The notes under the pieces: generated by a model | Seen by the model: the letters and a program-made list of their open reading frames with translations, nothing else | Database searches by the model: none | What the model was told of the DNA's origin: nothing | In this document: positions 1-64,000 of the stretch, piece by piece | How the letters are laid out: every line of letters starts with the position of its first letter | Position numbering within the stretch: the first letter of the stretch is position 1 | Assembly: GCA_025352145.1 (NCBI GenBank) | Contig: JANXTY010000048.1 | Span: 1 to 64,000, forward strand | Origin: Oxalobacteraceae bacterium | GTDB lineage: Bacteria; Pseudomonadota; Gammaproteobacteria; Burkholderiales; Burkholderiaceae_D | Reading direction: 5' to 3' | DNA: 64,000 nt | Made by a program: the position numbers and the translations under genes

Positions 1-140
1 ACCTGCCGCCATGCCGGGTAGTCCACCCGCTTCCGCACGAGCGGTTTTACGTCAATACCTTTGGCAGGAGCCGTATGCAGTAGTGCTGCAAGTACGGATC
101 TGTGCGGGGGGCGTCAGGTAACTGACGTCCCTACCGCGAC
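1..140 (+). mobile_element. 3' end of a group II intron (domains V and VI)
   Basis: Bases 68-100 read as a group II intron domain V: GAGCCGTA at 68-75 pairs with TACGGATC at 93-100, with the catalytic AGC triad at 69-71 and an upper stem GCAG/CTGC (77-80 with 86-89). Bases 102-138 fold as domain VI: GCGG (104-107) pairs with CCGC (134-137), an inner stem of about 8 bp closes on a GTAA loop (118-121), and an unpaired A at 133 sits 7 nt before the likely 3' splice site after C140. Most of the intron, including any reverse transcriptase, lies outside the window to the left. The upper loop is one base shorter than the usual GNRA tetraloop form. The fold was made by eye. Confidence 0.72.
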
Positions 141-247
141 CTTTTCTCCGGGTGAAGTTCGAGCTTGAATTTGGCCAGGCGCGTTTGCATTACAGACAAG
201 ACTACCTGTTCGACTTGCTTGGGCTGCAGCTGGTCGGCGGAATTTGA
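141..247 (+). pseudogene. possible 3' exon of the intron-interrupted gene
   Basis: Directly after the proposed intron end an open frame runs to a TGA at 245-247 and encodes a short C-terminal tail (ending LLGLQLVGGI). It has no start codon of its own, which fits the downstream exon of a gene split by the intron. I do not recognise the family. It could equally be chance coding capacity. Confidence 0.22.
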
Positions 248-353
248 TGCTCCAGCCCTGCCCTACCAATCTTCGCAGTGCTTACAGCATTTTTTGCGTG
301 CTAGAGTTAATTGTGCTTTCAGCCGAGAGCAAACTACATTTGAGGAGTTCATC

Positions 354-641
354 ATGGCCAATTTTAAGAAAATATTTAAGATAAACGCTGTCACCATGGT
401 CGCATGTATAGCAATATTTTCTTCGTTCGGTGCAAGGGCTGCCGATTGGAGTCCTTGGTTCGCCCTTGCTAGTCATATCGATGATCTGCAAAGGCAGGTA
501 AATTATTGTGGTGGCTATCCGTATGGGTGCGGTTGGTATGGTAACGAAGAACAAGAAGCATGGGATGAAATAGCAGCATTAAATGATGAATTAAATGCTA
601 TGTATGAAGATCTGATCTATCAAGAGCTTACGGGAGGATGA
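354..641 (+). CDS. small secreted hypothetical protein
   Basis: A 95-residue protein. The start at ATG 354 is chosen because GAGGAG lies at 342-347 and a good Sec signal peptide follows: basic KK, a hydrophobic stretch, and a cleavage site near ARA-AD at residues 28-30. The in-frame extension upstream to 165 has no ribosome binding site and would bury the signal peptide. The mature part is short and rich in Trp, Tyr and Gly, with two cysteines about six residues apart (CGGYPYGC), then an acidic helical tail. I do not recognise a family. It sits between an intron remnant and an IS remnant, so it may be recently acquired cargo. Confidence 0.55.
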   Translation: MANFKKIFKINAVTMVACIAIFSSFGARAADWSPWFALASHIDDLQRQVNYCGGYPYGCGWYGNEEQEAWDEIAALNDELNAMYEDLIYQELTGG

Positions 642-694
642 AGTTTTTCATTTCAATCAATTTGGTGAAAAAATATCCAAGGGGTCATATCCAA

Positions 695-727
695 GGGGTC
701 AAGTCTCAATACTATTCGTTTAGTTAA
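695..727 (+). repeat. left terminal inverted repeat of the IS4-like remnant
   Basis: It pairs with 1601-1633, with about 29 of 33 positions identical by eye. A near-duplicate of the outer motif, ATCCAAGGGGTCA, stands just upstream at about 675-687. Confidence 0.65.
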
Positions 728-1560
728 GAATTGCGAATGGACGTGCGGGGTTTAACGGTTGAGGCTTGAGAATTTCGATGGTGCAATCTGGCTCAGTTGT
801 GCCGCGTTTGTCGTGGCAATAACTTGCGTAGGGCGAGTTGCGGCGTTTGACTCGGCGCGGGTTATGTTTGCCTCGGCTACTGACGCAGCGCAAACTGGCC
901 GCTTCGGCGAGCAAGGCCAATAAAAATCGTCACCTGCGTCTAGGTCGCGCTGGGGGAAAATGCGCCGTTTTTGGCTGGAGCGCGGCGCAGCAAGTTGACG
1001 TTGCCAATGAAGGATAAACTTCGATCTTCTCGTTTGTGTTTCGAGGCCGCCGGATGCTTTAACCAACACACTGCATAGTGCGTCAGTAACCAGCCATAGC
1101 ACTCTTGAACGACCTCGTCCGGGGTTTTGCTTCTGAACGTGCGGCCATTGTCTTCAAATGTACTTTGAGCTCATCGAACACCAACTCCACCTCCCAGCGT
1201 TCGTGATAGAGCGCAGCGAGCTCCTGCGCAGGGGCTTCTTCGGGGTCTAATAGTGTGGTCAGCAGGCGGTAGCGCTCTGGCGAGCCACAGAGGCTATATT
1301 CGATCACGCGCACCACCACTTCGCCCTTGCGCAACGACGGAAAACACTTCTTCATAAGCGGCTTCAGGATACAAGCTGAGGGCCATGCAATAGTGGGTGG
1401 CGCAGAGCATGGGCAGGCTGCGTAAGCGCTGACTGCCTACGCCATGCTCATTGAGTAAGGTTTGCACCATCTCAGGCGGATAAACCATCGCCAAAACACG
1501 GGTATTTAGATGGTCGGTGAGTCGAACACCAAGGCCCAGCGTAGCTTTAGTTCTAGCCAT
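720..1560 (-). pseudogene. IS4-family transposase, internally deleted and frameshifted
   Basis: The N-terminus starts at 1560 (MARTKATLGLGVRL) and reads to about 1310, where SVVAQG is followed by a change of frame. The next frame (about 1355-1083) carries the IS4 signature Y-(2)-R-(3)-E-(6)-K as YHERWEVELVFDELK, so the catalytic Glu region is present. The region between, which should hold the first two catalytic Asp residues, is missing. More C-terminal pieces continue in other frames down to about 720. An intact member would be roughly 450 residues, so several hundred bases are lost and the gene cannot be functional. Confidence 0.75.
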
Positions 1561-1600
1561 AGCATGCTCCGTAATGACGGTGCGGCAATATGGCTTAAAA

Positions 1601-1633
1601 TTATCTAAACGAACAGTATTGTGACCTGACCCC
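1601..1633 (-). repeat. right terminal inverted repeat of the IS4-like remnant
   Basis: Mirror of 695-727. It lies upstream of the transposase start, as expected for the promoter-side end of the element. Confidence 0.65.
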
Positions 1634-1726
1634 GCATTCGCGCATTCGTGACCCCGTATTCCCTGGGTACGGCTTTTCCGTTGTCTGAACCCCTCAAGCA
1701 ACGCTCTTCAAGCCTGAAACCCAGAC

Positions 1727-3811
1727 CTAAAAATTACTGACCAGTGACATTTTTACCGAACGCGATTCGATCGGATGAAAATGGATGTCGTTGACGCCTT
1801 CGACCGGCTCCCCTGGCAGGCGCGACTGGTAGTAATAGTCGATTGCCGATGCGTGACGATTGGTCAGGTTGAATGCTTCGAGTTCGATGCGTATCGACGG
1901 GCTGATTTTGTACCCTAAGCGCGCGTTCACCGTGCCTGTGCTCTTCGAGCGGACGCTGTCATCTTCGATCAATGGACGCGGGCCGAAATAACGGAACTGG
2001 AGTGCGCCAAAATAGGGGCCGACGTTGTCGACCGCAAGTGCTAATGAGGCCACGCCTTCGACCGAGCCAGGAATGTACTGCCCAGCCGGATCGGTGTCGC
2101 GAAAGCGTGCGCGGGCAAACGCCAAGTCGGCATCGACCGTCAACCAATCGTTGAGTTTGTAATAATTGGCAAATTCAAAACCGGTCCGGCGGCTTGGCCT
2201 TCCTGCTGCAGTGGAACCAGCGTCGCCTTCAAAAATTAATTCCGAACCGAAATCGAGCCGATAAAAGGTGAGTGAGCTTTGCCAGCCTGGGACGATGGAT
2301 GTGCGCACGCCAAGCTCCTGCCCGCGTGAGCGCACCAGCGGCGTTACCTTGTTTGCGGGATCGCCGTTTTTTGGATCGACCATAATGGTGGTTCCGCGTG
2401 CATCGTTGCTGTGAAATCCCTCACCCAGATTTACATAAAACTCCGTCTTGGACCAGGGGCCGAAAATGAGGCTTAATTTAGGACTGGCTTTTGCATCCTT
2501 ATGCTTGCCCGAATTGGCGCTGATATTGCTAGCTATATCGAAGCGATAGGCGTCTTCCCGGATGCCGGCCACGGTACGAAATTTTTCTGCCCAGCGCGTC
2601 GCATTTTCAAAATAAACACCCACGCTGCTTTCAACGACATGATCCTGCCTGGTGATGGATAGACGCCGCTGCGCCTTGGTTTTGTAGAGGCCGTTATGGA
2701 TATTGTCATTCTGAAATTGCACGCCGACTGTATTCTCCGACTCCTTGCCGAAGCCATCCATCTTCCACGTATGGCTGGCATTAAGGCCGGTGGTGATTCT
2801 GCGATCGGGCTGATTGAACTGATCGCCATTGACAGGATCGTCGAGGAAATAGGTAAAGTTAGAATACAAATCCAACTGGTTATTGATCACGTAGGCATTG
2901 ACCTTGGTCGATGCTAAGGCGGTGCCACTGCGCCAAGCCCCGGACAGGCTGTAGCGATGCGACTGTCCGCCGTCGGTCGGATCGATTGCATCGTATCGAC
3001 TGCGGATGAGACCAGAATCAATCGCCCTTTGCGGGATTTGGTCGGAAGAATTCCAATGTGCTTTATAGGCCATGGCGGTGGCATTGAAGCCGTTAGCCTG
3101 ATCGCCTTCGCTGAAACGCAGAACGCCGTTGACCTTGCGGAAAGCATCGGGATGCACAAATGGGCCGTCGTTGCGTTCTAGTTCCAGACCATACAGCAGG
3201 TTCCCGGCGCCAAGGACGGATGAATTGGCAATCATCGTCCGCAGGAAACCATGCTGGCCGATTCCCGCGCTGACAATGCCATTCTTGAGCGTATCGGCGT
3301 AGGCGATGCTGACCGCGCCAGCGGAAGAAAAATCGCCTTCGGATGCATAATACGGCCCCTTCTTGTACTCCAATTTTGTCGTCAGTTCCGGGATCAGGAA
3401 GTTCAGGTCGGTCCAGCCCTGACCATGCGCGTGCGTGCGTTGGTTGACCAGCATGCCGTCGACAGTGGTGCGTAAATCGGTGCCGTGATCGAGGTTGAAA
3501 CCCCGCAGATAAAATTGGTTGGCTTTTCCTTCGCCGCTATGCTGACTGACGATTAACCCGGGTGTCGCTTCCAGCAATTCTCCAGGGCGATATACGGTTC
3601 TGGCTTCTAGCTGCTTCTGGGTGATTGTACCCACGCTAGCCGAATCGGCAATGCCGACCTGGTTGGTTTTACTACCGACTACGACAATCGTTCCAAGCGT
3701 TTGTTCTCCGCCAGCAAACGCAGACGAACTTACGAGGAACAATCCAATAAACGTCGCAGCGATTTTCTTCAATCGCAAGCCAACGATGGAGCGGCACTGT
3801 TCTTTTTGCAT
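1727..3811 (-). CDS. TonB-dependent outer membrane receptor
   Basis: A 694-residue receptor. ATG 3811 is chosen because AAGGA lies about 8 nt upstream and a signal peptide follows immediately (hydrophobic core, then SSSAFA near residue 32); an upstream in-frame start would add 12 residues before it. A TonB-box-like GTIVVVG follows, then a plug domain (about residues 45-170) with the motif RGFNLDHGTD and a conserved HAHGQGWTDLNFL stretch. The rest is beta-barrel, ending in an aromatic residue (Phe) as outer membrane proteins do. The ligand is unknown. No ABC transporter, TonB or regulator is adjacent, and both flanks are mobile-element debris, so it stands as an orphan receptor. Confidence 0.85.
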   Translation of the reverse strand: MQKEQCRSIVGLRLKKIAATFIGLFLVSSSAFAGGEQTLGTIVVVGSKTNQVGIADSASVGTITQKQLEARTVYRPGELLEATPGLIVSQHSGEGKANQFYLRGFNLDHGTDLRTTVDGMLVNQRTHAHGQGWTDLNFLIPELTTKLEYKKGPYYASEGDFSSAGAVSIAYADTLKNGIVSAGIGQHGFLRTMIANSSVLGAGNLLYGLELERNDGPFVHPDAFRKVNGVLRFSEGDQANGFNATAMAYKAHWNSSDQIPQRAIDSGLIRSRYDAIDPTDGGQSHRYSLSGAWRSGTALASTKVNAYVINNQLDLYSNFTYFLDDPVNGDQFNQPDRRITTGLNASHTWKMDGFGKESENTVGVQFQNDNIHNGLYKTKAQRRLSITRQDHVVESSVGVYFENATRWAEKFRTVAGIREDAYRFDIASNISANSGKHKDAKASPKLSLIFGPWSKTEFYVNLGEGFHSNDARGTTIMVDPKNGDPANKVTPLVRSRGQELGVRTSIVPGWQSSLTFYRLDFGSELIFEGDAGSTAAGRPSRRTGFEFANYYKLNDWLTVDADLAFARARFRDTDPAGQYIPGSVEGVASLALAVDNVGPYFGALQFRYFGPRPLIEDDSVRSKSTGTVNARLGYKISPSIRIELEAFNLTNRHASAIDYYYQSRLPGEPVEGVNDIHFHPIESRSVKMSLVSNF

Positions 3812-4027
3812 GATGCTATTTTCCTTGGGATAAAAATGTACGTCCAAAAATGTATGAAGATTTTATTGTCATACGTTTATACGTCGGCACTCCGCAAACG
3901 GATTCAAACAGGGCTGCCGCATCAAAAGTCGTTAACCATCAACGACTTACAAAACAGGCAATATTAATGGTTGTAAGCGGATTGGGAATGTGTTGTTGTA
4001 TCGGTTTCGATAGAGTGAGATGGCCCG

Positions 4028-4147
4028 ATGATGAACTCAGGTTTGACGAGATTGAAGGAATGTTTTGGTGACCTTCGTGACACGAGGGTGTTGGGAAGAA
4101 CAACGCATGTACTGGTCGATATTCTGGTGTGGACGATCTGTGCCCTG
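4028..4147 (+). pseudogene. N-terminal stub of an ISAs1-family transposase
   Basis: Forty residues from ATG 4028 resemble the start of ISAs1 (H-repeat-associated) transposases: LKECFGDLRDTRVLGRTTH then LVDILVWTICAL. In that family this segment precedes the DDE domain. The match stops abruptly at 4147, where the 99-bp dispersed repeat begins. The rest of the gene is absent. Confidence 0.55.
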
Positions 4148-4246
4148 ACACCGTTACGCAGGGGAATGACATGTCATTCGAAACCCCTTGCCAGACAGTA
4201 CGCCAGATGCACACTTGCACTCGTCCGAATGGAAAATCTGGGTTAA
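4148..4246 (-). repeat. 99-bp dispersed repeat, partial copy of the element at 49.0 kb
   Basis: The reverse complement matches 49022-49131 almost throughout, from AACCCAGATTTTCCATT to CCTGCGTAACGGTGT, with a handful of substitutions and one gap of about 9 bases. The outer end (AACCCAGATTTTCC) is the terminal inverted repeat of the 49-kb element. This copy keeps one end only. Confidence 0.75.
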
Positions 4247-4366
4247 TCCACATTCCAGGGGAAGTAGCACCGCTTGTGCGGCACGTAACTCGTCGGCCGT
4301 TTTAGCTGCGCGGATCGCCACGCGTGCCATCTCCACTTGCTCTTTTCCAGTTGCCGCTCTTGCCAT
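4247..4366 (-). pseudogene. N-terminal stub of an IS630-like transposase
   Basis: From ATG 4366, preceded by GGGAGGGG, the frame reads about 40 residues including LRAAQAVLLPLECGL. This resembles the start of the helix-turn-helix region of IS630-family transposases. The match breaks exactly where the dispersed repeat begins (4246), so the gene was cut by that element or by a later rearrangement. Confidence 0.55.
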
Positions 4367-4421
4367 GATTTCCCCTCCCGAAGTATGGCTATATTTTTAA
4401 CGCAAATTTGAATTATCGGGC

Positions 4422-4440
4422 GTCGCCGTAATGCGGCGAC
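4422..4440. other. perfect 7-bp stem-loop upstream of mraZ
   Basis: GTCGCCG (4422-4428) and CGGCGAC (4434-4440) form a perfect stem with a 5-nt loop. No T-run follows on either side, so it is not a typical terminator. The stretch 4367-4693 otherwise shows no gene. Confidence 0.35.
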
Positions 4441-4693
4441 ATGACTTTAAGCAGGGAGAAAGGGGCAGCAGATTTTTGGCTAATCCCCGGCCAGACCTCA
4501 TTCATTGGGGTCATTGGCACATCGTGGTATTCACGCCTCATTCCAAACACATGGTTTTGCTTAAGACATAACATTCACTTTCGACGATAAGTCCCTAATT
4601 TATTGAGATATTTTCTGGTTATTAAACTTCAAGTAAGTGTGCTAAGTCCTTGACTTCATTAAATAAATTCATATTTTACGGCATTGAAAACGC

Positions 4694-4722
4694 TTGACCT
4701 CCTATATTGCTTCAACTAAAGT
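4694..4722 (+). promoter_or_regulatory. candidate promoter of the dcw cluster
   Basis: TTGACC at 4694-4699 and TAAAGT at 4717-4722 are separated by 17 bp, which fits a sigma-70 promoter. The predicted start near 4729 falls inside the MraZ box array. Confidence 0.55.
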
Positions 4723-4755
4723 GGGTGCTGGTGTGAAAAAGTGGTATTTTGTGGG
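4721..4755 (+). promoter_or_regulatory. MraZ operator, four 10-bp-spaced boxes
   Basis: Four boxes begin at 4721 (GTGGG), 4731 (GTGTG), 4741 (GTGGT) and 4751 (GTGGG), spaced exactly 10 bp apart. MraZ is known to bind direct TGGG repeats spaced by five bases upstream of its own gene. The array overlaps the promoter's -10 end and the presumed start site, as expected for autorepression. Confidence 0.72.
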
Positions 4756-4827
4756 GCAATGTTTCCCCTCCAATTATCGCCCGATTCGCACCACGCCAAT
4801 ATGGGCGGGTAAAAGAGGGTTTTCTCC

Positions 4828-5256
4828 ATGTTTCAAGGCGCGTCTTCCATCAATCTCGATGCTAAAGGCCGGATGTCTATCCCAGCCAAGCATCGTGACG
4901 CCTTGATCGTTCAATGCGAAGGTCGCGTTACGTTGACCAAACATCCGCATGGTTGTTTATTGTTTTTTCCGCGACCAGTGTGGGAGAGTCATCGCGAACA
5001 AATTGCTGCATGGCCTATGTCGGCACGCGCTTGGCAGCGTATTTTTCTGGGGAATGCTTCCGATGTGGATCTCGATTCTGTCGGGCGTATTTTGATCGCA
5101 CCCGAACTGCGCAATGCGGTTGGCCTTACGCGTGATGTGATGGTGTTGGGCATGGGTAGTCATTTTGAAATCTGGGATGCCGCCAAATTGGCGGAGAGCG
5201 AGTCGCACGCAGTGGCGGCTGGCATGCCTGACGTTCTGAGCAATTTTTCGTTTTGA
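4828..5256 (+). CDS. mraZ: transcriptional regulator MraZ
   Basis: A 142-residue MraZ, the usual length. Two SpoVT/AbrB-like repeats are visible, each with the DxxGR signature: [10 protein letters not shown] near residue 10 and LDSVGRILI near residue 79. It is a DNA-binding repressor of the dcw operon that assembles into rings and binds the repeat array upstream. ATG 4828 follows an AGAGGG ribosome binding site and begins with the standard [11 protein letters not shown]. It is the first gene of the cluster and ends 9 bases before the rsmH ATG. Confidence 0.96.
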
Positions 5257-5265
5257 TGGCTTGTG

Positions 5266-6237
5266 ATGACGAATCTTGCAGTTTCTGAGTTGCAGCACAC
5301 CACGGTGTTGTTGGATGAGGCAGTGGATGCCTTGGCGATAGAGGGGCAGCGGATTGAGGGAACCTATATCGATGGGACTTTCGGGCGTGGCGGGCATAGC
5401 GGCAGGATTCTGGAGCGTCTTGGTGCTCAGGCGCGGTTGCTGGCGTTTGACAAGGATCTGCAGGCAATCGCCACGGCAAACTCGATCCATGACAAACGCT
5501 TTGAGATTGTGCACGACAGTTTTGTAACGATGGATCGGGCGCTGACTGTGCGCAATATGGGGGAAGTGGCGGGTGTATTACTGGATTTGGGGATTTCATC
5601 GCCGCAAGTCGATGATGCGGCGCGGGGATTTAGTTTTCGTTTTGATGGTCCACTCGATATGCGCATGGATACCACGCGCGGCATGTCGGCAGCGCAATGG
5701 TTGGCTACCGAGAGCGAACAAAAAATAGAGAAAGTGATACGCGAATATGGAGAAGAACGGTTTGCTTTTCAGGTTGCAAAGGCGATTGTTGCTAGCCGCG
5801 CAGTCGAGCCAATTTCAAGCACACGACAGCTTGCCCAGATCGTGGCACGTACTGTCAAAACCCGGGAGAAAGGCAAGGACCCGGCCACTCGCACCTTTCA
5901 AGCTATACGGATTTTCGTCAATCAAGAGCTTGAAGAACTCGAAGTAGGATTGGATAAAGCATTTCGGCTTCTGGCGCCCCATGGGAGGTTAGTTGTGATC
6001 AGTTTTCATTCATTGGAAGATCGCATCGTCAAGCAGTTTATGGCTTCCAAGGTCAATGTGCCGCAGCCTGATCGACGTCTACCGATTCGTTCCGTAGATT
6101 TGCCGCAAGCGGAAATGAAGCTAATAAAGAAAATGAAGCCTTCGGATACAGAAGTTGCACGCAATCCGCGTGCGCGTTCTGCAGTGATGCGTGTGGCTGA
6201 AAAACTCCCCAGTGGCGCTGCGGGAATCGCACGATGA
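5266..6237 (+). CDS. rsmH: 16S rRNA (cytosine-1402 N4) methyltransferase RsmH
   Basis: About 323 residues; also known as MraW. It N4-methylates C1402 in the 16S decoding centre using S-adenosylmethionine. The start shows the family [13 protein letters not shown] motif, then the SAM loop [10 protein letters not shown] near residue 36. Later [11 protein letters not shown] and the C-terminal [12 protein letters not shown] motif are also typical. A GTG at 5263 lies one codon before ATG 5266 and could be the real start; neither has a strong ribosome binding site, which suggests coupling to mraZ. The stop overlaps the ftsL start. Confidence 0.95.
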
Positions 6238-6506
6238 ACGGGCGTCTTAATCTAGTGCTGACATTAGCGCTTGTGCTATGCGCTCTGTCGCTGGTTAATG
6301 CGCAATATCAGGCCCGCCATCTTTTTATCGAACTCGAACGGGCTCAAGCGTATTCGCGTCAGCTCGACATTGATTGGGCGCAGTTGCAGCTGGATCAATC
6401 GACACTGGGCAAGAATGCCCGTATCGATGCCAATGCGCGGCATGATCTGAATATGGTTCCCCTATCCGCTGCGCGCACGCAATATTTGACGGTAGGCGAG
6501 AAATGA
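6234..6506 (+). CDS. ftsL: cell division protein FtsL
   Basis: A 90-residue bitopic inner membrane protein. A hydrophobic segment at about residues 4-22 is followed by a periplasmic helix of the leucine-zipper type ([20 protein letters not shown]). FtsL forms the FtsQLB complex that licenses septal wall synthesis by FtsW and FtsI. Identification rests mainly on size, topology and position between rsmH and ftsI, since FtsL sequences diverge. It overlaps both neighbours by 4 bases (ATGA type), so translation is probably coupled. Confidence 0.92.
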
Positions 6507-8254
6507 CACGTTCTGCCGCCGCCAAGGGCGTGCCCTTTTCCACCAGCCCGATACTGGCATTGACTCTGCCAGCGTGGCGTTCGCGCGTCGTATTGTTTGC
6601 TATGTTTGTGGCTTTTTGCGCGCTGGCTGGACGTGCGCTCTGGTTGCAGGGAATGTCCAAGGATTTCTTGCAGAAGCAAGGAGAGTCGCGTTATGCCCGT
6701 ACTTTGGAGCTTCCCGCCACGCGCGGAAAAATCACGGATCGTAATGGGCAAGTGTTGGCCTCGTCTGTGCCGGTCAAGGCAGTCTGGGCGATTCCTGACG
6801 ATGTACTGGAAGCGCCGAAAGAAAAAATTCACGCGCTAGCGGTGTTGCTTGAAATGAGTGAGCAAGAGTTGCGCAAAAAGTTGGATTCAGATCGCAGTTT
6901 TGTTTATCTTAAGCGGCAGGTTGAGCAAGAAAGTGCCGATAAGATCGTTGCCCTCGGTATCTCCGGGATAGAAACCCGCAAAGAATATAAACGGTTTTAT
7001 CCACAAGGTGAGGTGACTGCGCATGTCGTGGGCTTTACCAATATAGAAGATGCCGGACAGGATGGCATGGAGTTATCCAACCAGAAAACGCTGGCTGGCA
7101 AGACCGGAAGTCGGCGCGTGATTAAAGACCGCCTCGGACATATTGTTGAAGACATCGAAGCAATTCACGAGCCGCATGATGGCAAGGATTTGACTTTGTC
7201 GATCGATAGCAAAATTCAATATATTGCGTACTCCCAGCTTAAAGAAGCAGTTGAAAAACACAAGGCAAAAGCCGGTGCCATTGTCGTGCTTGATGTCAAG
7301 ACCGGCGAAGTATTGGCATTGGCAAATCTGCCTAGTTACAATCCAAATAACCGCGCAATTTTGACGGGCGCTCAATTGCGTAATCGGGTGATGACCGATA
7401 CCTTTGAGCCGGGTTCGACCTTGAAGCCATTTACCGTATCGCTGGCGCTCGATACCAACCGCGTGAAGCCCTCCACGACATTCCAGACTGCTCCTGGGAT
7501 CATGACGATAGGACCGGCGACCATTCATGATTCAACTCCGCACGCCTTGTTATCGGTGGCTGAAATCATTCAACACTCATCCAATATCGGCACCTCAAAA
7601 ATAGCGTTGCAAATGCCCCCGCAGGAGATGTGGGAGATGTTTACCACAGTCGGTTTCGGGCAGCAGCCGAAGTTTGGTTTTCCTGGTGCGGTGGCTGGTC
7701 GCGTTCGGCCTTTCAAATCATGGCGTCCCATCGAACAGGCCACCATGAGTTATGGCAACGGTATTTCGGTGTCACTGATTCAGCTGGCACGCGCTTATAT
7801 GATTTTTTCGCGTGACGGCGACTTGATTCCCCTATCCTTCCAGAAAGTGACAGAGGCACCCGTGGGACAACGCGTTATTTCGGAAAGAACTGCGCGTGAA
7901 ATGCGTATCATGCTGGAATCGGTAGTCAGCCCGCAAGGTACTGCGCCCAAAGCGCAAGTGGCTGGATACCGCGTCGGCGGCAAAACCGGCACCGCCTATA
8001 AAGTAGCGGGTGGTCGATACGATACCCACAAATATATCGCCTCTTTTGCCGGTTTTGCGCCTGCATCCGATCCCCGCATTATTATCGCTGTCATGATCGA
8101 TGAACCATCGAACGGACAGCATTACGGTGGCGAAGTGGCAGCGCCGGTATTCTCAACAGTTGCCATGAATGCCTTGCGTGCGTTGAATGTGGCGCCGGAT
8201 TCTAGCGTTACCAGTATCATCCTTCCAACCGATGGTGAAAAGGAGAGCATGTAA
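6503..8254 (+). CDS. ftsI: peptidoglycan transpeptidase FtsI (PBP3)
   Basis: A 583-residue class B penicillin-binding protein that crosslinks septal peptidoglycan. One transmembrane helix lies at about residues 31-52, followed by the PBP dimerisation domain. The transpeptidase domain has all three active-site motifs: S305-T-L-K308, S359-S-N361 and K494-T-G496. Length is normal. It overlaps ftsL by 4 bases and its last base is the first base of murE. It works with FtsW, encoded six genes downstream. Confidence 0.97.
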   Translation: MTRSAAAKGVPFSTSPILALTLPAWRSRVVLFAMFVAFCALAGRALWLQGMSKDFLQKQGESRYARTLELPATRGKITDRNGQVLASSVPVKAVWAIPDDVLEAPKEKIHALAVLLEMSEQELRKKLDSDRSFVYLKRQVEQESADKIVALGISGIETRKEYKRFYPQGEVTAHVVGFTNIEDAGQDGMELSNQKTLAGKTGSRRVIKDRLGHIVEDIEAIHEPHDGKDLTLSIDSKIQYIAYSQLKEAVEKHKAKAGAIVVLDVKTGEVLALANLPSYNPNNRAILTGAQLRNRVMTDTFEPGSTLKPFTVSLALDTNRVKPSTTFQTAPGIMTIGPATIHDSTPHALLSVAEIIQHSSNIGTSKIALQMPPQEMWEMFTTVGFGQQPKFGFPGAVAGRVRPFKSWRPIEQATMSYGNGISVSLIQLARAYMIFSRDGDLIPLSFQKVTEAPVGQRVISERTAREMRIMLESVVSPQGTAPKAQVAGYRVGGKTGTAYKVAGGRYDTHKYIASFAGFAPASDPRIIIAVMIDEPSNGQHYGGEVAAPVFSTVAMNALRALNVAPDSSVTSIILPTDGEKESM

Positions 8255-9798
8255 TGTTGAACATGCGCTCGCACATCGCCGACAGCGTGGCATGGTTGCA
8301 TGCTGTATCTGCCCAGGGACAATTGGTGCAGCTCTCATCCGACTCTCGCAGTATTGAGCGCGGCGATATTTTCTTTGCCTATCCTGGGGATCAGGGCGAT
8401 GGCCGGGACTATATAGAAAATGCGATTGAGCGTGGCGCTGCTGCAGTGGTATATGAAACGCAGAATTATGCATGGCAAGATAATTGGGCGTTGCCTCATC
8501 TTGCCGTAACGGATTTAAAGATGTCTGCGGGGTACATCGCGCAGGAATATTATGCGCAACCGGATGCGGCCATGTTCACCGTAGCGGTAACCGGCACCAA
8601 TGGCAAAACTTCCTGTGCCCAATGGCTTGGCATTGCGTTGTCCGCCTTGGGTGACCCGTCCAGTGTAGTGGGTACGCTCGGTGTGGCTTTATTTCAGAAC
8701 GGTGTGGGCACATTTTCTGCCACCGGCTACACTACGCCGGACGCCGTGTTATTGCAGCGAAAATTAGCCGAGATGCGTGATCGTGGCGCACGTGCTTTGG
8801 CTATCGAAGCATCTTCAATCGGCTTGGTGGAAGGACGCCTTAATGGGACCCATGTTGATGTCGCAGTATTTACCAATTTAACCCGCGATCACCTTGATTA
8901 TCATGGTGACATGGCTGCCTATGAAGCAGCCAAAACCATCCTCTTCGATTGGCCGGACTTGCAACATGCGGTCATCAATCTGGATGATGCGATGGGCGTT
9001 CGATTGGTGCGGCATGTGCAAAATCGCGTTGGAGCGCGGACCGGCGTGTTGGGATACACCATTGCCGATAGCGCCCTCGATGGAATCGCCACGCTGCGCG
9101 CATCGAATCTTCAAAGCCATCACAATGGCACTTCTTTCTATCTTGAATCGCCGTTCGGTAACGCTCAGGTAAAAACACAATTGATTGGTGATTTCAACGT
9201 CAGTAATGTACTTGCTGTACTGGGTGTTCTGCTGGTGAAAGGGGTGGTTTTTTCCAGCGCAATCGCCACCGTCGAAGCTTTGCGTGCAGCGCCGGGCCGC
9301 ATGCAGCAATTAGGGGGTCAGGATGCGCCACTAGTAGTCATCGACTATGCGCATACGCCGGACGCATTAGAGAAAACGCTGGCTGCGTTGCGACCGCTAG
9401 CCGTAAGACGTGGAGGGAAGTTATGGTGCCTATTTGGATGCGGTGGCGATCGTGATAGCGGAAAGCGTGCGCAAATGGGGAGTGTCGCAGAAATGGCCGA
9501 TTATGTTGTCGTTACCAGCGATAACCCGCGCACCGAAGCCCCGCAACAAATCATCAAACAAATTATGAGCGGCATGAAAAATGCGCATCTGGCGATTGAT
9601 GATCGGGCGACCGCCATTTTGTCCGCAGTCAAAAATGCCGACACAAACGATGTGATTTTGCTGGCCGGAAAAGGGCATGAAACCACGCAGGAAATCAATG
9701 GCAGAAAGTTGCCCTTTGCCGATGTCGATCACGTCGCATTGGCACTGGCAGCATACGCGACGATGGGCCTTACGGGTACGATGAAGAGGCCCGGCTAA
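8254..9798 (+). CDS. murE: UDP-MurNAc-tripeptide ligase MurE
   Basis: A 514-residue Mur ligase. The ATP loop GTNGKTS is at residues 114-120. The substrate-specificity motif DNPR at 423-426 predicts addition of meso-diaminopimelate to UDP-MurNAc-L-Ala-D-Glu, as in other Gram-negatives, rather than lysine. N-terminal UDP-MurNAc-binding and C-terminal ligase domains are complete. It overlaps the end of ftsI and the start of murF by one base each. Confidence 0.96.
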   Translation: MLNMRSHIADSVAWLHAVSAQGQLVQLSSDSRSIERGDIFFAYPGDQGDGRDYIENAIERGAAAVVYETQNYAWQDNWALPHLAVTDLKMSAGYIAQEYYAQPDAAMFTVAVTGTNGKTSCAQWLGIALSALGDPSSVVGTLGVALFQNGVGTFSATGYTTPDAVLLQRKLAEMRDRGARALAIEASSIGLVEGRLNGTHVDVAVFTNLTRDHLDYHGDMAAYEAAKTILFDWPDLQHAVINLDDAMGVRLVRHVQNRVGARTGVLGYTIADSALDGIATLRASNLQSHHNGTSFYLESPFGNAQVKTQLIGDFNVSNVLAVLGVLLVKGVVFSSAIATVEALRAAPGRMQQLGGQDAPLVVIDYAHTPDALEKTLAALRPLAVRRGGKLWCLFGCGGDRDSGKRAQMGSVAEMADYVVVTSDNPRTEAPQQIIKQIMSGMKNAHLAIDDRATAILSAVKNADTNDVILLAGKGHETTQEINGRKLPFADVDHVALALAAYATMGLTGTMKRPG

Positions 9799-11243
9799 TG
9801 AAATCGTCCCTATCGATTCTACAGGCTGCACTAAGCCATTCGATGCGTGTCGTGGTTAGTACGGAAGCCACGTTCGATGGCATTACGACCGATAGTCGCA
9901 GCGCCTCGGCGGGTCAGTTGTTTGTTGCGTTGCGCGGCGAACGTTTCGATGCCCATGATTTTCTCTGGGAAGTTGCAGAAAAAGGGGTAGCGGCAGTCCT
10001 TGTCGAACAGGTACCGCCGGGATTGACGGTGCCGGCGATTGTGGTGCCAGATACCCGCATTGCATTAGGCGAAATCGGAAAATATTGGCGTGAAAAATTT
10101 GTACTGCCTTTGATCGGTGTGACGGGCAGTAACGGTAAAACCACTGTCAAAGAAATGATTGCCTCGATATTGACAGCCGCCTTTGGCAGCGACGGCATGA
10201 TGGCGACGCGCGGCAATTTTAATAATGATATCGGTGTGCCGTTGACACTATTACGACTGGAGGCGGCGCATCAGGCCGCTGTGGTCGAGTTAGGCATGAA
10301 TCATCCGGGTGAAATTGCGCTGTTATCTGCGATGGCTCAGCCGACCGTTGGTTTGGTCAACAACGCCCAGCGCGAACATCAGGAATTCATGGAAAGCGTG
10401 GAGGCGGTAGCCAAGGAAAACGGCGCGGTTATCCATGCCCTGCCCGACCACGGCGTCGCCGTTTTCCCGGCAGACGATGTGTACACCGGACTGTGGCGTG
10501 AGGTTGCCGCACGCCAGGGGAAGCGCCGGATGATTAGTTTTGGCTTGTCTGCCGATGCCGACGTGTCGTGTACCTTCGAGGTGAAAAATTTTGGCAGCGA
10601 ACTGAAAGTATGCGCAGGCGAGCAGCGTTTTTCCATCAAGCTAGAGGCAGCCGGTTTGCATAACGTCCGAAATGCATTGGCGGCGATTGCATGTGCGGTT
10701 GCGATTGGTGTTGAAGTCGCTGCGATTATCCGGGGTTTAGAGTCTTTCTCTCCTGTGAGCGGTAGGTTGCAACGCAAAATAGCAGGCAATGGAGCAACCG
10801 TGATTGACGACACGTATAACGCCAACCCGGATTCGGTACGCGCTGCGATTGATGTGTTGGCACAGGCACCCGCATTGCGCATTCTGGTGCTGGGCGATAT
10901 GGGTGAAGTCGGTGCGGACGGCATCAAATTTCACCGGGAAATCGGTCTCTATGCACATGAGAAAGGCATTGAAGCACTGCTGACTTTGGGTACGTTAGCC
11001 GGTGACAGCAATGCGGCATTTGGTAAAAATTCGCAACACTTCAGCGATGTCGATGCACTCATCGAGGCGCTTGACGCTGGATTGACGCCAACCACAACCG
11101 TGTTGGTAAAGGGGTCGCGTTTTATGAAAATGGAACGCGTAGTGCAGCATCTGATTGCCGACAATAAAACGGGCGATAAGGCGGGCGATAAGGCGGGTAA
11201 TAAGGCCGGCAATACGCCACCAAACTTAAAGGGAATCCATTAA
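9798..11243 (+). CDS. murF: UDP-MurNAc-tripeptide:D-Ala-D-Ala ligase MurF
   Basis: A 481-residue ligase that adds D-alanyl-D-alanine to complete the UDP-MurNAc-pentapeptide in the cytoplasm. The ATP loop GSNGKTT begins at residue 110, and [10 protein letters not shown] near residue 336 is typical of MurF. The extreme C-terminus carries a short low-complexity tail (repeated GDKAG/GNKAG units) encoded by a 12-bp tandem repeat at about 11174-11210; this lies beyond the normal domain end and is probably not needed for activity. It is followed by mraY two bases later. Confidence 0.96.
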
Positions 11244-11245
11244 TC

Positions 11246-12415
11246 ATGTTGCTTTGGCTGGCACAATATTTTCAACAGGAGGTAGGTCCTTTGCGGGTCT
11301 TTAACTTCCTCACGTTTCGGGCTGTGTTTGCGACGCTGACGGCACTTTCCATCGGTTTGCTGGCAGGACCGGCGGTGATCCGCATGCTGGCCCGTTTGAA
11401 GGTTGGACAGTCCGTGCGCAAAGATGGCCCGCAAACGCATCTGGTTAAATCCGGCACGCCGACTATGGGCGGTGTCTTGATATTGATTGCCATCGGCATA
11501 TCGACACTCTTATGGTGCGATCTGTCGAATCGTTTTGTCTGGGTGGTGTTGGTGGTGACACTGGGCTACGGTGGAATCGGTTGGGCCGATGATTATCGCA
11601 AGGTGGTTTATAAGGATCCCGAAGGAATGCGCTCCCGGGATAAATTTTTCTGGCAATCGCTGATTGGGATCGTTGCCGCCATTTACCTGGCTTTCTCTGT
11701 TTCTGCGCCAACCAATACCAAGGTGTGGCAATTATTTTTGGCCTGGGTGCAATCCGGGTTCAGTATGGATCTGCCGCCGAAGGCGGATTTGATCGTGCCT
11801 TTTATCAAGACCATCAGCTATCCGCTGGGCGTTTGGGGTTTCATGGCACTCACTTATTTCGTCATCGTTGGTACCAGCAATGCGGTCAATCTGACCGATG
11901 GCTTGGATGGACTAGCCATTATGCCGACGGTGTTGGTTGGGTCCGCGCTGGGTTTGTTTGCTTACCTGACAGGGAGCGCGACTTATTCGAAATATCTATT
12001 CATCCCGCATATACCGGGTGCCGGCGAGTTGCTGATATTTTGTGGCGCGATGGCAGGCGCGGGGCTGGCATTTCTCTGGTTTAACGCTCATCCCGCGCAA
12101 GTATTTATGGGCGATGTAGGCGCGCTTGCGCTGGGCGGCGCGCTAGGGACGATTGCCGTCATTGTCCGTCAAGAAATCGTGCTGTTCATCATGGGGGGCA
12201 TCTTCGTCGTCGAGACTTTGTCAGTGATGGTGCAGGTGACGTACTTCAAATACACCAAGAAAAAATATGGCGTTGGGCGCCGCGTATTTTTGATGGCGCC
12301 GTTGCACCACCATTTTGAGCAAAAGGGTTGGAAAGAAACCCAGGTGGTAGTGCGTTTCTGGATTATTTCCATGATGTTGGTGCTGGTTGGTTTGTCTACC
12401 TTGAAATTACGATGA
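11246..12415 (+). CDS. mraY: phospho-MurNAc-pentapeptide transferase MraY
   Basis: A 389-residue polytopic inner membrane enzyme with about ten transmembrane segments. It transfers phospho-MurNAc-pentapeptide to undecaprenyl phosphate to give lipid I. Family motifs are clear: GTPTMGG near residue 71, a DDYRKV stretch near 115, [10 protein letters not shown] near 217 and the histidine motif PLHHHFE near 351. It starts two bases after murF. A gap of 116 bases then separates it from murD, the first real break in the cluster. Confidence 0.97.
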
Positions 12416-12531
12416 ATATTTTAAGTTCGAACTTACGTAATCCACTGCGGACAGGAGGTGCCTGGCACCGCCCCTGCCTATCCATTTTGTGTCAGTCCTA
12501 TAGATTAATTACTTAAGATGAATTGCTTTAG

Positions 12532-14052
12532 ATGACATACGAAGGAAAACACGTTCTGGTACTCGGGCTGGGTGAATCAGGCCTGGCGATGGCGCGCTGG
12601 TTGGCACGCTGCGGTGCCGTCATGCGTGTTGCAGATACGCGTGTCGTGCCACCGTGCTTGAGCGCGTTGCTGGAATATGTTCCGCAGGCCGAATTTATCG
12701 GTGGCGAATTTACGCCGGGTTTGTTGGATGCAATCGATTTTGTGGCAGTCAGCCCGGGCTTGGCACCAGAGGGAGAGCTGCTTGTGCTGACACCTGTCGC
12801 GCAGGAAAAAAATATTCCGCTGTGGGGCGAAATCGAATTATTTGCACAGGGGCTTGCGGCTTTGCGTAACGAGCGTGAGTACATCCCCAAGGTGATCGCA
12901 ATTACCGGCACCAATGGCAAAACTACCGTTACCAGTTTGGTGGGCTTGTTGTGCCAGCGTGCAGGATTGACGACGCAGATTGCGGGCAATATCAGCCCTG
13001 CTGCGCTCGATGTTTTACGTGATGTTCTGGAGCGAAATGCTTTACCGCAGGTCTGGGTGCTGGAGCTATCCAGTTTTCAGTTGCACACGACCTTTACTTT
13101 GCAAGCCGATGCGGCAACGGTGTTGAATGTGACGCAGGATCATCTGGACTGGCACGGCGACATGCTTGCCTATGCTGCAGACAAGGAAAAAATATTCGCT
13201 GCCAATACCGTGCGCGTACTCAACCGCGCCGATTCGATTGTCATGAAAATGGCGCCACCACCTTTTGCATCTGCCCTCTTGCCTGTCACTTTCGGTATCG
13301 ACCCGCCGGATGAAGCAGACTGCTTTGGTTTGCTGAACGAACGCGGCATGCAGTGGTTAACTCTTGCCGTCGCTGCTGAAGAGGGTGAGAAGAGGCGTCG
13401 CAAGCAAGTGGAGACGCCTTTACCCGTATTGATCAATCGTCTCATGCCTGCCGATGCGCTAAAAATTCGTGGTCAGCACAACGCACTCAATGCATTGGCA
13501 GCGCTAGCTTTGTGCCGTGCAATTGGCCTGCCGATGGCTTCTTTGCTGCATGGCTTGCGCGAATATCAGGGTGAATCGCATCGCGCCGAGTTGGTTACTA
13601 CTATTGCTGGTGTCCAGTATGTCGATGACAGCAAAGGTACGAACGTCGGTGCTACCGTGGCCGCTTTAAATGGCATGAGCGCAGGTGCTGAATCAGGTGC
13701 GGTGCCCAGTTCGGCACGCCTGATATTGATTGCAGGCGGCGATGGCAAGGGGCAGGATTTTTCCCCGTTGGCAGAGCCGGTATCCCGATATGCAAAAGCG
13801 GTTTTCCTTATCGGAAAAGATGCGGACAGCATCCGCGCGGCGCTGGAACAAACGGGTGTTAATCTGATTGGCTGCACTACGTTGGAGGAGGCGGTACAGC
13901 GTGCCACACTGCTGGCGCAGTCGGGCGACATAGTTTTGTTGTCGCCCGCCTGTGCGAGCCTTGATATGTTTACCAATTATGTGCATCGGGCAAAAGTATT
14001 CGTCGATGCCGTGCGTGAAATCGCATTTGCGCATGGCGAGGTCGCGCTATGA
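12532..14052 (+). CDS. murD: UDP-MurNAc-L-alanine:D-glutamate ligase MurD
   Basis: A 506-residue Mur ligase that adds D-glutamate. The N-terminal Rossmann-like domain starts [17 protein letters not shown], and the ATP loop GTNGKTT is at residues 126-132. The length matches the longer betaproteobacterial form. ATG 12532 is the first in-frame ATG. The end overlaps ftsW by 4 bases (ATGA). Confidence 0.96.
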
Positions 14053-15269
14053 AACTGGTGCTGCCCTCATTTTTACAAGGCTTATTTGCAGCAGCGCATC
14101 CAACGCCGATGAGCAATCAACCGCAGCGCTCGAAAATGATGGAGTACGACCAGCCACTGGTGTGGGTGACATTTTTGTTGATGTTGTTTGGCTTGGTGAT
14201 GGTGTATTCAGCCTCCATATCGCTGCCTGATTCGCCTAAATATGCGAACTATAAAAATACCCATTTCCTGATGAGACAAGCGATTTTCATTGGGGTTTCG
14301 ATATTCAGTGGCCTGTTCGTATTTCGTGTGCCCATCCAGACCTGGCAGCGACTTGCACCGTATTTGTTCGTAGGTACTTTGATCTTGCTGGTGCTGGTGT
14401 TAATTCCCGGTGTCGGCAAAGGGGTCAATGGTGCCAAGCGATGGTTATCGTTTAAGGCATTTAACTTACAGCCGTCCGAACTGATGAAATTATTCGTTGT
14501 GCTTTATGCGGCCGATTACACCGTGCGCAAGCAACAATTCATGCATGCCCTGACCAAGGGGTTTATGCCGATGGCTGTGGCGGTCGGCATGGTGGGTTTA
14601 TTGCTGTTACTGGAACCCGATTTAGGCGCGTTCGGCGTGATTGTTTGTATCGCGATGGGGATCTTGTTTTTGGGGGGCATCAATGGCATGTGGTTCGGCG
14701 GTATTAGCGCCATCCTGGCCGGAATTTTTAGCCTGGTGATCGTGTTGTCACCGTGGCGGCGCGAGCGTATTTTTGCGTATCTCAATCCTTGGACCGAAGA
14801 AAATACCTTAGGCAAAGCGTATCAATTGTCGCAATCACTGATTGCATTCGGACGTGGCGAAATTTTTGGTGTCGGTTTGGGGGGCAGCGTACAGAAATTA
14901 CATTATCTTCCCGAGGCGCATACCGATTTTTTGTTAGCGGTGATAGGAGAAGAATTAGGTCTGGTCGGTGTACTTATCGTGGTGGCGTCGTTCTATTGGA
15001 TTATCAAACGTGCCTTCGAAATTGGGCGTCAGGCTATTGCCATTGATCTGACTTTTTCGGGCTTGGTGGCTAAAGGAATCGGTATCTGGATTGGGGTGCA
15101 AGCGTTTATCAATATGGGCGTTAATCTCGGACTGTTGCCTACTAAAGGCTTGACCCTGCCATTGATGAGCTATGGCGGATCCGGTGTCTTGATTAACTGC
15201 ATAGGTTTGGCGATCTTGCTGCGCATCGATTATGAAAACCGGATCCTTATGCGCGGTGGCCGCCTATGA
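14049..15269 (+). CDS. ftsW: septal peptidoglycan polymerase FtsW
   Basis: A 406-residue SEDS-family membrane protein with about ten transmembrane helices. It polymerises lipid II at the septum together with FtsI. The family segments [17 protein letters not shown] and [19 protein letters not shown] are both present. The N-terminus has about 30 residues of soluble extension before the first helix, so a later start (for example the ATG near 14109) is possible, but the 4-base overlap with murD supports 14049. The stop overlaps murG. Confidence 0.95.
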
Positions 15270-16339
15270 AAAAATTGATGATCATGGCGGCTGGAACAGG
15301 CGGGCATATTTTCCCGGGCCTGGCGATTGCCGACACTATGCAAGCACGGGGCTGGCAAGTGTCGTGGTTGGGCACCATGCACGGTATGGAGCGCGACATT
15401 ATTCCAGCGCAGGGCATTGCGATGGATGCGATTGATTTTTCTGGGTTGCGGGGCAAAGGGTTGTTTCATAGTCTGCGTGGCGCAGTCAAGCTGCTATTGG
15501 GTTTTTTCGCATGCTTTCAATTAATAGGCGTTCGCAAGCCGGATGTCGTCCTCGGCATGGGGGGGTACGTTACTGTTCCGGGCGGTGTGATGGCGCGTTT
15601 GCGCGGTGTTCCCCTTGTGTTGGTGAATGCAGATGCGGCGCTGTTGTTGTCCAACAAAACCCTGGCACCATTGGCGAAGCGTGTGCTGTTCGGCTTTCCC
15701 GCAGATTTTGGCGTCGCCAGAGACAAAGCGCAGGTGACCGGTAATCCGGTGCGCAAAGAAATCATTGCTTTGCCGGAGCCGACTCAGCGTTACGCGGCCC
15801 ATAGCGGGCCGCTGCGCTTGTTGGTAGTGGGCGGTAGCTTGGGTGCGAAAGTGCTGAACGATTGTTTGCCGCTTGCCTTATCCCGTATCCCCCCGGTTAT
15901 GCGGCTGCAAGTGACGCATCAGTCCGGTAAACAGCACATCGATGCGCTACGTGACGCTTACGCGCAAGTAAAAGTAGAGGCGGAGGTTGTGCCCTTTATC
16001 GATGACATGCCGCGCCGTTACGCCGAGGCGGACTTGGTGATTTGTCGTGCGGGGGCAATTACCTTGTCGGAACTGACGGCCGCTGGCGTTGCCAGTATTT
16101 TGGTACCGTTGGTTGCATCGACCACTTCGCACCAGCGTGATAACGCCTGTTGGATGGCACAGAAAAATGCAGCGTTGCATGTGCCGCAAGCGGAATTAAC
16201 GGCGGACGGTTTGGCTACTTTATTGCAAACGATGACGCGTGAAAAATGTCTGATGATGGCACAGGCAGCGTATGCCATTGGCAGGCGCAATGCGAATGAA
16301 ACGATTGCGAATGTGCTCGAAGAATTGGCGGGGGGGTGA
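15266..16339 (+). CDS. murG: UDP-GlcNAc transferase MurG
   Basis: A 357-residue GT28-family glycosyltransferase that converts lipid I to lipid II at the cytoplasmic face. The glycine-rich [13 protein letters not shown] loop near residue 10 binds lipid I; the C-terminal half carries the UDP-GlcNAc-binding region around [15 protein letters not shown]. It overlaps ftsW by 4 bases. A gap of 123 bases with no recognisable gene separates it from murC. Confidence 0.96.
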
Positions 16340-16462
16340 GATGGTTTGGGGTACTGATTCCTTCTGTCGATGCACGCAGAAGCAGGGAGAAGAAGTAACA
16401 CCGCACACTGAAATCGCTCACTCAATGGTGACGGAAAATAGGGAATATGCACTGAACATATT

Positions 16463-17866
16463 ATGAAACATAAAGTTAAAAATATTCACTTTGTCGGTAT
16501 AGGCGGCAGCGGTATGAGTGGCATCGCGGAGGTGCTGGTCAATCTCGGCTATAAGGTGTCGGGATCCGATCTGGGCAGCAACGCAGCAACGCAGCGTCTT
16601 GCAGATCTTGGTGTGTGCGTGACGTTAGGGCACGATGCAGAGAACGTAATCGGAGCGGATGCCATTGTGACTTCCACCGCAGTAAAGCTGGACAACCCAG
16701 AAGTCATTGCTGCGCGCGCCAAACATATTCCCATCGTCCCGCGTGCAACCATGCTGGCCGAATTAATGCGTTTGAAGCGGGGCATCGCGATTGCCGGCAC
16801 GCATGGAAAAACGACCACCACCAGTTTAGTGGCCAGTGTATTGGCCGAGGGCGGGTTTGATCCTACCTTCGTGATTGGCGGTCGTTTGAACAGTGTGGGT
16901 GCTAACGCAAAACTGGGAGCAGGCGATTTTATCGTGGCCGAAGCTGACGAGTCCGATGCCTCTTTTCTTAACCTGTTTCCCGTGATCGAAGTCATCACTA
17001 ATATCGACGCAGACCATATGGAAACATACGGTCACGATTTCGCGCGTTTGAAACAAGCCTTCATCGAATTCACGCAGCGTTTGCCGTTTTATGGTCGTGC
17101 GGTATTGTGCCTGGACGATAAAAACGTGCGTGAAATCATGCCTTTTATCTCCAAGCCGATCACGACTTACGGCTTTCATGAAGATGCCGATGTACGCGCC
17201 ATCGATGCCAAAGCCGTCGGCGGTCATATGCACTTCACCGTTATGCAAGAAGGCTATGCGCCGATGGCGGTGAGCTTGAATCAGCCCGGCATGCACAACG
17301 TCCAGAATGCCTGCGCAGCAATTGCGATTGCACGCGAAATTGGCGTGGCTGACAGCGCTACTCAAAAAGCACTCTCCGAATTTAATGGTGTGGGTCGCCG
17401 CTTTACGCGCTATGGCGAAATAAATCTTTTGCAGTTAGACGGTACCCCCCGTGGCACGTTCGCGCTGGTCGATGACTACGGGCATCATCCGGTTGAGATG
17501 GAGGCAACATTGTCTGCAGCACGGGGCGCTTATCCAGATCGTCGGCTGCTTCTCGTATTCCAGCCGCATCGTTATACCCGCACGCGCGATTTGTTCGAAG
17601 ATTTCGTCAAAGTGTTATCGACTACCGATGCCTTGGTTTTGGCTGAGGTTTACGCGGCGGGAGAGCCTGCCATCGTTGCAGCCGATGGGCGTGCATTAGC
17701 GCGTGCAGTACGGGTCGCAGGACGCGTGGAGCCTGTCTTTGTCGAAGAAATAGGCGACATGCCGCGAGCCGTTCTGAGTGTGGTGAAAGATGGCGATGTC
17801 GTCATTACGATGGGTGCCGGATCGATCAGCGGCGTTCCGCTTAAGTTGGTACAAAGTGGATCATGA
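16463..17866 (+). CDS. murC: UDP-MurNAc:L-alanine ligase MurC
   Basis: A 467-residue Mur ligase for the first amino acid of the stem peptide. The N-terminal motif [17 protein letters not shown] and the ATP loop GTHGKTTT at residues 112-119 identify it, and DDYGHHP near residue 332 is the MurC-specific motif. Length is normal. The next gene, ddl, begins within a few dozen bases. Confidence 0.97.
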
Positions 17867-17896
17867 GTAGTGAGTAGTGAGAACAGGGTGACGGAT

Positions 17897-18859
17897 ATGG
17901 CCGCTGATATGCGTAAAAAATGGGGGAAAGTGGGCGTCTTGTTCGGCGGACGTTCGGCCGAGCGCGAGATTTCACTGATGTCTGGTGCGGGGGTATTAAA
18001 AGCCCTGCAAAGCAAAGGAATCGATGCGCACGCCTTCGATCCGGCGGAGCGTGATCTGGCGCAATTGGCAGGAGAGAAATTTGATCGTGTTTTCATCGCT
18101 TTGCATGGACGCTACGGCGAAGACGGCACTATGCAGGGTGCATTAGAACAACTCGGCATTCCTTATACCGGCAGCGGCGTGATGGCTGCGGCTATTGCGA
18201 TGGATAAGGTGTACACCAAGTTGATCTGGTTGATGCACGACCTGCCGACGCCAAAATATGCACTGATCGGCGCGAGCACCGTATTGGTCGATGTGTCCCA
18301 AAAGTTGGGCTTGCCTCTCATTGTCAAGCCGCCGCACGAAGGATCATCTATCGGCATCACCAAAGTGAGTGCATCGGCTGAGCTGAGAAATGCCGTGGAC
18401 ATCGCCGCACAGTTTGATGATGCGGTGCTTGCGGAGGAGTTCATCCAGGGCCGCGAATTTACGGTGGCAGTGTTGGGTCAAGGCGAGTCGGCACGTGCCC
18501 TGTCTATCGTCGAAATTATTGCGCCATCCGGCAATTACGATTACCAGCATAAATATTTTACCGACGACACACAATATCTTTGTCCCGCGCCGCTGGATGA
18601 AGACGTTGCTGCCGAGATGAAACGTATTGCGGTTGACGCTTATCGTTCATTGGGATGCGAAGGCTGGGGACGGGTGGATGTGTTGCTGCGTGCCAGCGAC
18701 AACCGGCAATTTCTGTTGGAAATTAATATTTCCCCTGGCATGACCAGCCATTCGCTCGTGCCGATGGCGGCGCGTGCAGCAGGGATCAGCTATGAAGATT
18801 TGTGCGTTGAAATATTGCAATCGGCACGTTTAAAGATGGCCAAAGGCAAGGGGCAATAA
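17897..18859 (+). CDS. ddl: D-alanine--D-alanine ligase
   Basis: About 320 residues of the ATP-grasp family (DdlB type by location). It makes the D-Ala-D-Ala used by MurF. VGVLFGGRSAEREISL opens the N-terminal domain; PPHEGSSIGI and EINISPGMTSHSLVP are the ATP/Mg and substrate motifs. The start is uncertain: a GTG at 17870, four bases after murC, would add nine residues, and an ATG at 17909 (MRKKWGKVG) is also plausible. The region 17863-17880 is a small GAGTAGT direct repeat. It is followed by ftsQ five bases later. Confidence 0.94.
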   Translation: MAADMRKKWGKVGVLFGGRSAEREISLMSGAGVLKALQSKGIDAHAFDPAERDLAQLAGEKFDRVFIALHGRYGEDGTMQGALEQLGIPYTGSGVMAAAIAMDKVYTKLIWLMHDLPTPKYALIGASTVLVDVSQKLGLPLIVKPPHEGSSIGITKVSASAELRNAVDIAAQFDDAVLAEEFIQGREFTVAVLGQGESARALSIVEIIAPSGNYDYQHKYFTDDTQYLCPAPLDEDVAAEMKRIAVDAYRSLGCEGWGRVDVLLRASDNRQFLLEINISPGMTSHSLVPMAARAAGISYEDLCVEILQSARLKMAKGKGQ

Positions 18860-18864
18860 GCGCG

Positions 18865-19689
18865 ATGTGGCAGGACATCAAAATGTTGAATGGGATGGCG
18901 AATATCTTGTTGGCTTTGTTCGTTGCTTGTTTGTTGGTTGCGTTTGGATGGTGGTTGTCCCAACGTCCGATGTTTACGCTCAAGCTGATTCGCGTTGAGG
19001 GTGTGGAAAAAATGGAACTGCGTCATGTCAATGTCTTGACGGTAAGGGGTAGCGCGATTCCGCGGATTCGCGGAAATTTCCTGACCACTAATCTGGATGC
19101 AGTACGGCTTGCATTTGAATCCGTACCCTGGGTGCGGAAAGCAAGTGTACGGCGAGAATGGCCGAACAAGTTGATTGTGACCATTGAAGAGCATCAAGCG
19201 GTGGGTACCTGGGGCGATGATGGTCGTTTGCTTTCGGCGAAGGGTGATGTATTTACGGCGAACATGGCAGAGGCGGAAGAAGATGGCGCGCTGCCAGAAT
19301 TTTTCGGACCGGATGGGAGTGAAAAAGAGGTGATTGAGCGATTCCTACAAATGCGTCAATGGTTGAGCGCAATCAATCTTGCTCCTGAGTCGGTTCAGTT
19401 ATCGCGTCGTTACGCATGGACGGTCAAGCTCAATAACGGCATGAGCGTGGAGTTGGGCCGCGAGCAAGACAGCGGGACCTTAAAAAGCAGGGTCGATCGC
19501 TTGATTGAAATCTACCCGCAATTGGTAGCGCGTTTACAGGATCGAATCGAGAGTGTGGATATGCGGTATCCGAATGGAATGGCATTGAGGGTAAATGGGT
19601 TGGCTTTTGGCTCGATAGTCAAAGAACAATCAGCAAAGAATAATCAACAAAACATAGTCAATAAAAGTAATCAAAAACCAGCGGGATAA
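18865..19689 (+). CDS. ftsQ: cell division protein FtsQ
   Basis: A 274-residue bitopic membrane protein. A transmembrane helix at about residues 11-32 is followed by a POTRA domain beginning FTLKLIRVEGVE and then the FtsQ beta domain. It recruits FtsL/FtsB and regulates the septal synthase. The C-terminal 25 residues are rich in Asn, Gln and Lys and look like a disordered tail. ftsA starts one base after the stop. Confidence 0.95.
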   Translation: MWQDIKMLNGMANILLALFVACLLVAFGWWLSQRPMFTLKLIRVEGVEKMELRHVNVLTVRGSAIPRIRGNFLTTNLDAVRLAFESVPWVRKASVRREWPNKLIVTIEEHQAVGTWGDDGRLLSAKGDVFTANMAEAEEDGALPEFFGPDGSEKEVIERFLQMRQWLSAINLAPESVQLSRRYAWTVKLNNGMSVELGREQDSGTLKSRVDRLIEIYPQLVARLQDRIESVDMRYPNGMALRVNGLAFGSIVKEQSAKNNQQNIVNKSNQKPAG

Positions 19690-19690
19690 T

Positions 19691-20923
19691 ATGACAAAAG
19701 ATGCAAAAAACCTGATCGTTGGACTCGACATAGGCACCTCTAAAGTGGTCGCGGTAGTCGCCGAGGTCATGCACGATGGACGACACGAAGTGATTGGTCT
19801 TGGGCAGCATGAATCGAAGGGACTAAAAAAAGGCGTCGTCGTCAATATCGAGGCGACAGTGGAATCGATCCAGCGCGCTTTGGAAGAAGCCGAGCTGATG
19901 GCTGATTGCAAAATTAAGAATGTGTATGCCGGTATTGCGGGCAGTCACATTCGTAGCTTCAATTCCAGCGGCATGGTGGCGATCAAAGATAAGGAAGTCA
20001 CCGCAGCCGATGTCGCGCGCGTGATCGAGACCGCCAAGGCCGTCAATATTCCTACCGATCAGCAGCTCTTGCATACTGTGCCGCAGGAATTCATTGTTGA
20101 CAACCAGGAAGATGTGCGTGAGCCGATTGGCATGAGCGGCATCCGGCTTGAAGTCAAAGTACATATCGTCACGGGGGCGGTTTCTGCCGTACAAAATATT
20201 GTGAAGTGCGTGCGGCGCTGCGGCCTCGAAGTTTCCGATCTGATTTTGCAACCGATGGCTTCTGCCGATGCGGTGTTGACGCAGGATGAAAAAGAATTGG
20301 GTGTGGTGTTGATCGATATTGGCGGCGGCACCACCGATGTGGCGGTGTTTACGGAAGGTGCGATTCGCCATACTGCGGTGATCCCCATTGCTGGGGACCA
20401 AATCACCAACGACATTGCGATGGCGTTGCGCACGCCGACTTCCGAGGCGGAAGAAATTAAATTGCGCTACGGCGTTGCCAAACAGGTTTTGGCCGACCCG
20501 GGCGAAACGCTTGAAGTCCCTGGTTTGGGTGATCGAGGCCCGCGCATTCTATCGCGCCAGGCGTTAGCTGCGGTGATTGAGCCGCGAGTGGAAGAGTTGT
20601 TTGCGCTGGTGCACCAAGTCGTGCGCGAATCGGGATATGAAGAGGTGTTATCGAGCGGTATCGTACTCACGGGTGGTTCGGCGATGATGCCCGGCATGAT
20701 TGAACTGGCGGAGGACATTTTCCTCAAGCCGGCGCGTTTGGGAACGCCAGATTATCGCGGGCAACTGGCCGATGTGGTGCGCAGTCCGCGCTATTCGACT
20801 GTTCTTGGTTTGTTGCTGGAAGCGAAAAAACAATATTTGCGTGGCCACATGATCACGCGTCAGGAAGGATCGTTGCAAGCAGTGTGGCAACGCATGAAGG
20901 AATTATTTTTAGGTACTTTTTAG
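19691..20923 (+). CDS. ftsA: cell division protein FtsA
   Basis: A 410-residue actin-like ATPase that anchors FtsZ to the membrane. Phosphate-binding and adenosine motifs are present: VGLDIGTSKVVAVVAE near residue 10, IDIGGGTTDVAVF near 205 and VLTGGSAMMPGM near 327. The C-terminus ends in an amphipathic helix (QAVWQRMKELFLGTF) typical of the membrane-targeting sequence. Confidence 0.97.
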   Translation: MTKDAKNLIVGLDIGTSKVVAVVAEVMHDGRHEVIGLGQHESKGLKKGVVVNIEATVESIQRALEEAELMADCKIKNVYAGIAGSHIRSFNSSGMVAIKDKEVTAADVARVIETAKAVNIPTDQQLLHTVPQEFIVDNQEDVREPIGMSGIRLEVKVHIVTGAVSAVQNIVKCVRRCGLEVSDLILQPMASADAVLTQDEKELGVVLIDIGGGTTDVAVFTEGAIRHTAVIPIAGDQITNDIAMALRTPTSEAEEIKLRYGVAKQVLADPGETLEVPGLGDRGPRILSRQALAAVIEPRVEELFALVHQVVRESGYEEVLSSGIVLTGGSAMMPGMIELAEDIFLKPARLGTPDYRGQLADVVRSPRYSTVLGLLLEAKKQYLRGHMITRQEGSLQAVWQRMKELFLGTF

Positions 20924-21242
20924 CAGATGGTTGATAAAGATAATGCACGCAGAATTGATCAATTTACTCGTAGGGGAAATGGATGCGCATTGGCATTTGT
21001 CAAGCTGTTCCGGTTTCGGTGCGCGAGGTGCGCCGTAAGGTATTTCGTTCATCGGGTTAACGTGGCTTATGGTGTGAATTATGTTGTGGATTGTGTGGTG
21101 ATGTAGTGCGGTAGTGATAGTTTTTTATAAGTAAATCGTTTTTTATTTTTTTTGAATTAACCGCAGTTTTCAACCGCTAGGCATCTCATCGCGCGAGGCT
21201 TAGCGTCTGAAAACCGCATTTGATATCTGATAGGAGTTCATC
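20924..21242 (+). other. intergenic region ftsA-ftsZ (319 bp)
   Basis: No gene is supported here. There is a T-rich stretch at about 21119-21153 and an AGGAG ribosome binding site at 21232-21236 for ftsZ. The length suggests that ftsZ has promoters of its own, but I could not pick one with confidence. Confidence 0.5.
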
Positions 21243-22445
21243 ATGGAGTTTGATATGGTCGATAACGCAACCCAAGGTACCGTGATCAAAGTCGTTGGCG
21301 TCGGTGGCGCAGGTGGAAATGCAGTGCAGCATATGATTAACCGAGGTGTTTCCGGTGTTGAATTTATTGCCGCTAATACCGATGCACAGGCGCTGGCTAA
21401 TTCTGACGCGCATAACATAATTCAGATCGGTGAAAGCGGTCTGGGTGCAGGTATGAAACCGGCAGTCGGACGCCAATTGGCGGAAGACTCCAGGGCCCGT
21501 ATCGAAGACGCATTGCGCGGTGCGCACATGGTCTTTATCGCGGCAGGCATGGGCGGCGGCACCGGTACTGGTGCTGCACCCGTGGTGGCAGAGATCGCCA
21601 AGTCGCTGGGCGCATTGACGGTGGCTGTCGTGTCTAAGCCGTTTTCGTATGAAGGACAAAAATGCATGGATATTGCCGACGAAGGTCTGGAGGCATTATC
21701 CCAGCACGTCGATTCCTTGATCATCATCCTGAATGAAAAACTGGAAGAGATTTACGAAGACGACAGCATGATCGAGTGGCTGCAGCATGCGGACGACGTC
21801 CTCAACAATGCAGTGGCAGGGATTGCCGAGATCATCAATGTTCCGGGCCATATCAATGTGGATTTTAACGACGTTAAAACCATTATGAGCGAGCAGGGAA
21901 AAGCCATGATGGGCACCGCTACTGCCTCTGGCGTAGATCGTGCGCGCATTGCAGCAGAACAAGCGGTCGCATCACCCTTACTCGATGGCATTGACCTGTC
22001 AGGTGCACGGGGCGTGTTGGTCAACGTCACAGCAAGCCGTGGTTTGAAAGGCAAGGAGATCAAGGAGGTCATGGCGGCAGTACGGGCTTTTGCTGCGCCG
22101 GATGCTTCGATCGCGCAAGGGATTGCGTACGATGACAAGATGGGAGACGACATCCGTGTCACGGTGGTCGCCACCGGACTGGGTCGTTCCAAGAAGGCCA
22201 TGCAATTGGTGCAGACACCGATGTTGCGTACCGGTACGAGTAATGAGCCGATGATGGCGGCATCCGGCTCAGGTACATCCTTTGGTCAAGGCTTGGGAAA
22301 AAGTGCTTCGGCGGCCACTTTCGACGCCCTTAAAACACCGTCGGTATGGCGTAGTCAATCCGCCTCCGATACGGTTCGGGCGATGGAGAAAAATGGAATG
22401 GAGACCTACGATATTCCTGCATTTTTGCGCAAGCAGGCTGATTAG
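21243..22445 (+). CDS. ftsZ: cell division protein FtsZ
   Basis: A 400-residue tubulin-like GTPase that forms the Z-ring. The GTP-binding signature GGGTGTG is at residues 104-110, the T7 loop around NVDFNDVKTIM is present, and the C-terminal conserved peptide ends DIPAFLRKQAD, the docking site for FtsA. ATG 21243 has AGGAG six bases upstream; another ATG four codons later is less well placed. It ends the dcw cluster. Confidence 0.98.
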   Translation: MEFDMVDNATQGTVIKVVGVGGAGGNAVQHMINRGVSGVEFIAANTDAQALANSDAHNIIQIGESGLGAGMKPAVGRQLAEDSRARIEDALRGAHMVFIAAGMGGGTGTGAAPVVAEIAKSLGALTVAVVSKPFSYEGQKCMDIADEGLEALSQHVDSLIIILNEKLEEIYEDDSMIEWLQHADDVLNNAVAGIAEIINVPGHINVDFNDVKTIMSEQGKAMMGTATASGVDRARIAAEQAVASPLLDGIDLSGARGVLVNVTASRGLKGKEIKEVMAAVRAFAAPDASIAQGIAYDDKMGDDIRVTVVATGLGRSKKAMQLVQTPMLRTGTSNEPMMAASGSGTSFGQGLGKSASAATFDALKTPSVWRSQSASDTVRAMEKNGMETYDIPAFLRKQAD

Positions 22446-22610
22446 GTCGGGTTTTCCGGGAGGTTCCCGGATGTGGCTGAATTATTTTTTTGATCGTCGG
22501 CAAGAAAAAAAAGATTCAGGCATACTGCGGTTTGCGCGCCGTGTTGGAAGCGAAATAGTGGGCTTTCAGCGCGGCGTTTTCACTACCGAAAACTCTATAA
22601 GGACACCATC

Positions 22611-23117
22611 ATGACCATAAAAATCGGCGACAAATTGCCAGAAGGAACGCTTTCAGAATTCATCGAGTCTGCAACCGAAGGCTGTGCGCTTGGCCCGAAT
22701 ACGTTTAATGTCAGCGATTTGACCAAGGGTAAAAAAATCGCAGTTTTTGGTTTGCCCGGCGCGTATACCCCGACCTGTTCGGCACAGCACGTTCCCGGTT
22801 ATGTGGCGCACGCTGCTAGGTTCAAGGCGAAGGGTGTCGATGAAATCTGGTGTATCTCGGTCAACGACGCATTCGTGATGGGGGCATGGGGCCGCGACCA
22901 GAAGGCGACGGGCGTGGTACGTATGATGGCTGATGGCAACGCCGCCTTTAGCAAGGCACTTGGTCTGGATGCAGATTTCTCCAAACATGGCATGGGCACG
23001 CGTTCGCAACGTTATGCGATGCTGGTTGAAGATGGTGTGGTGAAACAGTTGAACGTCGAAGTGGGTGGCGCTTTTGAAGCCTCTAAAGCGGAAACCTTGC
23101 TAGCGCAGTTGGGATAA
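22611..23117 (+). CDS. peroxiredoxin (Prx5-like)
   Basis: A 168-residue thiol peroxidase of the Prx5/redoxin family, cytoplasmic by absence of a signal. The peroxidatic cysteine is C56 in PGAYTPTC. The typical GWGRD-like segment appears as GAWGRDQKATG. It reduces hydroperoxides using thiol donors. AAGGA lies about ten bases before ATG 22611. A strong terminator follows the stop, so it is probably a single-gene unit or the last gene read from ftsZ. Confidence 0.93.
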   Translation: MTIKIGDKLPEGTLSEFIESATEGCALGPNTFNVSDLTKGKKIAVFGLPGAYTPTCSAQHVPGYVAHAARFKAKGVDEIWCISVNDAFVMGAWGRDQKATGVVRMMADGNAAFSKALGLDADFSKHGMGTRSQRYAMLVEDGVVKQLNVEVGGAFEASKAETLLAQLG

Positions 23118-23132
23118 CTGTTCTTTCGGCAT

Positions 23133-23162
23133 AAAAAAACAGCGCTGCGGCGCTGTTTTTTT
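23133..23162 (+). terminator. Rho-independent terminator after the peroxiredoxin gene
   Basis: AACAGCGC and GCGCTGTT form a stem closed by a TGCG loop. An A-run precedes it and a T-run follows, so it may work in both directions and also serve the convergent esterase gene. Confidence 0.85.
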
Positions 23163-23241
23163 ATATGTCAATGGCAGTGTTATCCAATCCATTTTTGGGA
23201 AGCTATGCCCCAATGTTGGTTTTCGGTTTAGGCATCTACTA

Positions 23242-24657
23242 TCAGAGTACGGTTAGTTCGTCGATGTTTGCCAGATCAGCGCCGTTGGATTTGAGTTCAA
23301 TCGTATTAGTTGTGCCGCTGGTGAGCGTCGCTGGCACGTCTAAGGTATCCCATGTTGTGAATGCGCCCGTCGCGTTGAAGGTAATGTTGCTTGTCGTGCC
23401 ATTGACCACAAGTTGGCCGGTGCGTGCAGCAGTACCGCCCAGAGCGAAACGGAAGCGCAGTGTGTGACTACCGCCAGTACCGCCGCTCACATTATTGAAT
23501 GCAAGAGTGCCGCCAGTGGTCGGAAAGTTGACATACCCTGAACCGTTGTAACCTGTGTTAACGCTCTCGACTACCGTCCCTGTGCCTGAAAGCGTACCTG
23601 ATTCTGCTGCATATGCAGTGCTACCGCCAGAAAATGTGGCAGTGATCGTTTTGGCTGCGGCCCCCATTGTGAAGGTGGTGTTGTGCTTGGTACCCGTGAT
23701 CCCGCCACTCCAGTTGACGAAGGAGTAGCCTGCATTGGGCCAAACATAAGCGGTAACGGTGATGCCAGCGGGGAAATATTCCGTGCGCGTGACCAAACCT
23801 GCGGCGGAATTGTTTGTGTTGAACGTGACTTTGTACGTGGGCGCTAGAAACGGAATCAGTTTGCTCACGTTGGCGTCACCACTCAAACTGCGAATGCCTG
23901 CAACGAATAATTTCGATAGTTCGATGGCCCCCATTTCCTGGAAATGCACATCGTCCGAGTTTCCATTCGGGTAATTCGGCCACTGGCCCGCTACGTAGTG
24001 GTTATACATAAAATTCGTGGAATATGTCTGTCCTACGGATTGCATGAGGGCGATGGCGCGTTGATCCAGATCGATAAGCGGCACGCCGAGTGTTCCCGCG
24101 AGTTGGCGGCTCGCGACAGGATAATCGTGGTATGCGGCGTAGACCGTGGGTGGCGTCGTGGCGTTCCACGCGTTACGCGGTTGGGTTGCAACGATGATGG
24201 GAAAAGCGCCTTTGGCTTTGGTCTCATTGACGAATAAGGTGAGGTAATCCTTGAACGTTGTAAACGGTACAGTGTGCCGTGCAGCATCGGCGGCGGCGTC
24301 ATTGATGCCGAAACCGATGGTCACATAGTCGCCCGGCTTCAGCAGACTTTTTACCGCAGCCCATTGGTTGTCGTAATAGCTTTTTGAACTCGTTCCGCCC
24401 ACGCCTTTATCCACGATCGTCACCTTGCTGGAATCAAAGAAGAATGGCAGTACCTGCCCCCAGCCGGTGCGTGGATAGTAGCCCGCCGTGTAAGCTTGAA
24501 CTGTCGAATCGCCGACAGTGTAAATAGTGGGAATGGCTGCTGCGCTCGTCGCCAGCAATGAGGCCTTCGTCGCGTCACTACTGTTGCCGCCGCAACCAAA
24601 TAGCAATGTAAATAATGTGAGGCCAGCGAATGAAGCTATCATTTGACGTTTGTTCAA
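23242..24657 (-). CDS. secreted SGNH esterase lipoprotein, rhamnogalacturonan acetylesterase-like (CE12)
   Basis: A 471-residue exported protein. A lipoprotein signal ends at C22 (LLFGC). The SGNH/GDSL esterase domain spans about residues 42-258: block I GDST with nucleophile S51, block III GFGIND with N119, and block V DDVH with D235 and H238. The arrangement and the GDSTVQ start resemble rhamnogalacturonan acetylesterases, which deacetylate pectin. It is followed by a bacterial repeat domain (about 275-344, VTFNTNN to ITATFSGG) and a C-terminal CBM35/CBM6-like carbohydrate-binding domain (about 349-471). It sits between peroxiredoxin and lpxC, genes I expect to be adjacent in relatives, so it is probably an insertion. 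The exact substrate is inferred. Confidence 0.82.
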   Translation of the reverse strand: MNKRQMIASFAGLTLFTLLFGCGGNSSDATKASLLATSAAAIPTIYTVGDSTVQAYTAGYYPRTGWGQVLPFFFDSSKVTIVDKGVGGTSSKSYYDNQWAAVKSLLKPGDYVTIGFGINDAAADAARHTVPFTTFKDYLTLFVNETKAKGAFPIIVATQPRNAWNATTPPTVYAAYHDYPVASRQLAGTLGVPLIDLDQRAIALMQSVGQTYSTNFMYNHYVAGQWPNYPNGNSDDVHFQEMGAIELSKLFVAGIRSLSGDANVSKLIPFLAPTYKVTFNTNNSAAGLVTRTEYFPAGITVTAYVWPNAGYSFVNWSGGITGTKHNTTFTMGAAAKTITATFSGGSTAYAAESGTLSGTGTVVESVNTGYNGSGYVNFPTTGGTLAFNNVSGGTGGSHTLRFRFALGGTAARTGQLVVNGTTSNITFNATGAFTTWDTLDVPATLTSGTTNTIELKSNGADLANIDELTVL

Positions 24658-24983
24658 TTTTTTCTCCGAAATATGTTTTCTTATGCGTCAAGGCTGCACT
24701 GAGCCATGCCATACGCATGGTACATAACAGCCATTCGCAATTAGAATAATATGTGTACTCGGAGGAAAATAATCATTTTTATGAGCGATTCAGAGGGTTT
24801 AATGGAGGCTGTTCACTGAAGAGAAAATTGAGGATTTACGCAAAATCGTCTCAGCGCGTTACGCAATAGTCCAACGATGTGCTGATACTACTGCCGACCA
24901 AGCTTATTCAAACTGCAAGCGCTACGCGCTGCGAATATCAGTTAGGTATGTTGTTGATGATCTTGCCAGCTTATAATCTCTCC
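24658..24983. other. divergent intergenic region, esterase and lpxC (326 bp)
   Basis: Holds the promoters of two divergent genes. No ORF is supported. The lpxC -10 element is described separately; no regulator site was recognised for the esterase. Confidence 0.5.
24972..24977 (+). promoter_or_regulatory. lpxC -10 element close to the start codon
   Basis: A perfect TATAAT at 24972-24977 lies six bases before ATG 24984. TTGTTG at 24951-24956 is a weak -35 with 15-bp spacing. No Shine-Dalgarno sequence lies before the ATG, so the transcript may start at or near the A of ATG. Confidence 0.5.
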
Positions 24984-25919
24984 ATGCTTAAACAACGCAC
25001 TATTCAGCAACTAGTCAAAACTATCGGTGTTGGCTTGCATTCGGGCACCAAGGTCGCATTAACTTTACGTCCTGCGGCGTCAGATACCGGGATTGTATTT
25101 CGGCGTGTGGATTTGCATCCAGTGGTCGATTTTCCGGTTTCTGCGACCATTGTCGGCGATACCCGGATGGCATCGACCTTGATTAAGGACGGTGCCAAAG
25201 TCTCCACTGTGGAGCACGTGCTGTCTGCTTGTGCGGGCTTGGGGATCGATAATTTGATCATCGAAGTGAGTGCGGAAGAAATTCCGATCATGGACGGTTC
25301 CGCTTCCTCTTTCGTGTATTTGCTCCAACAAGCGGGTTTGGAAGAACAGCAGGCGCCAAAGAAATTTATCCGTATCAAGAAAGCGGTGGAAATACGTGAA
25401 GGCCACGGCGCTACTGAGAAGTGGGCGCGTCTGGAGCCGTTTGACGGTTTCAAACTCAATTTTTTTATTGAGTTCAATCATCCCGCCGTCGATGGAACTG
25501 GCCAGCGTGCCATTGTCGATTTCGGCGAGGTATCTTATGTCAAGGATGTTTCGAGGGCGCGTACCTTCGGCTTTATGCAAGATGTGGAAACACTTCGTGA
25601 GCTCGGCCTAGCGCGTGGCGGCTCAACCGATAACGTGATTGTGATGGATGAATACCGTATTCTAAATACGGATGGATTACGTTATGAAGATGAGTTTGTG
25701 CGGCATAAAATTCTCGATGCCATTGGCGATTTGTATTTGATCGGGCACCCGTTGTTAGCTAGTTATATGGCACATAAATCGGGTCACGGCTTGAATAATC
25801 AATTGCTGCGAGTCTTGTTGGCCCAGCCCGACGCTTATGAAGTCGTCACTTTTGATACCCTCGAATCCGCCCCACGTTCTTTTGTGCAACAGGCACATCG
25901 AGAGTGGGCGCTAACTTAA
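24984..25919 (+). CDS. lpxC: UDP-3-O-acyl-N-acetylglucosamine deacetylase LpxC
   Basis: A 311-residue zinc enzyme that commits precursors to lipid A. ATG 24984 gives the standard start [21 protein letters not shown]; a longer in-frame reading to 24879 adds 35 residues with no family match. Zinc ligands are visible: H78 in TVEHVLSA, and H241 and D245 in [10 protein letters not shown]; the general base His is in HKSGHGLNN. The length matches the family. No ribosome binding site is seen. Confidence 0.96.
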
Positions 25920-25943
25920 TTGGAAGGCGTGCTGCGTGTGCCG

Positions 25944-26435
25944 TTAAGAATGCCGTTGCACCATCGCGCGTAAAGCTGTTCTTAGCGCCGCATTGCGCGG
26001 CGATTCGTCCAGCGCCTCGCCTAACTTTGCGAATGCGCTCACGGCGGTGGTAGAGAGCGCCAATTGTTTGGGGGGGGGTAATTTTTCGATACCGTCAGCA
26101 ACTTGCACTTTGAGGCGGATTGCGTTAACCTGCCAGCCCGAGTTCAGCAGTTTTTCTTGCAGTCTAGGCAATTGTTGTTTTAGTTTTGCTGTCAGTGCCG
26201 TGTTGGGTGTGGAGAGTATTAATTGTCCCGATTCAAACTGCAGCACGCTGCAAGCGGCAAACATGGCAGGGAGTGCCTTCGCACATTCTTTTTGCAACGC
26301 AATCATGCGTGTCAAAGCAGGTAACAGCGCGGCCATGGTGTCATGCGCGCGTAAAAAATCCACAGCGCCAATCGTCGTAGCGCTGTTACGCGATGTCGAT
26401 GCGGCTTTTTGAGGGGGAGGTGAGGAGGATCGCAT
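25944..26435 (-). CDS. DciA-like DUF721 protein
   Basis: About 163 residues. The DUF721 (DciA-type) core is seen from about residue 25 onward (FLRAHDTMAALLPALTRMIALQKECAKALP) followed by the KH-like segment. DciA proteins help load the replicative helicase DnaB in bacteria lacking DnaC; for this short betaproteobacterial form the role is inferred. ATG 26435 is chosen over 26453 because AAGG lies about eight bases upstream. The coding strand contains a run of nine C (26070-26078), a slippage-prone site. It is convergent with lpxC. Confidence 0.7.
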   Translation of the reverse strand: MRSSSPPPQKAASTSRNSATTIGAVDFLRAHDTMAALLPALTRMIALQKECAKALPAMFAACSVLQFESGQLILSTPNTALTAKLKQQLPRLQEKLLNSGWQVNAIRLKVQVADGIEKLPPPKQLALSTTAVSAFAKLGEALDESPRNAALRTALRAMVQRHS

Positions 26436-26632
26436 TGCGTGAAACCTTATCACACATCAGTACCCGTGAAGAAATAATTGAGGATAGTGGACAGGCTTGG
26501 TCGGCGCACTGCGGCGTAACGGACGCCTTGCATCGTGTCCGGCTAGAACCACCCCACATGGCCCCGTTATTTTTCTTCAATTACTTCTTAATGGGCACTT
26601 AGCGCATGGTGGAATGAGCAAGAGGAGAAAAC

Positions 26633-27583
26633 ATGCAAATTATTCTGCTGCATCCCCGCCTTACGCAAGCCAGGTCAGTCACTTTGACGCGTATTCATGT
26701 CATGGTTGCGGCGCTGTTTTTTATCCTGATCGTATTAGCAAGCGCGGTCTTGCTGCATTACCTGATATTTCGATATGCGGGCAATATAAAGTTGCCCTAT
26801 ATGGCAGACATAGCGACTGCGGCAACCCAGGATGAATCGGGAAGAAAAGACAAATTCTTAAAAGAAAATCTGGCCGTGATGGCCGTCAAGCTCGGAGAAA
26901 TGCAGGCACAGTTAGTTCGCTTGGATGCTTTGGGGGAGCGCGTGCAAGGCCTGTCGGGAGTCAAGCCTGAAGAGTTTAATTTCAAAGAAAAGCCTGGGCG
27001 TGGCGGTGTTGATACCTCAGCGACTAGCCAGAATGGCGTCATGTCGATTTCGGAATTTCAGAAGTTGCTCGACGCGATGGCCCGGGATGTCGAACATCGG
27101 TTCGACTATATGAACGTGGTGGAAACGACTTTGATGACAGATAAAATCAAGTCCAAGTTGCTGCCGACAATTCAACCGGTTAATGTCAGTTATAACGCCT
27201 CAGGATTCGGACGCCGGATTGATCCCTTTAGTGGCCGCACTGCATTTCATGAGGGGATCGATTTCCCTTCTCCGGTGGGAACGCCGATAGTAGCAGCGGC
27301 AGGTGGTGTGGTGATTGCGGCGGAATATCATCCCGAGTTTGGCAATATGCTCGATATCGATCATGGCAACGACATTGTGACGCGTTACGCGCATGCCTCC
27401 CGATTATTGGTCAAAGTAGGTGACATCGTCCGGCGCGGCCAGCATGTCGCCGATATCGGGTCAACGGGACGTTCGACCGGCGCTCACCTCCATTTTGAGG
27501 TCCATGTGAAGGGTGTGGCACAAGATCCGCACAAGTTTCTTTTGGCTGGTGCTGCGCAAGCAGCGTTAGTGTCGTCCCGGTGA
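26633..27583 (+). CDS. M23 family metallopeptidase (LytM domain), membrane-anchored
   Basis: A 316-residue protein with one N-terminal transmembrane helix (about 22-45), a helical linker (about 70-175) and a C-terminal LytM domain. Zinc ligands of M23 peptidases are present: H206 and D210 in FHEGID, and H285/H287 in HLHFEV. With all ligands present it should be an active peptidoglycan endopeptidase rather than an EnvC-like activator. In relatives this gene sits between dciA and secA, as here. Confidence 0.92.
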   Translation: MQIILLHPRLTQARSVTLTRIHVMVAALFFILIVLASAVLLHYLIFRYAGNIKLPYMADIATAATQDESGRKDKFLKENLAVMAVKLGEMQAQLVRLDALGERVQGLSGVKPEEFNFKEKPGRGGVDTSATSQNGVMSISEFQKLLDAMARDVEHRFDYMNVVETTLMTDKIKSKLLPTIQPVNVSYNASGFGRRIDPFSGRTAFHEGIDFPSPVGTPIVAAAGGVVIAAEYHPEFGNMLDIDHGNDIVTRYAHASRLLVKVGDIVRRGQHVADIGSTGRSTGAHLHFEVHVKGVAQDPHKFLLAGAAQAALVSSR

Positions 27584-27906
27584 ATTTTGGGAGATCTTAC
27601 AAGATGTCCCTGGGCTTTTCGTTTGCAGAGCACTTGTTTCCCGCTTAATCATCCCAATCTGCCAGCGATTACGTGATTACCTATTATTAGGCGCCATCAA
27701 AAATATGCTACGGATTGCCTAACCTCTGAGTGGATGAGTCACCATAAAGTGATGTGGTTCACGACCCGGCCAGACATTGAATCGTTCGCAACGATTTTTA
27801 GAGGAGCGCATGATAAAATCCCCCTTTTTGCCATAGTCGGACTCTTGCAGTGGCGCTAAGCCCCTCATAGAGCCTTTTTTTACGGCCGTTTTTTAAGAAC
27901 TCAAGC
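27584..27906 (+). other. intergenic region upstream of secA (323 bp)
   Basis: No gene is supported. The region holds the candidate secA promoter and an untranslated leader of about 80 bases. No SecM-like leader peptide was recognised. Confidence 0.45.
27811..27819 (+). promoter_or_regulatory. extended -10 promoter candidate for secA
   Basis: TGATAAAAT fits the extended -10 form (TG, one base, TAAAAT). No good -35 is visible. The same 11-mer, TGATAAAATCC, occurs upstream of ahcY. Confidence 0.4.
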
Positions 27907-30669
27907 ATGTCATTCCTGACCCAGATTTTCGGTAGCCGCAATCAGCGACTAATCAAACAATATCAAAAAACCGTGCGTGTGATCAATGCCTTGGAGCCGG
28001 AGGTAGAAAAATTATCCGACGCCCAATTGCAAGCCAAGACACCGGCATTTAAAGACCGTATCGCCAAGGGCGAAAGCCTTGATGATCTGCTCCCGGAAGC
28101 TTTTGCGGTTTGCCGCGAGGCTGGCAGACGTGTGTTAAAGATGCGCCATTTTGATGTCCAGCTGATCGGCGGCATGGTACTGCATTACGGAAAAATTGCG
28201 GAAATGGGCACCGGCGAAGGCAAGACTTTAATGGCAACGCTGTCCGCCTACTTGAATGCGCTGTCGGGAAAAGGGGTACACGTCGTTACGGTCAACGATT
28301 ACCTTGCACAGCGCGATGCCGAGTGGATGGGCAAGCTGTACGGCTGGTTGGGCCTGACGACCGGCGTGAATTTGTCGCACATGGAACATGACATTAAGCA
28401 GGAAGCGTATGCCGCAGATATCACCTACGGCACGAATAATGAATTCGGCTTCGATTACCTGCGCGACAATATGGTCTATGACCCAAAGGACCGGGTTCAA
28501 CGCAGTTTGAATTTTGCGGTGGTCGATGAAGTCGATTCGATCCTGATCGATGAAGCCAGAACCCCCTTGATTATTTCAGGCCAGGCTGAAAATCATACCG
28601 ACCTGTATCACAAAATTAACGAGTTGCCCCGTTTTTTAACCCTGCAAATTGGCGAAGAAACGCCCGATGGCAAAGGCAGCATCGAAGTTCGTGGCGACTA
28701 CACCAAAGACGAAAAATCACATCAGGTATTGCTGACAGAAGACGGTCATGAAAAGGCCGAACGGATCCTCACCGAGATGGGATTGTTGCCCGAAGGCGCG
28801 TCCCTCTACGACGCGGCAAACATCACACTAGTGCATCACCTGTACGCCGCCTTGCGCGCGCATGCGCTGTATTACCGCGATCAGCATTACGTGGTGCAAA
28901 ATAACGAAGTCATTATTGTCGATGAATTTACCGGACGCCTGATGACCGGCCGACGTTGGTCCGACGGCCTGCATCAAGCGGTCGAAGCCAAAGAAGGCGT
29001 CAAAATTCAGAACGAGAACCAGACCCTCGCATCGATCACCTTTCAAAATTATTTCCGCATGTACGGCAAGCTGTCCGGCATGACCGGTACGGCAGATACG
29101 GAAGCCTACGAATTTCAGGAAATCTACGGCCTGGAAACAGTGGTGATTCCCCCTAACCGTCCTTCTCAACGCCAGGATCGCCAGGATCAGGTCTACAAGA
29201 CCTCACAAGAAAAATACATGGCTATGCTGGCCGACATTGAAGAATGTTTCGAGCGTGGCCAACCGGTTTTGGTGGGTACGACCTCTATTGAAAATTCCGA
29301 ATTGTTATCCGGTATTCTGACCAAAGCCAAGTTACAGCACAACGTCCTCAACGCGAAACAGCATGCACGCGAAGCCGAGATTATCGCCCAGGCCGGTCGT
29401 CCCAAAATGATCACGATTGCGACCAATATGGCCGGTCGCGGTACTGACATCGTCTTGGGTGGAAACGTCGAAAAACAAATCCAGATCATCGAGGCCGACG
29501 CCACATTATCCGACGCCCAAAAACAGACCCAATCGCAAAAATTACGCGATGAATGGCAATCCCTGCACGATCACGTAGTCGTTGCTGGCGGCCTGCATAT
29601 CATCGGTACCGAACGGCATGAATCACGTCGCGTCGACAATCAATTGCGCGGCCGTTCTGCGCGGCAGGGCGATCCGGGTTCGTCGCGTTTTTATTTGTCG
29701 CTCGATGATGCCTTGCTGCGTATTTTTGCGGGCGATCGAGTGCGGGCAATCATGGACCGTCTCAAGATGCCGGAAGGCGAGCCGATTGAAGCAGGTATCG
29801 TGTCGCGTTCGATCGAATCGGCACAGCGCAAAGTGGAGGCCCGCAATTTCGACATCCGCAAGCAATTGCTCGAATATGACGACGTATCCAACGATCAGCG
29901 CAAAGTCATTTACCAGCAGCGCAACGAATTGCTCGAAGCGAAAGAAGTGTCTGAATTGACAGCCTCTTTGCGCATCGGCGTATTCTCAGACTTGTTCCGT
30001 TCGTATGTACCCCTCGAGTCAGTTGAAGAACAATGGGACATCGACGCTTTACAGACTACTCTGGCGAGTGAATGGCAACTGGAAGTCTCGTTAAAGACGA
30101 TGCTGGAGTCCGAGCCAAACCTGACCGATGATGCGTTGCTCGAACGCGTGCTGAAAGCTGCCGAAAGTGTCTACGAGAAAAAAGTTGATGTGGTCGGCAA
30201 GGAATCATTCGCTGGTTTTGAACGCAGTGTCACCTTGCAAAGCGTCGACAGCCATTGGCGCGAACATCTGGCGGCATTAGATCATTTGCGCCAAGGCATT
30301 CATTTACGCGGCTATGCACAGAAAAATCCCAAACAGGAATACAAGCGCGAGGCTTTTGAATTGTTTGGTCAGATGCTGGAGATGATCAAAAATGAAGTCA
30401 CCAAAATCATCATGACGGTACGTATTCAATCGCGTGAAGAGATCGAGGCAGCTGAAGCGCAATTGATCCAGTCGCAAGTGGAAAACCTTAATTTCCAACA
30501 TGCTGACTTCAATCCAAATGCCGGACCGGAAGAATTACTGGCGCCTCCTACAGGTCCTGTGCTGATTCCATCGCCGATGGTAAACGGATTTCCCAAAGTG
30601 GGACGTAATGATCCTTGTCCCTGTGGCAGCAATAAAAAATATAAGCAGTGTCATGGCAAGTTAGTTTAG
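27907..30669 (+). CDS. secA: preprotein translocase ATPase SecA
   Basis: A 920-residue motor that drives proteins through SecYEG. The Walker A loop GTGEGKT is at residues 101-107, and the Walker B region [16 protein letters not shown] follows. The nucleotide-binding motif [15 protein letters not shown] and the helical scaffold are complete. The C-terminal zinc-binding SEC-C motif has C904, C906, C915 and H916 for SecB and lipid contact. Length and order are normal. Confidence 0.98.
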
Positions 30670-30785
30670 GATTTTTTTAAATCGCATTGGCAAGGAAACA
30701 TGCAGTCGGTCAATTTTAGGACTTACGAAAAATTGCCCCAGCAGTCGGCAGTGGTATCTAAGTGAGCGGTATCCCACCCAGACAT

Positions 30786-30815
30786 TGTAGGGGCATGGCA
30801 TACCGTGCCCACCAT
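30786..30815. repeat. imperfect palindromic repeat between secA and the oxidoreductase
   Basis: GTAGGGGCATGGCATACCGTGCCC is an imperfect copy of the perfect palindrome at 47324-47353. It lies between two convergent genes and may act as a terminator or be a small dispersed element. Confidence 0.55.
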
Positions 30816-30857
30816 AATCTCGTCTGGTGAGGATGGCGAAAAATTGTCCAGAAAATT

Positions 30858-33800
30858 TCAGCCTTGCTCACGTTCATGAAACGTCGCCAGCAATCCCGCT
30901 TCTTTTTTGCGTGCAGCCAAAAGATAGCGTTCTTTGATATGCCCATACCCGCGTATGTCTTCCGGGATGCTGGCAATCGCAACCGCTTGCGCCAGATTTT
31001 CGGCATCGAGCTGCGGTAGCAGCGCCAACATTGTGTTCCGATAGTGTGTGATCAGGCCGCGTTCCGCTTTGCGCTCGGTGGTGTAACCAAAAATATCGAG
31101 TATGGTGCCGCGCAAAAATTTTCCTTTCGCCAGCACGCGGAAGGCTTGCATCATCCACGGCCCGAATTCCTGCTTGATTAAATGACCGTTGCTATCGCGT
31201 CTGGAAAACAACGGTGGCGCGAGGTGGAATTTGAGCGTGATGTCACCTTCGAACATCGCAGATATTTTCTCCTTGAAAGCGCCGTCGGTGTAGAGCCGCG
31301 CAACTTCATATTCATCTTTGGTGGCCATGAGTTTGTAGAGGTGGCGTGCTACGGCTTCGGTCAGGCGTTGCGATGTGGGATCGAGCTGAATTTCGGCGCT
31401 GCGTACCTGTTCGACGAAGGCGCGGTACTGCTGCGCGTAAGTTTTATTTTGATAGACGATGAGAGTGGCGGCGCGTTGTTCGATCAGTTCTTGCAAGGTC
31501 GTCGTGCGTTTGAAAGTGATGACGTGGGTTGCGGTGGTAGCTTGCTCCAGTAGCTTTTCGACTCCTGCCAGATCATGCGCGGTGCGGCGGCCCAAGGCAA
31601 AGGCGTGCTGGTTGAAATCGACTGCGACGTTATTGACTTCGATGGCTTTCAGCAAAGCCTGTTCGCTCAAGGGCAGCCAGCCTTTTTGCCACACGTATCC
31701 CAGCAGGAACATATTCACTGCGATAGTGTCACCCATCAAAGCGGCGGTGATTTTTCCCGCATCTATGAAATCAATTCGTTCCTTTCCACAGGCATTCAAT
31801 ACGTCCTGTTCGGCTGTTGCACTGGGGAACTGCCAATCTGGATTGCGCACGAAGGCAGCGGTGGGCGTCTGGCTGGAATTGATCACAGCATGCGTGCGGC
31901 CTTCACCCATGCGTGAGAGGGCATCGCGGCTGGCTGCGACGATCATGTCGCAGCCGATCACGAGATCTGCCATGCCAGTGCCAACACGCGTGGAAAAAAT
32001 ATCGGCTTGGTGATCGGCAAGTCGCACGTGCGACATGACGGCACCGCCTTTTTGTGCCAGGCCATTCATATCCAGCACGGTGCATCCCTTGCCTTCTATG
32101 TGGGCTGCCATTGCCAGAATTTGGCCGATGGTCACGATCCCGGTGCCGCCTATGCCTGCCACGAGAATACCAAATGGCTGGGTGGTGTCGGGGATGAGGG
32201 GGAGCGGCAAGATTACGCCCTCTAATTCAAGCCCCGATTTTTTTAACGGTGCATTCGCCGCTTTTCTTAAGCGTCCCCCTTCGACCGTGACAAAGCTGGG
32301 ACAAAACCCCGTGACGCAGGAAAAATCCTTATTGCAAGAGGATTGATTGATCTGGCGTTTGCGGCCAAATTCGGTTTCCATTGGTTCCACCGATAAACAA
32401 TTCGATTGCACGCTGCAATCGCCGCAACCTTCGCATACTGCTTCGTTGATGACGGCGCGTTTGGCGGGATCGGGATATTCGTTGCGTTTGCGGCGACGGC
32501 GTTTTTCTGCGGCGCAGGTCTGGTCGTAGATCATTGCCGACACGCCTTTCGTCTCGCGCAATGTGCGTTGCACCGCGTCGAGTTCGCTGCGGTGACGGAT
32601 CGTGACGCCGGGTGCCCAGTCGGTATTGGCGGGATATTTATCCGGTTCATCGGTGACCACGATAATCGGTGTTACGCCTTCCGCCGCGATTTGTCGTGAA
32701 ATCATCGCCGGATCGAGTGGGCCGTCAACCTGCTGACCGCCGGTCATGGCGACGGCGTCGTTGTAGAGGATTTTGTAGGTAATGTTGACCTCGGCCGCGA
32801 CCGTTGCGCGGATAGCCAAAATGCCGGAATGAAAATAGGTACCATCGCCCAAGTTGGCAAAAACGTGTTGTTCGCTAGTGAATGGCGCATGGCCGATCCA
32901 GGTCACACCTTCTGCGCCCATTTGGGTAAAGGTGGAGGTTTCTCTATCCATCCATAACACCATGTAGTGGCAACCAATACCAGCTAATGCACGGCTGCCA
33001 TCCGGTAATCGGGTGGAGGTATTGTGTGGACAGCCAGAGCAAAAATGGGGAACGCGATCTTTTTCTACATCGGGTGGGCTGCCACTGTTGCGGCTGACAT
33101 TGGTCAGCGCACTCTCTTTCGCTGTCAGATAAGTGATCCGTTCCTTGATGCGTTGTTCGACCGGATGGCCGGAAAAATATTTAGAAATCCGTGTCGCAAT
33201 TGCCCGTGCAATCTGCGCCGGATTAAGTTCGTAGGTGGCAGGCAACAGCCATTCGCCGTGGCCGCTACGATGCTCGTTGCTCCATTCGCCGGTGTCGTCG
33301 AACTTGCCGACTACACGTGGACGTTCGCCGTCTTTCAGGTTGTAGAGTTCTTCTTTCAATTGGTATTCGAGGATCTGGCGTTTTTCTTCCACTACTAGAA
33401 TTTCGTCCAGGCCTTTGGCGAAAGCGCGCACGCCGTCGGCTTCCAGCGGCCAGGTCATGCCGATTTTATAAAGTCGGATGCCGATGTCGGCGGCGACCTG
33501 TTCATCAATGCCCAGGTCGGCCAGTGCCTGGCGCGTGTCCAGATACGATTTTCCGGCGGTGATGATGCCGATGCGGGCGTGCGAGTTGTCCCAGATAATC
33601 TGGTTGAGTTTGTTGGCGCGTGCATAGGCCAGTGCCGCGTACCATTTGAAACTGTTCATCCGCACTTCTTGATCGAGCACGGTGTCGGGCCAGCGGATAT
33701 TAAGCCCATCGGCGGGCGGCTCGAAATCTTCCGGCAGCACAATCTTGACGCGCTCGGGATCAATCTCGACCACGGCGCCCGATTCGACAATATCGGTGAC

Positions 33801-34445
33801 GCATTTCATTGCTACCCACAAGCCGGTATAACGGCTCATGGCCCAGGCGTGCAGGCCCATGTCCAGATATTCCTGCACCGACGACGGATACAGCACGGGA
33901 ATGCCGCAGGCTTTGAGAATGTGTTCGCTCTGATGCGCAGTGGTCGAGGATTTGGCGGCGTGATCGTCGCCCGCCAGCACCAGCACGCCGCCGTGCGCAT
34001 CGGTACCGGCCATATTGGCGTGTTTGAACACGTCGCCGCAGCGATCCGCGCCGGGACCTTTGCCATACCACATGCCGAACACGCCATCGAATTTCGCGCC
34101 GGGAAATAAATTGATTTGCTGGGTGCCCCAGACCGAGGTCGCAGCCAGGTCTTCGTTGACGCCGGGATGAAATTTGATGTGATGCGCAGTCAGGTATTTT
34201 TTTGCATGGTCGGCTGCCATGTCGAGATTACCCAGCGGTGAGCCGCGATAGCCGGTGATGTAACCGGTGGTGCGCAAGCCAGCGAGTCGATCGCGTTGTT
34301 GTTGCAGCATGCTCAAGCGGATCAGCGCCTGGGTGCCGGTGATGAAGACGCGGCCTTTTTTAAGCGTGTATTTATCATCCAGCGTGATGTCGTCTAGCGG
34401 CTGATGCTGGGGCAGCTCTGGATGCGATGGAATGGGCGCGTTCAT
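30858..34445 (-). CDS. indolepyruvate ferredoxin oxidoreductase family protein, fused subunits
   Basis: A 1195-residue fused 2-oxoacid:ferredoxin oxidoreductase. ATG 34445 is chosen (GGAG eight bases upstream, MNAPIPSHPELPQ). The N-terminal part carries the pyruvate-oxidoreductase-type domain (TGYRGSPLGNLD), the middle part the thiamine diphosphate domain (IGHAPF, ANLGDGTYFHSG), a cysteine cluster VCEGCGDCSVQSNC near residue 670 for an iron-sulfur cluster, and the C-terminal gamma domain (GIGGTGIVTIGQIL) near 760. Family members decarboxylate aryl pyruvates such as indolepyruvate or phenylpyruvate to the acyl-CoA. It follows phhA on the same strand, consistent with aromatic amino acid breakdown. 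Confidence 0.9.
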   Translation of the reverse strand: MNAPIPSHPELPQHQPLDDITLDDKYTLKKGRVFITGTQALIRLSMLQQQRDRLAGLRTTGYITGYRGSPLGNLDMAADHAKKYLTAHHIKFHPGVNEDLAATSVWGTQQINLFPGAKFDGVFGMWYGKGPGADRCGDVFKHANMAGTDAHGGVLVLAGDDHAAKSSTTAHQSEHILKACGIPVLYPSSVQEYLDMGLHAWAMSRYTGLWVAMKCVTDIVESGAVVEIDPERVKIVLPEDFEPPADGLNIRWPDTVLDQEVRMNSFKWYAALAYARANKLNQIIWDNSHARIGIITAGKSYLDTRQALADLGIDEQVAADIGIRLYKIGMTWPLEADGVRAFAKGLDEILVVEEKRQILEYQLKEELYNLKDGERPRVVGKFDDTGEWSNEHRSGHGEWLLPATYELNPAQIARAIATRISKYFSGHPVEQRIKERITYLTAKESALTNVSRNSGSPPDVEKDRVPHFCSGCPHNTSTRLPDGSRALAGIGCHYMVLWMDRETSTFTQMGAEGVTWIGHAPFTSEQHVFANLGDGTYFHSGILAIRATVAAEVNITYKILYNDAVAMTGGQQVDGPLDPAMISRQIAAEGVTPIIVVTDEPDKYPANTDWAPGVTIRHRSELDAVQRTLRETKGVSAMIYDQTCAAEKRRRRKRNEYPDPAKRAVINEAVCEGCGDCSVQSNCLSVEPMETEFGRKRQINQSSCNKDFSCVTGFCPSFVTVEGGRLRKAANAPLKKSGLELEGVILPLPLIPDTTQPFGILVAGIGGTGIVTIGQILAMAAHIEGKGCTVLDMNGLAQKGGAVMSHVRLADHQADIFSTRVGTGMADLVIGCDMIVAASRDALSRMGEGRTHAVINSSQTPTAAFVRNPDWQFPSATAEQDVLNACGKERIDFIDAGKITAALMGDTIAVNMFLLGYVWQKGWLPLSEQALLKAIEVNNVAVDFNQHAFALGRRTAHDLAGVEKLLEQATTATHVITFKRTTTLQELIEQRAATLIVYQNKTYAQQYRAFVEQVRSAEIQLDPTSQRLTEAVARHLYKLMATKDEYEVARLYTDGAFKEKISAMFEGDITLKFHLAPPLFSRRDSNGHLIKQEFGPWMMQAFRVLAKGKFLRGTILDIFGYTTERKAERGLITHYRNTMLALLPQLDAENLAQAVAIASIPEDIRGYGHIKERYLLAARKKEAGLLATFHEREQG

Positions 34446-34586
34446 AGAGTCTCCGAGATCCTCATCATTGCGGCAAAGCGGATGATGGATGCACACTGGT
34501 TTTTGTAGCACGGGCACACGAACAGCGGTACCAGATCCGATGCGCGGGGCGCACCCTACGGTTCCACTCTGGGGCGGTTGCTACAC

Positions 34587-35453
34587 TTAGCATGTTTCTC
34601 CTGGCAATAAGCTGTCGGCAGGCAAGGGTGGCAAGTTTTTCAACGCCGCATACAGCGGCGTGAAATCGGGAGCAGTGTCATCAAACAATTGCTGATAATC
34701 ACGAATCACAAAATAGCTTTCCTGATACGCGTCTATTTTGTATAAAGTGCGCATCACGCGTTCCAGATGGAAAGGAATGCGGTGAGGTTGATCGCTTTCC
34801 AGGCAATACACAATCTCGCCACCGGAGGATAAAATTCCAGCGCCGTAAGCCCGTAAACCTTCACACGTGTGGATCAAGCCGAACTCGATGGTGTACCAAT
34901 ACAATCGTGCAAGCATAACCAATCCATCGAGTTTGAGTGCCTTCAACCCACCTTTGCCATAAGCCTGCATGTGGTCGGCAAAAATCGGATTGAACAGGAG
35001 GGGAACATGCCCAAAAAAATCATGGAAAATATCCGGCTCGACGATGTAATCAAACTCCTCCGGTGTACGTAGCCAGACTGTGACCGGAAAGCGGCGATGG
35101 GCTAGATGGGCGAAAAAAGCTTCTTCTGGAATCAGGCCTGGAACAGCAATAAGTTGCCATCCTGTTTGGTTAAAAAGAATGGTGCTAATACGTTCCAGTT
35201 GAGGGATACCGTTGGCGACATTGAGTTGGCTGAGGCTATCGATAAATTCGCGGCAAGCGCGACCCGGCAATAATGCAGCCTGCCGCGCATAAAGTTTGCG
35301 CCAAAGGGCGTGCTGCTCAGGAGTGTACCTAGCCCAATTTTGTTCCACCACATACTGCGCGTTGGCGTGGGAATAGTCACCGCGCAGGTTTGCGCTGTTG
35401 TATTTTTCAGCTACGTCGGCAAGTAGGGGATCGATATTAGTGGTGCTGTTCAT
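34587..35453 (-). CDS. phhA: phenylalanine 4-monooxygenase
   Basis: A 288-residue pterin-dependent hydroxylase that converts phenylalanine to tyrosine. The non-haem iron triad is complete: H144 and H149 in HDFFGH and E190 in YTIEFGL. The length fits the bacterial monomeric form. No pterin carbinolamine dehydratase gene (phhB) follows; instead the indolepyruvate oxidoreductase gene lies 141 bases downstream. Confidence 0.96.
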   Translation of the reverse strand: MNSTTNIDPLLADVAEKYNSANLRGDYSHANAQYVVEQNWARYTPEQHALWRKLYARQAALLPGRACREFIDSLSQLNVANGIPQLERISTILFNQTGWQLIAVPGLIPEEAFFAHLAHRRFPVTVWLRTPEEFDYIVEPDIFHDFFGHVPLLFNPIFADHMQAYGKGGLKALKLDGLVMLARLYWYTIEFGLIHTCEGLRAYGAGILSSGGEIVYCLESDQPHRIPFHLERVMRTLYKIDAYQESYFVIRDYQQLFDDTAPDFTPLYAALKNLPPLPADSLLPGETC

Positions 35454-35759
35454 GGTTTGCTTTCAATGGGCTTAGGCCGCAATTACATGACGAAAATTCA
35501 CATCGAGAACAACGGAAAACATACACAAAAAATTCCACAAAACAAATCGAAAAACGCAGAAGCGAGTGTGATGGGATTTTACCCAGTATAGGCTGGAGCG
35601 AGGTGACTTGCTAGTTCTGTTGCCAGACCATATCAGGTGCACAAGTTGAGTGGAAAAGAGGACAGAGAAAAATCGGCATCCCGCGAACACTAAAGTTTTT
35701 GAAATGAGTGTTCGCGGTTTTTGTCGCAGCTTATTACTTGCCTCCATTCATTAACGGGA
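35454..35759. other. intergenic region between phhA and the ABC operon (306 bp)
   Basis: Contains the phhA promoter region (not resolved) and a strong stem-loop at 35681-35717. A short minus-strand ORF here has no supporting features. Confidence 0.45.
35681..35723 (+). terminator. stem-loop with T-run, possible terminator
   Basis: CCGCGAACACT (35681-35691) and AGTGTTCGCGG (35707-35717) form a perfect 11-bp stem with a 15-nt loop, followed on the plus strand by TTTTT. The only nearby upstream transcription is on the minus strand (the ABC operon), where the U-run is 6 bases away from the stem. It may be that operon's terminator or a protein-binding palindrome. Confidence 0.5.
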
Positions 35760-37184
35760 TTATTGCCAAGGACTGAACCACGTTAATAACGCACACAGCA
35801 ATACCCAGATCAACATTGCTGCGAGTTCGACGATTTTTTTAGCCACACTCTCTTTATTGCGGGTTCTAAAATCCCCTCGTTTGGCGGCCCCTGGGTTGTG
35901 GGTGGCGAGCAGCGCCAGGCTTATTCCACAGCCTGTTGCGCAAAGGGATACCAGCAGCCCAAACATCGGATAGCGCCGCCACAATACCAAGAGTGGCAAG
36001 AGTACAAAAGGTAACAGAGGCAGCAGTGCCGCTTCGGTTTTGGCACGGATAAGTGTGGCTTTGTGAATGGGTGCAGTGTTGAGTAGATCGGGAGCATCCT
36101 CGGCAGCAACTGTCAACCAGGCTAGGCTACTGGCGATTCTGCCAGCTACGAAAATAATCATTAACCAGACCCAGGGCCGGCCTTCGCCGTGTTTTCGCCA
36201 TAGCATGATGCCGACCGGAACGATGATGATGCATTCTGTCATTAACAGCGTCAATAGCGCGGGGTCGCGGCTTATTAAACGCAGTTCTTTTTTTATTAAA
36301 ATGGCGCGCAGGCTATGGTGAAACTGCAGCGCTTTCCGAGGCATTTTTGCTGGCTTGCTTAAGCCAACGTTGGCCGAGGCGGATGCGGCTTGAATAAAAC
36401 GCTCACCGAGCAGACGGATGGTCAGCGCAAACACTGTCATGCACCCCAGCGTCAGCAGGAATGTGGGAAAAAATCCATTGTTGATCCAGTGCGCCGGTAC
36501 AAACACCAGGCTATCAACGGAAGAAGTCAAGGTCGTGAACGTGTTCATCGCCGCGCTTTTTCGGTCGGATGATTGATTGAGCAGATTGGGTAGCTGGCCC
36601 AGCAACATGAAACTCATGCCGATAATCGCCGCGAATACCTGCGCAATTACGCGTGTGCGGCGCGCTCCGAACACACGAAATAAACCCAGGGCGATCATCA
36701 GGCTGGTACTGGTTGCGAGCAGGCCGATGGCTGGAACAAGGAGATACGCCTTGAACCAGTCAGTCAGGCCAAACAGGACAAAAACATTGGCGAAGGGCCA
36801 AAGCAAAAAAGCGAATTCCAGGCTAAGCGTAGTGGCAATGGTGGTTGCGCGCACGCCGATGATGGAACGCGGCGCTAGCGGTGAAGACAGCAGCAGATCC
36901 ATATCGCCTCGGGTATAAAGTACTTGCACTACGTTGATCACGCCGCGCGACACCATCAGCAAAAACATAAATCCCAGGCCCATTGTGATGCCAATCAACA
37001 GGGCGTTCTGGGACAGCGAGTGCAGGTGTTTTGTTCCAAGGGCCAGAGCAATGGCACCGAGGTGTAACAGCAACAAAGCCATAACGAGAAAGACGGCGCT
37101 TAGGCTCGTATTTTTACGCGAACGCCAATATAGTCGCAGTTCGTGGCGCATGAGCCATCCAATTGAACCGGTCTTAGCGTTCAT
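35760..37184 (-). CDS. ABC transporter membrane protein, ABC-2-like
   Basis: A 474-residue polytopic membrane protein with about ten hydrophobic segments. An N-terminal cytoplasmic stretch (LMRHELRLYWRSRKN) precedes the first helix, as in ABC-2-type permeases. It overlaps the ATPase gene at 37181 by 4 bases, so the two form a pair. The substrate is unknown. It ends the five-gene unit that starts with a GntR regulator. Confidence 0.72.
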   Translation of the reverse strand: MNAKTGSIGWLMRHELRLYWRSRKNTSLSAVFLVMALLLLHLGAIALALGTKHLHSLSQNALLIGITMGLGFMFLLMVSRGVINVVQVLYTRGDMDLLLSSPLAPRSIIGVRATTIATTLSLEFAFLLWPFANVFVLFGLTDWFKAYLLVPAIGLLATSTSLMIALGLFRVFGARRTRVIAQVFAAIIGMSFMLLGQLPNLLNQSSDRKSAAMNTFTTLTSSVDSLVFVPAHWINNGFFPTFLLTLGCMTVFALTIRLLGERFIQAASASANVGLSKPAKMPRKALQFHHSLRAILIKKELRLISRDPALLTLLMTECIIIVPVGIMLWRKHGEGRPWVWLMIIFVAGRIASSLAWLTVAAEDAPDLLNTAPIHKATLIRAKTEAALLPLLPFVLLPLLVLWRRYPMFGLLVSLCATGCGISLALLATHNPGAAKRGDFRTRNKESVAKKIVELAAMLIWVLLCALLTWFSPWQ

Positions 37185-37945
37185 GCCGGGATCGCAGGAG
37201 CGTGCGTCATCAGGTTTAAGAAAATCTCTTCGAGGCTAGCTTCTCCCCGCCCGGCTTGCTGACGCAATTCTTCCAATGTTCCCTCTGTGATTAACTGGCC
37301 GGCCTGGATGATGCCAATCCGATCCACTAAACGTTCGGCCACATCCAAAATGTGTGTAGTCAAAATGATGGTGCAACCGCTCTGTACACGCTCCTGCAAT
37401 AAATCTTTTACTTGGCGGGCGATGGCAGCATCGAGTCCCGTCAGCGGCTCATCGAGAATTAATAATTTCGGCTCATGAATGAGTGCGCCAGCCAGCGCAG
37501 CTTTTTGTTTCATTCCCCGTGAAAAACCTTCGCAACGTTCATGGCGATACGACCATAAGTCGAGTCTTTCCAACAAATTCTGCGCGTTTCTTTCGGCTTG
37601 GCCGGGATGCATTCCCCACAAACCGGCGATAAATTCCAGATACTCCGCCACTGTTAGCTTGTCATAGAGCATTGGTTCGTCAGGCACCCACGCGATCAAT
37701 TGTTTGGCAGCGAGCGGATTGCTGGCGACGTTGACCCCGCATACTTCGATGCTCCCCCGATCAGGATTGAGCAAGCCAGAAATCATACGCAAGGTGGTGG
37801 TCTTGCCCGCCCCATTGGAACCCAATAAGCCATAAAACTCGCCGGCCTGAATGGTCAAGTTAATGTTTGTCACGGCGGGGCGGGTGAAGGTTTTATAAAG
37901 ACCACGTACAGTTAAAGCGGGCGTTACTGAAATGATGTTATTCAT
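37181..37945 (-). CDS. ABC transporter ATP-binding protein (second ATPase of the operon)
   Basis: A 254-residue ABC ATPase. Walker A GSNGAGKT is near residue 38, the signature loop GFSRGMKQK near 139 is a variant of LSGGQ seen in multidrug export ATPases, and Walker B LLILDEPLTGLD is complete. It pairs with the membrane protein encoded just downstream. The C-terminal part is short, as in bacitracin- or lantibiotic-type exporters. Confidence 0.88.
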   Translation of the reverse strand: MNNIISVTPALTVRGLYKTFTRPAVTNINLTIQAGEFYGLLGSNGAGKTTTLRMISGLLNPDRGSIEVCGVNVASNPLAAKQLIAWVPDEPMLYDKLTVAEYLEFIAGLWGMHPGQAERNAQNLLERLDLWSYRHERCEGFSRGMKQKAALAGALIHEPKLLILDEPLTGLDAAIARQVKDLLQERVQSGCTIILTTHILDVAERLVDRIGIIQAGQLITEGTLEELRQQAGRGEASLEEIFLNLMTHAPAIPA

Positions 37946-37988
37946 TGCTATCCTTGAGCACGGTTTTCAGGGTTTATCGTGAATGAAT

Positions 37989-39404
37989 TCATAGAACCAG
38001 TCGACCAGCAGGAAAGGCGACGGGCGCGGCCATTGCTTTTTTCCAGCGATACCGGGTCAATGCCGCTGAGCAGGTCAGGCATGCGGCAAATAAGATACCG
38101 GTGTGTATCCTTATACTCGGTTGCAGGAATGTCCAGGCTACCAGTACACAGCCCATCAAAAATGAGCCTGTTATATGCCAAAAATATGATGGCTGCGGTG
38201 TTCTGGCGTAATCACGCACTAAAAAAACGGCGATAAAAAGATTGAGCGAAATCACGACAGGGACTGATGTATCCATCAAGGAGTGCATCGATAGCATTGG
38301 CAATGCCACGGCAATGCCAGTCGATATTGTCCACGTAATGCCAAAATAAATGAGACTGGTGCGAGCGATTGTGCGGTTGATTGCACGATCTTGCAAGGCA
38401 TTCGGCGCCAGGCGTAAAAGCGATTGTTCATTTCGGGTTTTATATACCGATAAGACGTGTTTTCCTGCGAACAGTAATGGGGAAATGAGTATCGTATACA
38501 TAGTCCCTGCAGCCACTATTTTAGCCAGATTACTACCTGCACCGAACCAAAGCGTAATCGACAAAATGCCAGCGATGTTGACAAGGATGCCGATGCCTAT
38601 TGATTGGGCGAGCACATTGCTTGACCAGTGAAAATCGGGGCCAAGCGCGTAGCATGTTAATTTTCCTGGATCTAGCGTATAGCGGGCGGAGGGGTTAAAA
38701 GTCCTTTGATAACCCGATGCGGTGAGCCGAGAAAAAAATGATGTTGCCCGATTGAATTCACTCGGGGCTAAACGGGGACTGCCATCGATGCTGGATGGCT
38801 GGAATCTCCTGATTCGCATGTGCCTGCGCCAATGGGCATCGCCGCCCTTGCGAAAAATCCAGTTAAAAATACCTGCGCCAACTAATAGTATGAGCGCCGT
38901 TACAGCGATTTTCATCATGGCACTCATTTCTGAGATCCACAGCGTATCCGAGAAGGCTCTCCGCAGCTGGAAAAAATATAATAATGGGACACCAACCCAG
39001 AATGACCGCATGATTATGGATGGCATCAAAAAAAACAATGAAACCAGTACCCAGCATTGAATAAAATGGCCGGTTCCAATTGCACCTATGGCCGCAAGCG
39101 CGATGGATACGCCTATCCATGCCGTAAAAGAGGCAATGATCAGGCGTTTGCGCAGGGCTGGTACCAAGTGTGCATTAATGGGACTGTTTTGGAGCATCGC
39201 ATTTTTTAGGTAGAATATCCACCACAGGATAATTAAGATAAGGCTGGGCACACCTAAGCCCATGGCGATGGCAAGAGGCCATCTACCCGATCGGAATACG
39301 ATGAAAATCAGGGGTGTGCTGAGAAGCGCAAAAAACAACCATAGACTGCCTAAATTTTTTCGATAAAAGACGGCCTGTCTAAACAACATCAGATAGTTTT
39401 TCAT
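37989..39404 (-). CDS. polytopic membrane protein of the GntR-ABC operon
   Basis: A 471-residue protein with about ten hydrophobic segments and one larger soluble stretch in the middle (about 205-265). No strong family signature is visible. By position, overlapping the first ATPase gene by 4 bases, it should be that ATPase's membrane partner. A gap of 43 bases separates it from the second ATPase gene downstream. Confidence 0.68.
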   Translation of the reverse strand: MKNYLMLFRQAVFYRKNLGSLWLFFALLSTPLIFIVFRSGRWPLAIAMGLGVPSLILIILWWIFYLKNAMLQNSPINAHLVPALRKRLIIASFTAWIGVSIALAAIGAIGTGHFIQCWVLVSLFFLMPSIIMRSFWVGVPLLYFFQLRRAFSDTLWISEMSAMMKIAVTALILLVGAGIFNWIFRKGGDAHWRRHMRIRRFQPSSIDGSPRLAPSEFNRATSFFSRLTASGYQRTFNPSARYTLDPGKLTCYALGPDFHWSSNVLAQSIGIGILVNIAGILSITLWFGAGSNLAKIVAAGTMYTILISPLLFAGKHVLSVYKTRNEQSLLRLAPNALQDRAINRTIARTSLIYFGITWTISTGIAVALPMLSMHSLMDTSVPVVISLNLFIAVFLVRDYARTPQPSYFWHITGSFLMGCVLVAWTFLQPSIRIHTGILFAACLTCSAALTRYRWKKAMAAPVAFPAGRLVL

Positions 39405-40279
39405 TGGGTCACCTCAATAAAAAAATCTTCCAGGCTGAGCGCTTCGACCCGCATATCCGGCTGCTGGGTTAACCAGCCATCAACCTGCGCCTGGCTGGCA
39501 TGCGCCAGTACGCTGACATTCCCGTTGCGTTCAATGACTCTGCGAATTTCGTTCGGTATTACCAGATGGGTGAACATCTCCACCGTTCCAGTAAAACGTC
39601 GCGTGCTTTCTATTAAATCATCGAGTGACGACTGCAATACGATTTTTCCGTCTTTCAAAAACGCCACCTCCATTGCGATTCTCTCCAGATCCGACAGGAT
39701 ATGCGTTGAAAAAATTACTGTCGTATTGCGTTCGATTACATCGTCGATCAGCTCGCGCAAAAATTCTCGACGACCGACCGGATCGAGGCTGGCTACCGGC
39801 TCGTCGAGGATCAGCAATTCTGGATCATGGGCCAGCGCACGGATGATGGATAAGCGCTGTTTTTCGCCACCCGATAATTTGCCGATCGTTTTATTTTTAT
39901 CCATGTCATTGAAGCCCCAGCGTTGCATCAAGTCACTGACCTTAGGTGCATTCCAGTGGGGATATAAGGCCTTGAAATAGTCGAGGAGTTGTGCCGGGGT
40001 AAGCCATTCGAACAAGTCTGATGTTTGCGGCACATAGCCGATGCGGGCGCGGGTAGCATCACTTAAATTGTCCACGGAATCGCCGAACAATTGCACGCTG
40101 CCGCTGGTGACTTCCCGCAGGCCCAGCAGGCATTCGAGCAGTGTCGATTTACCGGCTCCGTTGCGCCCGAGAAGACCGATGACGCTGCCTGATGTGATCT
40201 GCCAGTCGAGCGATTGCAGTACGGATTGTGCGCCGAAGGATTTACTGATGGCGTTGATTTGGATGATGGGTGTGTTCAT
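39401..40279 (-). CDS. ABC transporter ATP-binding protein (first ATPase of the operon)
   Basis: A 292-residue ABC ATPase of the YtrB/CcmA-like export type. Walker A GRNGAGKST is near residue 38, signature LSGGEKQR near 137, Walker B LLILDEPVASLDP near 157, and the H-loop STH follows. A C-terminal extension (about 215-292) is typical of export ATPases regulated with GntR/YtrA. It overlaps both the regulator gene and the membrane protein gene by 4 bases. Confidence 0.9.
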   Translation of the reverse strand: MNTPIIQINAISKSFGAQSVLQSLDWQITSGSVIGLLGRNGAGKSTLLECLLGLREVTSGSVQLFGDSVDNLSDATRARIGYVPQTSDLFEWLTPAQLLDYFKALYPHWNAPKVSDLMQRWGFNDMDKNKTIGKLSGGEKQRLSIIRALAHDPELLILDEPVASLDPVGRREFLRELIDDVIERNTTVIFSTHILSDLERIAMEVAFLKDGKIVLQSSLDDLIESTRRFTGTVEMFTHLVIPNEIRRVIERNGNVSVLAHASQAQVDGWLTQQPDMRVEALSLEDFFIEVTQ

Positions 40280-40674
40280 TTTTGATCTTTCAGAATTTTC
40301 TTGAATAGGGCGAGGCAGGTGTCGGAGTCGAGTTCGAGCTGTTTTGCTTCCAGCGCGGCCCGCTCCAGCGTCGGGCGTAGCAGGCCGCTACGGTTGCCGA
40401 CATTGCGTGCAGATTTTGGACGTTCTGCTACTAGCATTCCTTGACCACGGCGGCGTTGCAGCAAGCCTTCCATTTCCAGCAGGTTGTAGACTTTGGAGAC
40501 GGTCATCGGGTTGAGCGTGAGTTCTTGCGCCACGTCGCGCACCGAGGGGAGGGCGTCGCCAGGAGCCAATTGGCCGCTGGCTACCAAGCGCCGCGCCTGG
40601 TCGATGAGCTGTCGATAGATCGGCTCCGAAGAGCCGGTCACAATCGAAAATAGGCGGGGAGAGTGTTGCGACAT
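40276..40674 (-). CDS. GntR-family regulator, YtrA-like
   Basis: A 132-residue protein: a winged helix (about residues 13-80, with QLAPGDALPSVRDVAQELTL) plus a short helical tail of about 45 residues, the layout of the YtrA subfamily. It heads the operon and overlaps the first ATPase gene, so it most likely represses its own operon through the palindrome just upstream. YtrA-type systems elsewhere respond to cell-envelope antibiotics; that role here is inferred. Confidence 0.88.
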   Translation of the reverse strand: MSQHSPRLFSIVTGSSEPIYRQLIDQARRLVASGQLAPGDALPSVRDVAQELTLNPMTVSKVYNLLEMEGLLQRRRGQGMLVAERPKSARNVGNRSGLLRPTLERAALEAKQLELDSDTCLALFKKILKDQK

Positions 40675-40685
40675 GTCATCCTTAC

Positions 40686-40705
40686 TGTATTAGTTGAGTA
40701 ATACA
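40686..40705 (-). promoter_or_regulatory. GntR/YtrA operator palindrome
   Basis: TGTATTA (40686-40692) and TAATACA (40699-40705) form a perfect inverted repeat with a 6-bp spacer, 12 bases upstream of the regulator start. Size and position fit a YtrA-type operator overlapping the promoter. Confidence 0.65.
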
Positions 40706-40872
40706 ATATATTAAAAATAGGCGGGGTGTCAATAGTTTTTTTGAGGGGTATTATCGATTGATGTGAACAGCATCATGGGAGGAACAAGTACCGCTCCTTC
40801 CGGTTGCCACTGCCCCTTTCAGTAAGGGCATCCCGGGGCGACAAATCAGGGAGGGAGGTCGCGGGTTAGAGG

Positions 40873-42126
40873 TTAAATAGCCAGCGCTACTGCCGATACT
40901 CGCGCGGCATGGATTGCCTCGGGGATATGTGAAGGCTTGTCGTTGTGGCGCTGTGCGATTTCGCTAGCGTTGATGCTTTGGGCCGCCTTTAATGCATTTT
41001 GCAAATGGGCCGATTGCGGAAAAGGCTTATTGGCAAAATCGTTGATTGAATTCTCCGCGCTGTTATCTATCTTGCTGTGAATTCCTCGCCCGCGAAAATC
41101 GCATTCCGCCGCAGTAAGCATATCGATAAAACGTTGCGGCCTGCGGAAAGCATCACAGCGTTCGAACAGGCTGACGATGGTGTTGGCGCGTAGCTCCAGA
41201 GCGCGGCCGACGTTGCCATGTTCGCGTGCGGTTATCAAGGCCAGATCGCGACAGTCGTTGGGTATTTTCAAACGTTGACAGGCGGCCTCGATCAGCGGCA
41301 GGCCGCGTGTTTCGTGACCGTGATGGCGTGGCCATTCTGTTGGTGGTGTCGCGCCTTTTCCGAGATCGTGCATCAGTGCAGCAAAACGGATCGGTAACGC
41401 CATATGCTTTTTTGCGGCATGATCTACCACCAGCATGACATGCACACCGGTGTCAATTTCCGGGTGGTGCAAGGGCGGTTGCGGGACGCCCCATAGCGCG
41501 TCAAGTTCTGGCAGGATGCGCGCTAATGCGCCGCAGTTGCGCAGCACTGCGAACATGCGCGATGGCATCGATTCCATCAGGCCGCGCGATAGCTCTTGCC
41601 ATACACGTTCGGGCACTAACGCATCGACTTCGCCTGTTGCCACCATCTGCCGCATCAACAACAGGGTTTCCGGCGCGACAGTAAAATTGGCGAAACGTGC
41701 AGCGAAGCGTGCCACGCGCAGAATGCGTACCGGGTCTTCCGCAAATGCGGGTGAGACGTGTCGAAAAATGCGTGATTGCAAATCCCGCTGGCCGTGGAAA
41801 GGATCGACCAAACTGCCATCTTCTGCTTGAGCGATAGCGTTAATGGTAAGGTCGCGCCGGATCAGGTCTTGTTCCAGGGTGACATCCTGAGCGGTATGAA
41901 ATACAAAGCCTCGGTAGCCGGGTGCGGTCTTGCGCTCGGTACGTGCCAGCGCATATTCCTCATGGGAGGCAGGATGCAGAAACACGGGAAAATCCTTGCC
42001 GACAGGCGTAAATCCCTCGGCCACCATCGTTTCTGGCGTTGCGCCAACCACCACGTAATCGTGGTCCTGCACGGGTAAGCCGAGCAAGGCATCACGTATG
42101 GCCCCACCCACCTTATAAATTTTCAT
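40873..42126 (-). CDS. cca: CCA-adding tRNA nucleotidyltransferase
   Basis: A 417-residue class II nucleotidyltransferase that builds or repairs the tRNA 3' CCA end. The N-terminus has the GGAIRD motif (7-12) and metal-binding D21 and D23 in DHD. The RRDLTINA and RILRVARFAARF motifs follow. An HD phosphohydrolase domain (MHDLGKG) lies in the C-terminal half, as in the E. coli-type multifunctional enzyme. The last 60 residues are diverged. Confidence 0.95.
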   Translation of the reverse strand: MKIYKVGGAIRDALLGLPVQDHDYVVVGATPETMVAEGFTPVGKDFPVFLHPASHEEYALARTERKTAPGYRGFVFHTAQDVTLEQDLIRRDLTINAIAQAEDGSLVDPFHGQRDLQSRIFRHVSPAFAEDPVRILRVARFAARFANFTVAPETLLLMRQMVATGEVDALVPERVWQELSRGLMESMPSRMFAVLRNCGALARILPELDALWGVPQPPLHHPEIDTGVHVMLVVDHAAKKHMALPIRFAALMHDLGKGATPPTEWPRHHGHETRGLPLIEAACQRLKIPNDCRDLALITAREHGNVGRALELRANTIVSLFERCDAFRRPQRFIDMLTAAECDFRGRGIHSKIDNSAENSINDFANKPFPQSAHLQNALKAAQSINASEIAQRHNDKPSHIPEAIHAARVSAVALAI

Positions 42127-42132
42127 CGCTGC

Positions 42133-42843
42133 TTATTCCGGAGGGGTGTCATAGCGAGGTGCGCCTTCTTTTTCTGCATGGGCATCTTGTATCCATTGAG
42201 CGATGGCAGGGTGGGCGGCGACGCGATCGGCATAGGCTTGCAAAGCCGGGGCCAGCGACACGGTGTAAGTGCGAAAGCGCATGACGATCGGGGCGAAATA
42301 GGCGTCGGCAATCGAAAAATTACCGAACAAAAATTGCTGAGTGCCGAAGCGCGAAAAACATTCTTCCCAGATTTCGCTGATGCGTCCAATATCGGCTTGC
42401 GCCCCCATCGTACGGCCTTTTCCGGGGAAACTCTTACGGATATTCATCGGCATGGCAGAACGCAGAGCGGTAAATCCAGAATGCATTTCAGCGCAGATTG
42501 AGCGGGCCATCGCGCGTGCTGCCACTTCTTCCGGCCACAGGTTTTTTTCTGGGAATTGTTCGGCTAAATATTCGCAGATCGCCAGCGAATCCCAAATCGC
42601 CATTTCTCCTGACAACAATATCGGTACGCGACCAGCGGAAGTGAATTCTGCAATCCGGCTTGCGGTATCGGGCCGGTCGAGCAAGATGCGAATTTCTGCG
42701 AAGGGAATGCCGAAAGCAGTCATGGCAACCCAGGGTCGCATGGACCAGGAAGAATAATTTTTATTGCCGATGACGAGTTTCATACTGGATTTGTCAGCAT
42801 CTGCCAATGTTTGCGAGAGGGTGGGGTCGAGTTCTGTTTGCAT
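42133..42843 (-). CDS. glutathione S-transferase family protein
   Basis: 236 residues from ATG 42843, or 216 from ATG 42783. The family start is IGNKNYSSWSMRPW, with the Ser-rich loop holding the likely catalytic Ser, then the thioredoxin-like domain with VPIL and WDSLAICEYLAE (glutathione-binding) and a helical C-terminal domain. The first 20 residues of the longer form lack family similarity, but ATG 42783 has no ribosome binding site, so the start is open. It lies six bases upstream of cca on the same strand. The substrate is unknown. Confidence 0.88.
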   Translation of the reverse strand: MQTELDPTLSQTLADADKSSMKLVIGNKNYSSWSMRPWVAMTAFGIPFAEIRILLDRPDTASRIAEFTSAGRVPILLSGEMAIWDSLAICEYLAEQFPEKNLWPEEVAARAMARSICAEMHSGFTALRSAMPMNIRKSFPGKGRTMGAQADIGRISEIWEECFSRFGTQQFLFGNFSIADAYFAPIVMRFRTYTVSLAPALQAYADRVAAHPAIAQWIQDAHAEKEGAPRYDTPPE

Positions 42844-43140
42844 TAGGGGATCTCTAGGGTGTTATGCGGTTACAGCGGATCTTTATTCATTTAAATACGA
42901 AGTTCTTGCCTTCGATCTTGCGTGTACTGGTCATTTGTTTACTGGTTATTTTTTTGTGCAGTGGGGTAGGACAAAAAATGCTGTTTTAGTTTTAGGTTTC
43001 CTTGAGATCAGAAATTTTATAAGTGTAACGAATGTCGTTGAATCCTGGCGTTCGATGGAATTTAGCAGCGTTTATCATTTTGGGATAGATATGGCAACAC
43101 GATCAATGTAAGCAGTCTTCTGTAACCAACAGAATAAATC

Positions 43141-45099
43141 TTAAGGTAAATCCGATGTGCCATCAGAGCTACCTTTTGGCGATACCGTTCCCAAACGGGC
43201 CTTCAGCGATTGTGGTTTGTTCTCGAATAACGCGGCATAGTAGGTTGCATTTGAAAGTACGTTTTTGACATAGCCACGGGTTTCTGTAAATGGAATCGAT
43301 TCGGCAAAAATCGCCCCTTCCACTGGTCGCGGCAGGGTCAAGCGCCAGGCACGGGGGCGGCCCGGCCCCGCGTTATACGCTGCCGTTGCCAGCGCTTGTG
43401 ATCCGTCGAGATCATTCAATACCATGCTCAGATAATTGGTCCCCAGCAGGATGTTGGTATCGGTGTCATTGACCTGATTTTGATGGATGTTTCCCATGCC
43501 TATTTTCTTCGCCACGTACTTTGCCGTTGCCGGCATCAACTGCATCAGACCGGACGCGCCGACCTGTGAGCGTGCATTCAGGAGGAAGCGCGATTCCTGT
43601 CGGATCAGTCCATAAGCCCATGCCATGTCGATGCCTATTTTTTGGGTAGCCGCTATCATGCGGTCCCGAAATGGGGACGGAAAACGCTGGGTGAAATCGA
43701 ATTCGGTTTTGGTTTTATCGGAGGTATAGACCATGCGATCAAGGATGTTGTTCTGACGCGCAAATTCGGCTGCTGCGAGATGCTCGCGTTCGGTCATTTT
43801 TCGTAATTCCCAGTTCCATTCTCGGGTGCCTTCAAAGCGTAGGTTAAGGGTAAAAAATTTCAATGCCCGCATGAAGCCGGGTTTGCTTGCCATGGGACCG
43901 ATCTCTGCTGTCGTTAGCGGAAGCCCGGCTTTGGGAATGGTAATTTTCTGGCCCATTTCTTCCAAAGCGAGCTGTCCATAAAAATTGGTTTTGTCGGCGA
44001 TCGATGCCCACAATTTTTTTGCATCCTCCTGCTTGCCCTCGGCTAGCAGGGCGCGTCCCAGCCAATATATCCAGGCAGGTTCGTTGGCGAGCGGCGCAGG
44101 CATGGCTTCAATCGCGGATTTGACCAGTGGCCAGTCGCCATTACGCAAAGCGGTGCGTACCTTCCATTGGTGTCCTTCATAAGAAAGAGGCGCGCCGTGT
44201 GTTTTGTACCAGTAGCCAAGTGCCTCGGGAGCGAGCTGAAATGAAGCTGCTAATGCTATCTGGGCCCAGCCCAGTGCTTGTTCTTGCACGGTCAATTTAT
44301 TGGACGCATTATTTAATAGCTTGGCTGCTTTTTCATGGCTTGCTTTGGCACTACGTCCAAGCGCTATCAGAAACATTTCATGTTCAGCGCGTCCTGATTT
44401 GAGACCGCGCAGTAAGGTAACGGCTGGCATGTCGATGGCATGTGCGATTTGGTTTCCCGGTATATCGAGCAGAGCAGCGATGCGTTGCGCTGGTTCGATT
44501 GAATGTGTCTCTGCCGCAAGCCGGATTTGGGTCCACAGGTCATCGGTGTCAAACTGGCCATAGCTTAATAAAGTGGATATCAGCACCGCGCAGCCATTCC
44601 CGTAATCACGCGGCGCCAACAACAAGGTACGCGCCTCGGCTGCTACATTTTGCCCCTTGACAGCACGTGATACCAGGGCAAAGCACTTGACTTGGATGTC
44701 GTCGTTGAGAACAAACAGAGGGTACTGTTCATCAAAAGTAGTCCAGTCTTGTTGGGTACCAAGATCATGTAACCAATCGTTGCGCAAGCGGTCAGCAATT
44801 GCGCTGCCGTTGTAACGGTCGAGAAAGTTCCGAATTTCCGAGGATGAGGCACTGACCATATGCGCTCTGAGACGATAATAGTCGACATAGGAAGGAATGG
44901 CATAATTGCTCAAACGTGCAGCGAATTCGGTAGCCTTGGCAGCATCGTTGCGCCGCGCCGCGTCACGCAGGGCGAGAAATGTATCGTCTTCGTTGGGGAA
45001 GAAGCTTGAGGTTTTTTTGTCGGCATGCGCTGCGGGCAACACGGTGAGAAGTGTTGCGAGGATGGCGATACGGCCAAACCATGTGGATACGGATGTCAC
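43141..45099 (-). CDS. slt: soluble lytic murein transglycosylase
   Basis: A 652-residue periplasmic protein starting at a GTG, with a signal peptide ending near PAAHA (residue 26). A long all-helical U-shaped domain fills most of the length. The C-terminal SLT domain (about residues 500-620) has the catalytic Glu in GLIRQESRF followed by GASGLMQLMPATA. It cleaves glycan strands to give 1,6-anhydro-MurNAc ends. The last 30 residues are a polar tail. The 297 bases upstream of position 43141 hold no supported gene. Confidence 0.93.
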   Translation of the reverse strand: MTSVSTWFGRIAILATLLTVLPAAHADKKTSSFFPNEDDTFLALRDAARRNDAAKATEFAARLSNYAIPSYVDYYRLRAHMVSASSSEIRNFLDRYNGSAIADRLRNDWLHDLGTQQDWTTFDEQYPLFVLNDDIQVKCFALVSRAVKGQNVAAEARTLLLAPRDYGNGCAVLISTLLSYGQFDTDDLWTQIRLAAETHSIEPAQRIAALLDIPGNQIAHAIDMPAVTLLRGLKSGRAEHEMFLIALGRSAKASHEKAAKLLNNASNKLTVQEQALGWAQIALAASFQLAPEALGYWYKTHGAPLSYEGHQWKVRTALRNGDWPLVKSAIEAMPAPLANEPAWIYWLGRALLAEGKQEDAKKLWASIADKTNFYGQLALEEMGQKITIPKAGLPLTTAEIGPMASKPGFMRALKFFTLNLRFEGTREWNWELRKMTEREHLAAAEFARQNNILDRMVYTSDKTKTEFDFTQRFPSPFRDRMIAATQKIGIDMAWAYGLIRQESRFLLNARSQVGASGLMQLMPATAKYVAKKIGMGNIHQNQVNDTDTNILLGTNYLSMVLNDLDGSQALATAAYNAGPGRPRAWRLTLPRPVEGAIFAESIPFTETRGYVKNVLSNATYYAALFENKPQSLKARLGTVSPKGSSDGTSDLP

Positions 45100-45261
45100 T
45101 GTGCGGCTTTCATTCTGGATGACGGGTGTTGGTGATTGTTTGGGACTACAGGGCTACTAGTACCTGGTTTTAGATTGAGAGGATTTTTCAGTAGGCATTT
45201 TAAGCGTGTGATTCACGGCTGCGGCTTGTTTTGAAGCATAGCATGGGGCACGGATAAATTT

Positions 45262-45858
45262 ATGGATGAAATGACGGGATATATGAAACAAATTGTTGGG
45301 AACAGCGAGTGCAATCACCCCACCAAAGCGCACTTGCGCAATGCATTATTGGCGGCACGCCATGCCATCGACCCGGCACTACGCACGCAATGGGATGCGG
45401 CGATTTGCCGACACGTGGCTAACTGGTGTTTGCAGCATCCTGCGCCGGTGTTGGGGGTGTACTGGCCGATGCGGGGGGAGCCGGATCTGCGGGGGGTGTT
45501 TGATGTGCTCATGTTGCGGGGTGTACGGTTGGCTTTGCCTGTGGTGGCGGCAGATACACCATTGCGATTTGTCGAATGGGTGCCGGGAGGTAAATTAATT
45601 AGGGATAATTTTGGGGTGATGGTGCCGACGGATTTGTCGCGTGCTGTGGAGCCGGATGCTTTGTTGATTCCTTGCGTGGGGTTTAGTGCGGAGCGATTTC
45701 GGCTTGGGTATGGGGGCGGGTTTTATGACCGGACTTTGGGGGTGGTGCCGAGACCGGTTGCTGTTGGCGTGGCTTATTCTTGTTTGAAAGCGGAGTTTGA
45801 GATTGGGTCACATGATGTGGCGATGGATGGGGTGATCACGGAGGGCGGGGAATGTTGA
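45262..45858 (+). CDS. 5-formyltetrahydrofolate cyclo-ligase
   Basis: A 198-residue enzyme that converts 5-formyl-THF to 5,10-methenyl-THF with ATP. The N-terminal KAHLRNALLAARHAI and the phosphate-binding motif GYGGGFYDRTL near residue 153 identify it. The start could also be ATG 45271 or 45283; none has a strong ribosome binding site. It is divergent from slt. Its folate role fits with metF, which lies nearby on the opposite strand. Confidence 0.92.
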   Translation: MDEMTGYMKQIVGNSECNHPTKAHLRNALLAARHAIDPALRTQWDAAICRHVANWCLQHPAPVLGVYWPMRGEPDLRGVFDVLMLRGVRLALPVVAADTPLRFVEWVPGGKLIRDNFGVMVPTDLSRAVEPDALLIPCVGFSAERFRLGYGGGFYDRTLGVVPRPVAVGVAYSCLKAEFEIGSHDVAMDGVITEGGEC

Positions 45859-46053
45859 TGTACATCCATCATGAGACCTTCGCACACCCTATTACTATTA
45901 CGCGACGAAATATTGAGCTTGTGATGCAGTCGACCGGTTGCTTCTCGGCCCACTATTTCGCTGCTCGCTACGGTTTTGCAGAGGTCTCAAAGAAGGTAAC
46001 AAAGAAAGGCAACCATACAAAGCGACTTTCTGGTTCCCATGAATAAACTCGTC

Positions 46054-46881
46054 TTAAACTAACCGCTGCCAAATCCCCATAGTAGCCGCCGCCTGATTCA
46101 TACTATAAAAATGCAATCCGGGCGCCCCGCCTGCCAGCAAACGTTCGCACAATTGCGTCACTACATCCATTCCAAATGCCTTGATCGATGCGCTGTCGTC
46201 GCCGTAGCTGGCTAACTTGAGTCTGATCCAGCGCGGGATTTCTGCGCCGCACATGTCGGAGAAGCGCATTAATTGCGTGTAGTTGGTAATGGGCATGATG
46301 CCGGCGACGATGGGAACGGTGATGCCCGCTTTGTGTGATTCTTCGACGAAGCGGAAGTAGGCGTCGGCATTATAAAAATACTGGGTAATGGCAGCGTTCG
46401 CGCCCGCCTTAACTTTGCGGGCAAAATTTTGCAGGTCGTCTTGCGGGGATTTTGCCTGGGGGTGCATTTCTGGATAGACCGCCACTTCCAGGTGGAAGCA
46501 GTCGCCGGTTTCGGCGCGGATAAATTCGATCAGTTCGCTAGCGTAGCGAAATTCGCCGTGAGAAGCATCGCCGCTCGGTTGGTCGCCGCGCAGGGCGACG
46601 ATGCGTTTGATGCCGTGTGATTTGTATTGGCGGAGGATGCCACGAATCGAGTCACGCGAGCTGCCGATGCACGACAGGTGCGGGGCGGCGTCGTGGCCGT
46701 CGCGGATCAGTCCTAATACGGTGTCGAGCGTGCCTTTCTGGGTGGAGCCGCCTGCGCCGAAAGTGACGGAAAAATATTTCGGGTTGAGCGTGGCTAATTG
46801 GGCCCAGGTGGCGCGCAGCTTTTCTGCGCCTTCCGCCGTCTTGGGCGGGAAAAATTCGATGCTGAAATTATGTGCGATCAT
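46054..46881 (-). CDS. metF: 5,10-methylenetetrahydrofolate reductase
   Basis: A 275-residue FAD-dependent enzyme that makes 5-methyl-THF for methionine synthesis. The start FSIEFFPPKTAEGAEKL holds the catalytic Glu; FSVTFGAGGST, ALRGD and ITQYFYNADAYFRF are family motifs. Its start overlaps the holin-like gene by 14 bases, so it is the last gene of the ahcY operon and likely shares the SAH riboswitch. It converges with the cyclo-ligase gene. Confidence 0.96.
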   Translation of the reverse strand: MIAHNFSIEFFPPKTAEGAEKLRATWAQLATLNPKYFSVTFGAGGSTQKGTLDTVLGLIRDGHDAAPHLSCIGSSRDSIRGILRQYKSHGIKRIVALRGDQPSGDASHGEFRYASELIEFIRAETGDCFHLEVAVYPEMHPQAKSPQDDLQNFARKVKAGANAAITQYFYNADAYFRFVEESHKAGITVPIVAGIMPITNYTQLMRFSDMCGAEIPRWIRLKLASYGDDSASIKAFGMDVVTQLCERLLAGGAPGLHFYSMNQAAATMGIWQRLV

Positions 46882-47221
46882 GATTGTTCAATATCAGAGT
46901 GGAGAGAGCCCACGAAATAACGCTATAGAGCAGTGCACCGCCGACGGCCGACCAGAAACCTTCCACCCGAAAACCGTTCACTAGCGTGGCGACCATCCAG
47001 AACATCAAGCCGTTGATGACGAGGATGAATAATCCCAGCGAGATCAGTGTCACAGGTAGCGTGAGCAATATCAGCAGCGGCCGGATCAGTGTGTTAACCA
47101 GGCCCAGCACCAGTGCTGCAACTAGTGCAGTCCAGATGTTATCGACGCGGATTGACGGCATCAGATAAGGCAAGGCGACCAAGGCCAATGCGTTGATGAA
47201 CCAGCTAATGAGTATGCGCAT
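46868..47221 (-). CDS. small four-helix membrane protein, phage holin superfamily IV-like (YvlD type)
   Basis: A 117-residue protein with four hydrophobic helices (about 3-22, 30-52, 57-80 and 89-110). The sequence NTLIRPLLILLTLPVTLISLGLF is split here as the NTLIRPLL and LPVTLISLG motifs, typical of this widespread family. Despite the name, members are chromosomal and their function is unsettled. It lies between ahcY and metF and overlaps metF by 14 bases, a link to the methyl cycle that is common in relatives but unexplained. Confidence 0.85.
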   Translation of the reverse strand: MRILISWFINALALVALPYLMPSIRVDNIWTALVAALVLGLVNTLIRPLLILLTLPVTLISLGLFILVINGLMFWMVATLVNGFRVEGFWSAVGGALLYSVISWALSTLILNNHDRT

Positions 47222-47323
47222 GGAGGACCCCCAAAAACAGTGCTAAATAAAAGAAGAAATCAAAAAAAGAGAAATCAAAACAGAAAAACTAATTCAAAAC
47301 GAAAATACAAGTAGCGTTAATTT

Positions 47324-47353
47324 CGTAGGGGCACGGCATGCCGTGCCCCTACG
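47324..47353. repeat. perfect 30-bp palindrome between ahcY and the holin-like gene
   Basis: CGTAGGGGCACGGCA (47324-47338) is followed at once by its exact reverse complement. Related imperfect copies lie at 30786-30815 and, weakly, near 59754. In RNA it would form a strong hairpin and could tune expression downstream of ahcY. Confidence 0.7.
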
Positions 47354-47371
47354 ACGCCCCTTGTATCGGCA

Positions 47372-48814
47372 TCAATACCGGTAATGATCCGCCTTGTACG
47401 GACCTTCTTTCGAGACGCCGATATATGCTGCTTGCGCATCGGTTAGCACGCTCAGTTGCGAGTTCAGTTTCTTCAACTGCAGACGTGCGACTTTTTCGTC
47501 CAGATGTTTAGGCAGCGTATACACGCCGACCGGATACGCCGTAATGTGGGTAAACATTTCGATCTGGGCGATGGTCTGATTCGCAAAAGATGAGCTCATT
47601 ACATACGAAGGATGACCGGTACCGCAGCCGAGATTGACCAGACGACCTTCGGCCAGCAGGATGATGCGGCGCCCGCTCGGGAAGATCACGTGATCGACTT
47701 GCGGTTTGATGTTGTCCCAGGGGTATTGCTTGAGCGAAGCGACATCGATTTCGTTGTCGAAATGGCCGATGTTACAAACGATCGCCTGGTCCTTCATCTT
47801 GAGCATGTGCTCGTGCGAGATCACATGATAGTTGCCGGTGCAGGTGACAAAAATGTCGCCATGTTCGGCAGCGTAATCCATGGTCACGACGCGATAACCT
47901 TCCATTGCCGCTTGCAGGGCGCAGATCGGATCGATCTCGGTCACCCACACCTGCGCCGAAAGCGCACGCATGGCTTGGGCCGAACCCTTGCCCACATCGC
48001 CATAACCGGCAATCACTGCAACCTTGCCTGCGATCATGACATCGGTGGCGCGCTTGACGGCATCGACTAACGATTCACGGCAGCCGTACAGGTTGTCGAA
48101 CTTGGATTTGGTGACGGAGTCGTTGACGTTAATCGCAGGGAAAGCCAGCTTGCCTTCTTTGTGCATCTGGTACAAACGGTGTACGCCGGTAGTGGTTTCT
48201 TCGGTCACACCCATGATCTGCGCCAGACGGGTGGAATACCAGTTGCCATCGCTGGCGAGTTTTTTCTTGATCGAATTGAAGAGGCAAATTTCTTCTTCCG
48301 AACCTGGATGATTGAGCAGCGAAGCATCTTTTTCAGCGCGGGTACCCAGATGTAGTAACAAGGTCGCATCGCCGCCATCGTCGAGGATCATGTTGGAATA
48401 TTGCGGGCCTTGTGGCGTATTTGGCCATTCAAAAATGCGGTGTGTGAAATCCCAGTATTCATCCAGGTTTTCGCCCTTGAACGCAAACACCGGCGTGCCA
48501 CCTGCGGCAATCGCCGCCGCCGCGTGATCCTGGGTGGAGTAAATATTGCAGGAAGCCCAGCGCACTTGCGCACCCAGCGCTTCGAGCGTCTGGATCAGCA
48601 CGGCGGTCTGGATGGTCATGTGCAGCGAACCGGTGATGCGCGCGCCGCGCAACGGTTGCAGCGCAGCGTATTCCTCGCGGATCGCCATCAGGCCGGGCAT
48701 TTCAGTTTCGGCGATGCGAATTTCTTTATTGCCCCAGGTAGCCAAGCTGATGTCGGCGATGAGGTAATCGTTGTGTTGCTGAGTAGTGGTGGTGGTGGTG
48801 AGTATGGCGTTCAT
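47372..48814 (-). CDS. ahcY: S-adenosylhomocysteine hydrolase
   Basis: A 480-residue NAD-dependent enzyme that splits SAH to adenosine and homocysteine. ATG 48814 is chosen because GGAGG (48820-48824) is five bases upstream; a GTG one codon earlier is too close. The NAD loop [14 protein letters not shown], the substrate motif [13 protein letters not shown]-like stretch (here [13 protein letters not shown]) and the C-terminal KADHYRY end are present. An insert of about 40 residues typical of the proteobacterial/plant-type enzyme is included. It is preceded by an SAH riboswitch. Confidence 0.98.
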
Positions 48815-48844
48815 CACGCCCTCCTTTCAGTTAGAAAAAAGTAA

Positions 48845-48912
48845 CGTGAGCGCAGTTGCGGGGATACATCTCCGAGCCTGGCGAAAAGAAATTTCGTCGC
48901 AACGCTCCTCGG
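48845..48912 (-). ncRNA. SAH riboswitch in the ahcY leader
   Basis: On the minus strand the leader reads CCGAGGAGCGTTGCGAC, then after a variable loop GCCAGGCTCGGAG, then GCAACTGCGCTCACG. This matches the SAH riboswitch consensus: CCGAG pairs with CTCGG, and GAGCGTTGC pairs with GCAACTGCGCTC to form the pseudoknot part. It ends 22 bases before the ahcY ribosome binding site. SAH binding is known to switch on ahcY-type genes. Confidence 0.93.
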
Positions 48913-48920
48913 AATGGCGG

Positions 48921-48929
48921 ATTTTATCA
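48921..48929 (-). promoter_or_regulatory. extended -10 promoter of ahcY
   Basis: On the minus strand TGATAAAAT lies nine bases before the riboswitch, placing the transcript start at or just before its 5' end. TGGCAA at 48945-48950 is a weak -35 with an 18-bp spacer. Confidence 0.55.
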
Positions 48930-49021
48930 CTTTCCCCCATTAAATTGCCAGAAAAATGCGCTTCTGGTAGCGATCAAGAGCGGCAGAATCCCTTATTTAG
49001 GGGGAATGAAAAGACTTAACA

Positions 49022-49362
49022 TTCAACCCAGATTTTCCATTAGGACGAGTTCAAGTGTGCCTCTGGCGTACTGTCTGGCAGGGTGCGGCAGGGGTTTCGA
49101 ATGACAGGTCATTCGCCTGCGTAACGGTGTTCGCGTATCAGCGCACAGGCGCCCTGCAAGGGAGCCGGCGCGGCGGCCTTTCTGCCGCAAGGAGAAGGGT
49201 GTTCCACTGGAACGCCGAAGCTGCCAGGCGGTGCACCAGAGGGGCAATGAATGGGACTCGTAGCGCTCTCACTCAATCCGCGATCTTCATTTTTACGCCA
49301 GCGCCAGCAAACAGGCGGCTTTGGCAGAAAAAAAAACGGTCTAATGGGAAATCTGGGTTGAA
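49022..49362. mobile_element. 341-bp element with terminal inverted repeats (MITE-like or IS remnant)
   Basis: The left end TTCAACCCAGATTTTCCATT (49022-49041) is the near-exact inverse of the right end (49339-49362, reverse complement TTCAACCCAGATTTCCCATT). The 110 bases next to the left end recur at 4148-4246. The inner part has no intact reading frame with a recognisable transposase, so it is non-autonomous or a deletion product. No clear target-site duplication was seen. The 150 bases between it and the next gene hold nothing recognisable. Confidence 0.68.
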
Positions 49363-49512
49363 CAATTTGAGCATTTTCGGCAGTGTCGACAAGCACCAAC
49401 AAAACGCCCATCCCGGCAGCTGTCAAACAGCGCGCAACATTTTCCAGTAGGCAGCGCCGATATTTAACAGGAATATTTCTTTAAAACAAACAACGCGACA
49501 GAACCGGTTTGG

Positions 49513-50970
49513 CTAATGGGTCAGTACCATCGAAAAAAATACCCTGCCAGGTCCATTCGACAATTTGAACAACATCTTGTTGCGACCCTTATTGAAGTGC
49601 ACCTTGCGGCTGCCTTCGTTCAAATTGTACTGGGCCTTGTATTGATTTTGGGTCCTGTAGATATGGTCGAAAAACGATTGTTTGCTCACATTGCCGCCTT
49701 TCCACACCAGTTTGTCGTTTAGCCACACCTGCGAGTCGTCGTCGGCGCCGATCGCCATCGTCAAGTCCATCGCTTCATCCATCATTAACTCGGTATAGCC
49801 GTAGTAGACGGCGTCGTCGCTTTGATCCGGCGGAATCAGGGGATAGCTGGTCGCACTAAAGTACTTCCACTTCAACAGTCGCTTGCCCTTGCCAAAATAG
49901 ACGGCATCGAGCAGCACGGCTTGTTCGGGAGGATAGCTGTCGTTGGCAAACATGCCGTGCCCGTGCTTGCCTTCGAAAGGGCCGATCAAATACCAAGTGT
50001 TGACGAATACCCGCGTGGCGTACTGACCACCCTCACCAAATATCCGCCCCATACCCTTGGTCGAACTGGTGCCGCCGAGCGCTAGCATGCTGCTGGGCGT
50101 GCGGTCGAACAGATCCCCATTTGAGAAGGCGTAGTTGCTCGATTTGTTCTTGGGTTGCGCGATGTCGCGATTGATAAAGGTGGCGATCTCGGCGCGTACG
50201 CCGGCGCCACCATCGCCTTTGGCGCCGCTCTGCGCGCCCTGACCAGTGCCGACCCCGTTCGCTTGCGCGTTGGCGCCGTCAGCCTTGCCGCCAGCACTTG
50301 CCTCCTTGCCCGCCTTGTCGTTGAGGGTCGACGCCGCTTCAGCGCTACTGCTCACGCCCACGCCTTGTTCCTGGCGTTCGAGTTCTTCTTGCCTCTGCAT
50401 CAACGTCTCGCGCGCCTTGGTTTCGAGCTTCTTGATTTCATCGGCGACTTGCGCCGCGTCGGTGGGGAGCGGGGCGAGCGGCATCTCGGGCACGGGAGGC
50501 GGAGCCTCAAGTTGTTCGAGTGCCTTTTCTTTCGGGATTTTTAACACCTTGGCCAATTCCTCGGCCTTGATCTCTTTGGCTACGTCGTCAATCGACTTCG
50601 ACAGCGTCTTCGCTTCCTTCAGCAACTCCTGCGGCTGCTTCGGCAGCGAGGTGGCGCTGAACGTGACCTCGTCATCGATCGGTTTGCTGACGGCCGCTCT
50701 GCTTGGGCTGCTTTTCTCGAGCAAGGTCTTGATCTTCTCCATATCCTGCACCCGCTTTTCGGTGCGGGCGTGGCTGGCTGCCTGTACGCTGGCGCGCACT
50801 TGTTCGTCTTGCTTCTTAGCCTCGATCACGTAGCTGCCGAAATAATAGAGTAGTGTCAGCACCACGGCATGCACGCTGATCGACACCGTCGCGTATGGGT
50901 GGCGCGGCACAAAGCCGACAATCAATTTCGCCAGTCTCCGCGTGGGGTCGTCGTCAAGCGCGTATGTCAT
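49513..50970 (-). CDS. TonB/TolA-like membrane protein with C-terminal sugar-binding-like beta domain
   Basis: A 485-residue protein with no signal peptide but one N-terminal transmembrane helix (about 27-48), like TonB and TolA. Then come charged helical or coiled-coil stretches (about 50-90 and 112-205), a Pro-rich patch (157-169), a Gly/Ala-rich disordered linker (about 215-258), and a C-terminal domain (about 318-485). That domain has WYLIGPFEG, a DDDSQVWLNDKLVW motif (410-423) and a final strand block KGRNKMLFKLSNG. It resembles glycosidase-associated jelly-roll (GH2 sugar-binding or PA14-like) modules and not the TonB C-terminal fold. The ATG overlaps exbD by 4 bases. The role is inferred: an ExbBD-energised periplasmic arm that may bind glycans or proteins. 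Confidence 0.68.
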   Translation of the reverse strand: MTYALDDDPTRRLAKLIVGFVPRHPYATVSISVHAVVLTLLYYFGSYVIEAKKQDEQVRASVQAASHARTEKRVQDMEKIKTLLEKSSPSRAAVSKPIDDEVTFSATSLPKQPQELLKEAKTLSKSIDDVAKEIKAEELAKVLKIPKEKALEQLEAPPPVPEMPLAPLPTDAAQVADEIKKLETKARETLMQRQEELERQEQGVGVSSSAEAASTLNDKAGKEASAGGKADGANAQANGVGTGQGAQSGAKGDGGAGVRAEIATFINRDIAQPKNKSSNYAFSNGDLFDRTPSSMLALGGTSSTKGMGRIFGEGGQYATRVFVNTWYLIGPFEGKHGHGMFANDSYPPEQAVLLDAVYFGKGKRLLKWKYFSATSYPLIPPDQSDDAVYYGYTELMMDEAMDLTMAIGADDDSQVWLNDKLVWKGGNVSKQSFFDHIYRTQNQYKAQYNLNEGSRKVHFNKGRNKMLFKLSNGPGRVFFSMVLTH

Positions 50971-51389
50971 TTACGGGTGTGCAGCGAGATATTGGTCAAG
51001 CCCTCGAACTGGCACAGGTCGAGCACATGCACGATGTCCTGGTACTTGGTCAATTCGTCGCCATCGATGCGAATCGGCCGCTTCGGGCTGCTGAGCGCTT
51101 CCTGCTTGAGCGTGTGATGCAGGGCTTGGGTCGACACTTGGTCTTTACCAAGATAGACCTTGCCGTCCTTGTCGATGCCGATAATCAGTGGCGCCGGACC
51201 GGCCTTGAGTTTCTGTAGACTAGCCTCGGCGTTCGGCAAGGTGACCAGCAGTTCCTCGGTCGGCTTCGGGTCGTCCGGCTTCTTGAACGAGGTCGCCACC
51301 ATGAAAAACATCAGCAAGAAGAAGATGCAGTCAATCAGTGCGATTAAGCCAATTTCGGGCTGTTCGTCTTCGCCCAGATTAATGCGCAT
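50967..51389 (-). CDS. ExbD/TolR-family biopolymer transport protein
   Basis: A 140-residue protein: a short cytoplasmic N-terminus, one transmembrane helix (about 13-33) with the conserved Asp D20 in [13 protein letters not shown] that carries protons in ExbD/TolR, and a periplasmic domain ending near SLHTRK. It overlaps exbB by 11 bases and the downstream gene by 4, so the three proteins are probably made in set ratios. Confidence 0.9.
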
Positions 51390-52110
51390 ACGACACCACC
51401 TGCAGACTCGGGCCGGGCGCGGGCATGAACCATTCTGCCAGCAAATGGTTGATGTGTTTCTCCAGCTTCAGACTGAAAAACGCCATACGGTTGCGGAAGA
51501 AATGGTGCATGCCGAGTGCCGGCAGCGCCACCGCCAAACCGGACGCGGTGTTGATCAGCGCCTTCGAAATCCCGCCAGCCAGCAGCGCCGGGTTGCCCAT
51601 GCCGTCGGCGTAGGCGATCACGTGAAAGGCGTCGATCATGCCCAGCACCGTGCCAAGCAGACCAACAATCGGCGCGACGGTGGCGACGATCGCCAGTGCA
51701 TAAGCTTTTTGCTGCTGCTGCCGCAACTCGATTGAGGCGATGTCGCCAGCGCCAGCGCTGACAATCGCGTAGCCCTGCGCGCGGTGCTTGACCATGAAGC
51801 CGATCACGCGTGCGAGGGTGCTATTTTCTTGATTGAGCAGCGCTTGCAGTTGACCATATTCATGCGTGTCCCACAGCGGCTTGACGCGCTCAATCAGGCC
51901 TTCCGGCACGATCGCCTTAGCGCGAAAGTGCACCAGGCGTTCGAGCGTCACGCCGAGAAACAGGATCGAGAGCGCGAAGATGACTAACACGCCGATGCCA
52001 CCATCAGACGCCTGCGCAACATAGTTTATTTCCTCGGCACGCGCAGCCTGCATGAGGGTGAAGGAGGACAGTACGGCGACAGCGGATTTACGCAGCATAT
52101 GACATGACAT
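51379..52110 (-). CDS. ExbB/TolQ/MotA-family proton channel protein with signal peptide
   Basis: A 243-residue protein. Residues 1-26 look like a cleavable signal peptide (ending AARAEE), followed by helices at about 39-59, 138-160 and 183-204. The last two hold the MotA/TolQ/ExbB signature ([17 protein letters not shown] and [14 protein letters not shown]). A second ATG at 52098 gives MLRKSAVAV. Neither start has a clear ribosome binding site. It heads a three-gene operon with ExbD and the TonB/TolA-like protein, distinct from the general tonB or tol-pal loci. Confidence 0.9.
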
Positions 52111-52324
52111 TGAGTTAATTAAAACATAATTATATAGTGATTTCGCCCCTCGCCGATGCGCTCTTTTTACATTTACACCGGGCCGGGCACCGGATCGGCC
52201 GTCAGATGTTGTTTAAATTCCCAAAAAACGAATCTCAACTTTCGTGAAAATAATCTCATCTTCTGCGGCAAAAATCTCATGTGCTACGTCACTTTACGAG
52301 AAAGTATTTGTGCCATAGCCAGGT

Positions 52325-53104
52325 TTATTTAAATTGCGTGAAATCCGGTAGTCGTTTTTCAAAAAAAGCCTTAAGGGCTTCGCGTGCTTCGGGCGCAAGT
52401 AGCATTTCACTAAACTGCTGATTTTCTGCTGCCATTGCTGTCAAGATGGGATCGGCCTGGCTACTTTTCATCAAGCGTTTGGTGACCCGGATTGATGCGG
52501 CGGGCAAGGCCACCAGTTTGGCAGCCTGCGTGGTTGCAAACTGAAGAAGCTCTTCTGTCCGACATACCTTGTTGATCATGCCCATTTCGTAGGCTTCTTG
52601 CGCAGAAAAAGCTTCTCCCAGTAATAATTTTTCAGCGGCACGTTGGTATCCGATCAGCCGTGGCAATAACAGGCTAGAGGCAAATTCGGGGCACAAACCA
52701 AGTGGCGTGAAGGGCATAGAGAATGTGGCGTTGTCGGCAGCGTACACCAAGTCGCAATGCATCAGCAATGTCGTGCCGATACCTATCGCCGCGCCCGATA
52801 CTGCGGCCACGACTGGTTTGCTCGCTTGTGAAAGATGGCGCATGAATTGAAAAGCAGATTTATTTTCGAACGCTTGATCCGGCGCGGGTTTGGCGCTTTT
52901 CATAAAGTCTTCCAGATCATTTCCGGCGGTAAAAATAGCTGGTTTTCCGATGATCATAATTGCGCGTGTTGTCGCATCGTTCTCGGCATCTTTTAATGCG
53001 TCGGCCATGATTTGATACATGACTGCGGTGATGGCATTTTTACGCTCGGGGCGGTTAAATTCGATGGTAAGAATACCGTTGGATTTGCTCGTCAAAATAT
53101 CCAT
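52325..53104 (-). CDS. enoyl-CoA hydratase/isomerase family protein
   Basis: A 259-residue crotonase-fold protein. The oxyanion-hole segments are FTAGNDLEDF near residue 60 and SGAAIGIGTTLL near 104; the second catalytic position falls in PLGLCPEFASS, where the canonical Glu pair is partly replaced (E at CPEF), as in many isomerase-type members. It probably acts on 2-enoyl-CoA in beta-oxidation, given the neighbours. It lies 80 bases downstream of the thiolase gene on the same strand. Confidence 0.88.
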   Translation of the reverse strand: MDILTSKSNGILTIEFNRPERKNAITAVMYQIMADALKDAENDATTRAIMIIGKPAIFTAGNDLEDFMKSAKPAPDQAFENKSAFQFMRHLSQASKPVVAAVSGAAIGIGTTLLMHCDLVYAADNATFSMPFTPLGLCPEFASSLLLPRLIGYQRAAEKLLLGEAFSAQEAYEMGMINKVCRTEELLQFATTQAAKLVALPAASIRVTKRLMKSSQADPILTAMAAENQQFSEMLLAPEAREALKAFFEKRLPDFTQFK

Positions 53105-53184
53105 GTGGGCTCCAAAAAAGAAGGGCGTACAGGAAAATTCCTAACGCCCCTGGTGATGCGGATGGTTGAGGTTGTGAAAAATTT

Positions 53185-54381
53185 TTACATCCGCTCAAAA
53201 ATTCCCGCCACGCCCATGCCGGTGCCGACGCACATCGTTACCATGCCGTATTTCAGATTATTGCGCCGCATGGCGTGAATTACCGTGGATGAGCGGATAG
53301 CGCCGGTGGCACCGAGCGGATGGCCGAGTGCGATAGCGCCACCCATTGGGTTGACCTTGGCCGGGTCGAGTCCGAGATCCTGGATCACGGCTAGCGATTG
53401 TGCTGCAAAAGCTTCGTTCAGCTCGAACCAGTCGATCTGGTCCAGCGTCAGGCCAGCGGCCAATAACGCCGCAGGGATCGCCACTTTGGGGCCGATGCCC
53501 ATGATCTCGGGCGGTACGCCTTTGACAGCGAAGGACATGAAGCGCGCCAGTGGTGTGAGGTTAAATTGCTTCAGCATTTTTTCGCTGACGAGAATGAGTG
53601 CTCCAGCCCCATCCGACATTTGCGAACTGTTGGCGGCGGTTACGCTGCCTTTGGCGGCAAACACGGGTTTGAGTTTGCTCAGCGACTCCATCGTTGAATC
53701 GGCGCGTGCGCCTTCGTCTTGGTTCACAGTGCGGGTTTTAATGTCGATCTGTCCGCTGGCCAAGTTGGGAAAGCGTTCGACGATATCGACCGAGGTCATT
53801 TCATCGTTGAAGTAACCGGCTTGTTGCGCAGCAATCGCTCTGCGGTGCGATTCTACTGAGAATTGGTCTTGCGCTTCACGCGAGATTTTCCATTGCTGCG
53901 CGACTTTTTCTGCGGTCAGGCCCATACCGTATGCCATACCGATATTTTCATTTTTGAATACCTTCATGTTGATCGATGGGTGGTGTCCCATCATCGGCAC
54001 CATCGACATTGACTCGGCACCGGCGGCGATCATCACATCGGCCTGACCGACGCGGATGCGGTCGGCCGCCATCGCCACAGCGGTGATGCCGGAGGCACAA
54101 AAACGGTTGACGGTAACGCCACCCACGGTATTAGGCAAGCCTGCCAATAGCACGGCCATACGCGCCATGTTACTGCCCTGTTCGGCTTCCGGGAACGAGC
54201 AGCCGACGATGGCGTCTTCGATCAATGCCGGGTCGAGGCCGGGCACTTGCGACATCGCCGATTGGATGGCGCGTACCAGCAGGTCATCCGGGCGCGTGTT
54301 CTTGAACATGCCGCGCGGGGCTTTGCCGATGGGAGTGCGGGTAGCGGCGACGATGTAGGCATCTTGAAGCTGTTTTGACAT
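53185..54381 (-). CDS. fadA: acetyl-CoA acyltransferase (3-ketoacyl-CoA thiolase)
   Basis: A 398-residue thiolase. The nucleophilic Cys is in NRFCASGITAV near residue 91, the catalytic His in GHPLGATGA near 353, and the second Cys in CVGTGMGVAGIFE near the C-terminus. The start is MSKQLQDAYIVAATRTPIGK. It performs the last step of fatty acid beta-oxidation with the upstream bifunctional dehydrogenase/hydratase. Confidence 0.95.
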   Translation of the reverse strand: MSKQLQDAYIVAATRTPIGKAPRGMFKNTRPDDLLVRAIQSAMSQVPGLDPALIEDAIVGCSFPEAEQGSNMARMAVLLAGLPNTVGGVTVNRFCASGITAVAMAADRIRVGQADVMIAAGAESMSMVPMMGHHPSINMKVFKNENIGMAYGMGLTAEKVAQQWKISREAQDQFSVESHRRAIAAQQAGYFNDEMTSVDIVERFPNLASGQIDIKTRTVNQDEGARADSTMESLSKLKPVFAAKGSVTAANSSQMSDGAGALILVSEKMLKQFNLTPLARFMSFAVKGVPPEIMGIGPKVAIPAALLAAGLTLDQIDWFELNEAFAAQSLAVIQDLGLDPAKVNPMGGAIALGHPLGATGAIRSSTVIHAMRRNNLKYGMVTMCVGTGMGVAGIFERM

Positions 54382-54515
54382 GGCGTTATTCCTTGGCGAT
54401 TTGCTTGCGTTCGATGGCGTGATGTTGGGCGAAAGTATTTGCGCTTAGTTGCTCAATGAATTGCTCAATTTGAGTTGTTCAATTTTTTGTCCGAATTTCA
54501 TAATTGATGTTGACC

Positions 54516-56909
54516 TTAATTGCGCACCGGCTTGCCGTTTTGCATCATGCCCATAATGCGCTCCTGGGTTTTTGGATGGTTCAGCAATTCCATGAACGCC
54601 TTGCGTTCCAGGTCAAGCAACCACTGCTCATTGACCAGGCTGCCTTGCTCCACTTCACCGCCGGAAACAATCTCGGCAATCATCGCACCCAGTTTGAAAT
54701 CATGCGCAGAAATGAAACCGCCATCGCGCATATTGACCAGTTGCGCCATGATGGTACCCATCCCGTAACGGCCTGCAACTGGAATCAACGGCTTGAAGGG
54801 CGAGCGATAACCCGCGTCGAACATGGCGCGTGCTTCGACCTTGGCCACATGCAGCAATTCATAAGGATTGAAGACAATCACGTCGCTGTCGGTCAGATAA
54901 CCCATTTGCCGCGCTTCGTGCGCCGATTTCGACACATGGGCTGTTGCCGCGTTGGTGAAAGGCGTTTTCAAAAATTGCAGAAGGTCATTGCCTTTGGCGG
55001 CAGCAGCAGCGCGCGCGGCGATTTCTTTCAGGCCTCCACCCGAGGGAATCAGGCCGACGCCGACCTCGACCAGGCCGATATAGGATTCAACTGACGCTAC
55101 TCGTTTGGCGGCATGCATGAGCATTTCGCAGCCACCACCAAGGGCTAAGCCAGCCACAGCGACTACTACCGGCACATTGGCGTATTTCATGGACTGATGG
55201 GCTTGCTGCAAACGGATAATTTCAGGTTCAATTTTTTTGATACCGCCCGACATGAACAGAGGTAACATCGATTGCAGATCGGCACCGGCCGAGAACGCCC
55301 CGCCATCGGCGGCATCGGTTTGCCAGATCACCAGTCCCTTATAATTTTTTTCCGCTTCGGCAATGGCGCGATTGAGGCCATCGACCACGCCTGGCCCGAT
55401 CACATGCATCTTGGTCTTGCTCGATAAAATCAATACCTCGTCGCCTTGATGCCAGAGCCGTATGGATTCGTCTTCAAATACGGTCGTGCCCGCAGTTTTA
55501 CCGTCAGCGCTACCTGCACCGATGATACCGGCGCGGAATGCTTGGCGGTCGTAGACCGGCAGCGTGGAGCGGGCGCTAAATCCCTGTGAAATGGCTGAAT
55601 AGGAACCTTGCGGCGAATGTACCCCGCCACTAGCCGGACCTTCAAATACCCAAGTCGGCAGCGCGGCGTTGCACAGCGCTTTTCCGGCATCGATATCTTC
55701 TTTGACCCAGTTGGCGACTTCTTGCCAGCCTGCCGCTTGCCACGTTTCAAATGGACCGACGCTCCAGCCGAAACCCCAGCGCATCGCAAAGTCGATATCG
55801 CGGGCATTGTCGGCGATCGATTCCAGATGAATCGCCACATAATGGAACACATCGCGGAAAATTGCCCACAGAAACTGCGCGTGTGGATTGGTCGATTCAC
55901 GCAATGCCTTCATGCGTTTGACCGGATCTTTTTCTTTCAGAATCCGTGCCACGATATCGGCTGCTGCGCCACCACCCGGAACGTATTCGCCCGTCGCAAA
56001 ATCGAGTCGCAAGATATCCTTGCCGACTTTTTTATAAAATCCGGCCCCAGTTTTTTGTCCGAGGGCTCCGGCAGCAATTAGCCTGTTCAGTATGGCCGGT
56101 GTTTTGTAGATGGAGAAAAATGGATCGACGCTCAGGTTGTCCTGCATAGTTTTAATCACATGGCCCATCGTGTCCAGGCCGACCACGTCAGCAGTGCGGA
56201 AAGTAGCCGATTTGGCGCGTCCAAGTTTGGCGCCGGTGAGATCATCGACCACGTCGCAGCTTAGGCCGAATTTTTCTGCTTCATGCATGGTGGCAAGCAT
56301 GCCGAAAATACCGACGCGGTTGGCGATGAAATTGGGCGTGTCTTTTGCGCGCACTACACCTTTACCGAGCGTCGTGGTTAGAAAGCCTTCAAGTTGGTCG
56401 AGAATTTCCGGCCGGGTGGCAGTGGTGGGAATCAATTCCACCAAATGCATGTAACGCGGAGGATTAAAAAAATGCACGCCGCAAAAACGTGTCTTCAGCT
56501 CAGCGTCAAAACCCTCCGATAAGGCTGTGATCGATAAACCCGACGTATTGGAGGCAAAAATTGCGTTCGGTGCGATATGCGGCGCGACCTTTTTGTAGAG
56601 GTCGTGTTTCCAGTCCATGCGTTCGGCAATGGCCTCGATGATCAAGTCGCAGCCGCTCAATAAGTCGAGGTTGTCTTCGTAGTTGGCCACTTCCATATAC
56701 GCGGCGTCGTCCTTGTTGCCCAAGGGCGCAGGACTGAGTTTTTTAAGGTTGTCGATAGCACGTAAAGCGATGCCGTTTTTTGCCCCTTCTTTGGCTGGCA
56801 GATCGAACAGGATGACGGGTACTTTGGCGTTGATGCAATGCGCAGCAATTTGCGCACCCATGACGCCTGCGCCGAGGACGGCTACTTTTTTGACGATGAA
56901 ATTAGTCAT
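54516..56909 (-). CDS. 3-hydroxyacyl-CoA dehydrogenase/enoyl-CoA hydratase fusion
   Basis: About 797 residues from ATG 56909 (AAGGA eight bases upstream). The NAD-binding 3-hydroxyacyl-CoA dehydrogenase is N-terminal (VAVLGAGVMGAQIAAHC, then EAIAERMDWKHDLYKKV), and the crotonase-type hydratase is C-terminal (about 480-700, with FSAGADLQ and GLALGGGCEMLMHA). This order is the reverse of E. coli FadB and matches the FadB-like family common in Burkholderiales. It lies between thiolase and acyl-CoA dehydrogenase genes in the same direction. Confidence 0.93.
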   Translation of the reverse strand: MTNFIVKKVAVLGAGVMGAQIAAHCINAKVPVILFDLPAKEGAKNGIALRAIDNLKKLSPAPLGNKDDAAYMEVANYEDNLDLLSGCDLIIEAIAERMDWKHDLYKKVAPHIAPNAIFASNTSGLSITALSEGFDAELKTRFCGVHFFNPPRYMHLVELIPTTATRPEILDQLEGFLTTTLGKGVVRAKDTPNFIANRVGIFGMLATMHEAEKFGLSCDVVDDLTGAKLGRAKSATFRTADVVGLDTMGHVIKTMQDNLSVDPFFSIYKTPAILNRLIAAGALGQKTGAGFYKKVGKDILRLDFATGEYVPGGGAAADIVARILKEKDPVKRMKALRESTNPHAQFLWAIFRDVFHYVAIHLESIADNARDIDFAMRWGFGWSVGPFETWQAAGWQEVANWVKEDIDAGKALCNAALPTWVFEGPASGGVHSPQGSYSAISQGFSARSTLPVYDRQAFRAGIIGAGSADGKTAGTTVFEDESIRLWHQGDEVLILSSKTKMHVIGPGVVDGLNRAIAEAEKNYKGLVIWQTDAADGGAFSAGADLQSMLPLFMSGGIKKIEPEIIRLQQAHQSMKYANVPVVVAVAGLALGGGCEMLMHAAKRVASVESYIGLVEVGVGLIPSGGGLKEIAARAAAAAKGNDLLQFLKTPFTNAATAHVSKSAHEARQMGYLTDSDVIVFNPYELLHVAKVEARAMFDAGYRSPFKPLIPVAGRYGMGTIMAQLVNMRDGGFISAHDFKLGAMIAEIVSGGEVEQGSLVNEQWLLDLERKAFMELLNHPKTQERIMGMMQNGKPVRN

Positions 56910-56965
56910 GCTGCTTCCTTGAAAAATGAATTGCTTTAACGGTAGGCGTATCGGGGGCAATAAAT

Positions 56966-56992
56966 GGTAGGGTGCGCCCGGCGCACCCTACC
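56966..56992. repeat. perfect 12-bp inverted repeat between the fadB-like and acyl-CoA dehydrogenase genes
   Basis: GGTAGGGTGCGC (56966-56977) and GCGCACCCTACC (56981-56992) are separated by three bases. A related half (GCGCACCCTAC) lies at 34549-34559 upstream of the oxidoreductase gene. This looks like a small dispersed palindromic repeat that forms an RNA hairpin inside the operon. Confidence 0.65.
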
Positions 56993-57059
56993 TGAGTCTG
57001 ATAATTCATGGTAAATCGAGATTTCATCATGCCGGATAGATATCGCATGTCCTGTGTGG

Positions 57060-58850
57060 TTAAAACAAATCCGCATCGAGTTCCATCAGATTAGCCGAAC
57101 CCGAACGCGCCTGCCGGATCAGCATGGCTGTTTCTGGCAGTAAACGGGCAAAGTAAAAACGTGCGGTGGCCAATTTTGCTTTGTAAAACGGATCGCCGCT
57201 ATCCTCCTTCTCCAACGCAATTTTCGCCATTCGCGCAAAGAAATAGCTGTATACCAAATGGCCGACTACACGCAAATACGGTACCGCTGCTGCGCCGACT
57301 TCGTCTGGATTTTGGAAGGCTTTCATGCCAATTTCCATCGTTAATTTGGTGACTTTACCGCCGATGTCGGCGAGTGGCGTGATGAATTCGCTCATTGCTT
57401 CATCAGTCCCATTGTCCTCCACAAAGGCCTGGATCTGGGCTCCGAATTGTCGCAGCTTGGCCCCGTTGTCCATCAATATCTTACGCCCCAGCAAATCGAG
57501 TGATTGAATGGTGTTGGTGCCTTCATAAATCATGTTGATGCGTGCATCGCGTACGTACTGTTCCATGCCCCATTCGGCAATGAAACCATGACCGCCAAAA
57601 ACTTGCATCGCTTCGGATGTGGCGATCCAGCCATTATCGGTAATGAAGGCTTTGACGATCGGTGTCAGCAAAGCGACCTGGTTGGCAGCGTCTTTACGTA
57701 CTTCTTCGTCGGGATGATTGAGTTCTTTGTCGATTTGCAAGGCGACGTAAGAAGTGAAAGCGCGCGCGCCTTCGGCATAGGTTTTCGCCGTTAATAACAT
57801 GCGTCGTACGTCAGGATGGACGATGATCGGGTCGGCGGGTTTATCCGTTACTTTGGGCCCGGTGAGGCTGCGACCTTGAATCCGGTCCTTGGCATAGGCC
57901 AGGGCGTTTTGATACGCTACTTCGGTCAGGCCGAGCGATTGCATGCCGACGCCGAGACGCGCTGCATTCATAAACACAAACATCGCATTCAAACCCTTGT
58001 TGGGTTCACCGATGATGGAACCAATGGCCCCATCCAGATTCATCTGGCAGGTTGCATTGCCGTGAATGCCCATTTTTTCTTCAATGGCCCCGCAAGTAAT
58101 CGGGTTGCGTGCGCCTAGTGTGCCATCGGCATTAGGTAAAAATTTCGGCACCAGGAAGAGGGAAATTCCTTTCGACCCTTCCGGTGCATCGGGCAAGCGG
58201 GCTAACACCAGATGCAGGATGTTTGCAGCTATATCATGCTCGCCAGCCGAGATAAAAATTTTGCTGCCGGTGATCTTGTAGGAACCATCGCTTTGTGGTT
58301 CGGCCTTGGAGCGCAGCAAGCCGAGGTCGGTGCCGCAATGCGCTTCGGTCAGGCACATGGTGCCGGTCCATTCTCCCGCCACCAGTTTAGGAAGGTATAG
58401 GTTTTTTTGCTCCGGCGATCCGTGTTCCAGCAGGCATTCATAAGCGCCATGCGACAAGCCGGGATACATGGACCAGGCTTGGTTAGACGAATTGAGCATT
58501 TCGTAAAACGAATTGTTCAGCAGCACCGGCAAACCTTGTCCGCCATATTCTGGATCACAGGAAAGAGAAGGCCAGCCTGCATCGATGTATTGCTTGTAGG
58601 CTTCCTTAAATCCCTTGGGCGCGTTTACAGCGTGGGTAGTCTGGTCATAGTGACAGCCTTCGCGATCACCCGAATGGTTTAATGGAAAGAGCACAGCGGA
58701 AGTAAATTTCCCTCCTTCTTCCAGAACCTGATTGATGATGTCTGCATCAATCTCTTGGTATTTTGGAAGTAGTTTCAGTTCCTCTTCAACATGCAAGAGT
58801 TCGTGTAGTACAAATTGCATATCCCGTAATGGCGCGACGTACTGACCCAT
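57060..58850 (-). CDS. acyl-CoA dehydrogenase (FadE-like, long form)
   Basis: A 596-residue flavoenzyme with an extra N-terminal helical segment (acyl-CoA dehydrogenase N-terminal extension), the FAD/substrate core (GTMCLTEAHCGTDLGLL) and the catalytic Glu in YEGTNTIQSLDLLG near residue 440. The C-terminal extension is typical of the 590-600 residue class. It oxidises acyl-CoA to trans-2-enoyl-CoA, the first step of the pathway encoded downstream. It lies 16 bases after the TetR gene. Confidence 0.94.
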   Translation of the reverse strand: MGQYVAPLRDMQFVLHELLHVEEELKLLPKYQEIDADIINQVLEEGGKFTSAVLFPLNHSGDREGCHYDQTTHAVNAPKGFKEAYKQYIDAGWPSLSCDPEYGGQGLPVLLNNSFYEMLNSSNQAWSMYPGLSHGAYECLLEHGSPEQKNLYLPKLVAGEWTGTMCLTEAHCGTDLGLLRSKAEPQSDGSYKITGSKIFISAGEHDIAANILHLVLARLPDAPEGSKGISLFLVPKFLPNADGTLGARNPITCGAIEEKMGIHGNATCQMNLDGAIGSIIGEPNKGLNAMFVFMNAARLGVGMQSLGLTEVAYQNALAYAKDRIQGRSLTGPKVTDKPADPIIVHPDVRRMLLTAKTYAEGARAFTSYVALQIDKELNHPDEEVRKDAANQVALLTPIVKAFITDNGWIATSEAMQVFGGHGFIAEWGMEQYVRDARINMIYEGTNTIQSLDLLGRKILMDNGAKLRQFGAQIQAFVEDNGTDEAMSEFITPLADIGGKVTKLTMEIGMKAFQNPDEVGAAAVPYLRVVGHLVYSYFFARMAKIALEKEDSGDPFYKAKLATARFYFARLLPETAMLIRQARSGSANLMELDADLF

Positions 58851-58866
58851 ATGTTTCTCCTGGCGG

Positions 58867-59514
58867 CTAAAGTGGTTGTGCTGCTTTTTTTGTGGCGGGT
58901 GGTAATTTTTTTGTTGCGAGCGATTCCGTAGTTTGATAATTCTGAATCAAACGTTCAAAACTGAGTTGCGCGCGTTCTATGCTCCCGGGAATTTGTAAAA
59001 AACGGGTGTCGTGATGCAGTCCGAGAACCAATGCATTCAACTCGTACACGACTTGCAAAGGATCCGTGTTTTCCTTTAAATCTCCGACTTCAATGCTAAG
59101 GCGTACACACTTCAACAGCGCTTCCCGCCACTCTTTGACAATGGCAATGAGGGCATCCCGAACCGGGCCCGGCTTGTCATCGTATTCCACCGCTCCGCTA
59201 ATATAGATGCAACCGGAAGCAAGTTCAACGCTGACGCGTTTGATCCATCCCTCAAACATGGCACGCAAGCGCGGTAAGCCACGTGCTTTTTGCAAACTGG
59301 GGTAAAACACTGCTTGCTCAAAACGATCATGGTATTGCTTCACTACTGCAATTTGTAAATCCTCGCGCGAACCGAAATGGGAAAAAACACCGGACTTGCT
59401 CATGCCCATTTTCTCCGCCAGCAAACCGATGGTCAAACCCTCAATACCTTCGCGACTAGCCAAATCCAGCGCTACAGCGAGAATAGCAGTACGTGTGAGT
59501 TCACCCTTGCGCAT
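58867..59514 (-). CDS. TetR-family regulator of the beta-oxidation cluster
   Basis: A 215-residue regulator. The N-terminal helix-turn-helix spans about residues 8-55 (LTIGLLAEKMGMSKSGVFSHF), followed by a helical ligand domain and a Lys/Ala/Pro-rich tail. It is the first gene of the minus-strand unit with acyl-CoA dehydrogenase, so it likely controls that unit in response to an acyl-CoA or fatty acid; the ligand is inferred from context. Confidence 0.92.
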   Translation of the reverse strand: MRKGELTRTAILAVALDLASREGIEGLTIGLLAEKMGMSKSGVFSHFGSREDLQIAVVKQYHDRFEQAVFYPSLQKARGLPRLRAMFEGWIKRVSVELASGCIYISGAVEYDDKPGPVRDALIAIVKEWREALLKCVRLSIEVGDLKENTDPLQVVYELNALVLGLHHDTRFLQIPGSIERAQLSFERLIQNYQTTESLATKKLPPATKKAAQPL

Positions 59515-60083
59515 AAATTTTAGTGTCCCATTAATAATGTTTTAAAGCTAGAGGGCGTGCAACACTTCGGCATTGCCAAGCTTGCCCCCTGTCAAGGAGA
59601 GTTCATTACATTTATAAATTCGAACGATCGTACTATTTTATCCCGAGTAAGTCAATTTTGCGTTTGGTGCGCGCTTTGTAGTTGAAACCGCCGGATGTTT
59701 TGCTCAAGGTGATACGCTTTATGTGAATTTGAAGTAACTGAGGTTACGCAGAGCACGGCATGCCCCACTGGCGTGCCATACATCCACCGATGTGGATACC
59801 ATTGCGCCAACCCGGCGTACTTAGTAGAACTGTAAACGCGGTGTACTTAAGTGAGTGACTTAAATATTTTTGTTGGTGTTTGGCATTTTGCCACTGCCTT
59901 ACCAGCTTGTGGACAATAGGGGTACGTCGATATACTAATGATCGTTGTTTCCATCAAAAATGAATCAAAATATAGCGTTGTGCGAAAAACAGGTTCGCTA
60001 TCAGAGCGGGTGGATTGTAGTACAAGAAAATTAAGGTGGTTAGATTCTCTATCCGCCATTCAATATAGATAGAAAATGTAAAA
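59515..60083. other. intergenic region between the tetR and Sel1 genes (569 bp)
   Basis: No gene is supported. It holds the promoters of two divergent genes, a palindrome at 59624-59631 that may be a TetR operator, and a diverged copy of the GCACGGCATGCC repeat near 59753-59764. Confidence 0.5.
59621..59633. promoter_or_regulatory. possible TetR operator
   Basis: CGAACGATCGTAC contains the perfect 8-bp palindrome ACGATCGT about 107 bases upstream of the tetR start. TetR sites often have this form, but the flanks are not symmetrical and the distance is large. Confidence 0.3.
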
Positions 60084-61622
60084 ATGAAGACACATCTGAA
60101 CTGGTTTATGGCGATTGCTGTGGCGGGCGTGCTTGGCCTGGGCTTGTCGGTAGAAGCACAAGAAACAGCAATGGCACCTGCCAAAGCGGCCACGCAAGTT
60201 CCTGTTGAGCAGGAGGTGACGACTGTGACGGTGTTTGGTCGTATGCCGACAAGGCCGACCAACACTGTCCGACGCTTAAACAGATCATCTGGCTCGTCAT
60301 GCGCATTTACACCTGGTTCACAGGACGGCATTGTTGATAATTATCTTGACGATGTCTATGGCGTCCGACGTGAAGGGGACGATACAAATTCTTTGCAGAC
60401 CGATGGTAATGGTGTCGTTTCTCAAGAACCGGAAGGATTCAGGGATTCTAGTCCCTACGGCGATGCTTCCCGCGAGACCAAACCACGTATCGGCGTCGAT
60501 GCTGCAGGTGAGCGTAGTGGCTGCAGTCAGTCGGATTATAATTTTGCAGCCGGTCGTAATTATATTTTGCGTAAAGACACGACATTGAGGGACGCTTTTG
60601 CTGCCTATAATGCGGGCAATTTCTCGAAGGCGGTTGAGTTATTCAAACAAGCGTATTCAAAAATTGGCTACGATGAAGCTGCCCTCATGCTGGGGGATTT
60701 GTATCTGTACGGGCAAGGCACAAAACGCGATACGAAGGAAGCGATTGCCTGGTACACCAAATTGGCGGAAGCCCGTTTAGATCAAAGCCATTATGTGCGA
60801 TTCAATCCAAAGAGCCCGAACCGGGGTTCATCCAGGGTGCAAGCGCAGATGAAGTTGGCGCGCATTTATATGACCGGATTTGATGTGCCTAAAGATCCTA
60901 AAGAAGCACGCCACTGGTACAAAGCGGCGGATGACCTGGACTTTATCCCTGCACGCTATGTGTTGGGGCGTATGTATCAATCGGGTTATGGCGGGGAGAA
61001 AAATATTAAGCAAGCCGTTAAGCTCTATAGCGATGCAGCCGAATATGGTTATGTGCCCGCACAATATGCGCTAGCCAATCTGTACTTTTCTGGCGATGAA
61101 ATTGCGCAGGATTTCACTGCTGCATTTGAGTGGTATCAGCAAGTGGCATTCAATCCCTACGTAACTAATAAAAAACCGTATGCGCAGTTTTTCTTGGCTA
61201 AAATGTATGATCAGGGGCAGGGCGTAAAAGGTGATCCTGTACGTGCTTTTGCTTTTTATAAACTCGCTGCTGTGGCCGGTCATCCTGATGCACAAAATGC
61301 CTTGGCAACTTATTTCTATACCGGCCAACTAGTGGATAAGAACCTGACTATTACCCGCAAGTTGTTTAGCGCGGCTGCTACACAAGGTCAGCCTTCTGCT
61401 ATGGTTAATCTTGCTGCCATGTTGTTGAAGGGGGAGGGGGGCGAAAAAGACGTCGTTAAGGCTTATGTCTGGCTGAAACTGGCCGGCAAATTAGGCCACA
61501 CGGATGCCCCTGCTGCTGCGGCTAAATTAGAGGCAAAATTAACGCCAGAGCAAAAGGTACAGGCTGAAGTTATTTTGAGTCCAAGACCGGCAGCAAAGCC
61601 TGCTGTAGTGCAGGCTAAATAA
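60084..61622 (+). CDS. exported Sel1-repeat (TPR-like) protein
   Basis: A 512-residue protein with a signal peptide ending near SVEAQ (residue 26). A region of about 150 residues with no recognised domain, rich in Asp, Gly and Ser and with several cysteines, precedes a series of Sel1-like repeats (about 190-500), each of the form AxYxLGxMYxxGxG, for example ALMLGDLYLYGQGTKRD and AQYALANLYFSGD. Such repeats mediate protein contacts in the periplasm or envelope. A low-complexity Ala/Pro/Lys tail ends it. The binding partner is unknown; the rhomboid protease gene follows 102 bases later. Confidence 0.85.
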   Translation: MKTHLNWFMAIAVAGVLGLGLSVEAQETAMAPAKAATQVPVEQEVTTVTVFGRMPTRPTNTVRRLNRSSGSSCAFTPGSQDGIVDNYLDDVYGVRREGDDTNSLQTDGNGVVSQEPEGFRDSSPYGDASRETKPRIGVDAAGERSGCSQSDYNFAAGRNYILRKDTTLRDAFAAYNAGNFSKAVELFKQAYSKIGYDEAALMLGDLYLYGQGTKRDTKEAIAWYTKLAEARLDQSHYVRFNPKSPNRGSSRVQAQMKLARIYMTGFDVPKDPKEARHWYKAADDLDFIPARYVLGRMYQSGYGGEKNIKQAVKLYSDAAEYGYVPAQYALANLYFSGDEIAQDFTAAFEWYQQVAFNPYVTNKKPYAQFFLAKMYDQGQGVKGDPVRAFAFYKLAAVAGHPDAQNALATYFYTGQLVDKNLTITRKLFSAAATQGQPSAMVNLAAMLLKGEGGEKDVVKAYVWLKLAGKLGHTDAPAAAAKLEAKLTPEQKVQAEVILSPRPAAKPAVVQAK

Positions 61623-61724
61623 TTCGGATGGGGGTACCCCGCATTTGGAGCCTTGGTCAAAACAGCGTCCGAAGTATTACGACAGCACGAGCACCAACTG
61701 CACGCTACCCGTTTACGATAATGG

Positions 61725-62315
61725 ATGCCAACATTGAAAAAATCCCGTTTGTTTGGCGCGGCACGTAGCCAGGTATTTATTCTGAGCTGTTTTGTTGCCT
61801 TGATGTGGGCAACAGAATGCGTCAATTTTTTTCTCGGCGGTCGCTTGAATCAATTCGGGATTTTGCCGCGTGAGGTGATCGGTTTGCGTGGCATCGTGTT
61901 CGCACCATTCCTCCACGCCGACTTCGCCCATTTGATTGCCAATACCATTCCCTTCATTTGTCTGGGATGGGTTGTGCTGCTGCGGGGTACCAATAATTTT
62001 TTTACAGTTACTTTGATCGTGATGCTGATCGGTGGGCTGGGTACGTGGTTGATTTCTTCTGCGGGAACCGTACATATTGGTGCTAGTGGTGTGGTGTTTG
62101 GCTATCTCGGATTTTTGATGTCGCGCGGGTATTTTGAGCGTAGTTTGGTGTCCATTGTGCTGTCGATTGTGGTTGGATTTTTCTACGGAGGTTATCTATG
62201 GGGTGTGTTGCCGGGACGAATGGGCATCTCCTGGCAAGGCCATCTGTTCGGATTTATGGGGGGTGTATTGGCGGCACGGTATGTGGCCAGAAAAACGCGA
62301 CAGGGCGCACGATAG
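61725..62315 (+). CDS. rhomboid-family intramembrane serine protease
   Basis: A 196-residue membrane protein with about six hydrophobic helices. The catalytic Ser is S121 in the GASG motif, paired with H173 in the last helix (WQGHLFGFMGG). The H69-xxx-N73 region (HADFAHLIANT) matches the rhomboid motif HxxxN used for the oxyanion hole. All active residues are present, so it should be active. Its substrate is unknown. Confidence 0.92.
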   Translation: MPTLKKSRLFGAARSQVFILSCFVALMWATECVNFFLGGRLNQFGILPREVIGLRGIVFAPFLHADFAHLIANTIPFICLGWVVLLRGTNNFFTVTLIVMLIGGLGTWLISSAGTVHIGASGVVFGYLGFLMSRGYFERSLVSIVLSIVVGFFYGGYLWGVLPGRMGISWQGHLFGFMGGVLAARYVARKTRQGAR

Positions 62316-62413
62316 CTGGACGTACAGTTGCGCCTCGATCCCCTATCTCGCCGCTCGCTGCAGTTGTGCAGAAGGTTTCAGATCAGGTTAGGCGTAGAAG
62401 AGGTACTCATCAT

Positions 62414-62836
62414 TTAGCGTAATCGGCCAATATAGGTTTGATCAATGATGGCATTCTGATCGGATCTGGGGATCAAAGCGGTTTCAGGCTGTGACGTGCG
62501 TTTCGCCTCTATTTTTATCGCTGTGGCGACTGGAATAGGCCCCACCTCCGGCGTGGAAAACCTTGTCAATAGCGGCGTGGGGGGCGAGGTGTGTATAAAA
62601 AGACCGTCTTCTCCAAAATAGATTTCTTCAAGTTTTGCGCAGATTTTTTGTAAATCTTCATGAGGAAGCCGCAGGGAAAAGTCCAGTATGTAGCGGCAAT
62701 ATTTGGAATCGATACGCATGTACTCGATGTCAGTGACTCTTTCATTCAACCGTCGGAGAATGACATGCATTCGACTCATGAGTGCAAACGCTGCATTCTC
62801 TAATTGAACCCGTTGGATATCACTTTTGGCATTCAT
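62414..62836 (-). CDS. ACT-like small protein coupled to the ammonium transporter
   Basis: A 140-residue soluble protein. Residues 7-76 follow the beta-alpha-beta-beta-alpha-beta layout of ACT domains, with VQLENAAFALMSRMHVIL resembling the small-subunit start of acetolactate synthase, then VTDIEYMRID and LRLPHEDLQKICAKLEEIY. The tail (about 80-140) is Pro/Thr-rich and probably disordered. Its ATG overlaps the amt stop by 4 bases (ATGA), so it is translated with the transporter. The place next to amt is usually held by a PII gene; this protein may play a regulatory role instead. That function is inferred only. Confidence 0.6.
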   Translation of the reverse strand: MNAKSDIQRVQLENAAFALMSRMHVILRRLNERVTDIEYMRIDSKYCRYILDFSLRLPHEDLQKICAKLEEIYFGEDGLFIHTSPPTPLLTRFSTPEVGPIPVATAIKIEAKRTSQPETALIPRSDQNAIIDQTYIGRLR

Positions 62837-64000
62837 AATATATGTTCCCCATGTAACTCCAGATCAAGGCCTTCTCTTTCTTGTTCCTCGCTCACGCGCA
62901 GTCCGACCAGCATGCTCACGATCCACAAAATGACAGCGGTCATTGCTCCCGAATAGATAATGGTGACAACCACGCCAAACGCCTGCTTGGCAAGGCTCCC
63001 TTCTACGCCACCAATGCTTTTAAGCGCAAATATTCCCGTAAGTAATGCGCCTACTATCCCACCCACCGCATGTACGCCAAACACATCGAGTGAATCGTCG
63101 TATCCTGCCATCGACTTCAGGGAAGTGGCCCCCCAATAACACGCAATTCCAGCAACGCCGCCGATAACGAGCGCCCCAGTGGCATCCACAAAGCCAGATG
63201 CGGGAGTAATCGCCACTAATCCAGCCACAGCGCCCGACACCATACCCAATACCGATGGCTTACCGCGGCGTATCCATTCGACCAGCATCCATGCCATCGC
63301 AGAAACTGCGGTCGCTATTTGTGTGACCAACATCGCCATGCCGGCGCGGCCATCGGCCGCACCTGCTGACCCCGCATTGAATCCAAACCAGCCTACCCAG
63401 AGCAGAGATGCGCCCATGACAGTTAACAAGAGATTGTGCGGAGGCATGGGTTCTTTTCCAAAGCCGATGCGTGGACCCACGATCAAAGCGGCTACCAGGC
63501 CTGACACGCCGGCATTGATGTGCACGACGGTACCGCCTGCAAAATCAAGTACGCCAAAGGCAGCGAGCCAGCCCGCCGGTTCCCACACCCAGTGGGCGAC
63601 AGGCACGTAGACGATGAGTGACCATAGTGCGATGAATAGCAGCAATGCAGAGAATTTCATACGCTCAGCAAACGCACCCGTGATGAGGGCGGGCGTGATA
63701 ATGGCAAACGTCATCTGGAACATCATGAATACGCTTTCTGGAATGGTCGGCGCAATGTGACTGACGGTAAGTTGTCCCGTATCTTTTAAATACATCATGC
63801 CCTCCAACATAAGCCGATCAAGGCTGCCGAGATACGCTGATCCAGGCGTAAACGCCAAACTGTAGCCAACGACAACCCATAAAATCGTCACGATGCAGGT
63901 GGTGGCAAAGCTATGTGCCACGGTACCCAGGGCATTTTTCTTTCTGACCATGCCCGTATAAAACAGCGCCAGACCGGGTATGGTCATTAGCAATACCAAT
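62833..64000 (-). CDS. amt: ammonium transporter, 5' end outside the window
   Basis: The C-terminal 389 or so residues of an Amt/MEP/Rh-family channel; the N-terminus lies beyond base 64000. The visible part begins in the first conserved helix (IPGLALFYTGMVRKKN). The family motif VVHINAGVSGLVAALIVG near residue 155 of the fragment and the later GVHAVGGIVGALLTG hold the pore histidines. About ten helices are visible. The C-terminal cytoplasmic tail is short (EREGLDLELHGEHIL). Confidence 0.95.
   Translation of the reverse strand, partial: LVLLMTIPGLALFYTGMVRKKNALGTVAHSFATTCIVTILWVVVGYSLAFTPGSAYLGSLDRLMLEGMMYLKDTGQLTVSHIAPTIPESVFMMFQMTFAIITPALITGAFAERMKFSALLLFIALWSLIVYVPVAHWVWEPAGWLAAFGVLDFAGGTVVHINAGVSGLVAALIVGPRIGFGKEPMPPHNLLLTVMGASLLWVGWFGFNAGSAGAADGRAGMAMLVTQIATAVSAMAWMLVEWIRRGKPSVLGMVSGAVAGLVAITPASGFVDATGALVIGGVAGIACYWGATSLKSMAGYDDSLDVFGVHAVGGIVGALLTGIFALKSIGGVEGSLAKQAFGVVVTIIYSGAMTAVILWIVSMLVGLRVSEEQEREGLDLELHGEHIL

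Follow-up and report, generated by a model that had tools for sequence, protein, structure and literature searches.

An ExbB–ExbD operon with a probable force transducer ending in a predicted jelly-roll domain

We describe an operon in which an ExbB–ExbD motor most likely drives a transducer, here called X, whose C-terminal tip is a predicted jelly roll. The three genes lie on the minus strand of the window, by which we mean the whole stretch of 64,000 nucleotides that was analysed, and encode a channel protein of the MotA/TolQ/ExbB type (51379..52110, 243 aa), an ExbD-like protein (50967..51389, 140 aa), and X (49513..50970, 485 aa), the proposed force transducer. The exbD-like gene overlaps the exbB-like gene by 11 nt and gene X overlaps exbD by 4 nt, and the place and the overlaps of the three reading frames had been given correctly in a preliminary description made from the sequence alone. 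A scan for promoters and terminators gave no excess relative to shuffled sequences. The strongest evidence for the transducer function is an SHLS-like docking motif in the membrane helix of X, which is absent from the preliminary description. As TonB_C matches are found elsewhere in the host genome, together with operons that we read as Ton and Tol-Pal, X looks like an extra transducer and not a replacement, and we regard it as most likely that X represents an additional ExbBD-driven force transducer.

The motor core and the docking helix of X

Both motor components were recognized with high significance, ExbB by the MotA_ExbB model (PF01618, E 1.7e-23, 83.2 bits with a cut-off of 22.9) and ExbD by PF02472 (E 2.9e-27, 95.7 bits with a cut-off of 25.4). 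The residue D20 of ExbD, which had been named as the proton carrier, is an aspartate in all 27 aligned rows, comprising the window and 26 further loci, and the ExbB residues S48, T154, T188, and P197 are likewise invariant (27/27 rows), and the motor core is thus intact. The ExbB position that we aligned by eye with the TonB-contacting tryptophan of E. coli is a leucine in 22 of the 27 rows. The N-terminus of ExbB resembles, by eye, a putative signal peptide. A role in anti-phage defence was considered and rejected, as PADLOC returned zero matches for ExbB, ExbD, and X, and PHROGs none for X. The host genome contains nine MotA_ExbB matches, including the one in the window, and 11 TonB_C matches, none of which is located at X. 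The operons that we read as Ton and Tol-Pal systems include a tonB-exbB-exbD-exbD and a tolQRA-tolB-pal arrangement, besides others, with names assigned by eye except where Pfam supplied them.

Searches of Pfam, NCBIfam, PHROGs, PADLOC, and the sequences of solved structures gave no informative match for X itself, the best E-value in the last being 0.25. A single N-terminal helix had been proposed for X, and one hydrophobic stretch is indeed present at about residues 26–51. In the full-length model, helices cover residues 9–23, 25–87, 113–143, and 172–202, and they are followed by a linker of low confidence and, from about residue 320 on, by a domain rich in beta strands. For the analysis of conservation, 30 X rows were aligned: that of the window, those of the full-length loci described below with the exception of L076 (26 of 27), and three tandem second copies. 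At L076, the match is divided between two frames, apparently by a frameshift in the linker. Among the 22 helix columns at X residues 26–47, the lowest entropy in these rows was found for H34, S30, G45, and L41, and these four columns match the SHLS spacing exactly, with the helix varying freely otherwise. The resulting motif S30-x3-H34-x6-L41-x3-G45 (residues 30–45, 50836..50883, minus strand) follows the motif definition given in PMC12215075 and PMC12204202. As the aligned rows are related to each other, the counts are not independent, but H34 is found in 30/30 rows, S30 in 29/30, G45 in 26/30, and L41 in 24/30. The fourth position is a glycine in the said 26 rows and in none of the 30 a serine; in TonB, the leucine and the last serine of the motif are described as less conserved (PMC12215075). 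To judge from the sequences, the membrane helix of X thus carries the putative docking motif of TonB and TolA, with the last serine replaced by glycine.

The membrane helix continues into a predicted helical periplasmic arm (residues 48–202, 50365..50829, minus strand), which is formed by the end of helix 25–87 and by helices 113–143 and 172–202. Within this region, the segment VTFSATS (residues 102–108, 50647..50667, minus strand) is a candidate for an imperfect D-box-like strand. It is one position off the published D-box pattern and missing in part of the X family; in TonB, the D-box is the strand that joins ExbD (PMC10907165). The arm is followed by a mostly low-confidence, Gly/Ala-rich linker (residues 203–317, 50020..50364, minus strand), which leads to the tip.

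The C-terminal tip and its possible ligands

According to the model and the fold searches, X residues 318–485 (49516..50019, minus strand) form a predicted C-terminal beta-sandwich of the GH2-N/PA14 type. The tip was modeled as residues 286–485 with 37 sequences, which resulted in mostly beta strands at moderate confidence (mean pLDDT 74.9, pTM 0.76, the first 33 residues being below 50). A Foldseek search with this model yielded 34 solved structures at E≤0.001. A GH115 enzyme ranked highest, the PA14 lectin Cea1A, which binds GlcNAc, came second (5a3l, E 1e-4), and GH2 and GH3 enzymes followed; the TM-scores by query length were 0.29–0.44 among the matches listed. VIA-align placed beta-glucuronidases first (Z 11.1 over 127 residues at 2.9 Å), and its best 50 matches, nearly all of them GH2 enzymes, had Z 9.8–11.1 over 117–138 residues. 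These matches mostly cover the N-terminal part of the GH2 enzymes, in the beta-glucuronidases the first ~180 residues. In agreement with this, the full-length X model gave three Foldseek matches at E≤0.001, all of them GH115 or GH3 enzymes. The preliminary description had postulated a sugar-binding-like domain in place of a TonB C-terminus, and this is supported as far as the fold searches reach: the best 50 matches of each search with the tip model were all carbohydrate-active proteins, and TonB, TolA, and vWA folds were absent from the best 50 matches of each search, though a fold may be missing from such a list and still apply. By sequence profile, no TonB_C match was obtained for X at E≤1 or in the 30 X rows at E≤0.5, and no VWA match in X or the 30-row family.

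At the sequence level, the relationship to sugar-binding domains is more distant. X has no PA14 or Glyco_hydro_2_N match above the Pfam cut-off, and among the 37 tip rows, weak PA14 matches occurred in four (best E 0.0059) and weak Glyco_hydro_2_N matches in two (best E 0.048). A search of the tip profile against the sequences of solved structures gave nothing usable, the best match being a lipocalin at E 0.015. Tip relatives with 30–34% sequence identity were detected at five loci, which belong to Aminicenantes, Saccharicenans, and an Acidobacteria bin. In the one of the five that was scanned (L097), the tip-like domain lies C-terminal to a DUF2961 domain (PF11175, E 9.4e-86); by eye, three others (L098, L099, L100) read alike, and L101 is only a fragment. 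We take DUF2961 to be the family that is now called GH172. These proteins have the motifs WYLIGPFE and DDG-LW-ND in common with the X tip, but they differ from X in that their tip-like domain is fused to DUF2961, and in that the stretches examined contained no ExbB or ExbD match. The motifs WYLIGPFEG and DDDSQVWLNDKLVW, to which the preliminary description had drawn attention, are both present in X. By fold, among the matches listed, as well as by sequence, the kin of the tip thus reside in carbohydrate-active proteins.

Two residues of the tip, D411 and N472, are invariant in the X family (30/30 rows). GH2-N domains may carry the same Asp and Asn residues. The two positions also recall the calcium site of PA14 lectins, which is described as a DcisD motif plus an asparagine (PMC6218569). 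The likeness to these lectins comprises an Asp-Asp pair and a conserved asparagine downstream, and the difference is that X has no Pfam PA14 match and that its DcisD calcium site is, from the sequence, a candidate. In comparison with the N-terminal sugar-binding domains of GH2 enzymes (beta-glucuronidase, LacZ domain 1), which are the best fold matches, the X tip has 8–14% identity, is not accompanied by a catalytic domain, and is joined to a motor-docking arm.

Carbohydrate-active kinship of the tip is not the same as sugar binding by X. That the tip holds a glycan is a serious possibility to which we give somewhat less than an even chance, and most of the remainder falls to a protein partner. 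A protein-binding tip, to which we assign a comparable, tentative probability, would leave the motor-driven transducer unchanged: the jelly roll would bind an outer membrane barrel or lipoprotein, and the sugar fold would be an inherited scaffold. The tips of TonB and TolA bind their protein targets by beta-strand addition (PMC12204202), and it also speaks for this alternative that X itself reaches neither the PA14 nor the GH2-N model of Pfam, and that there is no nameable carbohydrate gene conserved beside the operon. However, the fold matches listed and the distant sequence relatives belong to carbohydrate-active proteins, and a conserved gene for a protein partner is not found beside the operon either. 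The more specific idea of a PMF machine that pulls a glycan via a lectin-type tip, in which the tandem copies X1 and X2 that occur at some loci would carry tips for different ligands, we consider doubtful. The glycan gripped by such a machine could be peptidoglycan, a saccharide of the outer membrane, or a nascent polysaccharide during its export.

If X is a transducer that is driven by ExbBD and ends in a jelly roll, it would function as follows. X would dock via its membrane helix onto helix 1 of ExbB, and the proton flow past D20 of ExbD and the threonines of ExbB would move ExbD. This movement would be passed to X and along the arm to the tip. By an estimate from residue counts, the arm and the linker could reach the outer membrane, and the tip would grip its ligand at the cell wall or the outer membrane and be pulled. 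Alternatively, X could be a sensor or gate, with a tip ligand signalling via the helix to ExbB and opening the proton channel without useful pulling. The Ser-His pair, which has been proposed to relay a signal to helix 3 of ExbB/TolQ in the Ton and Tol systems (PMC12215075), is conserved in X and would suit such a function, but the operon lacks a signalling partner and the long arm and linker are better suited to reach than to local sensing, and we regard a sensor or gate as improbable.

Distribution, gene order, and origin of the operon

When the contigs of GTDB genomes were scanned with the tip alone as query, leaving out the N-terminus, 33 loci were found, 27 of them with a full-length X. 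Records of Massilia, Duganella, Pseudoduganella, or Telluria account for 24 of the latter, and gammaproteobacterial bins for three, two of which are labelled Cellvibrio or Cellvibrionaceae. By scope, 34 of 392 genomes matched in the family search, or 31 after removal of two weak partial matches (G113, G146) and one tip-only match (G371); the search of relatives gave 5/100, including the own genome and one match with E 2e-4 whose frame is interrupted by four stops, the class search 1/369 (the own genome), and the phylum search 2/398 (the own genome and G018). The three-gene order is well kept elsewhere: at 26 of the 27 full-length loci, X lies behind exbB-exbD on the same strand and in one run with them, the exception being L085, and at two of the 26 (L090, L092) a second X intervenes between exbB-exbD and X. 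Tandem X paralogs occur at L069, L090, L092, L064, and L157, at the last of which a broken X1 stands beside an intact X2, and L093 consists of a tip only, beside a MacB/FtsX-type permease. The nearest other ExbDs (7 of 396 genomes, 32–38% identity, E≤1e-12) had no X-like gene beside them by eye in six of the seven neighbourhoods; the seventh (L169) gave only unreliable reading frames.

Apart from exbB-exbD-X, no nameable gene was conserved across the loci, be it a partner gene or one that points to a glycan. This was assessed with ORF clusters at 36 loci, some of which share one genome, and the reading frames were derived mechanically, many of them being spurious. At the Massilia loci, the nameable neighbour clusters are housekeeping genes (nth and an rnfB-like gene, by eye), and the neighbourhoods of the three gammaproteobacterial loci also differ from each other.

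Among the loci with examined surroundings, two full X copies were found without neighbouring motor genes, in the genomes G018 and G296 (the latter being L085). In both genomes, an exbD with 61% and 63% identity, respectively, to that of the window is present elsewhere, and in G018, exbB-exbD is still in place with an X remnant of ~33 residues, with the full X 1.16 Mb away. These two copies are what could be cited for X being a membrane-anchored carbohydrate-binding protein that is merely an operon neighbour of the motor, but we consider this very unlikely, as the pattern at the SHLS positions would have no other obvious reason, the gene order is kept at 26/27 loci, and both genomes with an unlinked X have retained the exbD of this motor.

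It had been suggested that the operon lies next to a mobile-element remnant, and appears richer in G+C than its flanks, which would fit gene transfer. The remnant is real but non-coding: 3′ of the operon, in the flank and outside the system, there is a MITE-like interspersed repeat of ~341 bp (49022..49362) with terminal inverted repeats of 22 nt that are 95% complementary. For the flank 48850–49512, 48 additional matches were counted in the genome; almost all fall inside this repeat and most are partial, and pieces of one copy may count twice. The compositional claim holds for total as well as third-position G+C. The G+C content of X, ExbD, and ExbB is 0.57, 0.55, and 0.60, compared with an average of 0.526 for 46 other ORFs of the window, and at third positions it is 0.74, 0.76, and 0.74, compared with 0.566 (sd 0.055), which makes the operon genes the top three among the ORFs compared, a set of long, non-overlapping frames of which a few may be spurious. 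A tree of the joined proteins (26 rows, midpoint-rooted) places the window on a separate branch beside, and not inside, the 21 other Oxalobacteraceae rows, with a support of 93/93, which is under the star level of the tool. The three gammaproteobacterial rows are likewise set off from this branch; a long Duganella row (L094) groups with them in an uncertain placement. A recent transfer from Massilia or Duganella is therefore not supported by the tree, in which the window row forms its own branch. Acquisition of the operon is possible, and gene transfer remains weakly supported: the anomalous composition speaks for it, the separate branch and the lack of a recent donor in the tree against it.

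Relation to known transducers and significance

X resembles TonB and TolA in its association with an ExbB/ExbD motor with conserved pore residues, in its single helix with Ser-His-Leu at the SHLS spacing, and in the order of helix, arm and linker, and C-terminal domain. It differs from them in the predicted GH2-N/PA14-type jelly roll without a TonB_C match, in the glycine at the position of the last SHLS serine, and in the lack of a clear D-box. In 2025, a vWA tip was proposed for transducers that are linked to a motor and have an SHLS helix, with a function described as unknown (Williams-Jones et al., 2025; PMC12204202), and that article expects further such systems to be discovered. Like X, these transducers are motor-linked, have an SHLS helix, and carry a tip that is unrelated to those of TonB and TolA (PMC12204202). 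Their tip is a vWA domain, however, and in the PVC group a TPR gene and a pair of tolR-like genes often accompany them (PMC12204202), whereas a predicted jelly-roll tip and a single exbD characterize the X operon, in which no TPR gene was seen. X is thus a further transducer variant with a tip different from vWA. Among the titles and abstract beginnings of the open-licence PMC literature listed, there was no report of a tip of the PA14, GH2, or jelly-roll type on a transducer driven by ExbBD.

The X system would add, after the vWA tips of 2025, another tip that is neither of the TonB nor of the TolA type to what ExbB–ExbD motors drive. It is compact, with only three genes, and is carried by named strains of Massilia and Duganella, and as the model makes sharp predictions on H34, D20, and the tip ligand, it is directly testable. 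It would also argue for the docking helix being a module which evolution has combined with various grippers. Should the tip bind a sugar, proton power would act directly on a glycan, and the force would then go to a polymer instead of a protein.

Duplicated, split and displaced copies of X

At several of the loci compared with the window operon, the third-gene product X (X1) is accompanied in tandem by a diverged paralog, X2 (L069, 8513-9760; L090, 5776-7185; L092, 5791-7194; and L157), and the X1 copy of L157 carries an internal deletion, its two parts lying in different frames. X2-type genes are also found without X1, namely in L155, L159 and L160. At L076 (7100-8537, on a contig shared with L158), the N-terminal half of X is in a different frame from the C-terminal half, owing to an apparent frameshift within the low-complexity linker that is either real or a sequencing error. 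In L154 (G018:C1:673000-679000, from a relative) and L016, only an X remnant of about 33 residues is present beside exbB-exbD, and a full X lies 1.16 Mb away, flanked by genes identified by eye as parA/parB-like and atp-like.

The X tip and neighbouring genes at other loci

The C-terminal tip of X also occurs in a stand-alone ORF of 239 residues (L066, 7355-8074 / L093), in which a match to the N-terminal docking helix is absent. This ORF is located behind a MacB/FtsX-type permease gene, and a gene judged by eye to be TonB-dependent-receptor-like is adjacent on the opposite strand. At two gammaproteobacterial loci, a convergent glycoside-hydrolase-like gene (GH95-like by eye) lies behind X (L091, 8585-11080; L096, 8584-11082).

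Repeat and further motor genes in the genome of the window

A non-coding MITE-like repeat of about 341 bp with terminal inverted repeats of 22 nt is located 3' of the operon (window 49022-49362), and the flank carrying it has 48 further genome matches, which are mostly partial. Elsewhere in this genome, a small Barstar-like ORF (by eye) adjoins an exbB-exbD pair (L120, 3041-3367; G000:C56), and a further motor operon (L122, G000:C38:47500-55500) comprises a TPR-like gene, a TolQ-like gene, two ExbD-like genes and the gene for a glycine-rich protein, which ends in a weak TonB_C match.
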